Positions 1-64,000 of a stretch of DNA of 64,000 nt are shown in pieces (position 1 is the first letter of the stretch; the number at the start of each line of letters is the position of its first letter). The stretch covers positions 620,001 through 684,000 of the forward strand of contig NC_020453.1 of assembly GCF_000344805.1 (NCBI RefSeq). Reading direction: 5' to 3'. The notes below the pieces were generated by a model that was given only the letters and a program-made list of their open reading frames with translations, made no database searches and had not been told where the DNA came from. The translations under genes were made by a program, and so were the position numbers. The stretch comes from Bradyrhizobium oligotrophicum S58. Its GTDB lineage: Bacteria > Pseudomonadota > Alphaproteobacteria > Rhizobiales > Xanthobacteraceae.

Positions 1-961
1 AGCCGATGGCGCTTGCGTGCTGTTCGAATTGCAGTGCGTCGCGTACGCGCGAAGGCCAGCGTGCGAAATCAACGCCATGGGTGTGGAACAGCGCGACCGC
101 GAGCCGGTCCATGCCGAACGCGACACAGCCGGTGTGTGCCGGCGTGCCGTCGGAATCGGTGATGCCCCAGGTCGTGCCGAAATGTTCGCGATGATAGTTG
201 AAGCTCATGCAGGCGGTCGGCTGATCCTCCGAACGCAGCGGCACCAGCAGCTCGAACTTCAGCGCCTGCTGCTTCTGGCTGACCGCCTTCATCTGGCCGA
301 CGCGGCCGAAGAACGGGTCACTGGCGTGGTCGACCCGGAACGACAGGCCGAGATCGCATGCGATCGCCTGCGCCTTCACCATCCAGCGGTCGCGGAAGGC
401 GGAGACGTCATCGGGCGTGCCGATGCAGACATATTCGCGCATCCGGAACGACTGCAGCCGGTCGAGATGGCGGGACGGCTCGCGACGGAAGCAATCCGCC
501 GCAACGTCGAAGCGCAGGCCGCCGACCGGCAGCGCCCCGCGGCTCGCCGCGATCGGATAGACGGGATAGCAAGCAGCCGGCGACAGCACGAGGTCAGCTG
601 GCGACAGCGACGTGGTCCAGTCGCCGCCCTTGTCGAAGCGCGCCACGGCCTCGTGGATGTCACGCTCGGTGCCATGCAGGCCGCACACGCAGCCGAGCAG
701 ATTGGGAAAGCTCTTGAGGTAGCCGGATTTCTCCAGCTGCGCGCGGCTCATGACCGGAGGAAAGCGCATGACTTCCGTGCCCGGCTCGCGATGCCTGGTG
801 ATGAGCGCGGCGAGCCGCTCCACCACGCCTTCATACAGCGCGGTGCGGGCGTAGACGCCATCCGCGCCCATGCGATGGAACAGGGTATCAGTCAGATGAT
901 CCAGGGCGTCGGCCGGCTGGGGAGCAATCTCGGGCGACTGCGAGAGAACGGGAATGGTCAT
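1..961 (-). CDS. Amino acid:[carrier protein] ligase (class II aaRS-like), partial at left edge
   Basis: The frame is open from ATG at 961 down to base 1 (320 codons, C-terminus outside the window). It resembles the catalytic core of the atypical, methanogen-type seryl-tRNA synthetases without a tRNA-binding domain. Visible signatures are class II motif 2 (FRREPSRHLDRLQSFRMREY, about residues 158-177) and motif 3 (GCVAFGMDRLAVALF, about 278-292). The expected zinc ligands are present at Cys131, Glu176 and Cys279. These match the positions I recall for the characterised Bradyrhizobium enzyme Bll0957, which activates an amino acid with ATP and loads it on the phosphopantetheine arm of a small carrier protein instead of tRNA. 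The flavoprotein gene upstream on the same strand and the divergent carrier-protein gene at 2576 reproduce that known gene neighbourhood. Family call is strong; the amino acid used cannot be read from the sequence. Confidence 0.9.
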   Translation of the reverse strand, partial: MTIPVLSQSPEIAPQPADALDHLTDTLFHRMGADGVYARTALYEGVVERLAALITRHREPGTEVMRFPPVMSRAQLEKSGYLKSFPNLLGCVCGLHGTERDIHEAVARFDKGGDWTTSLSPADLVLSPAACYPVYPIAASRGALPVGGLRFDVAADCFRREPSRHLDRLQSFRMREYVCIGTPDDVSAFRDRWMVKAQAIACDLGLSFRVDHASDPFFGRVGQMKAVSQKQQALKFELLVPLRSEDQPTACMSFNYHREHFGTTWGITDSDGTPAHTGCVAFGMDRLAVALFHTHGVDFARWPSRVRDALQFEQHASAIG

Positions 962-1003
962 TCGGCAAATCCTGGGTGGAGGCAATGGCGGCAATCGAAC
1001 AGA

Positions 1004-2230
1004 TCATTCGTAGAGCGAGGCGGGCACTGCGCTCATTAGATTCGCGGTGGCGATGTTGGTCAGAATGCGGTCGTTGTTGATCATGATCGGCGCCGACAGC
1101 ACGTCGCGGAGGTGGCGGCTGATCGAGAACTCACCGTCGTTGCGATAGCCGGACAGGCCGCAGGCGCGCATCGCATGCATCACGGTCTCGACCGCCAACT
1201 CGGAAGCCTGCACCTTCAGCAGCGTGATCGACGATTGGAAGTCGAGCGAGGACAGCGCCCGCTCGTCATATTCGTGGGCGGCGAATGCGTCCATGTTGGT
1301 GACGATCATGGCGCGCAGCCGCGCCAGCGCCATCTTGGCCGCGGTGTAATGCGAGGCGGCCGGCGGCATCTGGCCGCCGGCGCTGCGTGCGGCTTTGCGC
1401 AGAAAGCGTTGAGTGCGCTCGACGGCTGCAGCCGCGATGCCGGCCCAGGCCGACGACCAGCACAGATGCGCGAACGGGGTCATGGTCTGGCCGTGGATGC
1501 GGTCATAGGATTCGGAGAACATCCGGTCGGACGGACAGCTCACTTCCAGCGCGAAGCCGGTCGAGCAGGTGCCGCGCATGCCGAGCGTCTCCCAGCCTTG
1601 CGTGCGGGCGATGGTGTAGTCATCCGTGGTCAGCGCCAGCAGCACCTGGTCGGAGGCCGCAGCGCCATCGGCGCGTCGTGCGATGGTCACGAGCCCGTCG
1701 GCCTCCGCGCCATAGGAGATCACGGTGGCGTCCCGCTTGAGAGTGATGTGATCACCCTCGTGGCCGACCGCTGCGGCGCTGGCGCGGATGTTGCCGCCAT
1801 TCTGGCCCTCGGTGGTGGACGAAGCCATCAGCAGCTGCTCGGAGGCAATCCGGCGCATCAGCGATTCCATGTAAGCATTGCCGCGGCCGTGGCGCACCAG
1901 GCAGGCGACCTTGGTCTGGTGCATGGCGAAGATCATGGCACTCGAGGCGCAGGCGCGGCCGAGCGCGTAGCAGACGTCGGCGACGTCGTGAACCGAGGCA
2001 CCGAAGCCGCCGAACTCGACCGGGATCTGCATGCCGAGCAGCTTGTGCTCGCGGGCCGCATCGATCGCAGCCGTGGGGAAGCGCCCCTCGCGATCGACCT
2101 CGTCGGCCTCCGCCGCTGCCTGTGCGGCAACGACGCTGGTGCGCTGGACAAACAGTGAGCTACGATCGAGCAGGAGGCTGTCGCCGTCATCGGACGTCGG
2201 ATTGCGAAGCGCGGTTCTCTGGACAGTCAT
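1004..2230 (-). CDS. Acyl-CoA dehydrogenase-like flavoprotein of the carrier-protein cluster
   Basis: 408 residues. The C-terminal segment RHLRDVLSAPIMINNDRI followed by LTNIATANL is typical of acyl-CoA dehydrogenase-fold proteins with the type-2 C-terminal domain. The mid region (TEGQNGGNIRAS, ISYGAEADGLV, WETLGMRGTCSTGF) fits the beta-barrel and FAD-binding part. The usual C-terminal Y-E-G-T catalytic motif is not visible, so a different base, or a monooxygenase-type reaction, is possible. The gene lies 42 bp upstream of the amino acid:carrier-protein ligase on the same strand and is probably co-transcribed with it. I infer that its substrate is an aminoacyl thioester on the carrier protein rather than a CoA ester, by analogy with prolyl-carrier-protein dehydrogenases, which share this fold. 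Confidence 0.85.
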   Translation of the reverse strand: MTVQRTALRNPTSDDGDSLLLDRSSLFVQRTSVVAAQAAAEADEVDREGRFPTAAIDAAREHKLLGMQIPVEFGGFGASVHDVADVCYALGRACASSAMIFAMHQTKVACLVRHGRGNAYMESLMRRIASEQLLMASSTTEGQNGGNIRASAAAVGHEGDHITLKRDATVISYGAEADGLVTIARRADGAAASDQVLLALTTDDYTIARTQGWETLGMRGTCSTGFALEVSCPSDRMFSESYDRIHGQTMTPFAHLCWSSAWAGIAAAAVERTQRFLRKAARSAGGQMPPAASHYTAAKMALARLRAMIVTNMDAFAAHEYDERALSSLDFQSSITLLKVQASELAVETVMHAMRACGLSGYRNDGEFSISRHLRDVLSAPIMINNDRILTNIATANLMSAVPASLYE

Positions 2231-2575
2231 GACCGATCATTGCTCCGGATTTTGCCGTGTTGAGAGATCGGCGCGCGCGTCCCGTCGCGTTGCGCCGATA
2301 CCCTGTGCCTTCCCTGGGCTGCGACGCAGGGTATGGATTTGATTCAAATGCGTCGACGAAATTCAGGGTAAACGCCGCGCATTCGACCGGTGGGGGTTAA
2401 TTCCGAGTTGTTTCGACCGAGAGAATTCTCACCATCGTGTTAGTGTTAAAGCGAATTCATCGACGGAACGGGATCGGAGCGTAACCCTTTCGGCGGCGGT
2501 CCTGCGTTATGTCTTGCCGATCGATCTGCGGAAGGTCCGCAGATCCTTGTGCCGTTGCAAAGACAGAGAGTGGGC
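2231..2575. promoter_or_regulatory. Divergent promoter region with a GAGAATTCTC palindrome
   Basis: A 345-bp gap separates the flavoprotein (leftward) and carrier protein (rightward), so it must hold both promoters. A perfect 10-bp palindrome GAGAATTCTC sits at 2421-2430 in a locally AT-richer stretch and could be an operator. No convincing sigma-70 hexamers, riboswitch or small gene were recognised. Confidence 0.35.
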
Positions 2576-2848
2576 ATGCCAGGTTTCGAAGCCGATCTCA
2601 GCAACCGGATCGTCACGCTCGTGCGCGACATCCTTGCGCAGAATTCGATCCCGACCGAGGTGACGACGGATGCCAAGCTGGTCGATGTCGGTCTGACCTC
2701 GATGGACATGGTCAACCTGATGCTGGCGATCGAAGCCGAGTTCGACTTCACCATCCCGCAGGAGCTGATCACGCCGGAGAACTTCCAGTCGGTCGCGACG
2801 CTGCAGCGCCTGGTCGCCGGACAACTGGCGGCGGCCAAGGCCGCCTAG
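2576..2848 (+). CDS. Acyl/aminoacyl carrier protein
   Basis: 90 residues with a carrier-protein fold. The segment DVGLTSMDMVNLMLAIE contains the phosphopantetheine attachment serine (Ser42, in LTSMD instead of the usual DSL), followed by the typical acidic helix AEFDFTIPQELI. ATG at 2576 is preferred over an in-frame start 27 bp upstream because a purine-rich GAGAG lies just before it and homologous carrier proteins begin near this residue. It is divergent from the flavoprotein and ligase genes and is the expected acceptor of the amino acid activated by the ligase. It is too isolated from fab genes to be the main fatty-acid ACP. Confidence 0.88.
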   Translation: MPGFEADLSNRIVTLVRDILAQNSIPTEVTTDAKLVDVGLTSMDMVNLMLAIEAEFDFTIPQELITPENFQSVATLQRLVAGQLAAAKAA

Positions 2849-2932
2849 CGCTGCCGTCGGCTGGTTCCTGCGTCGCTGTTTTCAATTCGTCTCAAAGCTG
2901 GCATTCTCGTCTTCCTTGGAGATGGGGACGTC

Positions 2933-3808
2933 ATGACGAAGGCTGTGCTTGGCATTATCGGCGGCTCGGGCATCTATGATCTGCCGGGATTGGAAGATGC
3001 CCGCGAAGAGGCGATTGCGAGCCCCTGGGGAGAGCCGTCGGCGCCGTTGCGCCGCGGAACCATCGCCGGGTTGCCGATCGTGTTCCTGCCGCGCCACGAC
3101 AGGGGACACCGACTGTCGCCGTCCGACATCAATTATCGCGCCAACATCGATGTGTTGAAGCGTGCCGGGGTCACCGACCTCGTGTCGCTGTCGGCCTGCG
3201 GTTCGTTCAAGGAAGAACTGCCTCCGGGCACATTCGTGCTGGTCGACCAGTTCGTCGATCGCACCTACAAGCGCGAGAGCTCGTTCTTCGGCCGAGGATG
3301 CGTCGCCCATGTCTCGATGGCGCATCCGGTGTCGCCGCGGCTGCGGATTCATCTGGCTGCGGCGGCCGAGGCCGAGGGCATCGCGATCGCGCGCGGCGGC
3401 ACCTATGTCTGCATGGAAGGGCCGCAATTCTCGACCTATGCCGAAAGCATGACCTACAAGTCATCAGGCTATTCGGTCATCGGCATGACCAACATGCCGG
3501 AGGCCAAGCTCGCCCGCGAAGCCGAGATCTGCTACGCGACCGTCGCGATGGTGACCGACTTCGACTGCTGGCATCCGGATCATGACGCCGTCACGGTGCA
3601 GGACATCATCCGCGTGCTCACCACCAACGCCGACAAGGCCAAGGGGCTGGTGGCGCGGCTCGCCCGCGAGTTTCCGCGCGAGCACGAGGCGTGCCCGATC
3701 GGCTCCGATCGCGCCCTCGACACCGCATTGATCACCGCGCCCGAAGCGCGCGATCCCGAACTCCTGAAGAAGCTCGATGCGGTCGCGGGCCGCATTCTGC
3801 ACAGCTGA
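2933..3808 (+). CDS. mtnP: S-methyl-5'-thioadenosine phosphorylase
   Basis: 291 residues, the usual length for MTA/purine nucleoside phosphorylases of the PNP/MTAP family. The N-terminus [15 protein letters not shown] is the family phosphate-loop signature; [19 protein letters not shown] and [13 protein letters not shown] contribute phosphate and base binding, and [20 protein letters not shown] is the conserved MTAP block. It cleaves 5'-methylthioadenosine with phosphate to adenine and methylthioribose-1-phosphate in the cytoplasm. The product is the substrate of MtnA, encoded 14 bp downstream, so the two form an operon for methionine salvage or an MTA shunt. Confidence 0.95.
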
Positions 3809-3822
3809 ATTGGGAGCAGGCG

Positions 3823-4929
3823 ATGAAGGTCGACGGCAAGCATTATCGCAGCATCTGGCTCGGCTCCGACGGCTGGTCGGTCTGTGCGATTGATCAGCGG
3901 CGGTTGCCGCATGAGTTCGTGGTGGCGAAGATCACGACCTGCGAGGAGGCGGCGGATGCGATCCGAGGCATGCTGGTCCGTGGTGCGCCGCTGATCGGCG
4001 CCACGGCCGCGTTCGGCATGGCGCTCGGCATGCGTGACGACCGCTCCGATCCGGGCATCGACCGGGCCTATGAGATGCTGATTGCGACGCGGCCGACCGC
4101 GATCAACCTGAAATGGGCGCTCGACACGATGAGCACGATGCTGCGCCGGCTGGCGCCGTCCGAGCGGCGCGATGCGGCCTATGCGCGTGCGGTCGACATC
4201 GCCGGCGAGGACGTCACGATCAACCGGGGCATTGCGAGCCATGGTCTTGCGCTGATCGAGGCAGCCGCCGCGCGCAAGAAGCCGGGCGAAGCGGTGAACG
4301 TGCTCACGCATTGCAATGCCGGCTGGCTCGCCACGGTCGATTGGGGCACCGCGACGGCGCCGATCTATCTCGCGCATGACAGCGGCATTCCGATCCATGT
4401 CTGGGTCGACGAGACGCGGCCGCGCAACCAGGGCGCCTCGCTCACGGCCTGGGAGCTCGGCCATCATGGCGTGGCGCACACCGTGATCCCGGACAACACC
4501 GGCGGTCATCTGATGCAGCACGGCATGGTCGACCTCGCCATCGTCGGCACCGACCGCGTTGCCGCCAATGGCGACGTCTGCAACAAGATCGGCACCTATC
4601 TGAAGGCGCTCGCGGCGCATGACAACGGCGTGCCATTCTATGTCGCGCTGCCGTCGCCGACCATCGACTTTGCGGTTGCGGAGGGTCGGCAGATCCCGAT
4701 CGAGCAGCGCAGTGCGCAGGAGGTCACGGAGATGACCGGCCGCACGTCGGATGGCCGCATTGAGACCGTGCGGATCGTGCCGCCGGGATCACCGGTGGCG
4801 AATTACGGCTTCGACGTCACGCCGGCGCGGCTGGTCACCGGGCTGATCACCGAGCGCGGCGTGCTGCAGGCCGATGGCGCGGCGCTGGCGGCGGCATTTC
4901 CGGAACGGGCGAGGCCGACGAATTATTAG
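3823..4929 (+). CDS. mtnA: S-methyl-5-thioribose-1-phosphate isomerase
   Basis: 368 residues from ATG 3823, chosen because GGGAGCAGG lies just upstream and the start follows the mtnP stop by 14 bp. The eIF2B-alpha/MtnA fold is evident. [16 protein letters not shown] is the N-terminal signature, [10 protein letters not shown] carries the likely catalytic Cys164, and [18 protein letters not shown] carries Asp244. Their 80-residue spacing equals that of the Cys160/Asp240 pair in the Bacillus enzyme. It isomerises methylthioribose-1-P to methylthioribulose-1-P. No mtnB, mtnC or mtnD follows; the downstream HAD gene is on the opposite strand and is not an obvious MtnX. Confidence 0.95.
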
Positions 4930-4938
4930 TTGCTTCAG

Positions 4939-5020
4939 CGTCATTGCGAGCGAAGCGAAGCAACCCAGAATCATGCGAAGGATCTGGATTGCTCCGGCGC
5001 AAGAGCGCCTCGCAATGACG
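4939..5020. repeat. Palindromic repeat family A, copy 1
   Basis: An 82-bp element bounded by 12-bp inverted repeats CGTCATTGCGAG and CTCGCAATGACG, with an inner GAAGCAA/TTGCTCC part. It sits exactly between the convergent 3' ends of mtnA and the HAD gene, and may serve as a bidirectional transcript end. Other copies are at 21914, 25265 and 35853. Very similar short palindromes are known from many unrelated bacteria (recollection). Confidence 0.85.
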
Positions 5021-5021
5021 G

Positions 5022-5657
5022 TCAGCGCAAGGTTAGTCCCGTCGCAGCTTCCAGCTCCGTGATTGCCTGTGATGCGGAGACAACCTTGATCGTGGTCATG
5101 CCCATTTCGCGTGCCGGCTTCAGATTGACGCCGAGATCGTCGAGATAGACGCAGTCTAACGGATTCACGCCGAGCGTCTCGGTCATCATCTGGTAGATCC
5201 GCGGGTCGGGCTTGCGCAGGCCGATCTTGGCGGACTCGATCACATGATCGAACAGCGCCATGACCTCCGCGACGTAGAACGAGCGCCCGCCCTGGCTGCC
5301 GATCGCATTGGCCGGCAGATTGTTGGTGATGCAGCCGGTCTTGCATTCCGCCTTGATGCGCCTGAGTGCCTCGACCATGTCGGGGCGGAGGTCGCCGGCG
5401 AGCAGCGGCAGGACCTCGCGTCCGCGGACCTCGGCGCCGCCCAGCGCTCGCGATTCCTCGGCGAACAGCCGGTCGAACGTATCGACGTCGATCTCGGCGC
5501 GCTCGAATTTCGCCCAGGCGTTTTCCAGGTGATTGGCGGCGTTGGTGTTGCGGATGATGTCCACGGGATAGCCGCGCTCCGTCTCGAACCGCGCGAAGGC
5601 CTCGAAGGGAGACGTCGTCATCACGCCGCCGAAATCAAAAATCACCGCCTCGACCAT
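5022..5657 (-). CDS. HAD-superfamily hydrolase (ACAD10 N-terminal/epoxide-hydrolase-phosphatase type)
   Basis: 211 residues from ATG 5657. Motif I is VIFDFGGVMTTSP: the nucleophile Asp is present, but the usual second Asp (DxD) is Gly, as in the subgroup related to the N-terminal domain of human ACAD10 and soluble epoxide hydrolase. Motif II is ITNN, motif III Lys is in GLRKPDPRIYQ, and motif IV is VYLDDLGVNLKPAREMGM. A small-molecule phosphatase or dehalogenase-like role is likely; the substrate is unknown. An alternative start at 5699 would add 14 residues. It is divergent from the protease gene and converges on mtnA across repeat A1. Confidence 0.85.
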   Translation of the reverse strand: MVEAVIFDFGGVMTTSPFEAFARFETERGYPVDIIRNTNAANHLENAWAKFERAEIDVDTFDRLFAEESRALGGAEVRGREVLPLLAGDLRPDMVEALRRIKAECKTGCITNNLPANAIGSQGGRSFYVAEVMALFDHVIESAKIGLRKPDPRIYQMMTETLGVNPLDCVYLDDLGVNLKPAREMGMTTIKVVSASQAITELEAATGLTLR

Positions 5658-5747
5658 GCCAGTCCCATCCTCGCTCGATCCTTGGATGATCGCTAGCATG
5701 GGACGCCGCACTTGGCGATATCGGCGCCAACCGCTATTGCTGCGGCA

Positions 5748-6518
5748 ATGAAGCTCCTTCCTGCGATCGCTGCTGCGACGGGCCTGGTGATCTCGTCGCC
5801 GGTCTCTGCCGTCGTCGGCAATGCGCCGGCGCTGAATGATGGTGTCGGCCGCTCCGTCGTCACCATCGTCGGCTCGCGCGGCAATTTCTGCAGCGGGGCC
5901 CTGATTGCCCCGAAGCTGGTGCTGACCGCCGGACACTGTGTGCAGCCCGGGGTCGATTACCGCATCGTGGAATACGATCGCGACCACAAGCCGGTTCTGA
6001 AGCCGGTACGACGCGTGGCCGTGCATCCCAGCTTCAGCGTGCAGGCAATCCTCGCGCATCGCGCCACCGCCGATGTCGCGCTGCTGGAAATGGAGGCGCC
6101 TGCGAAGGAGCGCGTCCCAGTGGCGCTCGGCGTGCCGCAATCGCCGCTGGCCGCCGGCAACGCCTTCACGGTCGCGGGGATCGGCGTCGCCATTCCTGGC
6201 GACGGCAAGAGCGGCGGCGTGGTGCGCGCCGCGCCGCTGGTCGCGACCGGCAAGCCGGGCACATTGCAGATCCGGCTCGTCGATCCGGCGACGCAGGGCG
6301 CACGGCCCGGGCTTGGCGGCTGCACCGGCGATTCCGGCGGGCCTGCATTCGAGACGCAGGCGCAAGGGCAGGTGTTGATCGGCGTCATCTCGTGGTCGAC
6401 CGGGCCGAACCTCGGCGATGGCTGCGGCGGCATGACCGGCGTCACGCCGCTCACGCTGTATCGCGATTGGGTCGTCCAGATCGCGCGGCAATGGGGCATG
6501 CCGCTCGGCGGAAATTGA
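5748..6518 (+). CDS. Secreted trypsin-like (S1) serine protease
   Basis: 256 residues from ATG 5748, giving the signal peptide MKLLPAIAAATGLVISSPVSA. A TTG 36 bp earlier is possible but would bury the signal sequence. The catalytic triad is visible: His63 in LTAGHC, Asp109 in ATADVALLEM and Ser196 in CTGDSGGPAF. Cysteine pairs around His63 and Ser196 suggest chymotrypsin-type disulfides formed in the periplasm or outside the cell. There is no PDZ domain, so it is not a DegP-type quality-control protease. The short gap to the divergent HAD gene holds both promoters. Confidence 0.9.
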   Translation: MKLLPAIAAATGLVISSPVSAVVGNAPALNDGVGRSVVTIVGSRGNFCSGALIAPKLVLTAGHCVQPGVDYRIVEYDRDHKPVLKPVRRVAVHPSFSVQAILAHRATADVALLEMEAPAKERVPVALGVPQSPLAAGNAFTVAGIGVAIPGDGKSGGVVRAAPLVATGKPGTLQIRLVDPATQGARPGLGGCTGDSGGPAFETQAQGQVLIGVISWSTGPNLGDGCGGMTGVTPLTLYRDWVVQIARQWGMPLGGN

Positions 6519-6627
6519 TGGGATCGCGTTCATGAGGCCGCGCGCCGCGATGGGTTGACCGTCGCTGTGATCAGGTTCAGCCTGTCACGCGAGGAAACAA
6601 CTTCAAGATCAAAGCCCAGGGACAACA

Positions 6628-8130
6628 ATGAACGTCATCGCGCCCATCCGGGAGGCTGCGTCTTCCCATGCCACCGAACATGTCGACGTGCTGATCGTCG
6701 GCGCCGGTATCTCCGGCATCGGCAGCGCCTATCAGTTGACGAAGCAGATGCCCGACACTCGCTTCGTGATTCTGGAGAGCCAGGACAGCTTTGGCGGCAC
6801 GTGGCGCACGCATCGCTATCCCGGCATTCGCTCCGACAGCGACCTGCACACCTTCGGCTACAGCTTCAAGCCATGGGTCGGGCCGCCGATCGCGACCGCG
6901 GAAGAGATCCTCAACTACATGGGCGACGTGATCGAGGACAACGATCTAGGCCGTCACATCCGCTACAGCCACCGTATCGTGTCGGCAAGCTGGTCGAGTG
7001 CGACCGATCTCTGGACGGTCCATGCCGTCAAGGGCAAGAACGAAGAGCCGGTCGCCTTCACCGCGAATTTTCTCTGGATGTGCCAGGGCTATTACCGCCA
7101 TTCCAAGGGCTACACGCCGGAGTGGCCGGATATGGCCAAGTTCAAGGGCCGCATCGTGCATCCGCAACTCTGGCCCGAGGATCTCGATCTCACCGACAAG
7201 CAGGTCGTCGTCATCGGCTCCGGTGCGACGGCCGCGACCATCCTGCCGTCGATCGCAGGCAAGTGCGCGCACGTGACCATGCTGCAGCGCTCGCCGACCT
7301 ATTTCCGCATCGGCCGCAATGCAATCGAGCTGGCTGAGGAGCTGCGCCGGCTTGATGTCAAGGAAGAATGGATCCACGAGATCGTCCGGCGCAAGATCCT
7401 GTTCGAACAGGATTGGTTCACGAAGCGCTGCCTGTCGGAGCCCGACCAGGTCAAGAAGGAGCTGATCGGGCAGATCAGCGCCATTCTCGGTCCGGACTAC
7501 ACGGCGAAGCATTTCACGCCGAGCTATCGCCCCTGGCGGCAGCGCATCGCCTTCGTGCCCGATGCCGATCTGTTCGAGGGCATCAAGAGCGGCAAGGCGT
7601 CGGTCGTGACCGACGAGATCGAGCGCTTCACGGAAGATGGCATCCAGCTCAAATCGGGGGGCGCGCTCCAGGCCGACATCATCATCACCGCGACCGGGTT
7701 CGATCTCTGCGTGCTCGGCGACATCGCATTCTCGATCGACGGCAAGCCGCTCGACTTCGCCGACACCGTGACCTATCGCGGCATGATGTTCACGGGCGTG
7801 CCGAACATGGCCTGGGTGTTCGGCTATTTTCGCGCCAGCTGGACGTTGCGAACCGATCTCGTTGCCGATTTCGTCTGCCGGCTGCTGCAGCACATGAAGG
7901 AGAAGGGCGTCAGCAAGGTTACTCCCGCGCTCCGCCCGGAAGATCACAACATGCCGCTGCTGCCGTGGATCGATCCGGAGAACTTCAATCCCGGCTACAT
8001 GATGCGCAACATGCATCTGCTGCCCAAGCGCGGCGACAAGCCGGAATGGCAGCACAGCCAGGATTATTGGGCGGAGAAGGATCAGATTCCGGCGATCAAT
8101 CTGGATGATCCGGCATTCGTGTATGGGTGA
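6628..8130 (+). CDS. Flavin-containing monooxygenase (Baeyer-Villiger type)
   Basis: 500 residues. The N-terminal FAD Rossmann motif is VLIVGAGISGIG (about residues 21-32), followed by GGTWRTHRYPG. The diagnostic Baeyer-Villiger fingerprint FxGxxxHxxxWP is exact as FKGRIVHPQLWP at residues 172-183, and a second, NADPH-binding, Rossmann motif follows (VVVIGSGATAATI). TATGFDL marks the C-terminal FAD domain. The enzyme should insert oxygen into ketones or oxidise soft heteroatoms using NADPH and O2; it resembles EthA-type monooxygenases. It stands alone, with CAGGGA as ribosome site, ending in repeat B1. Confidence 0.93.
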   Translation: MNVIAPIREAASSHATEHVDVLIVGAGISGIGSAYQLTKQMPDTRFVILESQDSFGGTWRTHRYPGIRSDSDLHTFGYSFKPWVGPPIATAEEILNYMGDVIEDNDLGRHIRYSHRIVSASWSSATDLWTVHAVKGKNEEPVAFTANFLWMCQGYYRHSKGYTPEWPDMAKFKGRIVHPQLWPEDLDLTDKQVVVIGSGATAATILPSIAGKCAHVTMLQRSPTYFRIGRNAIELAEELRRLDVKEEWIHEIVRRKILFEQDWFTKRCLSEPDQVKKELIGQISAILGPDYTAKHFTPSYRPWRQRIAFVPDADLFEGIKSGKASVVTDEIERFTEDGIQLKSGGALQADIIITATGFDLCVLGDIAFSIDGKPLDFADTVTYRGMMFTGVPNMAWVFGYFRASWTLRTDLVADFVCRLLQHMKEKGVSKVTPALRPEDHNMPLLPWIDPENFNPGYMMRNMHLLPKRGDKPEWQHSQDYWAEKDQIPAINLDDPAFVYG

Positions 8131-8169
8131 GCGTTGAGCTTGCAAGGCTCGCCGGCGCTACAATCTCCG

Positions 8170-8325
8170 CTGTCGTCCCCGCGAAAGCGGGGACCCATAG
8201 CCACAGGCCGGAGTTGGTTGGCGAGAAGGTCAACGCGCAGCCTGCCTCAAGATGGATCACGCGGTATGGGTCCCGGGTCGGCGCCCGCTGACGCTCTGCG
8301 TCACCGGGCTTGCCCGGGACGACAG
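8170..8325. repeat. Palindromic repeat family B, copy 1
   Basis: A 156-bp element bounded by CTGTCGTCCC and GGGACGACAG. It is built of nested hairpins with an inner GCCTGCCTCAAGATGGATCA segment and a GGTATGGGTCCCGGGT core. It fills the gap between the convergent monooxygenase and response-regulator genes. Related copies occur near 25383, 37580, 52769, 59245 and 63159. Confidence 0.85.
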
Positions 8326-8354
8326 CCGAAGTTGTCGCGCGTGCAGCTTTCGCC

Positions 8355-9278
8355 TCAACTCTCCCGCCGCGTCACGCCGGTCGCGATCGCCGCGGCCGCG
8401 GTGCGGTTTTCGACGCCGAGCTTGGCGTAGACCTGCTCCAGGTGCTTGTCGACCGTGCGCGGGCTCAGCCCCAGGATCTGCGCGATGTCGCGATTGGTCT
8501 TGCCCTTCGACAGCCAGGATAGCACCTCGCCTTCGCGCACGGTGAGGCCGAACTCGCTGGAAAATTCCTTGGGCAATTCGCCCGACGTTTCCTTGGCCAG
8601 CCGCAGCAGGAACTCGTTCGGCCCGGCGCTTCCCATGTAGTACAGGCGCAGCTCGGGATGATCCGGGATCGCGGCGGCAGTCTTCGCGCCGCCCTTGCCG
8701 ATCTGAACCTGATCGAGCCATTGCCGCAGCGCTTCCGGCAGGATCAGCTCCTCGCTCGTGCCGAGGCTGTCGGACAACAGCTTCTGCGCCTGCGGCGTCG
8801 CCCACATCAGCCGTCCCTCGCGGTTGACCGCGAGCAGGAAACGGCCGGAGACGTCGAGCGCGGCGCGCGCGCTCTGTGTCATCCTGGCGTTGGCGAGATG
8901 CACGCGAATCCGCGCCAGCATCTCCTCGACCGCGATCGGCTTGGTGACATAGTCGACGCCGCCGGCGTCGAGCCCTTGCACGATGTGCTCGGTGTCGGCG
9001 AGCCCGGTCATGAAGATGACGGGGACGTTGGAGAGCCCTGCCTCGCGCTTGAGCTTGCGGCAGGTCTCGAAGCCGTTCATGCCCGGCATGACGGCATCGA
9101 GCAGGATGATGTCGGGTGTGATCTGGTCGACGATGCGCATCGCGGCCGCGCCGTCGAGCGCGACCATCACGGTCATGCCTGCGCCGTCCAGCGCGTCGGT
9201 CAGCAGCCGGAGCGTCTCCGGCGAGTCGTCGACCACGAGCGCGACGTCACGCTTCTTGCTGTCAGTGCTCATAAGCAT
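8355..9278 (-). CDS. Response regulator with PAS-like centre and LuxR-type HTH
   Basis: 307 residues. The N-terminal receiver (about 10-130) has the acidic pair VVDDSP, phosphoacceptor Asp61 in ILLDAVMPGMNG, a Thr switch in FMTGLAD and Lys in VTKPI. The middle part (LLAVNREGRLMWATPQAQKLL) looks like a degenerate PAS domain. The C-terminus LTVREGEVLSWLSKGKTNRD followed by IAQILGLSPRTVDKHLEQVY is a LuxR/NarL-type DNA-binding helix-turn-helix. Its ATG overlaps the last codons of the permease-kinase gene by 17 nt (or 11 nt if ATG 9272 is used), so the two are translationally coupled and almost certainly cognate. It is a likely regulator of the urt/formamidase genes. Confidence 0.93.
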   Translation of the reverse strand: MLMSTDSKKRDVALVVDDSPETLRLLTDALDGAGMTVMVALDGAAAMRIVDQITPDIILLDAVMPGMNGFETCRKLKREAGLSNVPVIFMTGLADTEHIVQGLDAGGVDYVTKPIAVEEMLARIRVHLANARMTQSARAALDVSGRFLLAVNREGRLMWATPQAQKLLSDSLGTSEELILPEALRQWLDQVQIGKGGAKTAAAIPDHPELRLYYMGSAGPNEFLLRLAKETSGELPKEFSSEFGLTVREGEVLSWLSKGKTNRDIAQILGLSPRTVDKHLEQVYAKLGVENRTAAAAIATGVTRRES

Positions 9279-12200
9279 GCAGTGTCTTCAGAGTGGCCAT
9301 GTACTGATCGAGGTCGAAGCGATCGATCAGCGTGCGCATCTGGGCGACGAAATCGGCATGTTCCGGGTGCGCGCTGCCGATCTCGTCGAGCTTGAGCTGA
9401 ATGGCCCTGATGTAACCGATCTGGCCGAGGCCCATCAGCTCTTCGACATACTTCAAAGGCGGCCGCGATCCGGTGTCAGGGCGCCAGTGCGGCTCCACCA
9501 TTGGTTGATCGGTCTGATAGCTCCATTCGAGTTTGAGCAATTGACGTATCGCCTCCAGCAGCCGCGGAATGTCGATCGGCTTCATCAGATAACTGTCATG
9601 GAACGGCTGCGCCAGCGGTCTTCCATGCGCTTCGAGCGCGCTCGCCGACGTCATCAGGATGCGCGCGTGATGATGGCCGCTGCCGCGCAAGGTCTCGGCC
9701 ACCGTCCAGCCATCCATGCCCGGCATCGAGATGTCGAGAATGAAGAGATCCGGCTGACAATGTTGTGCGAGCGCGAGGCAGGCGGGACCGTCGGGCGCGC
9801 TCAGCAAAATGAAGCCGAGCGGCGTCAGCACCTCGCGCAGCAGGTCGCGATGCACCGGATCGTCGTCGGTAATGAGGATCGTCTTGCGCGGGCCGAGATA
9901 GCCCGCCACCGGCGCCTTCACCGGCGCGTGCCGCGTCGGGTTGGTCACTTCAGAGAGCAGGATCTTCACCTTGAACGTGCTGCCGGTGCCGACCTTGCTC
10001 TCGACCTTGATATCGCCGCCCATCACCCCGGCGAGCAGGCGGCTGATCGTCAAGCCCAGTCCCGTGCCGGTCTGCGGCTGCGCGGCGCCGAGCGCACCGC
10101 GCTCGAACGGCGCGAAGATCCGCTCGAGGTCGTCGGGCTGGATGCCGGGACCCGTGTCGATCACTTCGAACTCAGCCACCGGGCTGCGGTAGTGCACGAC
10201 GAACCGGACGCTCCCTTCCTGGGTGAATTTGATCGCATTCGACAGCAGATTGATCAGGATCTGGCGCAGCCGCTTCTCGTCGGCATAGACGACGAGCGGC
10301 AGCACGGCGGGCCGCTTGAACACGAAGTCGACGCCCTTCGCGGCCGCCTGCAGCCGGAACATGCCGACGAGCTGGTCGAGGAATTCGCTCAGCCGCACCT
10401 CGTCGCGCGACAGATACAACCTTCCCGCCTCGATCTTGGAGATGTCGAGAATGCCGTCGATCAGGCCCGACAGATGGTCGGCGCTGCGGCGCACGACGCG
10501 GACCTGGTCGCGGGGCTTCGGCGGCAGGCTCGTGTCCTGCTCGAGCAACTGGGCATAGCCGGAGATCGCGTTCAGCGGCGAGCGCAGCTCGTGGCTCAGG
10601 CCGACCACGTAGCGGCTCTTGGCGAGATTGGCCGACTCCGCGACTTCCTTGGCGCGCTGCAATTCGGCATCGGTGCGCTTGTGGGCCTCGATCTCCTGGA
10701 TGAGAAGGTGGGTCTGGCGCCGCGTCTCGGCCTCGGCGGCGCGGCGGCTCTGCTGGGCCAGCACGAACAGCCAGGTCACGACGCCGATGATGATGGAGAG
10801 CGCGAAGAACACCTTCCATAGCACATCGGAGATGATCCCCTTGAAGCCCGGCAGCGCTGCCGACGTCTCCAGATAGATCATCCCGAGCGTCAGCGCGACC
10901 AGCCCGGCTGATGTCAGGAACACGCCGACGTAATGCCCGAACTGCGAGTTGATCTTCGCCAGCACGGATTGCGGCAGCATGCCGCTGAGCGCCGCCGAGA
11001 CCTGGGCCTGTGCCCGCGCATGCGGCTTGCACAGATCGTGGCAGCGCGCATCGAGCGAGCAGCACAGCGAGCAGATCGGGCCGGAATAAGCGGGGCAGGC
11101 AGCGGTGTCCTCGGGCTCGAAATGGTGCTCACAGATGCAGCACTGGATCTGCTCGATGTTCTGCCAGCTCCGCTTCGGCTTACGCGCCAGATAGTATTTG
11201 CCGCCGGTGAGATAGGCGATCGCCGGCGCGGTGACGAGCGCGACGCCCAACGCGACGAAGGTCGAGAGCGCCTTGCCGGTCGGTCCGAACAGGCCATAGA
11301 AGGCGCTAATCGAGACGATCGTGGCGATCGTCATGGCGCCGACGCCAACCGGGTTGATGTCGTAGAGATGGGCGCGCTTGAACTCCATCTGCGGCGGCCG
11401 CAATCCGAGCGGCTTGTTGATCACGAGGTCGGCGACCAGAGCGCCGACCCAGGAGATCGCGATGTTGGAGTACAGCGCCAGCGTCTGCTCCAGCGCCTTG
11501 TAGACGCCGATCTCCATCAAGAGCAGCGCGACGACGACGTTGAACACCAGCCAGACCACGCGGCCGGGATGGCTGTGCGTCAGGCGCGAGAAGAAGTTCG
11601 ACCAGGCGATCGAGCCGGCATAGGCATTGGTGACATTGATCTTGATCTGAGACACGATCACGAAGGTGCCGGTCAGCGCGAGTGCCAGGTCCGGCCGGGC
11701 CAGTACATAGCGGAACGCCTCCAGATACATGTGTGCCGGTTCGGCGGCGTGGTCGGCCGAGACGCCGTGGCTGAGCGCGAAGAAGGCGAGGAACGAGCCG
11801 GCCAGCAGCTTCAGTGCGCCGAGCACGATCCAGCCGGGGCCGGCCGACAGCAGCGCGATCCACCACGACCGTTTCGACGTGCGCCGGTCGCGCGGCAGGA
11901 AGCGAAGGAAATCGACCTGCTCGCCGATCTGGGCCACCAGCGAGAACACCACGGCGGCAGCCGTGCCGAACAGCGCCAGATCGAGATGGCCCATGGGATC
12001 GCCATGCTCGCCGGGAAATTGCTGCCATTCCGCGAACGAGTGCGGGCTCGCATAGGCGATCGCCGCAAAGGGGAGGATGTGCAGCACCACCCAGAGCGGC
12101 TGCGTCCACAGCTGGAAGCGGCTGATCAGCGTGATGCCGTAGGTGACGAGCGGGATGATGACGACGGCGCTGATGAGGTAGCCGATCGGCCTGGGAATGC

Positions 12201-12636
12201 CGAAGCACATCTCCAGCGCGGACGCCAGGATGACGGCCTCGATCGCGAAGAAGATGAAGGTGAAGGACGCGTAGATCAGCGACGTCACGGTCGAGCCGAT
12301 ATAGCCAAAGCCCGCGCCACGCGTCAGCAGATCGATGTCGATGCCGCATTTGGCCGCGTGATAGGCGATCGGCAGGCCACAGCAGAAGATGATGACGCTG
12401 GCGACCAGGATCGCCGCGGTCGCGTTGGTCACGCCGTAGTTCAGCGTGATGGTGCCGCCGATCGCCTCCAGGGCCAGGAACGAGATCGCGCCCAGGGCCG
12501 TGTTGGCGACGCGGGCGGCCGACCAGCGCCGGGCGCTCTTGGCCGTGAAACGGAGTGCGTAGTCCTCCAACGTCTGGTTGGCGACCCACTGGTTGTATTG
12601 GCGCCTGACGCGGTCGATCCGCTGCCGCCCTGCCAC
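9262..12636 (-). CDS. NCS1 permease fused to hybrid histidine kinase/receiver (transporter-like sensor)
   Basis: 1124 residues from GTG 12636, chosen because AAGGAG lies 8 nt upstream. Residues about 20-490 form a complete multi-pass cytosine/purine/allantoin-type (NCS1) permease. A cysteine-rich segment at 499-539 (nine Cys plus several His, beginning CCICEHH) looks metal-binding. Two more membrane helices follow, then a coiled linker, HisKA with His682 in SHELRSPLNAISGY, an ATPase domain ending TGTGLGLTISRL, and a receiver with Asp968 in FILDISMPGMDGW. The last 100 residues are unassigned. It probably senses a substrate related to urea, amides or purine breakdown through the permease part and phosphorylates the coupled LuxR regulator. 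CbrA-type kinases use an SSS symporter in an analogous way. Whether it also transports is unknown. Confidence 0.92.
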   Translation of the reverse strand: MAGRQRIDRVRRQYNQWVANQTLEDYALRFTAKSARRWSAARVANTALGAISFLALEAIGGTITLNYGVTNATAAILVASVIIFCCGLPIAYHAAKCGIDIDLLTRGAGFGYIGSTVTSLIYASFTFIFFAIEAVILASALEMCFGIPRPIGYLISAVVIIPLVTYGITLISRFQLWTQPLWVVLHILPFAAIAYASPHSFAEWQQFPGEHGDPMGHLDLALFGTAAAVVFSLVAQIGEQVDFLRFLPRDRRTSKRSWWIALLSAGPGWIVLGALKLLAGSFLAFFALSHGVSADHAAEPAHMYLEAFRYVLARPDLALALTGTFVIVSQIKINVTNAYAGSIAWSNFFSRLTHSHPGRVVWLVFNVVVALLLMEIGVYKALEQTLALYSNIAISWVGALVADLVINKPLGLRPPQMEFKRAHLYDINPVGVGAMTIATIVSISAFYGLFGPTGKALSTFVALGVALVTAPAIAYLTGGKYYLARKPKRSWQNIEQIQCCICEHHFEPEDTAACPAYSGPICSLCCSLDARCHDLCKPHARAQAQVSAALSGMLPQSVLAKINSQFGHYVGVFLTSAGLVALTLGMIYLETSAALPGFKGIISDVLWKVFFALSIIIGVVTWLFVLAQQSRRAAEAETRRQTHLLIQEIEAHKRTDAELQRAKEVAESANLAKSRYVVGLSHELRSPLNAISGYAQLLEQDTSLPPKPRDQVRVVRRSADHLSGLIDGILDISKIEAGRLYLSRDEVRLSEFLDQLVGMFRLQAAAKGVDFVFKRPAVLPLVVYADEKRLRQILINLLSNAIKFTQEGSVRFVVHYRSPVAEFEVIDTGPGIQPDDLERIFAPFERGALGAAQPQTGTGLGLTISRLLAGVMGGDIKVESKVGTGSTFKVKILLSEVTNPTRHAPVKAPVAGYLGPRKTILITDDDPVHRDLLREVLTPLGFILLSAPDGPACLALAQHCQPDLFILDISMPGMDGWTVAETLRGSGHHHARILMTSASALEAHGRPLAQPFHDSYLMKPIDIPRLLEAIRQLLKLEWSYQTDQPMVEPHWRPDTGSRPPLKYVEELMGLGQIGYIRAIQLKLDEIGSAHPEHADFVAQMRTLIDRFDLDQYMATLKTLHAYEH

Positions 12637-12724
12637 TCTTCGACTCCTTACGCGCAGCGGTTCATCCGCACGCCTTGTCCTGCCCCTCGCGAGACCTGCG
12701 TAGAGCCTACGTCGCGCTTTTGCG

Positions 12725-12762
12725 GTGCAGTATACGCAATCTTGCGTATCCGTGCGCTGCAC
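12725..12762. promoter_or_regulatory. Operator-like dyad between sensor kinase and urtA genes
   Basis: A perfect inverted repeat ATACGCAA-TC-TTGCGTAT lies at 12732-12749, flanked by a second inverted pair GTGCAG (12725-12730) and CTGCAC (12757-12762). It is about 75 bp upstream of urtA and 83 bp upstream of the kinase start, the ideal place for a site shared by both divergent promoters. The symmetry and size fit a LuxR/NarL-family dimer, so the neighbouring response regulator is the natural candidate. Binding is inferred. Confidence 0.65.
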
Positions 12763-12822
12763 AAAGCGCGCCATCCTTCGTCCGAGCCAAAGCGTGTCCT
12801 CGAACCAATGAATGGGGTGCTC

Positions 12823-14085
12823 ATGTCAGACGAAACCAAAAAAGGCCTGAAGTCGCCGCTTCGGCGGCAATTGCTGATGGGAATGGCCGCCATTCCGGCG
12901 CTCGCGATGATGCCGAGGCCGTCCTTTGGCGCCGGTCCTGCAACCTCTGCTGTCAATACGACCGGACTTGCAGTCACCGATAGCGAAGTGACGGTCGGCA
13001 TTCTGCATTCGGTCACCGGCACGATGGCGATCTCGGAGACCGGCTCGGTGCAGGCCGAGAAGCTCGCGATCGAGCAGATCAACGCCTCCGGCGGCGTGCT
13101 CGGCCGCAAGATCAAATACATCCAGGAAGACGGCGCCTCCGACTGGCCGACCTTCGCCGAAAAGGCCAAGAAGCTCCTGGTCAACGACAAATGCGCCGCC
13201 GTGATGGGCTGCTGGACCTCGGCCTCGCGCAAGGCCGTGCTGCCGGTGTTCGAACAGTACAACGGCATGCTCTATTATCCGACCTTCTACGAAGGCCTCG
13301 AGCAGTCCAAGAACGTCATCTATACCGGCCAGGAAGCCACGCAGCAGATCATCGCCGGCCTCGACTGGGTCAACAAGACCAAGGGCGCGAAGACCTTCTA
13401 CCTGCTCGGCTCCGACTACATCTGGCCGCGCACCTCGAACAAGATCGCGCGCAAGCACATCGAGGGCCATCTCCAGGGCGCCAAGGTCGTCGGCGAAGAG
13501 TACTTCCCGCTCGGCCACACCCAGTTCAACTCGGTGATCAACAAGATCAAGCTCACCAAGCCCGACGTGATCTACGCCATCATCGTCGGCGGCTCCAACG
13601 TCGCCTTCTACAAGCAGCTCAAGGCGGCCGGCATCGACATGTCGAAGCAGACGCTGCTGACCATCTCCGTCACCGAGGACGAGATCGACGGCATCGGCGG
13701 TGAGAACATCGCGGGCGCGTACGCCTGCATGAAGTACTTCCAGTCGCTCGACAACGCCAACAACAAGGCCTTCGTCGCCGACTTCAAGAAGATGTGGGGC
13801 GAGAAGACCGTGATCGGTGACGTCACGCAGGCTGCCTATCTCGGCCCGTGGCTGTGGAAGTTGACGGTCGAGAAGGCCGGCAGCTTCGACATCGACAAGA
13901 TCGCGGCGGCCTCGCCCGGCATCGAGTTCAAGGGCGCGCCGGAGGGCTATGTGCGGATCCACGAGAACCACCACCTCTGGTCCAAGACCCGCGTCGGCCG
14001 CGCCAAGGCTGACGGTCAGTACGAGCTGATCTACGAGACCGCCGATCTGGTCGAGCCCGATCCGTTCCCGAAGGGCTATCAGTAA
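12823..14085 (+). CDS. urtA: Urea/short-chain amide ABC transporter substrate-binding protein
   Basis: 420 residues from ATG 12823 (GGGG at the ribosome-site position; another ATG at 12808 is in frame). The N-terminus carries a twin-arginine-type signal, SPLRRQLLMGMAAIPALAMM. The mature protein is a type I periplasmic binding protein of the UrtA/FmdD class (VGILHSVTGTMAISE, EDGASDWPTFAEKA, YYPTFYEGLEQSKNVIYTGQ). It captures urea or small amides in the periplasm for UrtBCDE. The gene begins an operon that ends with formamidase and FmdB, so formamide or a related amide may be the true ligand; sequence alone does not separate these from urea. Confidence 0.92.
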   Translation: MSDETKKGLKSPLRRQLLMGMAAIPALAMMPRPSFGAGPATSAVNTTGLAVTDSEVTVGILHSVTGTMAISETGSVQAEKLAIEQINASGGVLGRKIKYIQEDGASDWPTFAEKAKKLLVNDKCAAVMGCWTSASRKAVLPVFEQYNGMLYYPTFYEGLEQSKNVIYTGQEATQQIIAGLDWVNKTKGAKTFYLLGSDYIWPRTSNKIARKHIEGHLQGAKVVGEEYFPLGHTQFNSVINKIKLTKPDVIYAIIVGGSNVAFYKQLKAAGIDMSKQTLLTISVTEDEIDGIGGENIAGAYACMKYFQSLDNANNKAFVADFKKMWGEKTVIGDVTQAAYLGPWLWKLTVEKAGSFDIDKIAAASPGIEFKGAPEGYVRIHENHHLWSKTRVGRAKADGQYELIYETADLVEPDPFPKGYQ

Positions 14086-14148
14086 GCCTGGCGTCTCAAT
14101 CCTCGTCGCAGTGAGCAGGCGATGCCGCTGCCGCACATGAGGTGCGCT

Positions 14149-14237
14149 CCCTCCCCCCTTGTGGGGGAGGGGGGTAACCCCACCCACAGCGCGGCTTGGA
14201 GGCCCCCTCCCTAGCCCTCCCCCACAAGGGGGGAGGG
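14149..14237. repeat. Palindromic repeat family D, copy 1: perfect 23-bp inverted repeat between urtA and urtB
   Basis: Two 23-bp arms (14149-14171 and 14215-14237) are exact reverse complements; each arm is also nearly self-complementary (CCCTCCCCC and GGGGGAGGG). In RNA this gives a very stable hairpin just after the binding-protein gene. It may protect the upstream message or reduce read-through so that UrtA is made in excess over the membrane subunits. Other family D copies are at 26248 and 41422. Confidence 0.9.
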
Positions 14238-14313
14238 AACGACCTCAGCTGCGGCACTCCCTCCGCAAACCATTGCGCGTTCAGAACGAGCATCACGCAC
14301 GAGAGGACGGATC

Positions 14314-15240
14314 ATGTTCGGTGACTATTCCATCGGCGACCTCGGGGCCATCTTCGCGATGCAGGGCTTCGCGGGCCTCATCCTGTTTTCGGTCTACGTG
14401 CTGATGGCGCTGGGGCTTGCCATCATCTTCGGCCAGATGGGCGTCATCAACATGGCGCATGGCGAGTTCATGATCCTCGGCGCCTACGTCACCTGGATGA
14501 CCTCGAACGCCTTCCAGCATTTTCTCCCCGCTCTGTTCCCCGGCTACTTCTTTGTCGCCATGGCGCTTGCCTTCATCGCCTCCGGCTCGCTCGGGATGCT
14601 GGTCGAATGGGCCATGATACGCCGGCTGTACAAGCGGCCTCTCGACACGCTGCTCGCCACCTGGGGACTCAGCCTGATCCTGCAGCAGGCCTATCGCTCG
14701 GTGTTCGGCGCGCGCGAGGTCGGCGTCGAGCTGCCGGACTGGATGATGGGCTCCTGGCAGGTGACCGACGCCATCCAGATCCCGATCAACGGCATGTTCG
14801 TGATGTGCCTGACCATCCTGATCACGATCGTGGTTGCCTATGTCCTCTTCCTGTCGCGCTGGGGCAAGCAGGTCCGCGCCGTCGTGCAGAACCGCGTGAT
14901 GGCCGGTGCCGTTGGCATTAATACCGAGAAGGTCGACCGCTACACGTTCGGTCTCGGCTGCGGTATCGCCGGCGTCGCCGGCTCCGCTTTCACCATGATC
15001 GGCTCGACTGGTCCGACCGCCGGCCAGCTCTACATCGTCGACACCTTCCTGGTCGTTGTGTTTGGCGGCGCGGCCAGCCTGCTCGGCACCATCGCTTCGG
15101 CCTTCACCATCTCCCAGGCGCAGTCGACCATGGAGTTCTTCCTGTCCGGCTCGATGGCCAAGGTGCTCACGCTGCTTGCGATCGTCGCGATCCTGATGCT
15201 GCGCCCCCAGGGACTGTTTGCCCTCAAGGTCCGCAAGTGA
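14314..15240 (+). CDS. urtB: Urea/amide ABC transporter permease UrtB
   Basis: 308 residues, an integral membrane protein of the LivH/UrtB class with about eight hydrophobic segments. IIFGQMGVINMAHGEFMILG is the hallmark of branched-chain amino acid and urea permeases, and FGGAASLLGTIASAF near the C-terminus is the coupling region. GAGAGGACGG precedes the ATG. It pairs with UrtC in the inner membrane and receives substrate from UrtA. A stable hairpin repeat separates it from urtA. Confidence 0.94.
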   Translation: MFGDYSIGDLGAIFAMQGFAGLILFSVYVLMALGLAIIFGQMGVINMAHGEFMILGAYVTWMTSNAFQHFLPALFPGYFFVAMALAFIASGSLGMLVEWAMIRRLYKRPLDTLLATWGLSLILQQAYRSVFGAREVGVELPDWMMGSWQVTDAIQIPINGMFVMCLTILITIVVAYVLFLSRWGKQVRAVVQNRVMAGAVGINTEKVDRYTFGLGCGIAGVAGSAFTMIGSTGPTAGQLYIVDTFLVVVFGGAASLLGTIASAFTISQAQSTMEFFLSGSMAKVLTLLAIVAILMLRPQGLFALKVRK

Positions 15241-15268
15241 GCCAGCTCCGATAGTCAAACAAGAAAGC

Positions 15269-16411
15269 ATGGCCATGATCAACTCGCGCTTCTTCAACCG
15301 ATCGGAGCTCATCGGCTTCGTCTCCTTGCTGCTCTTGCTGGTCGTCATCCTGCCGCTGGCGCTCGACATCTTCCGCCTCAACCTGGTCGCGAAGTATCTG
15401 ACGTACTCCTTTGTCGCCATCGGCTTGGTGCTGTGCTGGGGTTATGGCGGCATTCTCAGCCTCGGGCAGGGCGTGTTCTTCGGCCTCGGCGGCTACTGCA
15501 TGGCGATGTTCCTGAAGCTGGAAGCCTCCAGCGTTGCGAATACCAAGATCCAGTCGACGCCGGGCATTCCCGACTTCATGGATTGGAATCAGCTGACCCA
15601 GCTGCCCTTCTTCTGGAAGCCGTTCCAGAGCTTCCCGTTTGCGCTCGCCGCGATCATCCTGGTGCCCGCGGTCTTCGCCTTCATCATCGGCGCCGCGATG
15701 TTCAAGCGCCGCGTCGGCGGCGTCTATTTCGCCATCATCACCCAGGCGATCGCGGCGATCATGACCATCCTGATCGTCGGTCAGCAGGGCTACACCGGCG
15801 GCATCAACGGCATCACCGACCTGCGCACTTTGCACGGCTGGGACATCCGCACCGATCACGCCAAGTACATCCTCTATTTCGTCGAGGTGCTCTTCCTGTT
15901 CGCTGCGATCCTGGTGGCGCAGTTCATTCGCCTGACCAAGCTCGGCCGCATCCTGGTGGCGATGCGTGAGCAGGAGGACCGGGTGCGTTTCTCGGGCTAC
16001 AGCGTCGCCAACTTCAAGATCTTCGCCTTCTGCGCAGCCGCGGTCTTCGCAGCTGTCGGCGGCGCGCTGTTCACGCTCGAGGTTGGCTTCATGTCGCCGT
16101 CCTTCGTCGGCATCGTGCCGTCGATCGAAATGGTGATCTACACCGCGGTCGGCGGCCGGCTCTCCATTTTCGGCGCGGTCTACGGCACGATCCTCGTCAA
16201 CTTCGCCAAGACCAGCCTGTCGGAGACGTTCCCACAGCTCTGGCTGTTCGGCCTGGGGGCGCTGTTCATCGCCGTCGTGCTCGCCTTCCCGAACGGCCTT
16301 GCCGGCATCTGGGGCGACTATGTGCAGCCGCGCATCGATCGGCTGCTGGCCTCGCGTACCAAGAAACCGAGCAATGGCGGCCTGGTCGCCGACGGCGCCC
16401 CCGCAGAGTGA
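15269..16411 (+). CDS. urtC: Urea/amide ABC transporter permease UrtC
   Basis: 380 residues of LivM/UrtC type. CWGYGGILSLGQGVFFGLGG is the family signature, an external loop follows (QSTPGIPDFMDWNQLT), and AVGGRLSIFGAVYGTILVNF is the coupling-helix region. ATG 15269 gives MAMINSRF; ATG 15275 is an equally placed alternative. The gap to urtB is 28 bp. The C-terminal tail is hydrophilic. Confidence 0.94.
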   Translation: MAMINSRFFNRSELIGFVSLLLLLVVILPLALDIFRLNLVAKYLTYSFVAIGLVLCWGYGGILSLGQGVFFGLGGYCMAMFLKLEASSVANTKIQSTPGIPDFMDWNQLTQLPFFWKPFQSFPFALAAIILVPAVFAFIIGAAMFKRRVGGVYFAIITQAIAAIMTILIVGQQGYTGGINGITDLRTLHGWDIRTDHAKYILYFVEVLFLFAAILVAQFIRLTKLGRILVAMREQEDRVRFSGYSVANFKIFAFCAAAVFAAVGGALFTLEVGFMSPSFVGIVPSIEMVIYTAVGGRLSIFGAVYGTILVNFAKTSLSETFPQLWLFGLGALFIAVVLAFPNGLAGIWGDYVQPRIDRLLASRTKKPSNGGLVADGAPAE

Positions 16412-16421
16412 GGACACAGCG

Positions 16422-17177
<756 letters not shown>

Positions 17178-17192
17178 GCAGGAGCAGAATCG

Positions 17193-17882
17193 ATGTTGGC
17201 AATCTCCGATCTCCATGTCGCCTATGGCCAGAGCGAGGTGCTGCATGGCCTCAACGTCAAGGTCGCGCCCAACGAGATCGTTGCGATCATGGGGCGCAAC
17301 GGCATGGGCAAGACCACGCTGATGAAGTCGCTGATGGGCATCCTGCCGTCAAAGAGCGGCTCCATCGATATGAACGGCACCGAGTTGTCGGGCCTGAAGA
17401 GCTACGAGCGTGTCGCCAAGGGCCTCGCCTATGTCCCGCAGGGCCGCATGATCTTCTCGACCATGACGGTCAAGGAGAACATCGAGACCGGCCTCGTCGT
17501 CTCCGGCGAGTCCGAGGTGCCCGGCGACATCTATGAGCTGTTCCCGGTGCTGCTGGAGATGAAGGGCCGCCGCGGCGGCAACCTCTCTGGCGGCCAGCAG
17601 CAGCAGCTCGCGATCGCGCGCGCGCTTGCGACCAAGCCGAAGGTGCTGCTGCTCGACGAGCCGACCGAGGGCATTCAGCCCTCGATCATCAAGGACATGG
17701 CGCGCACGCTGAAGCGCATCCGCGACGAGAAGGGGCTGTCGATCGTCGTCTCCGAGCAGGTGCTGAGCTTTGCGCTCGACATCGCCGACCGCGTGCTGGT
17801 GATCGAGAACGGCGAGATCGTCCGCGACGATCCGCGCGATCAGGTCGATGCGGCGCAGGTGTCCAAATATCTGTCGGTCTAA
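17193..17882 (+). CDS. urtE: Urea/amide ABC transporter ATP-binding protein UrtE
   Basis: 229 residues, an LivF/UrtE-type ABC ATPase with Walker A GRNGMGKTT, signature LSGGQQQQLAIARAL and Walker B LLLDEPTEGIQPS. The start is 15 bp after urtD with AGGAG upstream. It completes the five-gene importer and is followed after 36 bp by formamidase, so uptake and hydrolysis are co-expressed. Confidence 0.95.
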   Translation: MLAISDLHVAYGQSEVLHGLNVKVAPNEIVAIMGRNGMGKTTLMKSLMGILPSKSGSIDMNGTELSGLKSYERVAKGLAYVPQGRMIFSTMTVKENIETGLVVSGESEVPGDIYELFPVLLEMKGRRGGNLSGGQQQQLAIARALATKPKVLLLDEPTEGIQPSIIKDMARTLKRIRDEKGLSIVVSEQVLSFALDIADRVLVIENGEIVRDDPRDQVDAAQVSKYLSV

Positions 17883-17918
17883 CCACTCCGCCCAAGCAAG
17901 GAAAAAGGGGAGCTTCTG

Positions 17919-19148
17919 ATGCCTGACACACTGATCAAGGTCGATCTCACGAAATCGGCCTACGAGAACGACAAGGTGCACAACCGCTGGCACCCGGACA
18001 TTCCGATGGTGGAGTGGGTCAATCCCGGCGATGATTTCATCATCGAGACCTATGATTGGACCGGCGGCTTCATCAAGAACAACGACTCCGCCGACGATGT
18101 GCGCGACATCGATCTGTCGATCGTGCACTTCCTGTCCGGCCCGATCGGCGTCAAGGGCGCGGAGCCCGGCGACCTGCTGGTGGTCGACCTGCTCGACGTC
18201 GGTCCGCTCAAGGAGAGCCTGTGGGGCTTCAACGGCTTCTTCTCCAAGCAGAATGGCGGCGGCTTCCTGACCGACCATTTCCCGCTGGCGCAGAAGTCGA
18301 TCTGGGACATCAAGGGCCTCTACACCTCGTCGCGTCACGTTCCCGGCGTCAACTTCGCAGGCCTGATCCATCCCGGCCTGATCGGCTGTCTGCCGGATCC
18401 GAAGCTGCTCGCGACCTGGAACGAGCGCGAGACGGCGCTGATCGCGACCAACCCGACCCGCGTGCCGGGTCTCGCCAATCCGCCGTTCGCGCCGACCGCG
18501 CATGCCGGCCAGGCCAAGGGCGACGTCAAGGCCAAGATCGGCGCCGAGGGCGCCCGCACCGTGCCGCCGCGCGAGCATGGCGGCAATTGCGACATCAAGG
18601 ACCTGTCGCGCGGCTCGAAGATCTACTTCCCGGTCTACGTGCCCGGCGGCGGCCTCTCGATGGGCGATCTGCACTTCAGCCAGGGCGACGGCGAGATCAC
18701 CTTCTGCGGCGCCATCGAGATGGCCGGCTGGCTGCACATCAAGGTCGACATCATCAAGGACGGCGTGGCCAAATACGGCATCAAGAACCCGATCTTCAAG
18801 CCGTCGCCGATCACGCCGAACTATCGCGACTACCTGATCTTCGAGGGCATCTCGGTCGACGAGGCCGGCAAGCAGCATTATCTCGACGTCCACATCGCCT
18901 ATCGCCAGGCCTGCCTCAACGCCATCGAGTATCTGAAGAAGTTCGGCTACTCCGGCGCCCAGGCCTATTCGATCCTCGGCACCGCGCCGGTGCAGGGCCA
19001 CATCTCCGGCGTGGTCGACGTGCCCAATGCCTGCGCCACCTTGTGGCTGCCGACCGAGATCTTCGACTTCGACGTGATGCCGTCGTCGGCAGGCCCGATC
19101 AAGCACATCACGGGCGACATCCAGATGCCGATCTCGCCGGACAAATAA
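17919..19148 (+). CDS. fmdA: Formamidase (acetamidase/formamidase family)
   Basis: 409 residues, the expected length for FmdA. Recognisable family blocks are HNRWHPDIPMVEWVNPGDDF, the SGPIGVKGAEPGDLLVVDLL metal-site region, PREHGGNCDIKDLSRGSKIY, GGGLSMGDLHFSQGDGEI and CGAIEMAG. It hydrolyses formamide, and sometimes acetamide, to ammonia and the acid in the cytoplasm, providing nitrogen. It directly follows the urtABCDE genes and precedes an FmdB protein, an arrangement like the fmd cluster of Methylophilus. Confidence 0.95.
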   Translation: MPDTLIKVDLTKSAYENDKVHNRWHPDIPMVEWVNPGDDFIIETYDWTGGFIKNNDSADDVRDIDLSIVHFLSGPIGVKGAEPGDLLVVDLLDVGPLKESLWGFNGFFSKQNGGGFLTDHFPLAQKSIWDIKGLYTSSRHVPGVNFAGLIHPGLIGCLPDPKLLATWNERETALIATNPTRVPGLANPPFAPTAHAGQAKGDVKAKIGAEGARTVPPREHGGNCDIKDLSRGSKIYFPVYVPGGGLSMGDLHFSQGDGEITFCGAIEMAGWLHIKVDIIKDGVAKYGIKNPIFKPSPITPNYRDYLIFEGISVDEAGKQHYLDVHIAYRQACLNAIEYLKKFGYSGAQAYSILGTAPVQGHISGVVDVPNACATLWLPTEIFDFDVMPSSAGPIKHITGDIQMPISPDK

Positions 19149-19244
19149 CCCCTCTCCCTGCGCGACGGGATGCGGGACGGTGGCGTATCGGCCGCCCCGC
19201 ATCCGCCGCGCGGACGGGAGACCATTGTTGCGCAGGAGACGACC

Positions 19245-19586
19245 ATGCCGGTCTATGAATATCTCTGTGATGCTTGCGGTCCGTTCACTGACTTCAGGCC
19301 GATGGCCGAATGTGATGATCCGCAGGTCTGTCCGCAATGCGCTGAGATGGCGCCGCGGGTGATCCTCACCGCGCCCGCCTTCGCCTGCATGCCGGCGGAG
19401 CGGCGCACGGCGCACGCCACCAACGAGCGCAGCCGCCACGCGCCGCAGACGGTGGCCGAGTACAAGGCCAAGCATGCTGCGGGCTGCGGCTGCTGCTCGC
19501 CGAAGAAATCGCCGCGGCTGATGACCAAGAGTAAGAGCGGCGCCAAGGGCTTTCCGACGGCGCGACCGTGGATGATCAGCCACTGA
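19245..19586 (+). CDS. FmdB-family zinc-ribbon protein
   Basis: 113 residues from ATG 19245 with CAGGAGAC upstream. The N-terminal zinc ribbon MPVYEYLCDACG has Cys8/Cys11 and Cys29/Cys32 (CPQC), and a further cysteine cluster GCGCCSPKK lies near the C-terminus. FmdB-type proteins accompany formamidase and amidase genes and have been proposed as regulators, but their molecular role is not established. Co-direction with fmdA, 96 bp after its stop, supports the same transcription unit. Confidence 0.88.
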   Translation: MPVYEYLCDACGPFTDFRPMAECDDPQVCPQCAEMAPRVILTAPAFACMPAERRTAHATNERSRHAPQTVAEYKAKHAAGCGCCSPKKSPRLMTKSKSGAKGFPTARPWMISH

Positions 19587-19594
19587 ACGAACGC

Positions 19595-19617
19595 GAGGGG
19601 GCGGTGAGCCCGCCCTC
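19595..19617. terminator. Possible shared terminator hairpin between fmdB and the MCE gene
   Basis: A GC-rich stem GAGGGGGCGG / CCGCCCTC with a short loop lies between the convergent ends. It lacks a clear T-tract and touches the stop codon of the leftward gene, so this is tentative. Confidence 0.3.
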
Positions 19618-20440
19618 AGCGCGATGCCGGCACGCGGCGTGGTCCGGGTCCTGCCGGCGGGCCGCCGAACTTCGCGGTCATCGCATTGGCGCCGTCGCTG
19701 ATGTCGACCAGCGTCTTGCGGCTGTCGTCGATCACCTTGGCGGATTTGCGCCTGAAGCTGTCGACGAGCTCGCGCATCGACTTGATCTGATCGAACAGCT
19801 GTCCGGGATTGCCGTCCGCGAATCCGGGAATGGCGCCGTCGATCTTGGTCACGAGGCTGTCGAAGCCCTTGAAGATGTCCTCGGCCTTCTCGATCGCCGC
19901 GTCGACCGCCGCCGTCTTGTCCTTCAGCGAGGCCGTCTCGGCCTCGAAGCTCTGCAGCGCGTCTTTGATCGCCGGCGCATTGCTGACGACGTATTTGTCG
20001 ATGTTGTGGACCGTCTCGACCATCGTCTCCTGGTCCTTCAGGTCCGCTGTCAGCACCGGAACGCCATCGCGATCGAGCGGCACCGGCGGCGCTGTCGGTG
20101 CGCCGCCGACCAGCGAGATCGCGGCAATGCCGGTGAGGCCCTGGAACTCGATGCCGGCCGTGGTGTCCTTGCGGATCGGGGCGGAATTGTCGAGCGTGAT
20201 CATGGCGACGATCTTGCGCGGACTTTCGAGATTGATCGACAGGATCTGCCCGGCCTGCACGCCGTCGAAATTGACCGGACCGCCCTTGCGCAGGCCCGCC
20301 GCCGAGCCGCCGTCGAACACCACGCGCATCGTGCTGCGCTGCTGGGCGATACGGCTTTTCTGCTTGATCAGCAGGGTACTGATCCCGGCCGCAACGGCCG
20401 CGATCGTCAGGGTTCCCACAATGAGATTGATCGCGCGCAT
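19616..20440 (-). CDS. MlaD/MCE-domain protein
   Basis: 274 residues. One N-terminal membrane anchor (NLIVGTLTIAAVAAGISTLL) precedes an MCE domain (TMRVVFDGGSAAGLRKGGPV and FDGVQAGQILSI, then the central loop and ISLVGGAPTAPP). A long helical region (about 130-250) follows, typical of proteins that form lipid-transport hexamers in the periplasm. The family moves phospholipids between the membranes. No mlaE/mlaF genes are adjacent, so it may be an orphan or serve another partner. The C-terminus is Pro/Gly-rich. Confidence 0.85.
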   Translation of the reverse strand: MRAINLIVGTLTIAAVAAGISTLLIKQKSRIAQQRSTMRVVFDGGSAAGLRKGGPVNFDGVQAGQILSINLESPRKIVAMITLDNSAPIRKDTTAGIEFQGLTGIAAISLVGGAPTAPPVPLDRDGVPVLTADLKDQETMVETVHNIDKYVVSNAPAIKDALQSFEAETASLKDKTAAVDAAIEKAEDIFKGFDSLVTKIDGAIPGFADGNPGQLFDQIKSMRELVDSFRRKSAKVIDDSRKTLVDISDGANAMTAKFGGPPAGPGPRRVPASR

Positions 20441-20497
20441 TCGGTGTCCGCCGCTGCCTCCGCTCGAATTTAGCCGTTATGCGCCGCGGTTGAAAGG

Positions 20498-21214
20498 TCA
20501 GCGCGCCAGCCCTGGCCGGGACGGTGCGGCGAGGCCCGCCAGCAGCACCGCGAGAATGCCGGTCAGGAAGATACCGTCGAAGGTTCCTGCACCGCCGATC
20601 GAGGCCACGGGTGCGCCGAGGCTGCCGATCTTGTCGAGGTTCATCAGGTCGGCGCCGACCAGCGTCCCCATCGAGCCGCCGATATAGGCCAGCGGCGCGG
20701 CGTATTCGCGTGACAGCAGGAAAGCGAGAATTGCAGTGACGACGATCGGCGCGAACACCGGCACGGCGATGCCGACACCCTGCACTGGTGTCGCCATCGC
20801 GTGGATGATCACGGCAATCACCAGCACGGCGATCGCCGCGCGCAGCCACAGCTGATAGCGCAGCACGAGATAGGTCGACATGATCGTCGGGATGATCGCG
20901 CCGCCGACATTCACCGCCAGCACGGTGCCGGGCCATTGATGCACCAGCGGCACGACATATTGCATGCCGAAAAAGTCGATGATCTCGCCGGAGCGCGCGA
21001 CCTGTCCGGGCAGCACCGTGATCGGAATGTTGAAATAGCTGCCGATCAGCGAGCCGAACAGCAGCAGCATCGCGGTGCCCGAGCTGACGCCGAGCTTCAT
21101 GTAGGCGTAGCGCAGGATGCCGAGCTGAATCAGGACGATCAGGACGCCGAACGCCAGCACCAGGATGGCGAAGAAAACCGGCGTGATCGGCAGATATTGA
21201 ACCTGGGAATGCAT
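20498..21214 (-). CDS. DUF1614 integral membrane protein
   Basis: 238 residues with about seven hydrophobic segments. Blocks such as GSLIGSYFNIPI, VAVNVGGAIIPTIMSTYLVL (first residue read as L in this protein) and GTLVGADLMNLDKIGSLGAP match the DUF1614 family as I remember it. Function is unknown. It lies 57 bp upstream of the MCE gene on the same strand and downstream of the sortase. Confidence 0.75.
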   Translation of the reverse strand: MHSQVQYLPITPVFFAILVLAFGVLIVLIQLGILRYAYMKLGVSSGTAMLLLFGSLIGSYFNIPITVLPGQVARSGEIIDFFGMQYVVPLVHQWPGTVLAVNVGGAIIPTIMSTYLVLRYQLWLRAAIAVLVIAVIIHAMATPVQGVGIAVPVFAPIVVTAILAFLLSREYAAPLAYIGGSMGTLVGADLMNLDKIGSLGAPVASIGGAGTFDGIFLTGILAVLLAGLAAPSRPGLAR

Positions 21215-21334
21215 GTCGAAAGCGCTTCAGTGATGGACCGTGCCGCCCGCGTGGGATCATCTCACGCGGGCAACAGGGTGACAAATGGTCATTCGACGCC
21301 TGGTTCCCAAGGGCGGCCATGGTCTGCGCCTCGT

Positions 21335-21901
21335 TCATGGGGCGGGGATCAGCGTGGCATGCAGCACGTAGCGCTCCGGGCCCTCGGTCAGCGCATCGAA
21401 CGGCCAGCAGGTCGACAGCACCAGCTCGGCGCGGTCGGTCGCGGGATCGATGCCAGAGGCATCGAAGCGGACGACCCGTGCGGCATCGGCCCGGTAGCGG
21501 AAGGCCTTGCCGTCGCGCCTGACGATGTCGATCGCATCGCCGATCCTGACGTCGCGCAGGAAGCGGAAATGCGTGTCGCGATGCGCCGAGTAGACGGCGA
21601 TGCCCGGCTCGCCAGGCTCGGCGCTGCCTTCGACATGGCCTGCGCCAAAGGCGAGCGCCTGGCCGCTGGAGCCGGCCAGCGCGATGGTGGAGATGCCGAG
21701 GCGCTCCACCTCGATGCGCGCCACCGGAACGGTGTCGGCCCAGGACCATGGCTTGACCGGATGTCCCGTAGCGATGGTCTGAGAGAAGGCACGATCGAGC
21801 AGCAGCTGCGCGACCATCGCCTTGGCGTGGATCAGAGCGCCGTGTCCGAGCAGGGTGAGGCCGACCAAGGCGATCGAAAGGGGGATGGGGACGCGGGGCA
21901 T
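21335..21901 (-). CDS. Class GN sortase (proteobacterial)
   Basis: 188 residues from ATG 21901, preceded by GAGAGGAGAG. An N-terminal membrane anchor (LSIALVGLTLLGHGALI) is followed by the sortase barrel. The catalytic triad is visible as His107 (YSAHRDTHF), Cys165 (LSTCWPF) and Arg177 (PERYVLHA). Class GN sortases are Gram-negative transpeptidases encoded beside a single VIT-VWA substrate, and that substrate gene lies immediately upstream here. The enzyme should cut the LPxT-like signal of the partner at the inner membrane; the acceptor nucleophile is unknown. Confidence 0.93.
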   Translation of the reverse strand: MPRVPIPLSIALVGLTLLGHGALIHAKAMVAQLLLDRAFSQTIATGHPVKPWSWADTVPVARIEVERLGISTIALAGSSGQALAFGAGHVEGSAEPGEPGIAVYSAHRDTHFRFLRDVRIGDAIDIVRRDGKAFRYRADAARVVRFDASGIDPATDRAELVLSTCWPFDALTEGPERYVLHATLIPAP

Positions 21902-21913
21902 TGTCTCTCCTCT

Positions 21914-21994
21914 CGTCATTGCGAGCGAAGCGAAGCAATCCAGAGCCGTCGTGTGGTCCCTGGATTGCTTTGTCGCTTCGCTCCTCGCAATGAC
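21914..21994. repeat. Palindromic repeat family A, copy 2
   Basis: An 81-bp copy of the CGTCATTGCGAG element with an inner GAAGCAATCCAGAG arm and a matching TGGATTGCTT arm. It occupies the gap between the sortase-target and sortase genes and probably forms a hairpin in their shared transcript. Confidence 0.85.
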
Positions 21995-22002
21995 TGCGTT
22001 GG

Positions 22003-24270
22003 TTAGTTGGCAGCCCGTCGCCTGATCGCGACGAGCCAGATCAGTTCGAGCATCAGCACGCCAAGTCCGAGCAGCATGCTGAGCTCCGCATCGGTCGCCG
22101 TCTTCGGCAAGGTGATGGTCGCGGGCGCCGCCGGCACCACCGGGCGCTTCAGCGCGGCAAGTTGCACCTCGTCGTCCGCGCCGGCGCGCCGCTCCTTCTG
22201 CACCGCCGGCAGACGGCCACGCTCGCCGAACACCTTCTCGAAGTCCCAGCCGGCGGGCAGGTTGATCGGCAGCTCGGCGAGCTTGAGCGGCTCGCCGTCG
22301 GGACGTCGCGGCGTCTTGTCGACGGCGACGAGGCTGGTCAGGCGCGTCACCAGTCGATGCTCCAGGGCCAGCTTGAGAATGGCGCCGTCGGATTCCTCCG
22401 GCGTCATCTGCCGCATTGTCTTCGCCACCTCTGCATCGCCGATCTTGCGCCGCGCCCACAGTTTTGAAAGGCCCTTGCCTTCGGCGGCGCCGGCCAGCGG
22501 CAGCGTGATGGTCCACGGCTGATCGCCGATCCGGCCCTTGAGCTGCAGCGATCCCGCGAGACGATCGAGCTTCGCCGCCAGCACCAGCGGCTCGTTGCGA
22601 TAGACGTCCGGCAGCACGGCGGGCGTGAGATCCACTGAGGCTTCCGAGAAGCTCGCGCTGAGCCCGGTGACGACCGGATTTTCCAGCTTGGCGAACAGGT
22701 CGCGCATGCGCTCCTCGACCTGCTCGACCGAGCCGATATGGGTGAAGGCGCCGCGTCCGAGCTCTGAGGCGCGCGTCATCAGATAGGTGTTCGGCGCCGA
22801 GCCGATGCCGACCATGAAGATGCGCGAGCGGCCGCGCATCGCCGTGATGGTCTCGAACAGCTGCTGCTCGTTGCCGATGGCGCCGTCGGTCAGGAACACC
22901 ACCTGGCGCACGCGGTCCGAGTCGCTGCCGTCATCGGTCAGCGCCGCGCGCATCGCCGGCACCATCTCGGTGCCGCCACGTGCCTCGAGCGAACTGACGA
23001 AGCTGGTCGCGCTGCCGACATGCTCGACATCGGCCGGCACCGAGGATGGAAACAGCACGGTCATGGTGTCGTCAAAGCGGATCACGTTGAAGCGGTCATT
23101 GGGCTGCAGTCGTCCCAGCGCATAGAGCAGGCTGGCCTTGGCTTGCCGGATCGAGGTGCCGCCCATCGAGCCGGAATTGTCGATCACGAAGATGACGTCG
23201 CGCGGCTGCGGCCGCTGCGCTGTCGGCGCCACCGCGGGCGGTGTGACGAAGGCGAGCAGATAGTCGGCATCGCCGACCTGCTCGTGGAACAGCCCGACCG
23301 ACGGCATCGCCGCAGCCGCAGGCTTCCAGGTCAGCTCGAAATCGCGATCGGCCGGCACTACGCCTTCGGCGAGGGTCACGACGCGCGTCTTTGCGTCGGG
23401 GCTGTCGATCGTGACCTGGTGATGATGGCTCTTGACCTCGCCGAGCGCAAAGCCGGCCTGCAGCCGCACCGTGATCCTGGTCGGATTGATCGGATCAGTC
23501 TTGGCCGGATCGAGCACCTCAGGCGAGATGCGATCGCGGTCCGGTACGGGATCATTGCTCGCCGCGCCCCAGCCATTGCTGTCAGGGCGCAGATCGACGC
23601 TCTGCACGAGCGGCGCCGGATTGTAGCGCGGTGCGACCACCAGCGGCACCCGCAGCGAGAATTCGCCGGCCGCCTGGGCCACCGGCTGCTGATACTCGAT
23701 CTGCACCACCACGGTCTCGCCGGGGCCGATATTGGCGAGCGAGTTGGTGAAGATGTTCGGCCGCTCCTGCTCGGTCAGCGCGGCCGTCCTGCCCTCGCGC
23801 TTGGCCTGCTCGTAGATCACCTTGGCCTGCTGGCGCGGCTTGATGTCGCCGACCACGACGCGGTCGCCGACGATCATCTTCAGCGTATCGACCGCGCTGT
23901 CCGGCGGCAGCGGATAGACATAGACCGCCTCCATCCATTGCGAGGTCGTGTTCCTGAACAGCTGCGTCACGCGCGCCCGCGCCGTCGGGCCGGAGACGAC
24001 GATGTCGACATCGATGCCGAGCCGCGGCGCCTCGCTAAAGCCCGCGTCGGTCTTGAACAGCAGCGCGCCGGACCGGGCCTCGCTCGGCTTGGTCAGTGGT
24101 GCCAGCGGGCCTTCCGCCGACCAGCCCGGCGTGAGGCTGAGAAACAGCGCCGTGAAGCCGACCAGCAGCACGGCGGCGGCCTGCAGCAGCAGGAACAGCA
24201 GCATGGTCACGATCCAGGACCGGACCGGATGGGCGCTGCTGCGAATATCATAGTCGATCGTGTCGCTCAT
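22003..24270 (-). CDS. VIT-VWA sortase target protein with C-terminal LPKTAT signal
   Basis: 755 residues from ATG 24270 (GGAG upstream). An N-terminal hydrophobic segment (VTMLLFLLLQAAAVLLVGF) targets the membrane. A VIT domain follows (EAVYVYPLPPDSAVDTLKM), then a von Willebrand A domain with an intact MIDAS motif DNSGSMGGTS beginning at Asp364. Near the end LPKTAT (residues 721-726) is followed by a hydrophobic helix and RRRAAN, a complete sortase sorting signal. It is evidently the substrate of the class GN sortase encoded downstream. The VWA part suggests adhesion or metal-dependent protein binding at the cell surface. Confidence 0.93.
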   Translation of the reverse strand: MSDTIDYDIRSSAHPVRSWIVTMLLFLLLQAAAVLLVGFTALFLSLTPGWSAEGPLAPLTKPSEARSGALLFKTDAGFSEAPRLGIDVDIVVSGPTARARVTQLFRNTTSQWMEAVYVYPLPPDSAVDTLKMIVGDRVVVGDIKPRQQAKVIYEQAKREGRTAALTEQERPNIFTNSLANIGPGETVVVQIEYQQPVAQAAGEFSLRVPLVVAPRYNPAPLVQSVDLRPDSNGWGAASNDPVPDRDRISPEVLDPAKTDPINPTRITVRLQAGFALGEVKSHHHQVTIDSPDAKTRVVTLAEGVVPADRDFELTWKPAAAAMPSVGLFHEQVGDADYLLAFVTPPAVAPTAQRPQPRDVIFVIDNSGSMGGTSIRQAKASLLYALGRLQPNDRFNVIRFDDTMTVLFPSSVPADVEHVGSATSFVSSLEARGGTEMVPAMRAALTDDGSDSDRVRQVVFLTDGAIGNEQQLFETITAMRGRSRIFMVGIGSAPNTYLMTRASELGRGAFTHIGSVEQVEERMRDLFAKLENPVVTGLSASFSEASVDLTPAVLPDVYRNEPLVLAAKLDRLAGSLQLKGRIGDQPWTITLPLAGAAEGKGLSKLWARRKIGDAEVAKTMRQMTPEESDGAILKLALEHRLVTRLTSLVAVDKTPRRPDGEPLKLAELPINLPAGWDFEKVFGERGRLPAVQKERRAGADDEVQLAALKRPVVPAAPATITLPKTATDAELSMLLGLGVLMLELIWLVAIRRRAAN

Positions 24271-24469
24271 CAGGGACTCCGCAACGAAGAATTTCGGCCT
24301 GCCGAGACTGGGCGCGGTGAGCCGATGTCGCGAGCGGAATGCTCGGTCTTGTTCGGCCGCGGTCCGCCCTGGTGCGTCCGCTGGCCACCCGGCGCGGACG
24401 CTGCTGTGCGGGTTTGTGCTGATTTGTCCGTCTGCTAAAAGGACGCGGCGCCACAGGGCAGGGGACAGG

Positions 24470-25240
24470 ATGTCGATACCTGACAACGAGCTTTCCGACG
24501 AGCAGAGCCGGCAGGTCGCGGAGACGATCCGCGAGGAGATCGCCCGGCGGCGAATGTCGCGACAGACGCTGGCGGAGCAGGCCAAGCTCAGCCTGTCGAC
24601 CCTCGAAAAGGCGCTCGGCGGCCGCCGTCCGTTCACGCTCGCCACCATCGTCCGGCTGGAGCAGGCGCTCGGCATGTCCCTGCGCAAGCCGGCGGGCACC
24701 CCGGCCGCGCCGCAGGCGCCGAGCGGCGGCATCGCGCCCGACAGTCTCGGCTCCTATTCGCGGCGCGCGGTGGAGTGGATCGAGGGCACCTATGTCACCT
24801 TGCGCCCTTCGTTCGGGGACAGGGAGGCGATCTACGCCTATCGCACCGACATCGTCTGGGACGATGCCGCCTCGTCCTTGGTGTTTCGCGAGGGCGCGCG
24901 GCTCGATGCCGCGTTCACGCAGTTCGGCGAGGTCGCGGTGCCCAACCAGTCCGGCTTCGTCTACCTCGTCACCAACCGCCACGGCCAGCACCGGCTGATC
25001 ACGGTGTCGCGTCCCACCATCACCGGCGAGATGTACGGCATCATCACGACGCTCCTCGCCGGCCGCGGCTCGCTGCTGACCCCGATCGCCGCACCGATCG
25101 CGCTGCTGCCGTTGCGCAATGTGGATGAGCCAAGCTTCGGGAGGCTTGGTGCGGATGATCGGCACTATGCGTCGTATCGCGAGCATCTGCGCAAGACGGT
25201 GGAGGAGCCGTTCGCCCTGTTCGCGCAAGGCGTGCCGTGA
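24470..25240 (+). CDS. XRE-type transcriptional regulator with C-terminal sensor-like domain
   Basis: 256 residues from ATG 24470 (GGGGACAGG upstream). Residues about 15-70 form a Cro/C1-type helix-turn-helix (RRMSRQTLAEQAKLSLSTLE, then FTLATIVRLEQALGMS). The rest is an uncharacterised domain beginning SRRAVEWIEGTYVTLRPSFG that appears repeatedly after such HTHs in alphaproteobacteria. It is transcribed divergently from the sortase-target gene across a 199-bp gap, so it may control that gene or itself. Ligand unknown. Confidence 0.82.
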   Translation: MSIPDNELSDEQSRQVAETIREEIARRRMSRQTLAEQAKLSLSTLEKALGGRRPFTLATIVRLEQALGMSLRKPAGTPAAPQAPSGGIAPDSLGSYSRRAVEWIEGTYVTLRPSFGDREAIYAYRTDIVWDDAASSLVFREGARLDAAFTQFGEVAVPNQSGFVYLVTNRHGQHRLITVSRPTITGEMYGIITTLLAGRGSLLTPIAAPIALLPLRNVDEPSFGRLGADDRHYASYREHLRKTVEEPFALFAQGVP

Positions 25241-25264
25241 CTTGTTGGACACACAACTAACCAC

Positions 25265-25346
25265 CGTCATTGCGAGGAGCGAAGCGACGAAGCAATCCAG
25301 AGTCGCACGCTGAGCCCTGGATTGCTTCGCTTCGCTCGCAATGACG
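25265..25346. repeat. Palindromic repeat family A, copy 3
   Basis: A complete copy: CGTCATTGCGAG at one end and CTCGCAATGACG at the other, with an inner GAAGCAATCCAGAG arm and a CCTGGATTGCTTC arm. It lies just downstream of the XRE gene. Confidence 0.87.
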
Positions 25347-25382
25347 GAGTCTATGGGAGGCGGCATCGCCTCGACACCACCG

Positions 25383-25537
25383 CTGTCATCCCGGCGAACG
25401 CCGGGATCCATGACCACAGGGAGCAGTGCGGGGCAGGCTGATCATGAGCAGCTCGCGCCTCATGTCCGCCGCAGCGTATGGGTCCCGGATCGGCGCCGTG
25501 CCGCGCTGGCGCGCGTCGCGGCTTGTCCGGGACGACA
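25383..25537. repeat. Palindromic repeat family B, copy 2
   Basis: Begins CTGTCATCCCGGCG and ends GTCCGGGACGAC, with inner CGAACGCCGGGATCCATGAC and GTATGGGTCCCGGATCGGCG segments shared with the other copies. Confidence 0.8.
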
Positions 25538-25558
25538 ACGGAGTCACGAATGAGCTGC

Positions 25559-25701
25559 GTAGGGTGGGCAAAGGCGCGCCCGTACTGCTCGCGTTGCAAG
25601 CTCCGCTCTATCGCGCGCCGTGCCCACCATTCGCTCCGAGTGCACCGAAAGACGGTGGGCACGGGACCGCCCTGCGGAGCGGCTGCTTTGCCCAAACTAC
25701 G
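25559..25701. repeat. Repeat family C, copy 1
   Basis: Opens with GTAGGGTGGGCAAAG and closes with CTTTGCCCAAACTACG. The inner pair is GTGCCCACCATTCG and GACGGTGGGCACG. A second copy lies at 61563-61661. Confidence 0.75.
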
Positions 25702-25800
25702 CGACGAGGCGGAGGTGAGATCGGATTCACATCTCAAACAGCATGGACGCGAAAGCGCGTTCTCGCGGCGAAACTCGCCCGAGGTCTGCGATCATCGCGT

Positions 25801-25921
25801 CCCTCTGAAGGTGCAGAGGGCGCAGGGAATGCCGGGTGAAGGCCTCACCCATGGCCCGCCTGCGAAAAAAATGCAGGCGGCAGGTACCACAGGTGGTGCC
25901 GATCATCCGGCATTCCCTGCG
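25801..25921. ncRNA. Cloverleaf-like structured element (candidate RNA or palindromic repeat)
   Basis: A 15-bp perfect inverted repeat (25821-25835, CGCAGGGAATGCCGG, with 25907-25921) encloses three further hairpins. These are a small stem GTGA/TCAC at 25836-25848, an 8-bp stem at 25856-25863/25873-25880 with an A-rich loop, and a 7-bp stem at 25883-25889/25894-25900 with tetraloop CAGG. A fifth hairpin CCCTCTG/CAGAGGG lies just before at 25801-25820. From memory, similar sequence is scattered in Bradyrhizobium genomes and is often mis-annotated as small proteins. Strand and expression are unknown. Confidence 0.55.
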
Positions 25922-26247
25922 CGACGGTCTTCACGCTTATACGCAGTCTCCCTGGTGCGCCGGGCTTGTTGGCCACCATCCCCACGCGAAGCGAAGCTTC
26001 ATCGTGAGTTGATACCAGCGTCGGGGTATCAGGACGCTGCGACTTCACGTCCACGGTCAAACCGTTCGTCGGCGCGCCCGAAGACACGCTGCGGCAGACC
26101 GCGGCCATCGCATCCCCACCTCGCGTGTCGTGACGATCGCGCGCTACGCCCCTCTGCGGTGAGGCGGGATGGGCGGAGATGATCATGGATTCGGAAAAAT
26201 AGCAAGATAATTATTTTTATCGAAAGTCGAGCCGCGACGTCGGTCGA

Positions 26248-26420
26248 CTCCCCTCCCCCTTGCGGCGAGGGGTCGGGGGTGGGGGTCCGCGAGTCGTGTC
26301 CGGAGTGATGGGGGTAACATCGAGAGCGTGCTAGCCTGGTCGAGATGGTCTGGCGCGCTCCACCTCGTTCGGAGTGCGGAGACCCCCACCCCCAACCCCT
26401 CCCCGCAAGGGGGAGGGGAG
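26248..26420. repeat. Palindromic repeat family D, copy 2: 40-bp inverted repeat
   Basis: Arms at 26248-26287 and 26381-26420 match as reverse complements at 38 of 40 positions (CTCCCCTCCCCCTTGCGG start). The intervening 93 bp show no gene. It lies just past the 3' end of the binding-protein gene. Confidence 0.85.
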
Positions 26421-26512
26421 CCGGCTGTCGTCGTCGCGAGAGATGGAGCTTCAATGATCGGCGTGGTCACGCCGCATGCGAAGCCTGACGCGCAGCGCTA
26501 TCGCCTTTCCGT

Positions 26513-27745
26513 CTACCCCCCGACATCAGCGCTGATGATGTCGCCGAACAGGTCCCACTTGCCGCCCTTGAACTGCATCATCTTGAGCTGCTCGATCGGG
26601 GCGAAATCATTGGGACCGGTGTTGACCTTGATGCCGGGGATCAGCGTATCAGGCGCATAGTCCTTCAGGCTGGCGGCCTGCTTCATGACGTTGTCGCGGG
26701 TCAGATTGTCGCCGCACTGGGTCAGGGTCTGCACCAAGGTCTGCGCCGCCGCATAGCCGTACGCCAGGTTGGCGTCGGAGATGTTGGCGCCCGGCATGTA
26801 CTTCTCGATGAAGGCCATGAACTTCTTCATGCCCTCGTCGTCCTTCCACTGCGGATCCGACGGATCCTTGAGATAGCCGGCGGACAGCACGCCTTCGGAG
26901 GCTTCGAGTCCGGCGGGCTTCATCACGGCGCCGATCGAGATCGAGACGTCGGTCATGACGTGCATCGGCTTCCATTCCAGCTCGGCGATCTTCTTGATCG
27001 CCTGCGCGGCGAATTTCGGCGTCGAGATGTTGACGAACACGTCGGCGCCGGTGCCCTTGAGCTTCACGATGTGGGAGTCGATCGACGGCTCGGTGGTCTC
27101 GTAGCTCTCCTCGGCGACGATCATGGTCTTGGCCTTGTCGCCGAGCACCTCCTTGATGCCGAGGACGTAGTCCTTGCCGAAATCGTCGTTGGCATAGAAG
27201 ATCGCGATCTTCGCGTTCGGCTTCTCTTTCAGGATGTACTTGGCGAAGATCCGCGCCTCGACGCGGTAGCTGGGCTGGAAGCCCATGGTCCACGGGAATT
27301 CCTTCGGATCGTTCCACTTGCTGGCGCCGGTGGCGAGGAACAGCTGCGGCACCCTCTTGGCGTTGTGATATTTCTGCACAGCGGTCTGGGTCGGCGTGCC
27401 CAGCGCGTTGAACACCAGGAACACTTCGTCGCTCTCGATCAGCTTGCGCACCTGCTCGACCGTCTTCGGCGGGCTGTAGCCGTCGTCATAGGAAATGAAG
27501 TTGATCCTGCGGCCGTTGATGCCGCCCTGGTCGTTGATCATCTTGAAATAGGCTTCCTCGGTCTTGCCGATGATGCCGTAGGCCGATGCCGGGCCGCTAT
27601 AGGCCTCGACGTTGCCGATCCTGATCTCGGTATCGGTGGCGCCGGTGTCGTATTTCTTCTGTGCAAGCGCGCCGTGGCTCGCGAGGACGGAGAGGGCGGC
27701 GGCGGCCGCAAATGACAGCAGAGTCCTGGTCGTGATCGGCGACAT
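26513..27745 (-). CDS. Branched-chain amino acid-type ABC transporter substrate-binding protein (orphan)
   Basis: 410 residues from ATG 27745, giving a Sec signal peptide (MSPITTRTLLSFAAAAALSV and on to LASHGALAQ). The body is a LivJ-like type I binding protein (IRIGNVEAYSGPASAYGIIG, FISYDDGYSPPKTVEQVRKL, ATGASKWNDPKEFPWTMGFQ). Upstream ATG codons would hide the signal sequence. No permease or ATPase gene is adjacent. In rhizobia such solitary receptors often feed shared transporters or aromatic/carboxylate uptake; the ligand is unknown. It is divergent from the acyl-CoA dehydrogenase cluster, which may metabolise what it binds. Confidence 0.9.
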   Translation of the reverse strand: MSPITTRTLLSFAAAAALSVLASHGALAQKKYDTGATDTEIRIGNVEAYSGPASAYGIIGKTEEAYFKMINDQGGINGRRINFISYDDGYSPPKTVEQVRKLIESDEVFLVFNALGTPTQTAVQKYHNAKRVPQLFLATGASKWNDPKEFPWTMGFQPSYRVEARIFAKYILKEKPNAKIAIFYANDDFGKDYVLGIKEVLGDKAKTMIVAEESYETTEPSIDSHIVKLKGTGADVFVNISTPKFAAQAIKKIAELEWKPMHVMTDVSISIGAVMKPAGLEASEGVLSAGYLKDPSDPQWKDDEGMKKFMAFIEKYMPGANISDANLAYGYAAAQTLVQTLTQCGDNLTRDNVMKQAASLKDYAPDTLIPGIKVNTGPNDFAPIEQLKMMQFKGGKWDLFGDIISADVGG

Positions 27746-28029
27746 TCCCTGGGCTTCCTCTGGGTTGATTTTTGTGATTGCCGTTTCTTGTCGTTGGTCT
27801 GCTTCTTGGCCTTGTGGCAGCGGCGACCTTGCACGGTCGCTCATCGGAACCGAGTGGGCAGATGTGTGCAATGCACTGTCTTGCGTCCAGGCGCTGGCCC
27901 CGGGAAGCCGCGGGGACCATCAGCCGAGCCGGCAGTTGATTTTGCTGGCCAGCCACTCGACGCAAGTTGATACCGTCGCATCCGGCGCATCTTCTCGCGC
28001 GCACGAAGCAGGATGATGCCGGCACCGCC

Positions 28030-29169
28030 ATGACGAAAAGCCCGTTCTACACGGCCGAGCACGAGGCCTTCCGCGACGTCGTCAGGCGCTTCGTCGACAA
28101 GGAGATCGCGCCATTCGCGAGCGCGTGGGACGAAGCCGGCGAGTTTCCGCGCGCGCTCTACGTCAAGGCGGCGGAGATCGGCCTGCTGGGCTTGGGCTTC
28201 GCGGAAGAATTCGGCGGCGTGGCCGCCGACCAGTTCATGAAGATCGTGTCATCGCAGGAATTGGCGCGGGCGGGTGCCGGCGGCGTCAGCGCCAGCCTGA
28301 TGAGCCATTCGATCGGAGCACCGCCGATCGCGCGCGCCGCGAAGCCGGAGGTGAGAGCGCGGGTGCTGCCGGAGATTCTGTCGGGACGGAAGATTTCGGC
28401 GCTCGCGATCACCGAGCCGAGCGGCGGCTCGGATGTCGCCAATCTCCGCACCAAGGCGATCCGCGACGGTGATCACTACGTCGTCAGCGGCGAGAAGACG
28501 TTCATCACCTCAGGCATGCGCGCCGACTACATCACCGTCGCCGTGCGCACCGGCGGACCCGGTCCGGCCGGTGTCAGCCTGCTGCTCGTGCCCGGGGATA
28601 CGCCGGGACTGACCCGCACCAAGCTCGACAAGATGGGCTGGTGGGCGTCGGATACCGCGACCTTGCACTTCGACGGTTGCCGCGTTCCCGCGGAGAACCT
28701 GATCGGCGAAGAAGGGCAGGGCTTCAAGCTGATCATGCACAATTTCAACAGCGAGCGCATGGGCATGGCGGCGAGCTGCACGGCGTTCGCCCGCGTCTGC
28801 CTCGACGATGCGATTGCCTACGCGAAGGAGCGGCAGACCTTCGGCAAGCCGCTGGCGCAGCATCAGGTGATCAGGCACAAGCTGGTCGACATGGCGCAGC
28901 GCGTGGCGGCGTCGCAGGCGATGCTGGAAATGCTGGCGTGGCGGCTCGAACAGGGCGACAATCCCGTCGCCGAGATCTGCATGATGAAGAATCAGGCGAC
29001 GCAGACCATGGCCCATTGCGCCTCCGAGGCCGTGCAGATCTTCGGCGGCGCCGGCTTCATGCGCGGCGTTCGCGTTGAGCGGATCTATCGCGAGGTCAAG
29101 GTCAACGCGATCGGCGGCGGCACCGAGGAGATCATGAAGGATCTGGCCAGCCGGCAGATGGGATTGTGA
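28030..29169 (+). CDS. Acyl-CoA dehydrogenase (first of pair)
   Basis: 379 residues from ATG 28030. FAD and substrate motifs are clear: ALAITEPSGGSDVANLRTKA, FITSGMRADYITVAVRTG, the QTFGKPLAQHQVIRHKLVDM dimer region, and the C-terminal QIFGGAGFMRGVRVERIYRE then IGGGTEEIMKDL. It introduces an alpha,beta double bond in an acyl-CoA, passing electrons to ETF. It begins a same-strand group with a second dehydrogenase and a GST, and faces the divergent binding-protein gene. Chain specificity is not evident. Confidence 0.92.
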   Translation: MTKSPFYTAEHEAFRDVVRRFVDKEIAPFASAWDEAGEFPRALYVKAAEIGLLGLGFAEEFGGVAADQFMKIVSSQELARAGAGGVSASLMSHSIGAPPIARAAKPEVRARVLPEILSGRKISALAITEPSGGSDVANLRTKAIRDGDHYVVSGEKTFITSGMRADYITVAVRTGGPGPAGVSLLLVPGDTPGLTRTKLDKMGWWASDTATLHFDGCRVPAENLIGEEGQGFKLIMHNFNSERMGMAASCTAFARVCLDDAIAYAKERQTFGKPLAQHQVIRHKLVDMAQRVAASQAMLEMLAWRLEQGDNPVAEICMMKNQATQTMAHCASEAVQIFGGAGFMRGVRVERIYREVKVNAIGGGTEEIMKDLASRQMGL

Positions 29170-29215
29170 CAGTCTTGCACCAGTCGCCTACGGAGTTAGT
29201 TGCGCCGATTGTGGC

Positions 29216-29350
29216 TGTCCTTCGAGACGCCCGCCTTCGGCGGGCTCCTCAGGACGAGGATGTTTTTGTAGCGAGCAGCAGACCCTCATGGTGAGGAGCG
29301 CCCCTTGGCGCGTCTCGAACCATGAGGCCCCGGATGCATCCTGAGGTCTG
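29216..29350. repeat. Intergenic GC-rich repeat-like sequence
   Basis: The segment starts CTGTCCTTCGAGACGCCCGC, includes hairpins (GCCCGCC-TTC-GGCGGGC) and ends CATCCTGAG. It has the look of interspersed intergenic elements common in this genus; only one copy is in the window, so family membership is from recollection. Confidence 0.45.
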
Positions 29351-29383
29351 CCGGCCTCACTCCGGAATGACGAGAGGAATGAA

Positions 29384-30553
29384 ATGCTCTTCACCGCCGA
29401 CCACGACGAACCGCGCCGCATCCTGCAGAAGTTCATTGCTGCCGAGATCAATCCCCATGTCGACGAATGGGAGGAGGCCGGCATCTTTCCGGCGCATGAG
29501 CTGTTCAAGAAGCTCGGCAGCCTCGGCTTTCTCGGTCTCAACAAGCCGGTCGAATATGGCGGTCAGGGGCTGGATTATTCCTACGCGCTGATGATGGCCG
29601 AAGAACTCGGCGCCATCAATTGCGGCGCGATCCCGATGGCGATCGGGGTGCAGACCGACATGGCGACGCCTGCGCTGGCGCGGTTCGGCTCCGACGATGT
29701 ACGCAAGGAATTCCTGGCGCCGGCGATCTCCGGCGACTACGTCGCCTGCATCGGCGTCTCCGAGCCGGGTGCTGGCTCCGACGTCGCCTCGATCAAGACC
29801 CAGGCGCGTGCCGACGGCGACGACTACGTCATCAATGGCGGCAAGATGTGGATCACCAACGGCACGCAGGCGGATTTCATCTGCCTGCTCGCCAACACCA
29901 GCGATGGCCCGGTTCATCGCAACAAGTCGCTGATCTGCGTTCCCATGAAGAGCAAAGGCGTGCAGGTCGCGCGCAAGCTCGACAAGATGGGCATGCGCTC
30001 GTCCGACACCGCGCAGATCTTCTTCGACAATGTCCGGGTGCCCAAGCGCAACCGCGTCGGCGAGGAAGGGCAGGGCTTCACCTACCAGATGATGCAGTTC
30101 CAGGAGGAGCGGCTGTGGGCCGGTGCGGCCTGCCTGAAGGCGCATGAGAGCATCATCAATGCGACCATCGAGTACACCCGCAACCGCAAGGCGTTCGGCC
30201 GCTCGATCCTCGACAACCAGGTCGTCCACTTCAAGCTCGCGGAGATGCAGACCGAGGTCGAGCTGCTGCGCGCGCTGACCTATCAGGCCGCCGAGGCGAT
30301 GATCGCGGGCGAGGACGTGACGCGGCTCGCGACCATGGTGAAGCTCAAGACCGGCCGGCTCGGGCGCGAGCTGACCGATGCCTGCCTGCAATATTGGGGC
30401 GGCATGGGCTTCATGAACGAGACGCCGGTCAGCCGCGCCTATCGCGATTCGCGCCTCAGCTCGATCGGCGGCGGCGCGGATGAAGTGATGCTGACCATCC
30501 TGTGCAAGATGATGGGCACGTTGCCGGGCACCGGCAAAGCGGGGAACGCCTGA
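29384..30553 (+). CDS. Acyl-CoA dehydrogenase (second of pair)
   Basis: 389 residues. Motifs are CIGVSEPGAGSDVASIKTQA, WITNGTQADFICLL, MGMRSSDTAQIFFDNVRVP, the FGRSILDNQVVHFKLAEMQT helix, and the end QYWGGMGFMNETPVSRAYRD then SIGGGADEVML. It is clearly paralogous to, but different from, the preceding dehydrogenase. AGAGGAATGAA precedes the ATG. Its stop overlaps the start of the GST gene, so these two are translationally coupled. Confidence 0.93.
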   Translation: MLFTADHDEPRRILQKFIAAEINPHVDEWEEAGIFPAHELFKKLGSLGFLGLNKPVEYGGQGLDYSYALMMAEELGAINCGAIPMAIGVQTDMATPALARFGSDDVRKEFLAPAISGDYVACIGVSEPGAGSDVASIKTQARADGDDYVINGGKMWITNGTQADFICLLANTSDGPVHRNKSLICVPMKSKGVQVARKLDKMGMRSSDTAQIFFDNVRVPKRNRVGEEGQGFTYQMMQFQEERLWAGAACLKAHESIINATIEYTRNRKAFGRSILDNQVVHFKLAEMQTEVELLRALTYQAAEAMIAGEDVTRLATMVKLKTGRLGRELTDACLQYWGGMGFMNETPVSRAYRDSRLSSIGGGADEVMLTILCKMMGTLPGTGKAGNA

Positions 30554-31209
30554 TGATCACGCTGTATCATTGCGACGGTGCCCGCTCGTTCCGCCCGCTG
30601 TGGATGCTGGAGGAGCTTGGGGCTGACTACGAGTTGAAGATGCTGCCGTTCCCGCCGCGGGTGCTGGCCAAGGAGTATCTCGCGATCAATCCGCTCGGCA
30701 CCATCCCGTTCATGGTCGACGGCGCGACGAAGATGACGGAGTCCTCCGGCATCTGCCACTATCTCGGCGTGAAGCACGGCCCGACGCCGCTGATGGTCGG
30801 ACCTGAGGAGGCCGACTACGGTGCGTTCCTGAACTGGATGTATTTCTCCGATGCGACGCTGACGTTTCCGCAGACGCTGGTATTGCGATACACTCAGCTC
30901 GAGCCGGAGGAGCGGCGCTCGGCGCAGGTGGCGACCGACTATGCCAAATGGTTCCTGGGCCGGCTGCGTGCGGTGGAGGCAGCCACTGCCAATGCCGCGT
31001 TCTTGAGCGGCGGCCGATTCACGGCGGCGGACATTGTGATCGGCTATGCGCTGCGACTCGCCGACACGCTCGGGCTCGTCAGGGATTTCGGGCCGAATGT
31101 AGCGGCCTATTGGGCGCGATTGCAGCAGCGCGAGGGCTATCAGCGGGCGCGCACCGCCGAGCAGCGCGCCGGCGAGGAGCAGGGCATCAAGCCGCGCGTC
31201 AGGCCCTAA
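30553..31209 (+). CDS. Glutathione S-transferase family protein
   Basis: 218 residues from ATG 30553 in a TGATG overlap with the dehydrogenase stop. The N-terminal thioredoxin-like domain (ITLYHCDGARSFRPLWMLEE, then INPLGTIPFMVDGATKMTES) and the C-terminal helical domain with FLSGGRFTAADIVIGYALRL (N-capping box) are complete. It may conjugate glutathione to reactive intermediates of the neighbouring CoA pathway. No specific class can be assigned. Confidence 0.9.
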   Translation: MITLYHCDGARSFRPLWMLEELGADYELKMLPFPPRVLAKEYLAINPLGTIPFMVDGATKMTESSGICHYLGVKHGPTPLMVGPEEADYGAFLNWMYFSDATLTFPQTLVLRYTQLEPEERRSAQVATDYAKWFLGRLRAVEAATANAAFLSGGRFTAADIVIGYALRLADTLGLVRDFGPNVAAYWARLQQREGYQRARTAEQRAGEEQGIKPRVRP

Positions 31210-31219
31210 CTGTTTGCTC

Positions 31220-31305
31220 CGTCGTTCCGGGGCGATGCGCAGCATCGAACTATGGTGCGCAATTGCGGATGTGAGGTCTGGTCCTTCGGACCGTTCCGGA
31301 ATGAC
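31220..31305. repeat. Intergenic palindrome-like element after the GST gene
   Basis: It opens CGTCGTTCCGGGGCGATGCG and closes CCGTTCCGGAATGAC, with inner hairpins GATGCGCAGCATC and GGTCCTTCGGACC. It resembles the family B palindromes in its ends and in its location after a stop codon. Confidence 0.5.
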
Positions 31306-31437
31306 AAGCTCATCCCAATAGTATGATGATTAACCGCGACAAAAATCGGCAGTGACAGCCGATGACAGCGGCGCGAATTGCGTTATGGTTCTCCTCCAAA
31401 GAAGCGGCCGACAGAGCCGCGCCTCAGGAGGACGACC

Positions 31438-32229
31438 ATGGATGTGACCCGCCGGGATTCCGGCCATCTCATGCTGATCACGCCCGAGCGCGTCTTCTAC
31501 GCCGGGCTGCTCGGCCGACCGCGCCAGCGCTGCTCGGGTGCGTTGCATGTCTATGTCGCGCTCACCGGTGGCCTGCGGCTGATGGCCGACGGGGCCGAGG
31601 AGCGCCGCGGCGAGCTGCTGGTGGTGCCGCCCAACAAGCAGCACACCATCGAGAGCGATTATCGCACCGTCATCGTCGTGACCATCGAGCCGGAGAGCGT
31701 GCCGCTCGGCACGCTGGAGCGCTTTGCGAGCAAGGTCACGCGCGAGGCGGAGGCCTTTGCCTGCCGCATCCGCGCCGCCTATGAGGAGCTGGTGCAGCGG
31801 CCGCTCAGCGGCGATGTCACAAGCGCGATCTTCGACCGGCTTTGCTTCGGCGAGGTGCTGCCGCAGCGAACGCTGGACCCGCGCGTCGTCAAGGCGATCG
31901 GCCTGATCAACCGCTTCTCCGGCGAGCCCGCGACCGCCGAGAGCTGCGCCGCAGCAGTCGGCCTGTCGACGTCGCGTTTCCTGCATCTGTTCAAGGAGGA
32001 GACCGACATCTCCTTCCGTTCGTTTCGCGCCTGGAAGCGCGCGCGGCATCTGCTCAACTACGCCAACCAGGATCTCAACCTCGCGCATCTCGCGCAGGAC
32101 ATCGGCTATCCCGACTCGACCCATTTCAGCCATTCGATCCGCCGCTTCTACGGCCTGAAGCCGCGCGCGATCTTCTCCGGCTCGCGCGATCTCGCGATCT
32201 ATCGCGCCGGCGAGGCGGTCTTGACCTGA
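31438..32229 (+). CDS. AraC-family transcriptional regulator
   Basis: 263 residues from ATG 31438 with a strong CAGGAGG ribosome site. The N-terminal half is a cupin-like effector domain (GELLVVPPNKQHTIESDYRT). The C-terminal half has the paired helix-turn-helix of AraC/XylS proteins (CAAAVGLSTSRFLHLFKEET, and LAQDIGYPDSTHFSHSIRRF ending YGLKP). It lies downstream of the acyl-CoA dehydrogenase/GST group and may regulate it. Its last 31 bases overlap the 3' end of the convergent P-type ATPase gene. Confidence 0.92.
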   Translation: MDVTRRDSGHLMLITPERVFYAGLLGRPRQRCSGALHVYVALTGGLRLMADGAEERRGELLVVPPNKQHTIESDYRTVIVVTIEPESVPLGTLERFASKVTREAEAFACRIRAAYEELVQRPLSGDVTSAIFDRLCFGEVLPQRTLDPRVVKAIGLINRFSGEPATAESCAAAVGLSTSRFLHLFKEETDISFRSFRAWKRARHLLNYANQDLNLAHLAQDIGYPDSTHFSHSIRRFYGLKPRAIFSGSRDLAIYRAGEAVLT

Positions 32230-34781
32230 TCCGGCTTCGCTACGTGCCGCGTAAGGGCGGCGCGCAGCGGAAACTTCGACAGTTCGAGCACGATCAGCGT
32301 CGTGATCGCGGCGGCCGCGGTCACGCCGAGATCGTCGGCGTGCAACGGCCCGAACTTGAACAGCGCCGCGGCGGCAGGCAGGATCAGGCTGGTCGCGAGC
32401 ACGGCAATGACGAAGCCGATCACCAGCAGCAGCATCCGGTTCGGCCGCAGCAGCGCCTCGCGCAACGAGCTCGAGAACGAGCGGTTGACGAAGATGAGAC
32501 TGACGATCACGAACACCAATGTGAAGAACACCAGCGCGCGCAGCTCGTCGGCGGGCATGCCGTTGCGGTGCGCCAGCAGCAGCACGCCTCCGGTGGCGAG
32601 CATGGCCAGAATGCCCTGCAGTGCGCCCCACAGCACCAGCGGCCGCGGCAGCAGTGGCTCCAAGGGATCACGCGGCGGCCGCTTCATGATGTCGCTTTCC
32701 TCGGTCTCGGCCTCGAACACCAGCGAACAGACGGGGTCGATGATCATCTCGAGAAAGGCGATGTGGATCGGGCCGAGCAGCAGCGGCAGGCCGGTGACGA
32801 GCGGCAGCAAAGCGAGACCTGCGATCGGGAAGTGCACCGCGAGGATGAAGCTCATCGCCTTGCGCAGATTGTCGTAGATCCGCCGGCCCAGCCGGACCGC
32901 CTTCACGATCGAGCCGAAATCATCGTCGAGCAGCACGATCGCTGCGGCCTCGCGCGCGACGTCGGTGCCGCGGCCGCCCATCGCGATGCCGATATGCGCA
33001 GCCTTCAGCGACGGCGCATCGTTGACGCCGTCGCCGGTCATCGCGACGATCTCGCCATCGGCCTTGAGCGCCGAGACGATGCGCAGCTTCTGCTCCGGCA
33101 TGATGCGCGCGAACGCGGTCGGCGTGCGCGCCGCCAGCGCCAGGGCGTCGTCGTCGAGATCTGCAAGCTCGGTGCCCGCGATGACGCGTTCGGGATCGAT
33201 CCCGGCCTGACGCGCGATCGCGGCGGCTGTGGCCGGATAGTCGCCGGTGATCATGATCACCCGGATGCCGGCGGAACGGCATTCTGCGACCGCATCCTTG
33301 ACCTCCGGCCGCAGCGGATCCGCGAAGCCGACCAGGCCGCGGAAGTTGTACGCGAAGCCTCGCTGCGTGTCGGGGAGTTCCTCGCCGCTCCAACTCGCCT
33401 CGGCGACGCCGAGCACGCGCAGGCCTTCGGCCGCGAGCGTTTCGATCCGCGCTTGCAGCGCCGCCAGCTCGGCATCGCCGAGGCCGCAGAGCGATGCGAT
33501 CGCTTCCGGCGCGCCCTTGGCCGCGACGACGCTGGCGCCATCGCCCGACCAGACGTTGCTCATTGCGAGCAGATCGGGACGCAGGCCATAGCGCCGCTGC
33601 AACGTGGCGCCTGTGGCGGCGTCTGCGCCGAGCGCCTGCAGCGCCTTCTCCATCGGGTCGTGCGACTGTGGGTCGCAGGCCAGTACGGCTGTCGTGACGA
33701 GGTCGCGAAATGCCGGCGTCACCGCATCCGGCGTTGCCGCGGCCGGCTTCAACACCGTGCCGTCCGGCAGCACCAGCCGCGCCACCATCATGCGGTTCTG
33801 CGTCAGGGTGCCGGTCTTGTCGGTGCACAGCACGGTGGCGGCGCCGAGCGATTCGATCGCCGCGGCGCGCCGCGTCAGCACACGGGCTTGCGAGATCCGC
33901 CAGGCGCCCATCGCGAGAAACACCGTCAGCACGACCGGGAATTCCTCGGGGAGCATCGACATGCCGAGCGCGATGCCGGCAAGGATGCCCTCCAGCCAGC
34001 CGCCGCGATACAGCGCATAGAGCACGACGGTGATCGCCACGACGATGGCGCCGCCGATCGCGAACGCCATCACCAGCCGCCGCGTCTGCTGCCGCAGCCG
34101 TGGCGTCTCCGTCTCCAGCGCGGTTACCGACTGGCCGATCTTGCCGATCGCGGTGCGCGGGCCTGTCGCCATCACCTCGGCGATGCCGCCGCCGCGCACG
34201 ACCAGGCTGCCGGAGAACACGAACGGCTGGTCGTCGCCGCCGGCCACGGTGGCCGCGTCCATCACCTCGCCTGCGGCCGGCCGCTTGCGCACCGGCACGG
34301 ATTCCCCGGTCAGGAGGGATTCATCGGTCAGCAGATCGTCGCAGTCGCGCAGCACCGCATCGGCGGCGATACGATCACCTTCCGCCAGCACGATCAGGTC
34401 GCCGCACACCACCTCGCGCCCGGCGATGCGCACCCGCTCGCCGTCGCGGATCACCAGCGCGCGCGGGCTGGAAAGATCGCGCAGCGACTCCAGCACGCGC
34501 TCGGTGCGCGCCTCCTGCACGATCGTGATGAAGACGGACGCGGAGGCGAACACGCCGAGCAGCATCGCCTCGGCCATATCGCCCAGCGCGAGATAGATGC
34601 CGGCGCCCGCCAGCAGCAGAAGCAGCATCGGTTCCTTCAGCACGTCGGCGACGAGGCGGAGGATCGAACGTGTGCCGGTCTGCGGCAGCTCGTTGAAGCC
34701 GTCCGCCTGCAGGCGCCGCGCCGCTTCCGTTGCGCTCAAGCCATTGGAAGAGATCGGCGCCGGTTGTGTGTCTGTCGGCAT
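32199..34781 (-). CDS. Cation-translocating P-type ATPase
   Basis: 860 residues from ATG 34781. It has the cation-ATPase N-terminal domain (LSATEAARRLQADGFNELPQ), an actuator with LTGES, and the phosphorylation site Asp321 in CTDKTGTLTQNRM. The P domain has MTGDGVNDAPSLKAAHIGIA, and about ten membrane helices are predicted. The M4 motif is LPEEFPV, rather than the PEGLP of classical calcium pumps, so the ion (Ca, Mg, Mn or other) is uncertain. It has no heavy-metal-binding N-terminal domains and lacks the CPC motif, so it is not a copper or zinc exporter. Convergent with, and overlapping, the AraC gene. Confidence 0.93.
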   Translation of the reverse strand: MPTDTQPAPISSNGLSATEAARRLQADGFNELPQTGTRSILRLVADVLKEPMLLLLLAGAGIYLALGDMAEAMLLGVFASASVFITIVQEARTERVLESLRDLSSPRALVIRDGERVRIAGREVVCGDLIVLAEGDRIAADAVLRDCDDLLTDESLLTGESVPVRKRPAAGEVMDAATVAGGDDQPFVFSGSLVVRGGGIAEVMATGPRTAIGKIGQSVTALETETPRLRQQTRRLVMAFAIGGAIVVAITVVLYALYRGGWLEGILAGIALGMSMLPEEFPVVLTVFLAMGAWRISQARVLTRRAAAIESLGAATVLCTDKTGTLTQNRMMVARLVLPDGTVLKPAAATPDAVTPAFRDLVTTAVLACDPQSHDPMEKALQALGADAATGATLQRRYGLRPDLLAMSNVWSGDGASVVAAKGAPEAIASLCGLGDAELAALQARIETLAAEGLRVLGVAEASWSGEELPDTQRGFAYNFRGLVGFADPLRPEVKDAVAECRSAGIRVIMITGDYPATAAAIARQAGIDPERVIAGTELADLDDDALALAARTPTAFARIMPEQKLRIVSALKADGEIVAMTGDGVNDAPSLKAAHIGIAMGGRGTDVAREAAAIVLLDDDFGSIVKAVRLGRRIYDNLRKAMSFILAVHFPIAGLALLPLVTGLPLLLGPIHIAFLEMIIDPVCSLVFEAETEESDIMKRPPRDPLEPLLPRPLVLWGALQGILAMLATGGVLLLAHRNGMPADELRALVFFTLVFVIVSLIFVNRSFSSSLREALLRPNRMLLLVIGFVIAVLATSLILPAAAALFKFGPLHADDLGVTAAAAITTLIVLELSKFPLRAALTRHVAKPDQVKTASPAR

Positions 34782-34972
34782 TGCACGCCCTGTGAGGAAG
34801 AGGATCAGGAACCGGTTAGCGTCGATCCCCGGCCGTAGGCTTGACGCAAAGCAATAACGGCTCGTGCTGCTCGTCACCAGCGAGTCAACGCAAGCAGATT
34901 CCGGCTGGCCGCCGTCATATACGGGTGGGATCAGCCCAGCGCTGCCAGCGCCAAGCCCATCGAACGAGTGCC

Positions 34973-35839
34973 ATGAGCGACAAAGCCGTCATTACCTGCG
35001 CGCTGAACGGCGTGCTCACCGATCCCAGGCAGCATCACGTGCCGGTCACCCCGGAGGAGATGGCGCGCGAGGCGCGGCGCGCCTACGATGCCGGTGCGGC
35101 GATCATGCACATCCATCTGCGGCAGCAGGCGCCGGGCAAGGGGCATCTGCCGTCCTGGGAGGTCGAGGTCTCGCGCGAGATCCAGCAGGCGATCCGCGAG
35201 GCCTGTCCCGGCGTCATCATCAATCACACCTCGGGCGTGTCCGGGCCGAACTATCAAGGCGCACTCGACTGCATTCGGCAGACCCGGCCGGAGATCGCGG
35301 CCTGCAATGCAGGCTCGCTGAACTATCTGAAGGTCAAGGCCGACAACAACTGGGCCTGGCCGCCGATGATGTTCGACAATTCGGTCGAGAAGATCTCGGA
35401 CTATCTCGCCGCGATGAAAGACGCCGGCACGATCCCGGAGTTCGAATGCTTCGACGTCGGCATCGTGCGCTGTGTCGGCATGTATCGCCAGACCGGGATG
35501 TATAGCGGTCCGCTGGAGTATAATTTCGTGATGGGCGTCGCCTCGGGCATGCCGGCGGACCCGGAACTGCTGCCGATCCTGCTCAAGCTGAAGCTCGCGG
35601 AAGCGCACTGGCAGGTCACGGCAATCGGCCGCGCCGAGATCTGGCCGCTGCACCAGCGCTGCGCCGAGCTCGGCGGCCATCTGCGGACGGGGCTCGAGGA
35701 CACGTTCTATCTCGGCGACGGCGTCAAGGTGACCTCGAACGGCCAGTTGATCGAGGCGATCGCCGCCTGCGCGCGGCGTGCGGGGCGCGAGATCGCGAGC
35801 CCGGCTGAGGCGCGGCAGATGTTTGGCACAATCAACTGA
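34973..35839 (+). CDS. BKACE-family beta-keto acid cleavage enzyme
   Basis: 288 residues from ATG 34973. The family signature is visible in VITCALNGVLTDPRQHHVPV TPEEMA, with AAIMHIHLRQQ supplying zinc-binding histidines; NHTSGVSG, EFECFDVGIVRC and VASGMPADPELL follow. BKACE enzymes (the Kce family) condense a beta-keto acid with acetyl-CoA and cleave it to a CoA ester and acetoacetate. The substrate cannot be told from sequence. The adjacent acyl-CoA ligase and carboxylase genes suggest one catabolic block. Confidence 0.88.
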   Translation: MSDKAVITCALNGVLTDPRQHHVPVTPEEMAREARRAYDAGAAIMHIHLRQQAPGKGHLPSWEVEVSREIQQAIREACPGVIINHTSGVSGPNYQGALDCIRQTRPEIAACNAGSLNYLKVKADNNWAWPPMMFDNSVEKISDYLAAMKDAGTIPEFECFDVGIVRCVGMYRQTGMYSGPLEYNFVMGVASGMPADPELLPILLKLKLAEAHWQVTAIGRAEIWPLHQRCAELGGHLRTGLEDTFYLGDGVKVTSNGQLIEAIAACARRAGREIASPAEARQMFGTIN

Positions 35840-35852
35840 CGCAACATGCACC

Positions 35853-35941
35853 GTCATTGCGAGGAGCGAAGCGACGAAGCAATCCAGAGTCGCGCACTCG
35901 GCCCTGGATTGCTTCGTCGCCTTCGGCTCCTCGCAATGACG
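35853..35941. repeat. Palindromic repeat family A, copy 4
   Basis: An 89-bp copy bounded by CGTCATTGCGAGG and CCTCGCAATGACG. The inner arms AGCAATCCAGAG and CCTGGATTGCT give a long hairpin. It lies between the co-directional BKACE and acyl-CoA ligase genes. Confidence 0.87.
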
Positions 35942-35963
35942 CGGATGGGGAAGGAGTCAATCA

Positions 35964-37559
35964 ATGACCAATCTCGACGCCACCGGCGGCGTATCCGGCC
36001 CCGGCCGCATCGGCAGGGTCGCCATCGGCGATCTCTTGAAGCGCGCCGCGCGGCGCTTTCCGGAGCGTGTCGCGATCACCGATGGCTCCCGCCAGGTCAC
36101 CTTCATTGAGCTGGAGCGCGATGCCAACCGGTTCGCGAACACTCTCGTCGCCAAGGGGCTGAAGCCGGGCGAGAAGATCTCGACCGTCTGCAACAATTCG
36201 ATCGAGTTCGTCAAAGCGCTGTTCGGTATCCACCGTGCCGGCCTGGTCTGGGTTCCGATCAACACCATGCTCGGCCCGGTCGACATGGACTACATCCTCG
36301 GCCATGCCGAGGTCCGCTTCGCCATCATCGATGACAATCTGTACGGTCAGCCCGAGCGGCGTGCGGCGCTGGAGCAGCGCGGCGTCGAGCTGATCGCGGT
36401 CGATCTCGCCGGCACGGCGAAGGCGGCGGGGCTCGCCAGCTTTAACGACCTGATCCAGGGCCAATCAGAGATCGAACCCGAGATCGAGATCAACGATCGC
36501 GATCTCGCGATGATCATCTACACCTCCGGCACCACGTCGCGGCCGAAGGGCGCGATGCATTGCCATCTCGCGGTCGTCATGGCCGTGATGAGCAACTGCA
36601 TCGAGATGCAGCTGTCGCGCGACGACGGCATCACCGGGCAGTTCCCGCTGTTCCACTGCGCCGGCCACGTGCTGCTGCTCAGCTATCTCTCGGTCGGCGG
36701 TCGCATGGCGCTGATGCGCGGCTTCGATCCGGTCGCCTGCATGGCCGCGATCGTGCGCGACCGGCTCACCGTGTTCGTCGGCCTGCCGCTGATGTACCAG
36801 GCGATCCTCGATCACCCGCGCCGCAAGGAGTTCGACCTTTCCCACTTGCGCGCCTGTCTCTATACGATGGCGCCGATGGGCCGGCCGCTGCTGGAGCGGG
36901 CCATCAAGGAGCTGTGCCCGAACTTCGTGCTGACCAGCGGCCAGACCGAGATGTATCCGGCAACGACGATGTCGCGTCCCGAGGTGCAGCTGAATCGCTT
37001 TGGCAATTACTGGGGTGAGTCGCTGTTCGTCAACGAGACCGCGATCATGGACGATGCCGGCAACCTTCTGCCGCCGGGCGAGATTGGTGAGCTGGTGCAT
37101 CGCGGTCCGAACGTGATGATGGGCTACTACAAGGATCCGAAGTCGACGGAGGACGCGCGAAAATTCGGCTGGCATCACACCGGCGATCTCGCGGTCATCG
37201 ACAAGGGCGAGGTGCTGTTTCTCGACCGCAAGAAGGACATGATCAAGTCCGGCGGCGAGAACGTCGCCTCGGTCAAGATCGAGGAGACCCTGCTGGCGCA
37301 TCCGGCGGTGCAGAACGCCGCCGTGGTCGGCCTGCCGCATCCGCAATGGGGCGAGGCGGTCTCGGCCTTCGTCAAGCTCAAGCCGGGCGCGCAGGCCAGT
37401 GAGACCGAGCTGCTCGAACATTGCCGCAAGTCGCTCGGCGGCTTCCAGGTGCCGAAGCTGGTGCGCGTGCTCGAGGAGATGCCGATGACCGCCACCGGCA
37501 AGCTGCGCAAGGTCGAGCTGCGCCAGGCCTATGGCGAGCATTTCGCGAAGAGCGCGTGA
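35964..37559 (+). CDS. AMP-forming acyl-CoA synthetase
   Basis: 531 residues with GGGGAAGGAG before the ATG. ANL-superfamily motifs are A3 IIYTSGTTSRPKGAMH, A5 TSGQTEMYPAT (in place of YGxTE), A7 HTGDLAVIDKGEVLFLDRKK, and A10 Lys in PMTATGKLRKVELR. It activates a carboxylic acid to its CoA thioester via the acyl-adenylate. Lying before the carboxylase genes and near two acyl-CoA dehydrogenases, it probably starts the catabolic route; chain type unknown. Confidence 0.93.
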   Translation: MTNLDATGGVSGPGRIGRVAIGDLLKRAARRFPERVAITDGSRQVTFIELERDANRFANTLVAKGLKPGEKISTVCNNSIEFVKALFGIHRAGLVWVPINTMLGPVDMDYILGHAEVRFAIIDDNLYGQPERRAALEQRGVELIAVDLAGTAKAAGLASFNDLIQGQSEIEPEIEINDRDLAMIIYTSGTTSRPKGAMHCHLAVVMAVMSNCIEMQLSRDDGITGQFPLFHCAGHVLLLSYLSVGGRMALMRGFDPVACMAAIVRDRLTVFVGLPLMYQAILDHPRRKEFDLSHLRACLYTMAPMGRPLLERAIKELCPNFVLTSGQTEMYPATTMSRPEVQLNRFGNYWGESLFVNETAIMDDAGNLLPPGEIGELVHRGPNVMMGYYKDPKSTEDARKFGWHHTGDLAVIDKGEVLFLDRKKDMIKSGGENVASVKIEETLLAHPAVQNAAVVGLPHPQWGEAVSAFVKLKPGAQASETELLEHCRKSLGGFQVPKLVRVLEEMPMTATGKLRKVELRQAYGEHFAKSA

Positions 37560-37579
37560 GCTGTATCAACGACTTCCGC

Positions 37580-37677
37580 CGTCATTCCGGGATGGCCCGA
37601 AGGGCCAGGCCCGGAATCCATAACCACCATCGGGAGTATGGATTCCGGGCTCGCGCTCCGCGCGCCCCGGAATGACG
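37580..37677. repeat. Palindromic repeat family B-like, copy 3
   Basis: A 98-bp element from CGTCATTCCGGGATGG to GCCCCGGAATGACG, with inner GGATTCCGGGC and GCCCGGAATCC arms around CCATAACCACCATCGGGAG. It lies between ligase and carboxyltransferase genes and may shape expression of the downstream pair. Confidence 0.8.
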
Positions 37678-37699
37678 ACCAAAAGAGAGAACTCGTTTC

Positions 37700-38557
37700 G
37701 TGGCTGTGATCGACAACACCATCTCTCCCACCGGCGCCGCCTTTCAGGCTAATCGCGACGGCATGCTCGGGCTGATCGCGCGGATGCGCGATCTCGAGGC
37801 GCGGACGCGCAATGCCTCGGCCGCTGCGAAGGACCGCTTTCATCAGCGCGGCCAGCTGCTGCCGCGCGAGCGCGTGGCGCTGGTGCTCGATCCCGGGGCG
37901 CCGTTCCTGGAGCTGTCGACGCTTGCCGGTTACATGTTCGATTCGCCGGACCCTGCGAAGAGCGTGCCGGGCGGCGGCGTGGTGGCAGGTATCGGCTTCG
38001 TCGCCGGCGTACGCTGCATGGTGTCGGCCAATGATTCCGGCATCGATGCCGGCGCGCTGCAGCCTTACGGCCTCGACAAGACCCTGCGCGTGCAGGAGCT
38101 GGCGCTGGAGAACAAGCTGCCTTACGTGCAGCTGGTCGAGAGCGCCGGCGCCAATCTCTTGCGCTACCGCGTCGAGGATTTCGTGCGCGGCGGCAACATC
38201 TTTCGCAATCTGGCGCGGCTGTCGGCGGCGGGCCTTCCTGTCGTGACGGTCACGCACGGCTCGTCGACTGCGGGCGGTGCCTATCAGACCGGCCTGTCCG
38301 ACTACATCGTCATGGTGCGCGGCCGCACCCGTGCGTTCCTCGCCGGGCCGCCGCTGCTCAAGGCCGCGACCGGTGAGATCGCCACCGAGGAGGAGCTCGG
38401 GGGCGCCGAGATGCACACAGCGATCTCCGGGCTCGGTGACTATCTCGCCGAGGACGATCGCGATGCGTTGCGCATCGCGCGCGAGATCATGGGCAAGCTG
38501 AACTGGGACCGGGCGTCGCACGACGTATCACCGGCGAAGCCGCCGCGCTACGACTAG
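37700..38557 (+). pseudogene. Acyl-CoA carboxylase carboxyltransferase (beta) subunit, N-terminal half, ended by in-frame TAG
   Basis: 285 codons from GTG 37700, ended by TAG at 38555-38557. It contains the N-terminal crotonase-like lobe of MCC/PCC-type carboxyltransferases (RGQLLPRERVALVLDPGAPF, MVSANDSGIDAG, LVESAGANL, THGSSTAGGAYQTGLSDYIV, ATGEIATEEELGGAEMH). The homologous protein continues straight through PPxYDxEELLGI, and here the frame after the TAG reads EELLGIMPLDHKRPVDMRQV without any shift. So one 538-codon gene has been split by one stop codon. It is either a recent nonsense mutation, a sequencing error, or two subunits made separately. Listed as pseudogene with that reservation. 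Confidence 0.8.
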
Positions 38558-38575
38558 GAGGAACTGCTCGGCATC

Positions 38576-39316
38576 ATGCCGCTCGACCACAAGCGCCCGG
38601 TCGACATGCGTCAGGTGATCGCGCGCATCGTCGACGACAGCGACTTCGTCGAGATGTCGCCGAACTATGGCCCGGCCACATTGTGCGGCCATGCCCGCAT
38701 CGACGGCCAGGCGATCGGCATCGTCACCAACAATGGCCCGCTCGATCCGGCGGGCGCCAACAAGGCGACGCATTTCATCCAGGCCTGCTGCCAGACGCGG
38801 ACGCCGATCCTCTATCTCAACAATACCACCGGCTACATGGTCGGCCGCGCCTATGAGGAGGCCGGCATGATCAAGCACGGCTCCAAGATGATCCAGGCGG
38901 TGACCTCGGCAACGGTGCCGCAGATCACGATCTATTGCGGCGCCTCGTTCGGCGCCGGCAATTACGGCATGTGCGGCCGCGGCTTCCATCCGCGCTTCTG
39001 CTTCTCCTGGCCCAACGCCAAGACGGCCGTCATGGGCGGCGAGCAGGCCGCCGAGACGATGGCGATCGTGACCGAGGCGGCGGCCGCGCGCCGCGGCAAG
39101 CCGGTCGAGCGCGACAAGCTTGAGGCGATGAAGGCGCAGATCATCGGCGTGTTCGACGGCCAGATGGACGTGTTCGCGACCTCGGCGCGCGTGCTCGACG
39201 ACGGCGTGATCGATCCGCGCGACACCCGCGCGGTGCTGTCGGAGGTGCTGGCCATCTGCCGCGAGGCGGAGGCGCGGCAGCCGCAGCGCATGCAATTCTC
39301 GGTGGCCCGGCCATGA
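38576..39316 (+). CDS. Acyl-CoA carboxylase carboxyltransferase, C-terminal half (same frame as preceding)
   Basis: 246 codons if translation restarts at ATG 38576. AGGAGG, formed in part by the TAG itself (38556-38561), lies 14 nt upstream, which could allow reinitiation. It holds the C-terminal carboxyltransferase lobe (VIARIVDDSDFVEMSPNYGP, GIVTNNGPLDPAGANKATHF, NTTGYMVGRAYEEAGMIKHG, CGASFGAGNYGMCGRGFHPR, WPNAKTAVMGGEQAAETM). All core blocks look intact, so no decay beyond the single stop is evident. The downstream biotin carboxylase gene overlaps or abuts its end, showing the original operon structure is preserved. Confidence 0.75.
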   Translation: MPLDHKRPVDMRQVIARIVDDSDFVEMSPNYGPATLCGHARIDGQAIGIVTNNGPLDPAGANKATHFIQACCQTRTPILYLNNTTGYMVGRAYEEAGMIKHGSKMIQAVTSATVPQITIYCGASFGAGNYGMCGRGFHPRFCFSWPNAKTAVMGGEQAAETMAIVTEAAAARRGKPVERDKLEAMKAQIIGVFDGQMDVFATSARVLDDGVIDPRDTRAVLSEVLAICREAEARQPQRMQFSVARP

Positions 39317-39333
39317 GCGGAGGGAGCGAGAAG

Positions 39334-41289
<1,956 letters not shown>

Positions 41290-41345
41290 TAGTTGGGCCG
41301 GGGAGCTGAGTTGCGGGGAGATCTGCGACGAAGCCGATGCTGCCA

Positions 41346-41374
41346 GGACGCCGCAGCGAGCTTCGCTGGCGTCC
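41346..41374 (+). terminator. Possible 3' hairpin after the carboxylase operon
   Basis: The stem GGACGCC(GC)AGCGA / TCGCTGGCGTCC, with a 2-nt bulge and a short loop, begins 57 bp after the stop codon. No T-run follows, so rho-independent termination is only a possibility. Confidence 0.35.
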
Positions 41375-41421
41375 CTCCTCGTGGCGCGTGCGAGCTGACA
41401 TCTTGCGGCTTGCTCGGTGCA

Positions 41422-41556
41422 CCTCGCCCCGCTTGCGGGGAGAGGTCGGATTGCATCGAAGATGCAATCCGGGTGAGGGGGTACAGGTCTCACCATGCGC
41501 ACTTCCCGCGGCTGCCCCTCACCCCAACCCTCTCCCCGTAAGAACGGGGAGAGGGA
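41422..41556. repeat. Palindromic repeat family D-like, copy 3
   Basis: It starts CCTCGCCCCGCTTGCGGGGA and ends AACGGGGAGAGGGA. It contains an inner hairpin GGATTGCATC-GAA-GATGCAATCC and a CACCCCAACCCTCTCCCCG segment. It occupies most of the 392-bp gap between the converging carboxylase and response-regulator genes; the rest of that gap shows nothing else recognisable. Confidence 0.75.
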
Positions 41557-41681
41557 GTTTACCGTCCGAGCCGCGATGGCCCGCTTCTCGTCCTTGCCTG
41601 TTTCTCGTCTCTCGCCGTCTACAAACTAATTTGCCGCCTGGAACAGCGACGAGCGAGACGCGCGCTCTTATGGCCGCGCCA

Positions 41682-42044
41682 TCACTCATGCAACTGCCGC
41701 CTCAGCGCGGCCACCAGGCGCGATGTCTGGAATGGCTTCGACAGCAGCGGGGCCCTGGCGAATTCTTCCGGGCATTGGTCGACGGAATAGCCGGTGACGG
41801 CGACGAAGGGCACCCCGGCGGCGACCAAAGCGCGTGCGATGGGCGCCGAGGTTTCCTGTCCGAGATTGACGTCGAGCACGGCAAGGTCGCAATGATGCCG
41901 CTCCAGCAGAGAGAGCGCTTTGTCCACGGTCGGGGCAACGCCAACCACCGTGAATCCGGCGGCTTCGAGTTCGACCGCAAGGTCGAAGCCGATCATCGGA
42001 TCGTCCTCGACGATCAGGACATGAGTCGGTTCATCGGCGCGCAT
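41682..42044 (-). CDS. Single-domain response regulator (CheY-like)
   Basis: 120 residues, receiver domain only: acidic pocket VLIVEDDPMIGFD, phosphoacceptor Asp58 in LAVLDVNLG, Thr switch in FVAVTGY and Lys in LLSKPFQ. It has no output domain. Its start overlaps the end of the HWE kinase gene by 14 nt, so the two are coupled and cognate. Such stand-alone receivers in alphaproteobacteria can act as phosphate sinks or pass phosphate to other partners of HWE kinases. Confidence 0.93.
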   Translation of the reverse strand: MRADEPTHVLIVEDDPMIGFDLAVELEAAGFTVVGVAPTVDKALSLLERHHCDLAVLDVNLGQETSAPIARALVAAGVPFVAVTGYSVDQCPEEFARAPLLSKPFQTSRLVAALRRQLHE

Positions 42045-43413
42045 GGTGACCGCCGCGGCTGAGACGTTGCAGTGGGCAGCTCAGGTGCCAGCGCAATCCG
42101 GTCGGCAGGAACTGAACCTCGACCATTCCATCGAGGCCGGCCCGCACCATGTCCGAAATCACGCGGCTGCCGAATCCGACGTGCTCCGGCGGGGCGACCT
42201 CCGGGCCGCCGCTTTCGACCCACGTCATATCGAAGCTGCCGTCGGTGCACGTCCAGCCGACGGCGATCCGTCCACCGTCGTTCGACAGCGCACCATATTT
42301 GGCCGCGTTGGTCGCGAGCTCGTGGACGGCCATGCCGATGGACTGCGCTGCCTCAGGCGTCAGTTCGATCTGCGGGCCGTCGATCGCGATGCGGTTGCCG
42401 ATCAGATCGCTGAATGCGCCAAGCTGCGAGCGGACGAGGCCGCCGAGCGGGATGAAGCGCCAGTCGTTCTGTATCAGGAGATCCTGATTGCTCGCGATCG
42501 CCTGCAGGCGCTCCAGGAAGCGGTTGAGGTCGAGTTGCCGGCCATGGCGGGTCATCTGCCGCGCGATCGCCTGCACCAGGGACAGCAGGTTCTTGCTGCG
42601 GTGGTTCACCTCGGCGAGCAAAGTGCGCAGCTGTTCCCGGGTCTGGCGCTTGTCGGTGATGTCGCGCACGATCTTGGACGCGCCGATGATGCGGCCGGCG
42701 GAATCGCGAACCGGCGAGACCGTGACCGAGACGTCGATCAGCGCGCCATCCTTGCGCAGCCGGACGGTCTCGAAATTGTCGATCATCGCGCCGGACACGA
42801 CGGTGGCGAGGATACGGTCCTCCTCGGCCTGACGCTCCTGCGGGATGATCGTGCGGATCGAGCGGTTGATCATCTCGTCTTCGGTAAAGCCGAAGATGCG
42901 CTCGGCGCTCTTGTTCCAGCTGGTGATGGTGCCGTCCAGCGTCTTGCTGACGACGCCGTCGGAGGACGAGGCGACGATGGCCGCGAGCATCGCGGCGCCG
43001 CGCTCGGCCTTCTTTGTCAAGGTGACGTCGCGGATGATGGCCGAGATCGCGACGATCGCACCTTGCGGGTCGCGAACCGGTGAGAACGTGATCGAGACCT
43101 CGATCGGACGGCCCTGCTTGGTAAGCCGCATCGTTTCGAAGCTCTCGATGGATTCGCCCATGCTGACCCGGGCGCGAATGGCGCGTGCGCCTTCCGACAG
43201 ATCGGGAGGAATGATGTCGTACACCGACCGCCCGATCATTTCGGCCGCGGTGAAACCCAGCATCCGTTCGCAGGCGGCATTCCAGCTGCGGATCGCACCG
43301 TCGGTGGTCGTGCTCAGGATGGCGTCGGCAGACGAGTCCACGATGGCGGCCAGATAGGCCGTATCGTCGTCGGTCGGACGTGAGGCGGGGGAGGCGCCGG
43401 GCATTCCGTGCAC
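42031..43413 (-). CDS. PAS-PAS HWE-family sensor histidine kinase
   Basis: 460 residues from GTG 43413, chosen for AAGGAG 8 nt upstream. Two PAS domains (AILSTTTDGAIRSWNAACER at about 30-50, and GVVSKTLDGTITSWNKSAER further on) each end with PAC-like segments. The H-box EVNHRSKNLLSLVQAIARQM has phosphoacceptor His271, and TWVESGGP supplies the W-x-E of the HWE family. It has no membrane helices, so it senses a cytoplasmic cue; no LOV cysteine motif is apparent. It is coupled to a single receiver downstream. An EcfG-type promoter about 200 bp upstream ties it to the general stress response. Confidence 0.92.
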   Translation of the reverse strand: MHGMPGASPASRPTDDDTAYLAAIVDSSADAILSTTTDGAIRSWNAACERMLGFTAAEMIGRSVYDIIPPDLSEGARAIRARVSMGESIESFETMRLTKQGRPIEVSITFSPVRDPQGAIVAISAIIRDVTLTKKAERGAAMLAAIVASSSDGVVSKTLDGTITSWNKSAERIFGFTEDEMINRSIRTIIPQERQAEEDRILATVVSGAMIDNFETVRLRKDGALIDVSVTVSPVRDSAGRIIGASKIVRDITDKRQTREQLRTLLAEVNHRSKNLLSLVQAIARQMTRHGRQLDLNRFLERLQAIASNQDLLIQNDWRFIPLGGLVRSQLGAFSDLIGNRIAIDGPQIELTPEAAQSIGMAVHELATNAAKYGALSNDGGRIAVGWTCTDGSFDMTWVESGGPEVAPPEHVGFGSRVISDMVRAGLDGMVEVQFLPTGLRWHLSCPLQRLSRGGHHARR

Positions 43414-43610
43414 GTCGCAGGCTCCTTGCTAGCAGGTCGACGGAGAAGACGCCGCGCGCCCGATTACCAACTTGTTCGTGTACGAATGCAAGGGCTATCT
43501 CGTTCGCTGCTTGTTGTTGGTTTTCCGGGCAACGAGGACGGCGAGCTTTGCCGTCAGCAGACCACCTCGGGTCATGCGACGTGTTCCAGCTCACGACGGC
43601 GAATACATGG

Positions 43611-43635
43611 AACGCCCAATTGACAGTTTTGTTCC
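43611..43635 (-). promoter_or_regulatory. EcfG (general stress) type promoter, reading toward the HWE kinase
   Basis: On the minus strand the sequence is GGAAC, then exactly 16 bases, then CGTT. This is an exact match to the alphaproteobacterial EcfG/SigT consensus GGAAC-N16/17-CGTT. It points at the kinase-receiver operon, about 198 bp from the GTG. The remainder of the 345-bp gap (43414-43758) shows nothing else recognisable. Confidence 0.7.
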
Positions 43636-43758
43636 AGGGGATCCGGCTGAAAAGCCGGTGAGGTCTCCGCGCTGCGGGCCGCACCGCTGCAGTTCCGGCC
43701 GCCGGGACCGCCTGCCCGGTCCGCCTACACTCGGCACACCGCCGGATGCGACGGAAGA

Positions 43759-44064
43759 CTATTTCCTGAGGCTGAGGATATAGCCTGCCAGATCGGCCGC
43801 ATCGGTTGCACTGAGCGGGTTGTTGGCCATGGTCGCGTGGGGAAGCAGGAGGAACTTGACCAGCATCTCCTTGGTCACGCTCTCCCTGGATGCAATCGCG
43901 ACGAAGGGCCGGGCGCGGCGAAACTTGGTTGGCTCCGTGGCGACGGCGTGGCACGCGGCGCACCAGCGCTCGGCGAGCTGGCGTCCGTGGGCGAGATCGT
44001 CCGCTGCCACCGGGGCCGAGAGCAGGATCAGCAGCGGCATCGATAGCGCGGTTGCACGGCGCAC
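43759..44064 (-). CDS. Small periplasmic class I cytochrome c
   Basis: 101 residues from GTG 44064 with AGGAG 7 nt upstream; a longer frame reaching into the neighbouring gene is rejected. Signal peptide MRRATALSMPLLILLSAPVA, haem site CAACH (Cys35, Cys38, His39), and a likely sixth ligand Met in HATMANNPLS. The C-terminal helix is DAADLAGYILSL. It is a single-haem electron carrier. Only 11 bp separate it from the CBS-BON gene, so they form an operon, perhaps linked to respiration or redox stress. Confidence 0.88.
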   Translation of the reverse strand: MRRATALSMPLLILLSAPVAADDLAHGRQLAERWCAACHAVATEPTKFRRARPFVAIASRESVTKEMLVKFLLLPHATMANNPLSATDAADLAGYILSLRK

Positions 44065-44075
44065 GGAGGCGCTCC

Positions 44076-44825
44076 TCACAGCGGCTGGTCGTCGTCGGTC
44101 GACGGCTGGTCCTGCAGCGAGACGATGTCGCCGCCGCCGAACTCGTCCTCCGGAGGCGGGTAGACCCACATGTGGTCGCGCACGTCCCTGACGCCCTCCA
44201 CGCTCTTGGCCGCGGTCATCGCCGTGGTCCGCTCCTTCTCGTGGCGCACCGCGCCGGTGAGGTGCGCGATGCCGTTGCGGACAACGACGTTGAAGCGGCA
44301 ATGCTTGCAGGCGGCCTGATCGAGAGCATTGAGAATGGCGCTGCGCAGCCCGTCATCGTCGGGGGTGGGGCCCGGGACGGCGGTCGCGAGATCGGCCACG
44401 GTCTGCACGAAATCGGTATGCGTCACCATGCCGGCCAGCCGGTCGCCGCTCACGACCGGCAGACGCTTGATGTTGCGCTTCTCCATCGCTTCCGCAATCT
44501 CAGCCAAGCTGGCATCGGTGCTGACGGTGACGGGAGGCCGGCTCATGATGTCGCCGACGGTGCGGCCGTGGGAATGGACGAAGTCGGCGCCGATATGGCC
44601 GCGTCCGACCAGGAGATCGAGCCAGCGGCCCTGCCTGCGTTCGGTGCCGAGTTCGGCGCGGCGCAGGAAGTCGCCGTCCGTGACGATGCCGACGAGCCGG
44701 CCGGAGGCGTCGACCACCGGCAGGCCGCCGATATGGTTGCGCAGCATGATCCGCGCCGCCTCGGCCACCGGGGTTCCCGGCGTCACCGTGATCACCGATC
44801 TCGTCATGATTTGATGAGCGCGCAT
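44076..44825 (-). CDS. CBS-domain pair with C-terminal BON domain
   Basis: 249 residues from ATG 44825. Two CBS domains are seen (MTRSVITVTPGTPVAEAARI with VVDASGRLVGIVTDGDFL, and MSRPPVTVSTDASLAEIAEA with LPVVSGDRLAGMVTHTDF). A BON domain with GIAHLTGAVRHEKERT and VEGVRDVRDHMWVYPP ends the protein. CBS pairs bind adenosyl ligands and BON domains bind phospholipid or membrane surfaces. Proteins of this architecture occur widely in alphaproteobacteria without assigned function. Co-transcribed with the small cytochrome c. Confidence 0.9.
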   Translation of the reverse strand: MRAHQIMTRSVITVTPGTPVAEAARIMLRNHIGGLPVVDASGRLVGIVTDGDFLRRAELGTERRQGRWLDLLVGRGHIGADFVHSHGRTVGDIMSRPPVTVSTDASLAEIAEAMEKRNIKRLPVVSGDRLAGMVTHTDFVQTVADLATAVPGPTPDDDGLRSAILNALDQAACKHCRFNVVVRNGIAHLTGAVRHEKERTTAMTAAKSVEGVRDVRDHMWVYPPPEDEFGGGDIVSLQDQPSTDDDQPL

Positions 44826-44927
44826 GTCATCGTCTCGCAAAATCGCTGCGGCCGCAATCAACGAAGAATAGCCCCGTCGCCCAGCCTGCGCTTGATAAGG
44901 ATCAACGCCTGGCCACGCTCTCGGCGC

Positions 44928-46478
44928 CTACACGATTCGCGAGGTCTTGTTGCCCCAATAGCGGTCGCGCAGCAGGCGCTTGTAGAGCTTGCCGGTCGGC
45001 AGCCGCGGCAGCTCCTTTTCGAAATCAATCGAGCGCGGCACCTTCTGCCGCGACAGCGATTGCCGGCAGAACGCGATCAGCTCCTCCTCCAGCGCAGGTC
45101 CCGGCATGATGCCCGGCATCGGCTGGATCACTGCTTTCACCTCCTCGCCGAGATCGGGATTGGGTACGCCGAACACGGCGGCGTCGGCGACCTTCGGGTG
45201 GGTGATCAGGAGGTTCTCGCATTCCTGTGGATAGATGTTCACGCCGCCGGAGATGATCATGAAGGTGGCGCGGTCGGTGAGGTAGAGATAGCCGTCGGCA
45301 TCGACATAGCCGACGTCGCCGACCGTGCTCATCGTGCCGTCGGCCGAGCGCGCCTCCTTGGTGCGATCGGGATCGTTGAAATATTCGAACGGCGAGCCCG
45401 TCTTGAACCACACCGTGCCGGCGGTTCCGACCGGGCACGGCTGCATGGTGTCATCGAGGATGTGCAGGTCGCCGAACAGCACCTTGCCGACGGTGCCGCG
45501 ATGCGCGAGCCATTGCTCGCTGTCGCAGGCAGTGAAGCCGAGACCTTCGGTGGCGCCATAATATTCGTGGATGATCGGCCCCCACCATCTGATCATGTCC
45601 TCCTTGACCTGTGCGGGGCAGGGCGCGGCGGCATGAATCGCGACCTCGAGCGAGGAGAGGTCGTAGCGGGTGCGGACCTCCTCGGGCAGCTTCAGCATGC
45701 GCGAGAACATTGTCGGCACCAGCTGGCTGTGGGTGATGCCCCATTGCTCGACGAGCTGGAGATAGCGCTCGGGATCGAAGGTCTCCATGATGATGACGGT
45801 GCCGCCGGAGCGAATGGCGAGGTTGACGGCGGCCTGCGGCGCCGAGTGATACAGCGGCGCCGGCGACAGATAGATCATGCCCTCGCGACAGCGCCACAGT
45901 CTCTCCAGGAAATCGAAGATCGGAAGCTGCTGCACCGGCGGCTGCTCCGGCAGCGGCCGCAGGATGCCCTTCGGCCGGCCCGTGGTGCCGGAGGAATACA
46001 GCATCGCGGTGCCGACGCTCTCGTCGGCGATCGGCGTCGCCGGCAGGTTGGCGGTCACCTCGGCAAGGCCGACGATCCGCTCGCTCTCGCCTGCGCCATC
46101 GGCGACGATGCACAGCTCGATATTGGGCGCCTGCTTCAGCGCCTCGCGCGCGATGTCGAGCTTGGCGACCGAGGTGATCAGCAGCCGCGACTGGCTGTTG
46201 TTGAGGATGTAGGCGAGCTCGCCGGAGGTCAGATAGGAGTTCACGCAGGTGAAATAGAGCCCGGAGCGCTCGCCGGCGCCGCACGCCTCGAGGTAGCGGC
46301 TGTTGTTCTCCATGAAGATCGAATAGTGGTCGAGCCGCTTCAAGCCGTGCCGGCGAAACAAATGGGCCAACCGGTTGCTGCGCGCCTCGAGCTCGCGATA
46401 GGTCACGGCCTCGCCGGTCGAGGCCATGATAAAGGCGGGCTGCAGCGGGCGCAGCCGGGCGTGCTTGCCGGTGTACAT
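44928..46478 (-). CDS. AMP-forming acyl-CoA synthetase
   Basis: 516 residues. ANL motifs are MLYSSGTTGRPKGILR, HEYYGATEGLGF, STVGDVGYVDADGYLYLTDR, and PRLPTGKLYKRLLRDRYW with the catalytic Lys. It differs clearly from the ligase at 35964 and is a stand-alone gene. Substrate unknown; aliphatic or cyclic carboxylates are likely. It is divergent from the RND efflux genes across a 546-bp gap. Confidence 0.92.
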   Translation of the reverse strand: MYTGKHARLRPLQPAFIMASTGEAVTYRELEARSNRLAHLFRRHGLKRLDHYSIFMENNSRYLEACGAGERSGLYFTCVNSYLTSGELAYILNNSQSRLLITSVAKLDIAREALKQAPNIELCIVADGAGESERIVGLAEVTANLPATPIADESVGTAMLYSSGTTGRPKGILRPLPEQPPVQQLPIFDFLERLWRCREGMIYLSPAPLYHSAPQAAVNLAIRSGGTVIIMETFDPERYLQLVEQWGITHSQLVPTMFSRMLKLPEEVRTRYDLSSLEVAIHAAAPCPAQVKEDMIRWWGPIIHEYYGATEGLGFTACDSEQWLAHRGTVGKVLFGDLHILDDTMQPCPVGTAGTVWFKTGSPFEYFNDPDRTKEARSADGTMSTVGDVGYVDADGYLYLTDRATFMIISGGVNIYPQECENLLITHPKVADAAVFGVPNPDLGEEVKAVIQPMPGIMPGPALEEELIAFCRQSLSRQKVPRSIDFEKELPRLPTGKLYKRLLRDRYWGNKTSRIV

Positions 46479-47024
46479 GGCTGGTCCAATCTCCTACGCG
46501 ACCGATCGAGGGATTGCGGGAAAAACCTCGGTCCCGGCCAGCCTGGCAAGCACGCAGCCGCGTGTCGCGTCGAATACGCCACGCCCTCTTTGCACGCTTG
46601 GTCCCTCCCGGACGGACCTGGTCCGCACGATTTGGTCTGTATTTGTTTGAGGTCGAATGTAACGGAGCAAATCGGGGCCGTCATGTCCGAAATTCTCAGC
46701 CGTACGGGCGGCCGTCGCGCTTTTCTGCAGCGCAAAATCGGCGCGTCCCGCTGCGCCATTGCGCTGGCGAGGCATGACATGCGTCATCCTCTGACCTCCA
46801 GCTCCTCCCTGGCCGGATGACCGAGATGATCCGGCCGCTGCCGAATTTGCCGGCAGTCGGCACGATTGTTTGTCTGTCACAACCTCGGCATGTGTGAGAT
46901 GGTAATAGCGTGCCGGTAGTCGCCATCCGCATTTGAATGATGGCACACCGATCTCACCGACTGATGTGTTCGCATGCCTGTAGCCGATCGCCGCAAATCG
47001 TGGCCTGGTGCAAAGGAGACGACC
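46479..47024. other. 546-bp divergent gap without a convincing gene
   Basis: It must hold promoters for the ligase (leftward) and the RND operon (rightward). Two inverted repeats are visible: GGACC-T-GGTCC near 46615 and GAGG-C-ATGAC / GTCAT-CCTC at 46769-46791. A 45-codon frame at 46683 has no family resemblance and was not called. Confidence 0.5.
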
Positions 47025-48248
47025 TTGAGCGTGACCGATCCCGCAGCTTCTTCACGTCTCGCTTCGGATCTCGACATCCTCCCTGCGCGCGCGATCGGGG
47101 CCCTGCTCGCGCTGGCCTTGTCCAGCTGCAGCGAGAAGCCGCAGCAGGCTGCGGCACCGGCCGCTCCGCCGGTCACGGTGGCGCAGCCGACCAGGCGCAC
47201 GGTCACCGATTGGGACGAGTACACCGGGCGCTTCGAGGCGGTCGAGGAAGTCCAGGTGCGCGCCCGGGTCGGGGGCTACGTCAACAGCGTCGAGTTCCGC
47301 GACGGCGCCATGGTCAAGACGGGCGACCTGCTCTATGTCATCGATCCCCGTCCGTTCGAGGCCGTTGCGACGCAGGCCGACGGCCAGCTGGCCGATGCCC
47401 GCGCGAAGGTCGAGCTGGCCAAGCGCGAGCTCGACCGCGCGTTGACCTTGACCTTGAACCAGACCGTCACCGAAGCCGTCGTCGACCAGCGCCGCCAGGC
47501 GCTGCAGGCGGCGCATGCGGCCGAGACGCAGGCCGACGGTGCATTGAAGGCGGCTCAGCTCAATGTCGAGTTCACGCACGTGGTGGCGCCGATCACGGGC
47601 CGTGTCAGCCGTCACCTCGTGACGCCCGGCAACCTCGTGCAAGGCAGCGACGCCGGCACATCGACGCTGCTCACCACGATCGTCTCGGTCGATCCCATCT
47701 ACATCTATTTCGACGTCGACGAGGCGACCTATCTCAAGAACAACAGGCTGTGGTTCGAGGGCAAGCGGCCGAGCTCGCGGGACACGCCGAACCCGGTCGA
47801 GGTGGCGCTCTCGGGCGAGACCAAGCCGTCGCATGACGGCAAGATGGACTTCCTCGACAACAGGCTTGATCTCTCCACCGGCACGCTGCGCAGCCGCGCC
47901 GTGATTCCCAACAAGGATCTGTCGATCCTGCCCGGGCAGTTCGGTCGCGTGCGCCTGATCGGCAGCGCACCGTATGAGGCCCTGCTGCTGCCGGATACGG
48001 CCGTTGCCACCGACCAATCGCGCAAGATCGTGTTCGTGGTCAAGGAGGACGACACCGTCGAGGGCAGGCCTGTCGTGCTCGGTCCTCTCGACGACGGCCT
48101 GCGCGTGATCCGCGAAGGCCTCAAGGCCGAAGACCGGGTCATCGTCGACGGGCTGCAGCGCGCCCGTGTCGGCGCCAAGGTCAGTCCGCATCCCGCTGCC
48201 GCGCCGTCGGGCGGCAAGGCCGGTGACAAGCCCGGTGACAAGCCATGA
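47025..48248 (+). CDS. RND efflux periplasmic adaptor (membrane fusion) lipoprotein
   Basis: 407 residues from TTG 47025, chosen because AGGAG lies 6 nt upstream. The lipoprotein signal ends ALLALALSSC, with the lipid-anchored Cys at about residue 35. An HlyD/AcrA-like layout follows: VQVRARVGGYVNSVEFRDGA (barrel-sandwich), an alpha-hairpin (EAVVDQRRQALQAAHAAETQ), and VVAPITGRVSRHLVTPGNLV. The C-terminal tail has a repeated GDKP. It links the pump to an outer-membrane channel. Its last 4 bases overlap the pump start. No TolC-type or regulator gene is adjacent. Confidence 0.93.
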   Translation: MSVTDPAASSRLASDLDILPARAIGALLALALSSCSEKPQQAAAPAAPPVTVAQPTRRTVTDWDEYTGRFEAVEEVQVRARVGGYVNSVEFRDGAMVKTGDLLYVIDPRPFEAVATQADGQLADARAKVELAKRELDRALTLTLNQTVTEAVVDQRRQALQAAHAAETQADGALKAAQLNVEFTHVVAPITGRVSRHLVTPGNLVQGSDAGTSTLLTTIVSVDPIYIYFDVDEATYLKNNRLWFEGKRPSSRDTPNPVEVALSGETKPSHDGKMDFLDNRLDLSTGTLRSRAVIPNKDLSILPGQFGRVRLIGSAPYEALLLPDTAVATDQSRKIVFVVKEDDTVEGRPVVLGPLDDGLRVIREGLKAEDRVIVDGLQRARVGAKVSPHPAAAPSGGKAGDKPGDKP

Positions 48249-51200
48249 ATCTCGGCCGCCTCTCCATCAATCAGCCCATCCTGGCGATGGTGCTGTCGAT
48301 CGTACTGCTGATCGTGGGCGCACTCGCCTATACGACCTTGCCGGTCTCGGAATATCCGCAAGTGGTGCCGCCGACGGTCGTCGTCACCACGCAATATCCC
48401 GGCGCCTCGGCGCAGACCGTCTCCGACACGGTCGCCGCTCCCATCGAGCAGGAGATCAACGGCGTCGACGACATGCTGTATCTCTACAGCCAGGCGACGT
48501 CGAACGGCCAGTTGAACATCACGGTGACCTTCAAGCTCGGTACCGATCTCGACAAGGCCCAGGTGCTGGTGCAGAACCGCGTCGCGATCGCGCAGCCGCG
48601 CCTGCCGGAAGAGGTGCAGCGCACCGGCGTCGTCACCCGCAAGAACAGCCCCGACCTGATGATGGTCGTATTCATGCTGTCGCCGGATGACACCTTTGAT
48701 CAGACCTACATCTCGAACTACGCGCTGCTGCAGGTCCGCGACCAGCTGCTGCGGCTCGACGGGGTCGGCGACATCACGATCTTCGGCGCGCGCGACTATT
48801 CGATGCGGCTGTGGCTCGATCCCGACAAGATCGCCAATCTCGGCATGACCGCGGGCGACGTGCTGGCGGCGATCCGCTCCCAGAACCTCCAGATCACCGG
48901 CGGCCAGATCGCCGCGCCGCCGATCGCCGACCGCGCCTTCCAGCCCAACCTGACCTTCACCGGCCGGCTCAAGGATCCGCAGCAGTTCGAGGACATCATC
49001 GTCAAGGCCGGCAGCGACGGCCGGACCGTGCGGCTGCGCGACGTCGCCCGGATCGAGCTCGGTGCGCTGGACTTCTCCACCAACGGCTTCCTGCTCAGGA
49101 AGTCCGCGGTTGCGCTGCTGGTGTTCCAGCGTCCCGGCTCGAACGCGCTCGCCACCGCCAAGCGCATCTCCGATACCATGGCCGGCCTCAAGGCCAATTT
49201 CCCCAAGGGGCTCGACTACAATATCGGCTACAACCCGACCGAGTTCATCGCCCAGTCCGTCAGCGAGCTGGTGAAGACGATCTACGAGGCGATGGTGCTG
49301 GTCGTCATCGTGGTGCTGGTGTTTCTGCAGGGCTGGCGTCCGGCGATCATTCCCATCATCGCGATTCCAGTCTCGCTGGTCGGCACCTTCGCGGTGATGG
49401 CCGCGCTCGGCTTCTCGATCAACAATCTCACGCTGTTCGGCCTGGTGCTCGCGGTCGGCATCGTGGTCGACGACGCCATCGTCGTGGTCGAGAATGTCGA
49501 GCGGCATCTGGAGCACGGCCTGTCGCGGCGCGACGCCGCGCTCAAGACCATGGAAGAGGTCGGCGGCGCGCTGGTCTCGATCGCGCTGGTGCTGTGCGCC
49601 GTGTTCGTGCCGACGGCGTTCCTCGGCGGCATTTCCGGACAGTTCTTCCAGCAGTTCGCCGTCACCATCGCGGTTGCGACCGCGATCTCCTGCTTCTGTT
49701 CATTGACGCTGTCGCCGGCCCTGGCGTCGCAGCTGCTGCAGCCGCATCACGAAAGGCGGCCGCCGGCACGCTGGAATCTGCTCGCACGGGGGTGGGACGC
49801 ATTCACCGGCGTGTTCAACCGGGTGTTCGATCGGCTGTCGCATGGCTATGCGCGTGCGGCGGGCTTCGTGATCCACCACGCGGCGCTGATGCTGCTAGTC
49901 TACGCCGTGTTGATCGGCAGCGCCGGCTGGCTGCTCTACACCACGCCGCAAGGCTTCATTCCGGCGCAGGACCGCGGCTACGTCATCGTCGCCGTGCAGC
50001 TGCCGGGCGCGGCGTCGCTGGCACGCACCACCGAGGTCGTGCGCAAGATCGAGAACATCGCGCTGGCGACGCCCGGCGTCGTGCGCGTGCCGGCGCTGGC
50101 GGGCCTGTCAGGCGCAACGCGTACGCAGTCCAGCAATTCCGCGGCGCTGTTCCCGGTGTTCGACGAGCCTGACGTCCGCGCCAGGAAAGGGCTGACGGCC
50201 AACGCCATCACCGCGGAGTTGCGCAAGCGGCTGGCCGTCATCGAGGAGGCCTTCATCATCGTGATCCCGCCACCGGCGGTCCCGGGGATCGGCACGGGCG
50301 GCGGCTTCACGATTCGGATCCAGGATCGCCAGGGCCGCGGCAGCGGTCTGCTGGCGGCCGCCACCGATGAACTGGTGGCAGCCGCGCGCAGGGCGCCGGG
50401 ACTGACCGCAGTGTTTTCGCCCTACAGCGCCAATACGCCGCAGGTGTTCGTCGATATCGATCGGGTCAAGGCGCAGAAGCTCGGCGTTCCCATCGCCAAC
50501 ATCACCGAGACGATCGAAACCTATTTCGGCTCGGCCTATGTCAACGACTTCAACCTGTTCGGCCGCACCTACCACGTCACGGCGCAGGCCGACCTGCCGT
50601 TCCGCAAGGAGACGGCGGATCTCGCGCGCCTGCGCACGCGCAACGCTGCCGGGGACATGGTGCAGCTCGGCAGCGTGGTCGGGTTCAAGGATATCGCCGG
50701 ACCCGATCGTGTCGCGCGCTACAATCTCTATCCCGCGTCGGAATTGCAGGGCGACACCTTGCCGGGGACCAGCTCGGCGACCGCGATCGACACCATGAAG
50801 CGGCTCGCGGACGAGACATTGCCGAGCGGTTTCGCCTATGAATGGACCGACCTGTCCTATCAGCAGGTGACCGGCGGCAACTCCGGGCTGTATGTCTTCC
50901 CGATCTGCGTGCTGTTCGTGTTCCTGGTGCTATCAGCGCAATATGGCAGCTGGAGCCTGCCTTTCGCCGTTCTCCTGATCGTGCCGATGTGCCTGCTCGC
51001 CGCGACGATCGGCGTGCGTCTCATGGGGCAGGACGTCAACATCCTGACCCAGATCGGCTTCGTGGTGCTGGTCGGGCTGGCGGCCAAGAATGCGATTCTG
51101 ATCGTGGAATTCGCCCGCGACATCGAACGCGAGGGGCGCACGCGGCTCGATGCCGTGATCGAGGCCTGCCGCCTGCGGCTGCGGCCGATTCTGATGACGT

Positions 51201-51397
51201 CGTTCGCGTTCATCCTGGGTGTGTTGCCGCTGGTGGTCTCCACCGGCTCGGGCTCCGAGATGCGGCAAGCCGTCGGTGTCGCGGTGTTCTTCGGCATGCT
51301 CGGCGTGACATTGTTCGGCCTGATCTTCACGCCGATCTTCTACGTCGTGGTCCGCAACCTCGCCGACGGATCGAGACGGAACAAGCCGGCGCCCTAG
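48245..51397 (+). CDS. RND multidrug efflux pump, HAE1 (AcrB) family
   Basis: 1050 residues with twelve membrane helices and two large periplasmic loops. The N-terminus NLGRLSINQPILAMVLSIVL and VDDMLYLYSQATSNG are typical of AcrB-like proteins. The TM4 proton-relay motif VGIVVDDAIVVVENVER contains the paired Asp residues, and QIGFVVLVGLAAKNAILIVE lies in TM10. It should export hydrophobic or amphipathic compounds using the proton gradient. ATGA overlap with the adaptor gene shows tight coupling. Confidence 0.95.
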   Translation: MNLGRLSINQPILAMVLSIVLLIVGALAYTTLPVSEYPQVVPPTVVVTTQYPGASAQTVSDTVAAPIEQEINGVDDMLYLYSQATSNGQLNITVTFKLGTDLDKAQVLVQNRVAIAQPRLPEEVQRTGVVTRKNSPDLMMVVFMLSPDDTFDQTYISNYALLQVRDQLLRLDGVGDITIFGARDYSMRLWLDPDKIANLGMTAGDVLAAIRSQNLQITGGQIAAPPIADRAFQPNLTFTGRLKDPQQFEDIIVKAGSDGRTVRLRDVARIELGALDFSTNGFLLRKSAVALLVFQRPGSNALATAKRISDTMAGLKANFPKGLDYNIGYNPTEFIAQSVSELVKTIYEAMVLVVIVVLVFLQGWRPAIIPIIAIPVSLVGTFAVMAALGFSINNLTLFGLVLAVGIVVDDAIVVVENVERHLEHGLSRRDAALKTMEEVGGALVSIALVLCAVFVPTAFLGGISGQFFQQFAVTIAVATAISCFCSLTLSPALASQLLQPHHERRPPARWNLLARGWDAFTGVFNRVFDRLSHGYARAAGFVIHHAALMLLVYAVLIGSAGWLLYTTPQGFIPAQDRGYVIVAVQLPGAASLARTTEVVRKIENIALATPGVVRVPALAGLSGATRTQSSNSAALFPVFDEPDVRARKGLTANAITAELRKRLAVIEEAFIIVIPPPAVPGIGTGGGFTIRIQDRQGRGSGLLAAATDELVAAARRAPGLTAVFSPYSANTPQVFVDIDRVKAQKLGVPIANITETIETYFGSAYVNDFNLFGRTYHVTAQADLPFRKETADLARLRTRNAAGDMVQLGSVVGFKDIAGPDRVARYNLYPASELQGDTLPGTSSATAIDTMKRLADETLPSGFAYEWTDLSYQQVTGGNSGLYVFPICVLFVFLVLSAQYGSWSLPFAVLLIVPMCLLAATIGVRLMGQDVNILTQIGFVVLVGLAAKNAILIVEFARDIEREGRTRLDAVIEACRLRLRPILMTSFAFILGVLPLVVSTGSGSEMRQAVGVAVFFGMLGVTLFGLIFTPIFYVVVRNLADGSRRNKPAP

Positions 51398-51514
51398 CGT
51401 AGACGAGGAGGGACGCCGCGCTTTGCTCGGACCCGGCCCCTTAGCAAACATCGGCCGTCGGGAACCCTCGCGGGAAGGGATGGGCGCGGCCGGGGTTCTG
51501 GCATAACATGACCA

Positions 51515-51534
51515 GGCATTCCAAACCGAATGCC
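51515..51534 (+). promoter_or_regulatory. Small inverted repeat before the binding-protein gene
   Basis: GGCATTC and GAATGCC (7-bp perfect arms, 6-nt loop) lie about 33 bp before ATG 51567. It could be an operator or a leader hairpin; no ligand or regulator is suggested nearby. Confidence 0.35.
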
Positions 51535-51566
51535 CCTCAAAACGAAGAAACTCTGGGAGACATCAT

Positions 51567-52754
51567 ATGAAATCGGGCTTGCTGGCTTTTGCAGCGGTTG
51601 GTGCGCTGCTGGTGGCTGCGCCGGCGTCGGCACAGGTCAAGATCGGCATCCTCAACGACCAGTCCGGCGTCTATGCCGACTACGGCGGCAAATATTCGGT
51701 CGAAGCCGCCAAGATGGCGATCGAGGATTTCGGCGGCGAGGTGCTGGGACAGAAGGTCGAAATGGTCACCGCCGACCATCAGAACAAGCCGGATCTCGCC
51801 TCGTCGATCGCGCGGCGCTGGTACGACACCGAGGGTGTCGACATGATCACCGAGCTGACGACCTCCTCGGTCGCGCTCGCGATCCAGGATCTGTCGAAGG
51901 AAAAGAAGAAGATCGACATCGTCGTCGGCGCCGCGACCTCGCGCATATCAGGCGATGCCTGCACGCCCTATGGCTTCCACTGGGCCTATGACACCCGCGC
52001 GCTCGCGGTGGGCACCGGCGGCGCGCTGGTCGAATCCGGCGGCGACACCTGGTTCTTCATGACCGCCGACTACGCCTTCGGCTACGCGCTTGAGAAGGAC
52101 ACCAGCGACATCGTGACGTCCAAGGGCGGCAAGGTGCTGGGCTCGGTGCGCATTCCGCTGAATTCGTCGGACTTCTCGTCCTTCCTGCTGCAGGCGCAGA
52201 GCTCCAAGGCCAAGGTCATCGGGCTCGCCAATGCCGGTCTCGACACCACCAACTCGATCAAGCAGGCGGCCGAGTTCGGCATCGTCAAGGGCGGCCAGAA
52301 GCTCGCCGGCCTGCTGATGACGCTGTCGGAGGTTCATGGCCTCGGCCTCGAAGCCGCGCAGGGTCTGATCCTGACCGAAGGCTTCTACTGGGATCACGAC
52401 GACAAGGCCCGCGCCTTCAGCGAGCGCTTCATGAAGCGCACGGGACGCATGCCCAGCATGATCCACGCCGGCACCTATTCGGCGACGTTGTCCTATCTGA
52501 AGGCGGTCAAGGCCGCTGGCAGCAAGGATTCGGATGCCGTGGCGGCCAAGCTCAAGGAGCTGCCGGTCGACGACGCCTTCGCGCAAGGCAAGGTGCTCGC
52601 CAACGGCCGCATGGTCCACGACATGTATCTGTTCGAGGTCAAGAAGCCGTCGGAATCGAAGAAGCCGTGGGACTATTACAAGCAGCTCGCCACGGTGCCC
52701 GGCGACAAGGCGTTCTTCTCCGCCAAGGACAGCGGCTGCCCGCTGACGAAGTGA
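51567..52754 (+). CDS. Branched-chain amino acid-type ABC transporter substrate-binding protein (orphan)
   Basis: 395 residues with signal peptide MKSGLLAFAAVGALLVAAPA (cleavage after SAQ). The LivJ-like fold shows KIGILNDQSGVYADYGGKYS, the AADHQNKPD-type segment, ELTTSSVALAIQDLSKEKKK and IHAGTYSATLSYLKAVKAAG. No transporter membrane genes are adjacent. It differs from the binding protein at 26513. The ligand is probably a carboxylate or aromatic acid by family habit, which is inference. Confidence 0.92.
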   Translation: MKSGLLAFAAVGALLVAAPASAQVKIGILNDQSGVYADYGGKYSVEAAKMAIEDFGGEVLGQKVEMVTADHQNKPDLASSIARRWYDTEGVDMITELTTSSVALAIQDLSKEKKKIDIVVGAATSRISGDACTPYGFHWAYDTRALAVGTGGALVESGGDTWFFMTADYAFGYALEKDTSDIVTSKGGKVLGSVRIPLNSSDFSSFLLQAQSSKAKVIGLANAGLDTTNSIKQAAEFGIVKGGQKLAGLLMTLSEVHGLGLEAAQGLILTEGFYWDHDDKARAFSERFMKRTGRMPSMIHAGTYSATLSYLKAVKAAGSKDSDAVAAKLKELPVDDAFAQGKVLANGRMVHDMYLFEVKKPSESKKPWDYYKQLATVPGDKAFFSAKDSGCPLTK

Positions 52755-52768
52755 TCGCGCCAAGATCG

Positions 52769-53003
52769 CTGTCGTCCCGGCGAGCGCCGGGACGACAGCG
52801 CGGGATGACGCTGGCGGCGAGGAATAACGCTGCCGAGAAAACACTGCTGTCGTCCCGGGCAAGCCCGGTGACGCAAAGCGTCAGCGGGCGCCGACCCGGG
52901 ACCCATACCGCGTGATCTGTCTTGAGGCAGGCTGCGTCTTGAACTCTCGCGCAATCAACACAGGTCGATGATTATGGGTCTCGACTCAAGCCCGGGACGA
53001 CAG
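52769..53003. repeat. Palindromic repeat family B, copy 4 (two adjacent units)
   Basis: A short unit (52769-52798) is bounded by CTGTCGTCCCGG and CCGGGACGACAG. A longer unit (52847-53003) runs from CTGTCGTCCCGGGCAAGCCC to CAAGCCCGGGACGACAG and includes GGGACCCATACCGCGTGATC. It fills the gap between the convergent binding-protein and MAPEG genes. Confidence 0.85.
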
Positions 53004-53019
53004 CGGAGGGCGGAGCGGT

Positions 53020-53412
53020 CTAGCCGTGCAGCATCCGCCACAGGATCGCAACCAGCGCGCCGACCAGCAGGGCGGAGGCCGCCAGCGCCTGTACGCCGAA
53101 GCCGGGCCCGCGCTTTGCCGCGGCCTGGGCGTAGGACACCATGTACATGGCGCGGCCCACGATCCAGACCAGGCCGATCAGCGCCGCAATCGCATCGCTG
53201 ACATAGATCGCGAACAGCCACAGCGCGGGCAGGAAGATCGGCATCCATTCCAGCGTGTTCATCTGGACGCGGAAGATGCGCTCGAAATCGGCGTTGCCGG
53301 TGATCGCCGGCGCCTTGACGCCGAACTTGCCGCGCGCCTGCGAGACGCGCACGGCCATGTAGAAATAGAGCATCAGTGCGAGCACGGTGACCAGTGCCGT
53401 GAAGTGATACAT
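53020..53412 (-). CDS. MAPEG-family membrane protein
   Basis: 130 residues with four hydrophobic segments and the MAPEG-like core RVQMNTLEWMPIFLPALWLF and GLVWIVGRAMYMVSYAQAAA. The family includes glutathione-dependent enzymes and membrane peroxidases; bacterial members of this size are mostly uncharacterised. It lies 25 bp downstream of the AttH-like gene and may belong to that operon. Confidence 0.88.
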   Translation of the reverse strand: MYHFTALVTVLALMLYFYMAVRVSQARGKFGVKAPAITGNADFERIFRVQMNTLEWMPIFLPALWLFAIYVSDAIAALIGLVWIVGRAMYMVSYAQAAAKRGPGFGVQALAASALLVGALVAILWRMLHG

Positions 53413-53437
53413 GCGCGGTTTCCCCCTGTGAGCCCTT

Positions 53438-54520
53438 CTAATATCCCGTCAGCTCGAGATAGCCCACCCCCGTGTGGCTGCCCTTGAAGCTGATCGGCCC
53501 TTCCCAATAGGGCACCCGGGTGCCCATCCAGGCCCGAGGGTTGAGCGGCGCGGAGTCGATGGCGATGCCGAGCGCTGATATTTCGATATGCCAGCTGACC
53601 GGCAGCTTGCGCTCGCCGATTGCGACCGTCTCTTTCGGCGTCATCACGATGCCCTCAGGGCCGAGCGGGCGGGAAGTGCCGTCCGCCGTGATCCAGGTGC
53701 CGGACGTGTAGTTGCCGTCGCCCTGCCGCATCCGATACAGCATCAGCTTCTCGCCGCCGGAGAAATGCAGCGCGAACCAGTCCCAGCCGCTCTGGTCGGA
53801 GGCCAGCGGCTGGCTGCTCCATTCACGGTCGAGCCACGCCATCCCTGTGACCTCGACCGGCTGATCGTCGAAGCTGATGCGGCCGCGGGCGCGGTAGAAT
53901 GGCTGGCTGTAGTAATACGAAGCCTGACCGCGCTCGGATTTGCGGCTGTAGCCATTGATACCCTGCAGCACCATGGGATGGTCGGCCTCGAGATGCAGCG
54001 CATAGGAGAAATCGCTTGCCGTCGCGCTCATGTCGAGCGGCGCCAGCGATTGATCGTCTGTCGCATCAGTGCCGCGCAACTGCCAGCCGTCGATCCAGGC
54101 CTGGAACGGCTTGGCCTCGACGCCGGCCTGCCCGACACCACCGCGCGCATACTTCTCGGTCGAGCGGTGGCTTTCGGCGCGCGTCACCGCGGCATGCGCC
54201 ATCCAGAGCTGCTGATTGTCGAAGCCTTCGCCTTGCGGTCCCGGCCGCGCCGCCGAGCGGAACAGCGTCCATTGCAGGCCATAGGCCGTGCCGCTGCCGT
54301 CCGTGAGGTTCGCGGTGACGTACCACCATTCGATGCGGAAATCGTCGTGCGGTCCGTGATCGGCCGGGAAGCTGAACGCTTTCCCCGGCGTCACCGGCGC
54401 AAAGCCGTCGGCGTTGTCGCTCAGGCCCGCGAAACCTTGCGCGCGGGCAAGGCGCGGCAGCGCCAGCAGGCCGAGCCCGCCGACCAGGCCGCGTCGCGTG
54501 AGGGTGGCTCTAGCGCTCAA
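53438..54520 (-). CDS. AttH/CrtC-like lipocalin-domain exported protein
   Basis: 360 residues. A Tat-type signal (ATLTRRGLVGGLGLLALPRL) is followed by a two-lobed barrel typical of AttH and carotenoid 1,2-hydratase homologues: FPADHGPHDDFRIEWWYVTA, QWTLFRSAARPG, WLDREWSSQPLASDQSGWDW and FSGGEKLMLYRMR. AttH proteins accompany an ATPase-permease pair like the one immediately upstream, whose gene it overlaps by 11 nt. A role in handling hydrophobic molecules at the periplasmic face of that transporter is inferred. No carotenoid genes are near, so hydratase activity is less likely. Confidence 0.88.
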   Translation of the reverse strand: MSARATLTRRGLVGGLGLLALPRLARAQGFAGLSDNADGFAPVTPGKAFSFPADHGPHDDFRIEWWYVTANLTDGSGTAYGLQWTLFRSAARPGPQGEGFDNQQLWMAHAAVTRAESHRSTEKYARGGVGQAGVEAKPFQAWIDGWQLRGTDATDDQSLAPLDMSATASDFSYALHLEADHPMVLQGINGYSRKSERGQASYYYSQPFYRARGRISFDDQPVEVTGMAWLDREWSSQPLASDQSGWDWFALHFSGGEKLMLYRMRQGDGNYTSGTWITADGTSRPLGPEGIVMTPKETVAIGERKLPVSWHIEISALGIAIDSAPLNPRAWMGTRVPYWEGPISFKGSHTGVGYLELTGY

Positions 54521-56972
54521 TGGTGAAGGTCCTGACCAGATCGGCCGGCTGCATCCGCGCCAGCCGCAGCACCGGCAGCAGCGAGGCGATCAGCGCCGCC
54601 GCCAGCGTTACGACGAGCAGCCGGATCAGCTGCAGTGGGAATACGTCGAACGGCAGCCGCCAGCCGAACGCCTTGACGTTGACGATCGCGATCAGGCACC
54701 ACGCCACCAGCAGACCCAGCGGCAGCGCCAGCAGCGCGGTGAGTCCTGCGAGCGACAGCGTCTTCAACAACTCGACCTCGGCGAGCCGCCGCCGCGTCAG
54801 TCCGATCGCCCAGAGCGGCGCGAGCTGCGGAAGGCGTGAGTTTGCCAGCGTCAGCAGGCTGGTCAGCAGCGCGATCGCGGCGACGCCGAGCGTGAAGGTG
54901 TTGAGCGCGCCGGTGACCGCGAAGGTCCGGTTGAAGATCTGCTTCGATTCCTGCTTCACCGTCGCCTGGTCGACGACATTCCGGCCGTCGAGGCCGAACT
55001 TGTCGGTGAGGGCCGTGACCAGCCCCGGCACATCGGCCGGCGCCGCGCGCACAGCCATCCGTGTGATCGGCGTCGCCGGAAAGCGGCGCGTCAGCGCGGC
55101 GATGTTGACCGTCACCTGTCCCTTCGGATTGCCGTAGTCGGCATAGATGCCGGCGATCGTGATGCGCCAATCGCCACCGGGGGCGGGGAGGTCGATGCTG
55201 TCGCCGACGGAGAGATTGAGCCGCCGCGCCAGCTGCTCGCTGACGAAGCCGGCATCGCCGCGCACCAGTTGCTTCCAGGCGTCGTCGCCGGCCTGCAGCA
55301 GCGGCCAGTGCGCGCGATAGGTGTCGTGATCGGGCAGGCCGAGAATGTCGATTGCCGCGCCCGCCAGCTGCGCCTCGGCGCGGCCCCCCGGCAGCACCGC
55401 CTGCACCTCGGGCCGCGCGCGCAGCCAGGCCTGGATGTCGCGCGCCTGCGCTTCGTCGGCGGCGCTGATATAGACGTCGGCGGTGAGCCTTCCGTCGAGC
55501 CAGACCAGGAAGGTGCGGCTGAAGGTCTCCACCATGGTCGCGACGCCGACATTGACGGCGAGCGCGAGCAGCAGCGCCATCAGCGCCAGCGACAGGCCCG
55601 AGATCTGCTGGCGGCTGTCGGCCCAGAACCATTGCGCCAGTGCCGCCCGCGCGCCGCGCTCGCCGAGCCGCAGAGCGAGCTCGAGCACGGCGGGCAGCAG
55701 CAGTGCGGCGCCGAGCATCATGGCCGCGAGCACGCCGAAGCCTGCGAGCAAGGATTGGCCGAACCACAGCAGCAGGCCGGCGCCCGCGAAGAACGTGAGC
55801 GCCACCGCGCTCTGCAGCCGCAGCCAGCGCCGCTGCGCTTCCTGCCAGGCGTAAGGCTGCGCGGTGGAGAGGATCGGCAGCCGCATCGATTTGATCAGGC
55901 TGGTGGTGGCCGCCGCGAGCGCCCCGGCGATGCTGATCACGATTCCCGCCAGCCACCATTCCGTGCGCAGGCTCAGCTCGCCCGGCACCTGCGCGCCATA
56001 GAGGCCGCGCAGCGACGCCGCGACGTTCGGCAGCAGCGCCGCGGCGATGATGTAGCCGCACACGAGCCCGACCAGACCCGCCACCAAGGCAAAGGCGATG
56101 AGCTCGCCGATCAGCACGCTGTTGAGCTGCCGCGCCGACACGCCGCAGGCGCGCAAGGTGCGCAGCACCGGCAGCCGCTGCTCGAAGGCGAGACCGATGG
56201 CGGAATTGACGATGAACAGGCCGACGACGAAGGACAGCAGACCGAACGCGGTGAGGTTGAGATGGAAGCTGTCGGTCAGCCGCTCCAGGTCGGTCTCGGC
56301 CTCGGGCTCGACCTGCTGCAGCCGGCCGCCGGCGATCTCCTGCAAGGGCTGCCGCTTGCCCGCCGCCTTGCCGACCAGCAGCCGCGAGATCTGGCCGGGC
56401 TTGTCGAGCAGCCGCTGCGCATCGCCGATGTCGACCACGAGGATGCCGGGCGCGAGCTGCTGCTGCGCCATCAGCGGCGGCAGCAGCGCGTCGTTGCTGA
56501 GCCGCGACGTCGCGCCGTCCTTCAAGCCAAGATCAGCCAGCGTGTCCGGCGAGATCAGTGTCCGATGCGGCGGCGTCAGAAACGCCTCGAGCTCGCTGCG
56601 CCCGACCGTCGGCGCATCGCCGACCTCACGGGGGATGCTGAAGGGCTCGATGCCGAGCAGCCGCATCGAATGGCCGTCGATCTGCACCCGGCCTTCGAGC
56701 ACCGGCGACACCGGCCAGCCGGCGCGGCGCAGCTCGGCGAACACGCTCTGCGGCAGCATCTTGCCGTCGGTCGCGACCAGCATCGGCGTCCGCGCACCGC
56801 CGAAGATCGCGGCCGCGCGGTCATAGGAGCTGCGCGCCTGCTGGTTCAGCGCCTGCACGCCGCTCCACAGCGCGGTGGCTGAGATCAGTCCGATCAGCAG
56901 GGTCGCGAGCTGCATCGGATGCCGGCGCCAGTGGCTGAGCAGCACGGCGAGGATCCACAGCGCGCGTCTCAT
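54510..56972 (-). CDS. ABC transporter permease with two FtsX/MacB-type halves
   Basis: 820 residues from ATG 56972, which overlaps the ATPase stop by 4 nt. It has an N-terminal helix (QLATLLIGLISATALWSG), a large extracytoplasmic domain, then three-helix FtsX cores at about 260-390 and 690-810, with a further membrane pair between. This duplicated layout fits LolC/AttFG-type exporters that act on substrates taken from the membrane. The partner ATPase is upstream and the AttH-like protein downstream. A lipid or hydrophobic export role is inferred. Confidence 0.9.
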   Translation of the reverse strand: MRRALWILAVLLSHWRRHPMQLATLLIGLISATALWSGVQALNQQARSSYDRAAAIFGGARTPMLVATDGKMLPQSVFAELRRAGWPVSPVLEGRVQIDGHSMRLLGIEPFSIPREVGDAPTVGRSELEAFLTPPHRTLISPDTLADLGLKDGATSRLSNDALLPPLMAQQQLAPGILVVDIGDAQRLLDKPGQISRLLVGKAAGKRQPLQEIAGGRLQQVEPEAETDLERLTDSFHLNLTAFGLLSFVVGLFIVNSAIGLAFEQRLPVLRTLRACGVSARQLNSVLIGELIAFALVAGLVGLVCGYIIAAALLPNVAASLRGLYGAQVPGELSLRTEWWLAGIVISIAGALAAATTSLIKSMRLPILSTAQPYAWQEAQRRWLRLQSAVALTFFAGAGLLLWFGQSLLAGFGVLAAMMLGAALLLPAVLELALRLGERGARAALAQWFWADSRQQISGLSLALMALLLALAVNVGVATMVETFSRTFLVWLDGRLTADVYISAADEAQARDIQAWLRARPEVQAVLPGGRAEAQLAGAAIDILGLPDHDTYRAHWPLLQAGDDAWKQLVRGDAGFVSEQLARRLNLSVGDSIDLPAPGGDWRITIAGIYADYGNPKGQVTVNIAALTRRFPATPITRMAVRAAPADVPGLVTALTDKFGLDGRNVVDQATVKQESKQIFNRTFAVTGALNTFTLGVAAIALLTSLLTLANSRLPQLAPLWAIGLTRRRLAEVELLKTLSLAGLTALLALPLGLLVAWCLIAIVNVKAFGWRLPFDVFPLQLIRLLVVTLAAALIASLLPVLRLARMQPADLVRTFTIER

Positions 56973-57628
56973 GCGACGCGTCCGGCATGCAGATGGACGT
57001 GGCGGTCGAGCATCGCCGCGAGCCGCGCGCTGTGCGTCACCATCAGGAAGCCGCAGCCGGTGCGCGTGACAAGGTCGCGCGTCAGCGCCATCACCTCGTC
57101 GGCGGTGTCCTCGTCGAGATTGCCGGTCGGCTCGTCCGCCAGCAGCAGGACCGGCTTGACGGCCAGCGCGCGGCCGATCGCGACGCGCTGCTGCTGGCCG
57201 CCGGATAATTGCTCGGGATAACGTTTCAACAGCGTCTTGAGTCCGAGCCGCTCGACCAACTCCGTATGCCACGCCGGATCGTGCCGTCCGGCCAGCCGCG
57301 CCTGGAAACTGAGATTGTCGGCGACCGACAGGCTCGGCACCAGATTGAACTGCTGAAACACGAGGCCGAGGCGCTCGCGCCGGACCGCAGCGCGTCCGGC
57401 ATCGTCGAGCGCGCCGATCGAGGCGCCATCGAGCAGGATGTCGCCGCCGTCCGATGCGTCGAGCCCGGCAATCAGATGCAGCAGCGTGCTCTTGCCCGAG
57501 CCGGATTCACCGGTCAGCGCGACGCGCTCGCCGGAGCTGACATCGAGGTCGACGCCACGGAGCACATTGATCGGCTCGCCGCCGGATCGATAGGATTTGG
57601 TGAGTTGACGAACGCTGAGCACGAGCAT
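56969..57628 (-). CDS. ABC transporter ATP-binding protein (LolD/AttE-like)
   Basis: 219 residues. Walker A GESGSGKST, Q-loop FQQFNLVPSLSVADNL, signature LSGGQQQRVAIGRAL, Walker B LLLADEPTGNLD and switch His in MVTHSARLA. The NLDEDTA segment is typical of MacB/LolD-class ATPases. First gene of the ATPase-permease-AttH operon. Confidence 0.95.
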   Translation of the reverse strand: MLVLSVRQLTKSYRSGGEPINVLRGVDLDVSSGERVALTGESGSGKSTLLHLIAGLDASDGGDILLDGASIGALDDAGRAAVRRERLGLVFQQFNLVPSLSVADNLSFQARLAGRHDPAWHTELVERLGLKTLLKRYPEQLSGGQQQRVAIGRALAVKPVLLLADEPTGNLDEDTADEVMALTRDLVTRTGCGFLMVTHSARLAAMLDRHVHLHAGRVA

Positions 57629-57805
57629 GATCGAGGTTGTTGCGTCACAACATATCAGCAGCTGACGCGAACATCACCTTTCGCGTTCCTCCAAGGCAGC
57701 CCTGCGACGACGTTCGTGGTCAGGTTGCGCTGGCTTTGCCGCGCAGCCCTGGGCGGCGAATCCCCGCGTTGCAGCAATAACTTAGCGTGCGTGCTGGTTG
57801 CTTCC

Positions 57806-57831
57806 GGAACCGCTTCGTGGGTAGCATCGTC
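57806..57831 (+). promoter_or_regulatory. Weak EcfG-like promoter candidate before the MFS gene
   Basis: GGAAC (57806-57810), 17-base spacer, then CGTC (57828-57831, consensus CGTT), about 50 bp before ATG 57881. One mismatch makes this uncertain. Confidence 0.3.
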
Positions 57832-57880
57832 GAAACGCTCCGACGACAGGGGCGGATCACGCCAATGATGGGGAAGGAAC

Positions 57881-59191
57881 ATGGCCGTACCAGCGACGCA
57901 GGAGGGCTCATCCCGCGCGAGCGCGACGCCCACGCCGAAGGGTGCCTGGAAAATCACCTTCCTGCTCTTTTTGTTCATGCTCGTGAACTTTGCCGACAAG
58001 ATCGTGGTCGGCCTTGCCGGCGTGCCGATCATGACCGAGCTCAACCTGAACGCGGAGCAGTTCGGCCTGCTCGGCTCGTCCTTCTTCCTGCTGTTCTCAG
58101 TGGCCGCCATCGTGGTCGGCTTCGTCGTCAACCGCGTCCCGACGCGCTGGGTGCTGCTGGTGCTGGCGCTGATCTGGGCGCTGGCGCAGTTCCCGATGGT
58201 CGGCACCATCGGTTTCACCACACTGCTGGTCTGCCGCATCATTCTCGGGGCCGGCGAAGGGCCGGCGGCGTCCGTCGCCGTCCACGCCGTCTACAAATGG
58301 TTTCCCGATGAGAAGCGGGCGATGCCGACCGCGATCCTGTCGCAGGGGTCTGCTTTCGGCGTCATCCTCGCGGTGCCCGCGCTGAACTGGGTGATCGTGA
58401 ATCACGGTTGGCACTATGCATTCGGCGCGCTCGGCATTGTCGGGCTGATGTGGAGCGCGGCCTGGCTGTGGCTCGGCCGGGAAGGCCCGCTGGCGGAGGT
58501 CGAACTGGCCGCATCGCGCGAGCAGCGCGTGCCGTATCTGCAGCTCCTGACATCACGCACCTTCGTCGGCTGCGTGGCCGCGACGTTCGGCGCCTATTGG
58601 GCGCTGTCGCTCGGGCTGACCTGGTTCACGCCTTTCCTGGTGAAAGGTCTCGGCTTCTCGCAGCAGGAGGCCGGCTTCATCTCGATCCTGCCCTGGATCT
58701 TCGGTGCGTGCGTTGTGCTGACCACGGGGTTCGTGTCGCAACTGCTGATGGCTCGCGGCGTCTCGACACGAATGGCGCGCGGCGTGCTCGGCGCCACGCC
58801 GTTGATCGTCGGCGGCATCCTGATGGCAACCACGCCGCATGTCGACGGGGCCGGGGCCAAGATCGCGCTGCTCGTGGTCGGTTCGGGGCTGTGCGGATCG
58901 ATCTACGTGGTCTGCCCGCCGATGATCGGCGAATTCACTCCGGTGGCGCAGCGCGGCGCTGCCATGGCGATCTACGGTGCGCTCTATACGCTGGCCGGCA
59001 TCGTCGCGCCTGTGGTGATGGGCAAGATGATCCAGTCCTCCGCCAGCCTGCTCGAAGGCTACATGTCGGGCTACACCATCAATGCGGTGATCATGGTCAT
59101 CTCCGGCCTGCTCGGCCTGGCGCTGCTCTGGCCCAACACCGAACGCGCGCGCCTGCGGGCGCACCAGGCCGTCGCGCCGGAATTTGCGTGA
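57881..59191 (+). CDS. Major facilitator superfamily transporter
   Basis: 436 residues with twelve predicted membrane segments. LMLVNFADKIVVGLAGVPI-like TM1 and the loop NRVPTRWVLLVLALIWAL (MFS motif A region) suggest the anion:cation symporter group, which takes up organic acids. GAGEGPAASVAVHAVYKWFP is a typical MFS motif in that group. It is divergent from the ABC operon. Substrate unknown. Confidence 0.9.
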   Translation: MAVPATQEGSSRASATPTPKGAWKITFLLFLFMLVNFADKIVVGLAGVPIMTELNLNAEQFGLLGSSFFLLFSVAAIVVGFVVNRVPTRWVLLVLALIWALAQFPMVGTIGFTTLLVCRIILGAGEGPAASVAVHAVYKWFPDEKRAMPTAILSQGSAFGVILAVPALNWVIVNHGWHYAFGALGIVGLMWSAAWLWLGREGPLAEVELAASREQRVPYLQLLTSRTFVGCVAATFGAYWALSLGLTWFTPFLVKGLGFSQQEAGFISILPWIFGACVVLTTGFVSQLLMARGVSTRMARGVLGATPLIVGGILMATTPHVDGAGAKIALLVVGSGLCGSIYVVCPPMIGEFTPVAQRGAAMAIYGALYTLAGIVAPVVMGKMIQSSASLLEGYMSGYTINAVIMVISGLLGLALLWPNTERARLRAHQAVAPEFA

Positions 59192-59244
59192 ACCGAGACA
59201 CTCTGATTGCTGCTTTGGGCAACGCTGGTCGCTGTCACCACGAC

Positions 59245-59570
59245 CGTCGTCCCCCGGCTTGACTGGGGGACCCAGTATTCCAGAGGCGCTTATGCGTGAG
59301 CCGATAAGCCGGCGGACGCTCGGTCGCCTTACGAGCGTGCCAGGCCGGCCACGAGAGGCCTGCGTACCTTGCACCAATGCTGGCCTCGCCGCCGGTGTCG
59401 TCCCGGGCAAGTCCGGCAACGTGTCGCGTTGGCAGACGCCGACCCGGGATCCATACGCTGCGGCCGACGTGGCTGGGCGAGACGGGGCGGCCGTCGTGCC
59501 CCGTCCAACTTCCTGGGGTTATGGATCCCGGATCGGCGCGCGCGTGCCGCGCGCTTGTCCGGGACGACAG
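59245..59570. repeat. Palindromic repeat family B, copy 5 (compound)
   Basis: It begins CGTCGTCCCCCGGCTTGACT and ends TTGTCCGGGACGACAG. An internal unit starts GTGTCGTCCCGGGCAAGTCC and another core reads TTATGGATCCCGGATCGGCG. It accounts for nearly all of the 427-bp gap between the converging MFS and amidohydrolase genes. Confidence 0.8.
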
Positions 59571-59618
59571 CGAGGCTCTCATTGGCCGCGTGGCTGCAGC
59601 CAAACGACGAACTCGCTG

Positions 59619-61337
59619 TCATTGCGCGCCGGCGCGCGCGCCCCGCACCAAGCGCCCCGGCCGCGCACCCGTGGCCTCGCCGTGCCGACGCGTCACCACG
59701 CCGGAGACGATGGTCGCGTCATAGCCGTCGACCTCCTGCATCAGGCGGCGGCCGCCGACAGGGAGATCGTAGTGCACCTTGGGCGGATGCAGATGCAGCC
59801 GGTCATAGTCGATCACGTTGACATCCGCCTTGTAGCCGGGTGCGATCAGCCCGCGATCGTCGAGGCCGACGGAGAGTGCGGTCTTGCGCGACTGCGCGGC
59901 GACGACGAAGGGAATCGACAGCTTGTCGCCGCGTTTGCGGTCGCGGGTCCAGTGCGTCAGCAGATAGGTCGGGAAGCTGGCATCGCAGATGATGCCGCAA
60001 TGCGCGCCGCCGTCGCTGAGGCCCGGCACGCTGCGCGGGTCACGCAGCATCTCGTAGGTGGCATCGAGATTGCCGTCGGCATAATTGAGGAACGGCACGT
60101 AGAGCATGCCACGTCCGCCATCCGTGAGCATCGCGTCATAGGCCATCTCCTCGGGACGACAGCCGCGCGCACGGGCCTGGGCGCCGAGCGACTGCTCAGG
60201 CGGCTGCTCATAATCCGGCGGATCGCCGAGCAGGTACATCTTGTCGTAGTTTGGCTTGAAGAACAGCGGATCGTCGGTCGCGCTGGCCTGCTCGCCCAGG
60301 ATCGCCGCACGAACCAGCGGATCGCGCATCCGGGCGACGCGCTCGGCCAGCGGCAGGTGCGCGATCGCCTGATAGCTCGGATGCGTCTGCAGCGGGTTGC
60401 GCGACAATTCGAGCCCGAGCAGCAGGCCCACCGGCCGCGCCGCGATCTGCGCCGTCACGGACAGGCCGCGCGCGGCGGCGGCGTTGATCTCGGCCATCGT
60501 CTGCCGCCAGCGTTGTGGGGCGCGGTCATTCTGCGTCACCGAGAACGAGATCGGACATTTCGTCTGGTCCGCGATGCGCAGCATCATCGGCAGGTCTTCG
60601 TGGATGGTCGAGATGTCGAGCACGAATTGCAGCACGCTGCGGCCAGCGCCGTGCATCGCGCCGGCGATCGTCGTCAGCTCGTCTTCGCCGGCCTTCAAGG
60701 TCGGGGTGTAGTCCCCGGTCGAGGTGCGATGGTTGAGCGTGCGCGAGGTGGAGAAGCCGAGCGCGCCGGCTTTGACGGCGTCGCGTGCCAGTGCCGCCAT
60801 GGCACGGTTGTCATCGGCGGTGGCAGGATCGCGCCGGGCGCCGCGCTCCCCCATCACATAGACGCGCAGCGCCGCATGTGGCAATTGCGCGCCGATGTCG
60901 AGATCGAATTCACGCTTGCCCAGCCACTCCATGTAGTCCGGAAAGCTCTCCCATTCCCAGGGAATGCCGGCTTCGAGCACCGGCTCGGGAATGTCCTCGA
61001 CGCCTTCCATCAGCTGGATCAGCCGCTGATGATCGGCGGGGCGGCATGGCGCGAAGCCGACGCCGCAATTGCCCATGATCGCGGTGGTGACGCCGTTCTG
61101 CGACGATGGTGAGATGTCGTGGCTCCAGGTGACCTGGCCGTCGTAATGGGTGTGAACGTCGACGAAGCCCGGCGTCACCAGCCTGCCGCGCGCGTCGATC
61201 TCCTCGCGGCCGGAGGCGCTGACCTTGCCAACCTCGATGATGCGGCCGTCAGCAATCGCGACATCCGCCTCATACAGCTCACCGCCCGAGCCATCGGCAA
61301 TGGTTCCACCGCGGATCACGAGATCTGGCTGCGTCAT
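59619..61337 (-). CDS. N-acyl-D-amino-acid deacylase-type amidohydrolase
   Basis: 572 residues. TIM-barrel amidohydrolase with the HxH metal motif in [12 protein letters not shown] (D-aminoacylase group), the adjacent metal-bridging Cys in [13 protein letters not shown], further metal-region blocks such as [16 protein letters not shown] and [20 protein letters not shown], and a C-terminal beta-sandwich with [20 protein letters not shown]. The enzyme hydrolyses N-acyl-D-amino acids or related amides in the cytoplasm. Its 3' end lies against repeat B5. Confidence 0.9.
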
Positions 61338-61465
61338 GGCGTGTCTTCCCCGGGTGTTGTTGTTATGCGGTTATCATCGGCTGGAAGGCGATGATGTCAA
61401 CACGTCGGAAAAGACAGCAGCATTGCGCCGGCGCAGCAGATGGAAACCGCAGCGACGGTGCGCTC

Positions 61466-61512
61466 CCTCGCCCCGCCCTAGCGAAGCTTCGCTTCGCTAG
61501 GGCGGGGCGAGG
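61466..61512. repeat. Perfect 22-bp hairpin
   Basis: Arms CCTCGCCCCGCCCTAGCGAAGC and its exact reverse complement flank a 3-nt loop TTC. It lies in the 331-bp gap between the amidohydrolase start and the MFS gene end, downstream of the leftward MFS gene. No T-run follows, so it is not a standard terminator; stalling or message protection is possible. Confidence 0.85.
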
Positions 61513-61562
61513 TTCACCGAGCATGCCCGCGAGATATCGGGCTTCATGCGAAAGGTTAGTCC

Positions 61563-61661
61563 GCAGGGTGGGCAAAGCGACGCCGCAAGGCGGCGCGTGC
61601 CCACCGTTGGCAGCTGTGGTGTCGGAGAATGGTGGGCACGCTTCGCTTTGCCCACCCTACG
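61563..61661. repeat. Repeat family C, copy 2
   Basis: It runs from GCAGGGTGGGCAAAGCG to CGCTTTGCCCACCCTACG with inner GTGCCCACCGTTGG and GAATGGTGGGCACG arms. It lies immediately downstream of the leftward MFS gene. Confidence 0.85.
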
Positions 61662-61668
61662 AAGACAG

Positions 61669-62892
61669 CTAGGCCTTCACCTTCTTCGGCTCGGTGAAGA
61701 ACGCCAGCACGATGGTCAGCAGCATGAACACGACCGAGGCGCCGAACACCCAGCGTGGCGCGTTCATGTCCATGATCCAGCCGAACAGCAGCGGGCTGAC
61801 CACGCCGGCGAAGTTGAAGCCGGTCGAGACGATGCCGAAGGCGCGGCCGGCCGCGCCCGGAGGAGCGGCATTGCGCACCAGCATGTCGCGCGACGGCGCG
61901 ATCACGCCGCTCATGAAGCCGGCGACCAGCATGATCGCGGTGAGCAGCACGACCGGCAGATTGACGAAGGTGATGATCAGCACCAGCACGGCGTTGATGG
62001 CGTAGGCGACGGCGGCGACCAGGTTGTGATGGCGGATGCGGTCGGCGAGCTGGCCGCCGGCGAGCACGCCGATGGCGCTGGCGCCGAGGAACGCGGTCAG
62101 GGCGATGTTGGCGGTCGAGAACGAGATGCCATAGCCGTTCATGAAGGCGACCACGCCGAAGCTGGCGATGCCGGCGTTGGACAGGCTCAGCAGCATGAAG
62201 AACACGGTCAGCAGCATCAGCATCGGGGTCAGCAGGCTCGGCTGCTTGACTTTGCTGCCGTCGGCCGCGGTGTGATGCGGATGCGGCGGCACCTCTGGCA
62301 CGTTGCCGACGAGCAGCAGCAGTGCGGCGAGCGGGCCGACCAGCCCGGCCGCGATCAGCGCGCCGGAGCCGCCGACGGTGGTGACCAGCGCCGCCATCAC
62401 GGCCGGCGCGACCGCGCCGCCGAGATAGCCGGCAAAGGTGTGCACGCCGAAGGCGCGGCCCATCCGCTTCTCGTCCATGTGCGCGGCCAGCAGCGCGTAG
62501 TCCGAAGGGTGATAGACCGCGTTGGCGAGGCCGAGCAGCACCGCTGAGACCACGAGGCTGGCATAGCTCAGGTAGATGCCGAGCATCGCCAGTGACAGGC
62601 CGCCAAGCGTGAGGCCCAGCAGCAGGATGCGGCGGGCACCGGCGCGGTCGACCAGATAGCCGACCGGAGCCTGGGTCAGCGCCGACACCACTGCGAACAC
62701 GGTGAGCGGAAAGCCAAGCTCGATATAGCCGACGCCGAGCTTCTCCTTCAGGTAGGGAAACAGCATCGGCAGCACCAGCATGTGCAGGTGGCTGACCCAA
62801 TGCGCCAGCGAGATCAGCGCCAGCGTGCGCAGCGGGGACGCGACCCGTACCGAGGTGCCGGTCTGTTGCGGTGCGGCGAGAACGTCAGCCAT
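61669..62892 (-). CDS. Major facilitator superfamily transporter
   Basis: 407 residues from ATG 62892, with twelve hydrophobic segments. LISLAHWVSHLHMLVLPMLF in TM1 and the loop PVGYLVDRAGARRILLLGLT (motif A) mark a typical MFS drug/metabolite carrier. A hydrophilic loop rich in His (PHPHHTAADG) separates the two six-helix halves. Neighbouring amidohydrolase may process what it carries, which is inference. Confidence 0.9.
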   Translation of the reverse strand: MADVLAAPQQTGTSVRVASPLRTLALISLAHWVSHLHMLVLPMLFPYLKEKLGVGYIELGFPLTVFAVVSALTQAPVGYLVDRAGARRILLLGLTLGGLSLAMLGIYLSYASLVVSAVLLGLANAVYHPSDYALLAAHMDEKRMGRAFGVHTFAGYLGGAVAPAVMAALVTTVGGSGALIAAGLVGPLAALLLLVGNVPEVPPHPHHTAADGSKVKQPSLLTPMLMLLTVFFMLLSLSNAGIASFGVVAFMNGYGISFSTANIALTAFLGASAIGVLAGGQLADRIRHHNLVAAVAYAINAVLVLIITFVNLPVVLLTAIMLVAGFMSGVIAPSRDMLVRNAAPPGAAGRAFGIVSTGFNFAGVVSPLLFGWIMDMNAPRWVFGASVVFMLLTIVLAFFTEPKKVKA

Positions 62893-63158
62893 GGTCGATC
62901 CGTTGGCTCCCGGCGTCAGCGATGGAAACTGGAGAGCGCGTTGCCGGCAAACCGCCGAGGCTCCCGAAATCAGGGCGCGCGACACAACGCCACACTATCG
63001 GATCGCGGTTCATTGTCCATGAACGCGGGTGCATGGCACCTGCGCGCGTGGGCCGGCATTTGCGAGAGGGCGCGGGCGGCCGGTCATCCGCCGTCATTTC
63101 GTGGGTGGAAGGCACGTCGCTTCTTCCAAGTGGAAGGCACAGCGCGTCTCCAACACAG

Positions 63159-63315
63159 CTGTCGTCCCGGCGAACGCCGGGATCCATAACCACCAGCGGA
63201 CGTTTGTTGCGCGACTCGTGCAACGTACAGCCTGCCTCAAGACAGATCACGCGGTATGGGTCCCGGGTCTGCGCCCGTTGACGCTTCGCGTCATCGGGCT
63301 TGCCCGGGACGACAG
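63159..63315. repeat. Palindromic repeat family B, copy 6
   Basis: A 157-bp copy from CTGTCGTCCCGGCGAACGCC to GGGCTTGCCCGGGACGACAG, sharing the inner GCCTGCCTCAAGACAGATCA segment with copies 1 and 4. It lies after the rhodanese-fusion gene. The remaining gap (62893-63158) shows only a short direct repeat GTGGAAGGCAC. Confidence 0.87.
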
Positions 63316-63370
63316 CGGAATGTGGGGGGACGCTGAGGGCTGCCGAAAGTCAGTGAGTAACGACGGCCTG

Positions 63371-64000
63371 CTACTGCACCACCGGTCCGCCCGCCTTCTT
63401 CCACGCGTCCAGGCCGCCCTCGATATGCGCCGTGTTGGCCAGCCCCGCCGCTTGCGCCGTCTGCACCGCCATCGCCGACCGCTCGCCGTAGGCGCAGAAG
63501 AACACGATGCGGCGGCCGGTGGCGGCGGCGACTTCGCGCAGCATGCCGCCCGGTTCGAGATTGTCGCCGATCCCAGGATAGGGGGCGTGAAGTGCGCCGG
63601 ACAGCGTGCCGTGCTTGGCGCGTTCGGAGGTCTCGCGCAAATCGACCAGCAGCACGTCGGGGCGTCCCAGGCATTCGATCGCCTCGCGTGCCGACAGCGA
63701 CAAGCCCTGCTTCGCCAGCTCCTCCTGATGCAGCCCGACGCGCATGTTGGCCGGTACCGCGACATCCATCATCTTCGGATTCGGCAGCTTCAGACTGGCC
63801 ATCAGCGCGACGTAGTCGTCGACCGATCCGACTTGAAGCCGCGGATTGTAGCGGCGCTCCTCGCCGATGGTGGAGACGGTGTCGCCCTTGTAGTCGTGCG
63901 CGGGATAGACCAGCGTGTCGTCCGGGAGACGCAGCAGCCTGTTGAAGATGGACTCGTACTGTTGCCGCGCGTCGCCATTCTGGAAGTCGGTGCGGCCGGT
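63371..64000 (-). CDS. Metallo-beta-lactamase/rhodanese fusion (persulfide dioxygenase-like), N-terminus outside window
   Basis: The frame is open from the right edge to the stop at 63371 (209 codons visible). The first visible part (TGRTDFQNGDARQQYESIFN, then LPDDTLVYPAHDYKGDTVST) is the end of an ETHE1-type metallo-hydrolase with a metal-ligand His in PAHDY. The C-terminal rhodanese domain has DVLLVDLRETSERAKHGTLS and the active-site loop FCAYGERSAM with its catalytic Cys. ETHE1-type enzymes oxidise glutathione persulfide to sulfite, and the fused rhodanese transfers the sulfur. An internal ATG at 63802 would wrongly suggest a rhodanese-only protein. Confidence 0.9.
   Translation of the reverse strand, partial: TGRTDFQNGDARQQYESIFNRLLRLPDDTLVYPAHDYKGDTVSTIGEERRYNPRLQVGSVDDYVALMASLKLPNPKMMDVAVPANMRVGLHQEELAKQGLSLSAREAIECLGRPDVLLVDLRETSERAKHGTLSGALHAPYPGIGDNLEPGGMLREVAAATGRRIVFFCAYGERSAMAVQTAQAAGLANTAHIEGGLDAWKKAGGPVVQ

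Follow-up and report, generated by a model that had tools for sequence, protein, structure and literature searches.

A hybrid sensor kinase with an NCS1-like permease domain beside urea and amide uptake genes in Bradyrhizobium and other Pseudomonadota

The kinase locus

The DNA analysed here, called the window, is a stretch of 64,000 nucleotides from Bradyrhizobium oligotrophicum S58. It contains a gene for a hybrid sensor kinase that overlaps the gene for a response regulator and faces, across a divergent intergenic region, genes for amide or urea uptake and a formamidase. The genes are:

8355-9278, minus strand: LuxR/NarL-type response regulator of 307 aa, with Response_reg and GerE matches in Pfam
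9262-12636, minus strand: hybrid sensor kinase of 1124 aa with a GTG start, comprising permease, Cys module, two-helix hairpin, HisKA, HATPase_c, and receiver
12637-12822: divergent intergenic region from the kinase to urtA
12823-14085, plus strand: urtA-type periplasmic binding protein (amide/urea)
14314-17882, plus strand: urtB, urtC, urtD, and urtE, in the same order in annotated relatives
17919-19148, plus strand: fmdA, formamidase, named from annotated orthologues
19245-19586, plus strand: fmdB-type zinc-ribbon protein, with relatives annotated as zinc ribbon protein

The kinase gene is a single minus-strand frame that runs from a GTG at 12636 to 9262 and contains 1124 codons and a stop. 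An earlier reading made from the sequence alone had described one 1124-codon gene spanning 9262..12636 without giving the strand, and this description is borne out. An alternative in-frame ATG further up, at 12774, would give a protein of 1170 aa. We consider the GTG to be the better start despite this longer frame because the nearest full-length homologues among the matches listed in a database search are approximately 1120-1127 aa long. One of the homologues listed, labelled B. aeschynomenes, is 99% identical to the window kinase. Two plus-strand frames lie antisense to the kinase at 8983-10821 (612 codons) and 10933-14085 (1050 codons), the second of which runs into urtA; both are in all likelihood artefacts that arise from GC-rich codon usage.

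Pfam placed HisKA, HATPase_c, and Response_reg above the cut-off in the kinase, in line with the kinase and receiver domains recognised in the sequence-only reading. In the first 700 residues no Pfam family passed the cut-off, and Pfam gave no PAS match in the window kinase.

Matches to the N-terminal half of the kinase came from 27 of 385 genomes sampled in the class, including one fragment and one weak stand-alone permease, and from 59 of 398 sampled Pseudomonadota genomes. The matches in the phylum comprised 52 of the kinase type at E below 1e-170 and seven that were weak, fragmentary, or stand-alone. Our family set holds 89 distinct proteins, the window's included, with identical proteins collapsed beforehand and with L059-L064 and L076, which are permease-less or stand-alone, excluded; only 12 of the 80 named loci are among the 89. 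The analysis of gene context was made without the kinase matches of genomes G479, G715, and G583 and the fragments of G326 and G595.

The phosphoacceptor H682 is invariant in all 89 family proteins, and the receiver aspartate D968 is kept in 87, the other two having no receiver. The regulator gene starts at 9278 and so overlaps the kinase stop by 17 bases, and a response regulator match comes next after the kinase in the family loci except L065 and L066. With a phosphoacceptor His and Asp and a co-encoded, overlapping regulator gene, the pair has the features of a hybrid kinase with a LuxR-type regulator, a coupling that had been proposed from the sequence. L065 (885 aa) and L066 (879 aa) are shorter members near fmdA that contain no receiver and have no adjoining response regulator match, and represent a simpler version of the system.

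The permease domain and the cysteine module

The kinase protein is made up of the following parts:

11182-12636, minus strand: NCS1-like permease domain, residues 1-485, with 12 helices as read from the AlphaFold model
11029-11142, minus strand: Cys module, residues 499-536, present in 89/89 homologues, with secondary structure from AlphaFold
10645-10944, minus strand: presumed membrane hairpin and signalling helix, residues 565-664, from the AlphaFold model and alignment
9262-10620, minus strand: HisKA (H682), HATPase_c, receiver (D968), and C-terminal tail, from residue 673, from Pfam and conservation

The AlphaFold model used was built from an alignment of 106 diverse sequences and has a pLDDT of 83.9; an earlier model from 13 close sequences (pLDDT 56) was set aside. 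Structure comparison put CodB and Mhp1 at the top of the fold list among the matches listed, with a gap before the next family. The match spans model residues ~22-510, and the whole domain has the LeuT fold in its NCS1 version. CodB and Mhp1 share this fold with the kinase permease at ~16% identity, contain no kinase part, and were solved as transporters, with titles that name cytosine (CodB) and a hydantoin-bound form (Mhp1). Homology to recognised NCS1 proteins was also found at the level of sequence. The kinase permease matched L060, a protein that passes PF02133, in BLASTP at 2e-34, and hhalign against 27 stand-alone permeases (L060 relatives, a PF02133-positive family) gave a probability of 100 and an E of 1.9e-43. 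None of 52 family members matched PF02133, the Pfam NCS1 model, at E up to 10, and we therefore call the domain NCS1-like rather than a member of the Pfam family. PDB profile searches with the permease returned no match. The whole NCS1-type permease of the sequence-only reading thus stands as to fold and profile but not as to the Pfam model.

Seven polar residues, E133, Q175, D242, Q330, N334, N337, and D403, are invariant in 89/89 proteins and remain so when the 27 stand-alone permeases are added to the alignment. G398, A55, G61, and F129 differ between amide- and urea-linked members, a listing that carries no weight. The best non-kinase match in the search of 398 genomes of the phylum was the stand-alone NCS1 permease at L060:7949-12984. 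Its gene clusters with those for a double carbon-nitrogen hydrolase of the amidase type, a UrtA-like binding protein, and an AmiR/ANTAR regulator, making it a candidate amide or nitrile transporter.

The permease is followed by a 41-residue segment (499-539) in which the sequence-only reading had counted nine cysteines and several histidines. The count is confirmed, with cysteines at 499, 500, 502, 514, 522, 525, 526, 532, and 536 and four histidines at 504, 505, 533, and 539. That reading was to fall if the segment proved not to be conserved in homologues; eight of the cysteines (C499, C502, C514, C522, C525, C526, C532, and C536) are invariant in 89/89 distinct family proteins, with the spacing C-x2-C-x11-C-x7-C-x2-CC-x5-C-x3-C. 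D510, I521, S523, L524, L528, and D534 are likewise invariant. C500 is variable (33/89) and the histidines are poorly kept (H504 in 50/89, H505 in 8/89, H533 in 55/89, and H539 in 34/89). AlphaFold places strands at 511-514 and 519-522 and a helix at 523-528, with mean pLDDT of 79-86 per ten-residue block across 491-540.

A domain search of this segment, which the sequence-only reading had proposed, returned weak matches that are mostly zinc-finger-like. Matches to Pfam were weak only (Cript in 2/52 members at 0.079; in 1/52 each, FYVE at 0.31, Prok-RING_1 at 0.58, zf-RING_10 at 0.29, and DUF983 at 1.2), those of the segment to PDB were short and weak and nearly all to zinc-finger proteins, and a profile of the Cys module with the two helices matched solved structures at E 2.5 or worse. 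No known zinc-module family was matched in Pfam or PDB. The module does contain the eight paired Cys/His ligands of a RING/FYVE-type cross-brace, the pairing being read from spacing and secondary structure. Because of the NCS1 topology, which presumably puts the module on the cytoplasmic side, and from the model, we infer a cytoplasmic two-zinc cross-brace that leads through a membrane hairpin into the kinase. The hairpin would be formed by two long helices (565-594 and 596-664), which presumably span the membrane and continue into the kinase. Of the two extra membrane helices described earlier from the sequence, the helices themselves are seen in the model and their crossing of the membrane is presumed.

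A search of the 398 Pseudomonadota genomes with the module and the two helices gave 59 matches in 54 genomes, 57 of which are joined to a permease; the other two are a short fragment and the permease-less relative L059. Scoring covered at most nine candidates in each genome, and further contexts of the module may therefore have escaped notice. Of the Cys module, L059 (L059:8857-10713) retains just the final part, together with both helices, the kinase, and the receiver; its neighbours are a convergent LuxR-type regulator gene and a gene resembling iron-type alcohol dehydrogenase. L067-L070 have inserts of variable length between the permease and the Cys module.

Gene neighbourhood and the intergenic palindrome

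In the window urtA starts at 12823 on the strand opposite to the kinase, and the divergence from a urt-fmdA operon that had been noted from the sequence holds as a linkage across the family. Among the 89 members, 55 have urt and fmdA, 17 have a more distant urea-type urtA, and three are on contigs that end inside an fmd-type urt operon; the remainder have urtDE only (three), fmdA only (two), or none of these (nine). By a count newly made here, in which only these genes and amidase were scored, 85/89 members are near formamidase, urea/amide-ABC-transporter, or urease genes. Annotated relatives additionally carry an aliphatic amidase, and the B. japonicum urt cluster, which lies beside formamidase and amidase in the same gene set, has already been thought to encode an amide rather than a urea carrier (PMC3098086).

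Urease is a further neighbour. Of the 27 genomes with members outside the urt and fmdA class, 25 contain urease alpha, and in 18, as a raw count, it lies no more than 20 kb from the kinase. It adjoins the kinase and is divergent from it in six loci of family f193. Five of the nine members with none of the urt or fmd genes are urease-linked, and L067-L071 are urease-linked members. No linked amide or urea gene was found at four family loci (L172, L173, L176, and L177), and L180 and L181 have urea-type urt with no urease in the genome.

The region between the kinase and urtA contains a palindrome flanked by two PhaR-like boxes:

12721-12729: PhaR-like box TGCGGTGCA, 5' of the palindrome (published site CTGCNNNGCAG)
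12733-12748: palindrome TACGCAATCTTGCGTA, to which the cognate regulator is predicted to bind as its operator
12753-12761: PhaR-like box TGCGCTGCA, 4 bases 3' of the palindrome, counted as TGCNNNGCA

In 62 of the 89 loci urtA is divergent from the kinase within 900 bases, and TACG-N8-CGTA occurs in 50 of these 62 gaps compared with 1.2% of mononucleotide shuffles, a new observation. Taking up to 700 bases upstream of the anchor in the mature UrtA domain, the palindrome precedes 56 of 75 urtA loci (45/55 fmd, 8/17 urea, and 3/3 contig-end loci) against a background expectation of 0.008; a narrower upstream interval gave 54/75, and related loci in these counts are not independent. The other 19 of the 75 have no exact palindrome upstream of urtA.

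In many loci the palindrome travels with the target genes. Where urtA is more than 1 kb from the kinase (13 urea-type loci), six keep the palindrome 190-203 bases before the urtA anchor (L001, L073, L199, L201, L207, and L211) and seven have none at urtA (L168, L169, L175, L180, L181, L182, and L217). Four loci have fmdA apart from urt; in three of them (L191, L194, and L198) the palindrome precedes fmdA by 88-115 bases, and the fourth, L192, has no copy before fmdA. A one-base variant, TGCGTCAAATGACGTA, precedes urtA in L191, L192, L194, and L195.

The strict form TACGYNANNTNRCGTA occurs at one place in the window's own genome of 8,264,165 bases, the gap between the kinase and urtA, compared with six places for the reversed control. 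Seventeen of 26 other kinase genomes have a match and nine have none; of 19 places in all, 14 are at the kinase locus or its urtA and five are elsewhere. Five places were found in 19 kinase-free genomes. The strict pattern is not enriched genome-wide by number, and because the pattern is often outnumbered by its reversed control, the signal is one of location and not of frequency.

The flanking boxes resemble the PhaR site of R. sphaeroides, CTGCNNNGCAG (PMC12542648). Within 30 bases 3' of the palindrome TGCNNNGCA occurs in 27/50 loci, in 24 of them at exactly 4 bases, compared with 0.5% of shuffles; within 30 bases on the 5' side it occurs in 19/50. L001 is a family member from S. meliloti, 55% identical to the window kinase, and we identify it with SMb20609 because the PhaR site listed for SMb20609 is 95 bases away from the L001 start on pSymB. 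In EMSA the SMb20609 promoter is bound by PhaR, and SMb20609 protein rises without phaR; the paper calls this protein functionally uncharacterised (PMC12542648). In the literature as available to us this is the only experimental result found for a family member, and two B. diazoefficiens PhaR papers, by the terms searched, contained no mention of the kinase locus. PhaR may also act at the Bradyrhizobium locus, where the two boxes flanking the palindrome hint that PHB or carbon status could repress either the sensor for urea and amides or its target.

L159, L183, and other Bradyrhizobium loci carry a -24/-12-like sequence, for example TTGGTACGGAATTTGC, approximately 50 bases upstream of the kinase. 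Such sequences were seen in 66 of 168 intergenics, a set that includes some places more than once, and none was seen in the window's intergenic region. They suggest that RpoN may control the sensor operon in the loci that have them.

Proposed mechanism and relation to known systems

We think it likely that this protein is a transporter-like kinase for urea and short amides that drives the urt-fmd operon via its regulator and the palindrome. Comparison of genomes points to urea or simple amides such as formamide as its signal, and to activation of the adjacent genes for their uptake and breakdown as its effect. In this scheme the NCS1-like domain would bind periplasmic urea or a short amide of the formamide/acetamide class, and the change of the permease between outward and inward shapes would pass through the cytoplasmic eight-Cys, probably two-zinc, module. 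The two-helix membrane hairpin would then relay the signal to a dimeric kinase, which by way of H682 and its own receiver D968 would control how far the co-encoded LuxR-type regulator is phosphorylated. The regulator would bind the palindrome at 12733-12748 and activate the divergent urtABCDE-fmdA-fmdB operon, with a PhaR-type repressor probably overlaying carbon/PHB status. A broader proposal, which we regard as possible rather than probable, is that NCS1-fold transceptor kinases are widespread in Pseudomonadota, that a private two-zinc cross-brace couples a urea/short-amide transport cycle to the kinase, and that a dedicated operator moves with the urea/amide genes.

Purine-ring products, hydantoins, and allantoin are classical NCS1 substrates, and the permease might read one of these while the operon responds indirectly. 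The NCS1 fold and the titles of the closest solved structures, a cytosine transporter and a hydantoin-bound transporter, speak for such a ligand, and the location of 85/89 members near formamidase, urea/amide transport, or urease genes speaks against it; we consider it very unlikely. Because only amide and urea genes were scored, the neighbourhood is evidence for amides and not a test against purines. The sequence-only reading had named a purine-ring or an amide product: the scored neighbours (formamidase, amidase, urea/amide transporter, and urease, these alone being scored) make the amide type the likeliest and lend the purine ring no support. The divergent linkage with urtA in many loci could also mean that the sensor responds to UrtA in its loaded state, or to ABC transporter flux, instead of binding the amide itself. 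This is distinctly unlikely in view of the five urease-linked members, L067-L071, that have no urt match within the 18 kb fetched.

The Cys module might supply a second input, as a sensor of redox state or metal, instead of serving as a structural hinge; the sequence-only reading had inferred such an input. Eight invariant cysteines that include an adjacent CC pair would suit this role, and redox-sensing kinases occur in the literature as far as available. However, the pairs C499xxC502 and C522xxC525, set around a hairpin that leads into a helix, agree with what we take to be the zinc treble-clef pattern, the histidines are not conserved, and the module presumably lies on the cytoplasmic, reducing side; a second input of this kind is unlikely, and a structural zinc module is the likelier of the two. 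The palindrome, for its part, might serve another regulator while the kinase pair acts elsewhere, given that its binding by the cognate regulator is a prediction and that FmdB has been called a positive regulator of formamidase (PMC13209695). We find this quite improbable, as the palindrome lies upstream of urea-type urtA in L001, L199, L201, L206, L207, and L211, where the fetched region has no fmdB match, and its off-locus rarity (five places in the 26 kinase genomes and five in the 19 kinase-free genomes) argues against a global site.

If the kinase is a urea/short-amide sensor acting through its own regulator and palindrome, transporter-like sensing would extend from the SSS and Amt folds to NCS1, and the urea/amide uptake operons of many bacteria would gain a sensor and an operator. 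Permease, Cys hinge, kinase, and a single operator would then form a system in which to dissect how a transport cycle is coupled to a kinase.

In Sinorhizobium meliloti, SMb20609/SMb20610 are linked to urea-type urt and not to fmdA, unlike the window pair, and further neighbours of that locus are, from Pfam, what we take to be dct genes. In Methylophilus, fmdCABDEF encodes formamidase and a binding-protein-dependent amide/urea transporter, and is induced by formamide and urea and repressed by ammonia; the text available mentions a putative positive regulator but not a transporter-like kinase (PMC10781810). GrtK of Burkholderia glumae was considered as a relative and rejected, being, in the source as available, a PilS-like six-helix sensor. 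Among the matches listed in a search of the open-access literature, with subscription journals mostly outside its scope, we found no NCS1-type sensor kinase; in PMC8399564 'NCS1' occurs solely in a thesis title in the reference list.

The nearest parallels are kinases that use a transporter fold as sensor. Ks-Amt5 is a fusion of an ammonium transporter and a histidine kinase (PMC5764959; also PMC12918730) and likewise senses a nitrogen compound, with an Amt fold in place of the NCS1 fold of the window kinase. CbrA, CrbS (MxtR), and RpuS are SLC5-STAC kinases with a LeuT-type permease N-terminal to HisKA/HATPase, MxtR/CrbS having a receiver as well, and in PrlS/PrlR the partner of an SSS hybrid kinase is a LuxR-family regulator (PMC7918813). 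The palindrome used in the CrbS/R regulon is an imperfect one (PMC5715377). The STAC of CbrA is a four-helix bundle under the membrane (PMC13022988), whereas the window linker, as modelled, has the eight-Cys module and a long two-helix hairpin, and the permease of the SLC5-STAC kinases is of the SSS (SLC5) type whereas that of the window kinase is NCS1-like. The common plan is a permease joined to a HisKA/HATPase output, and the window kinase would work like CbrA/CrbS but without an SSS domain.
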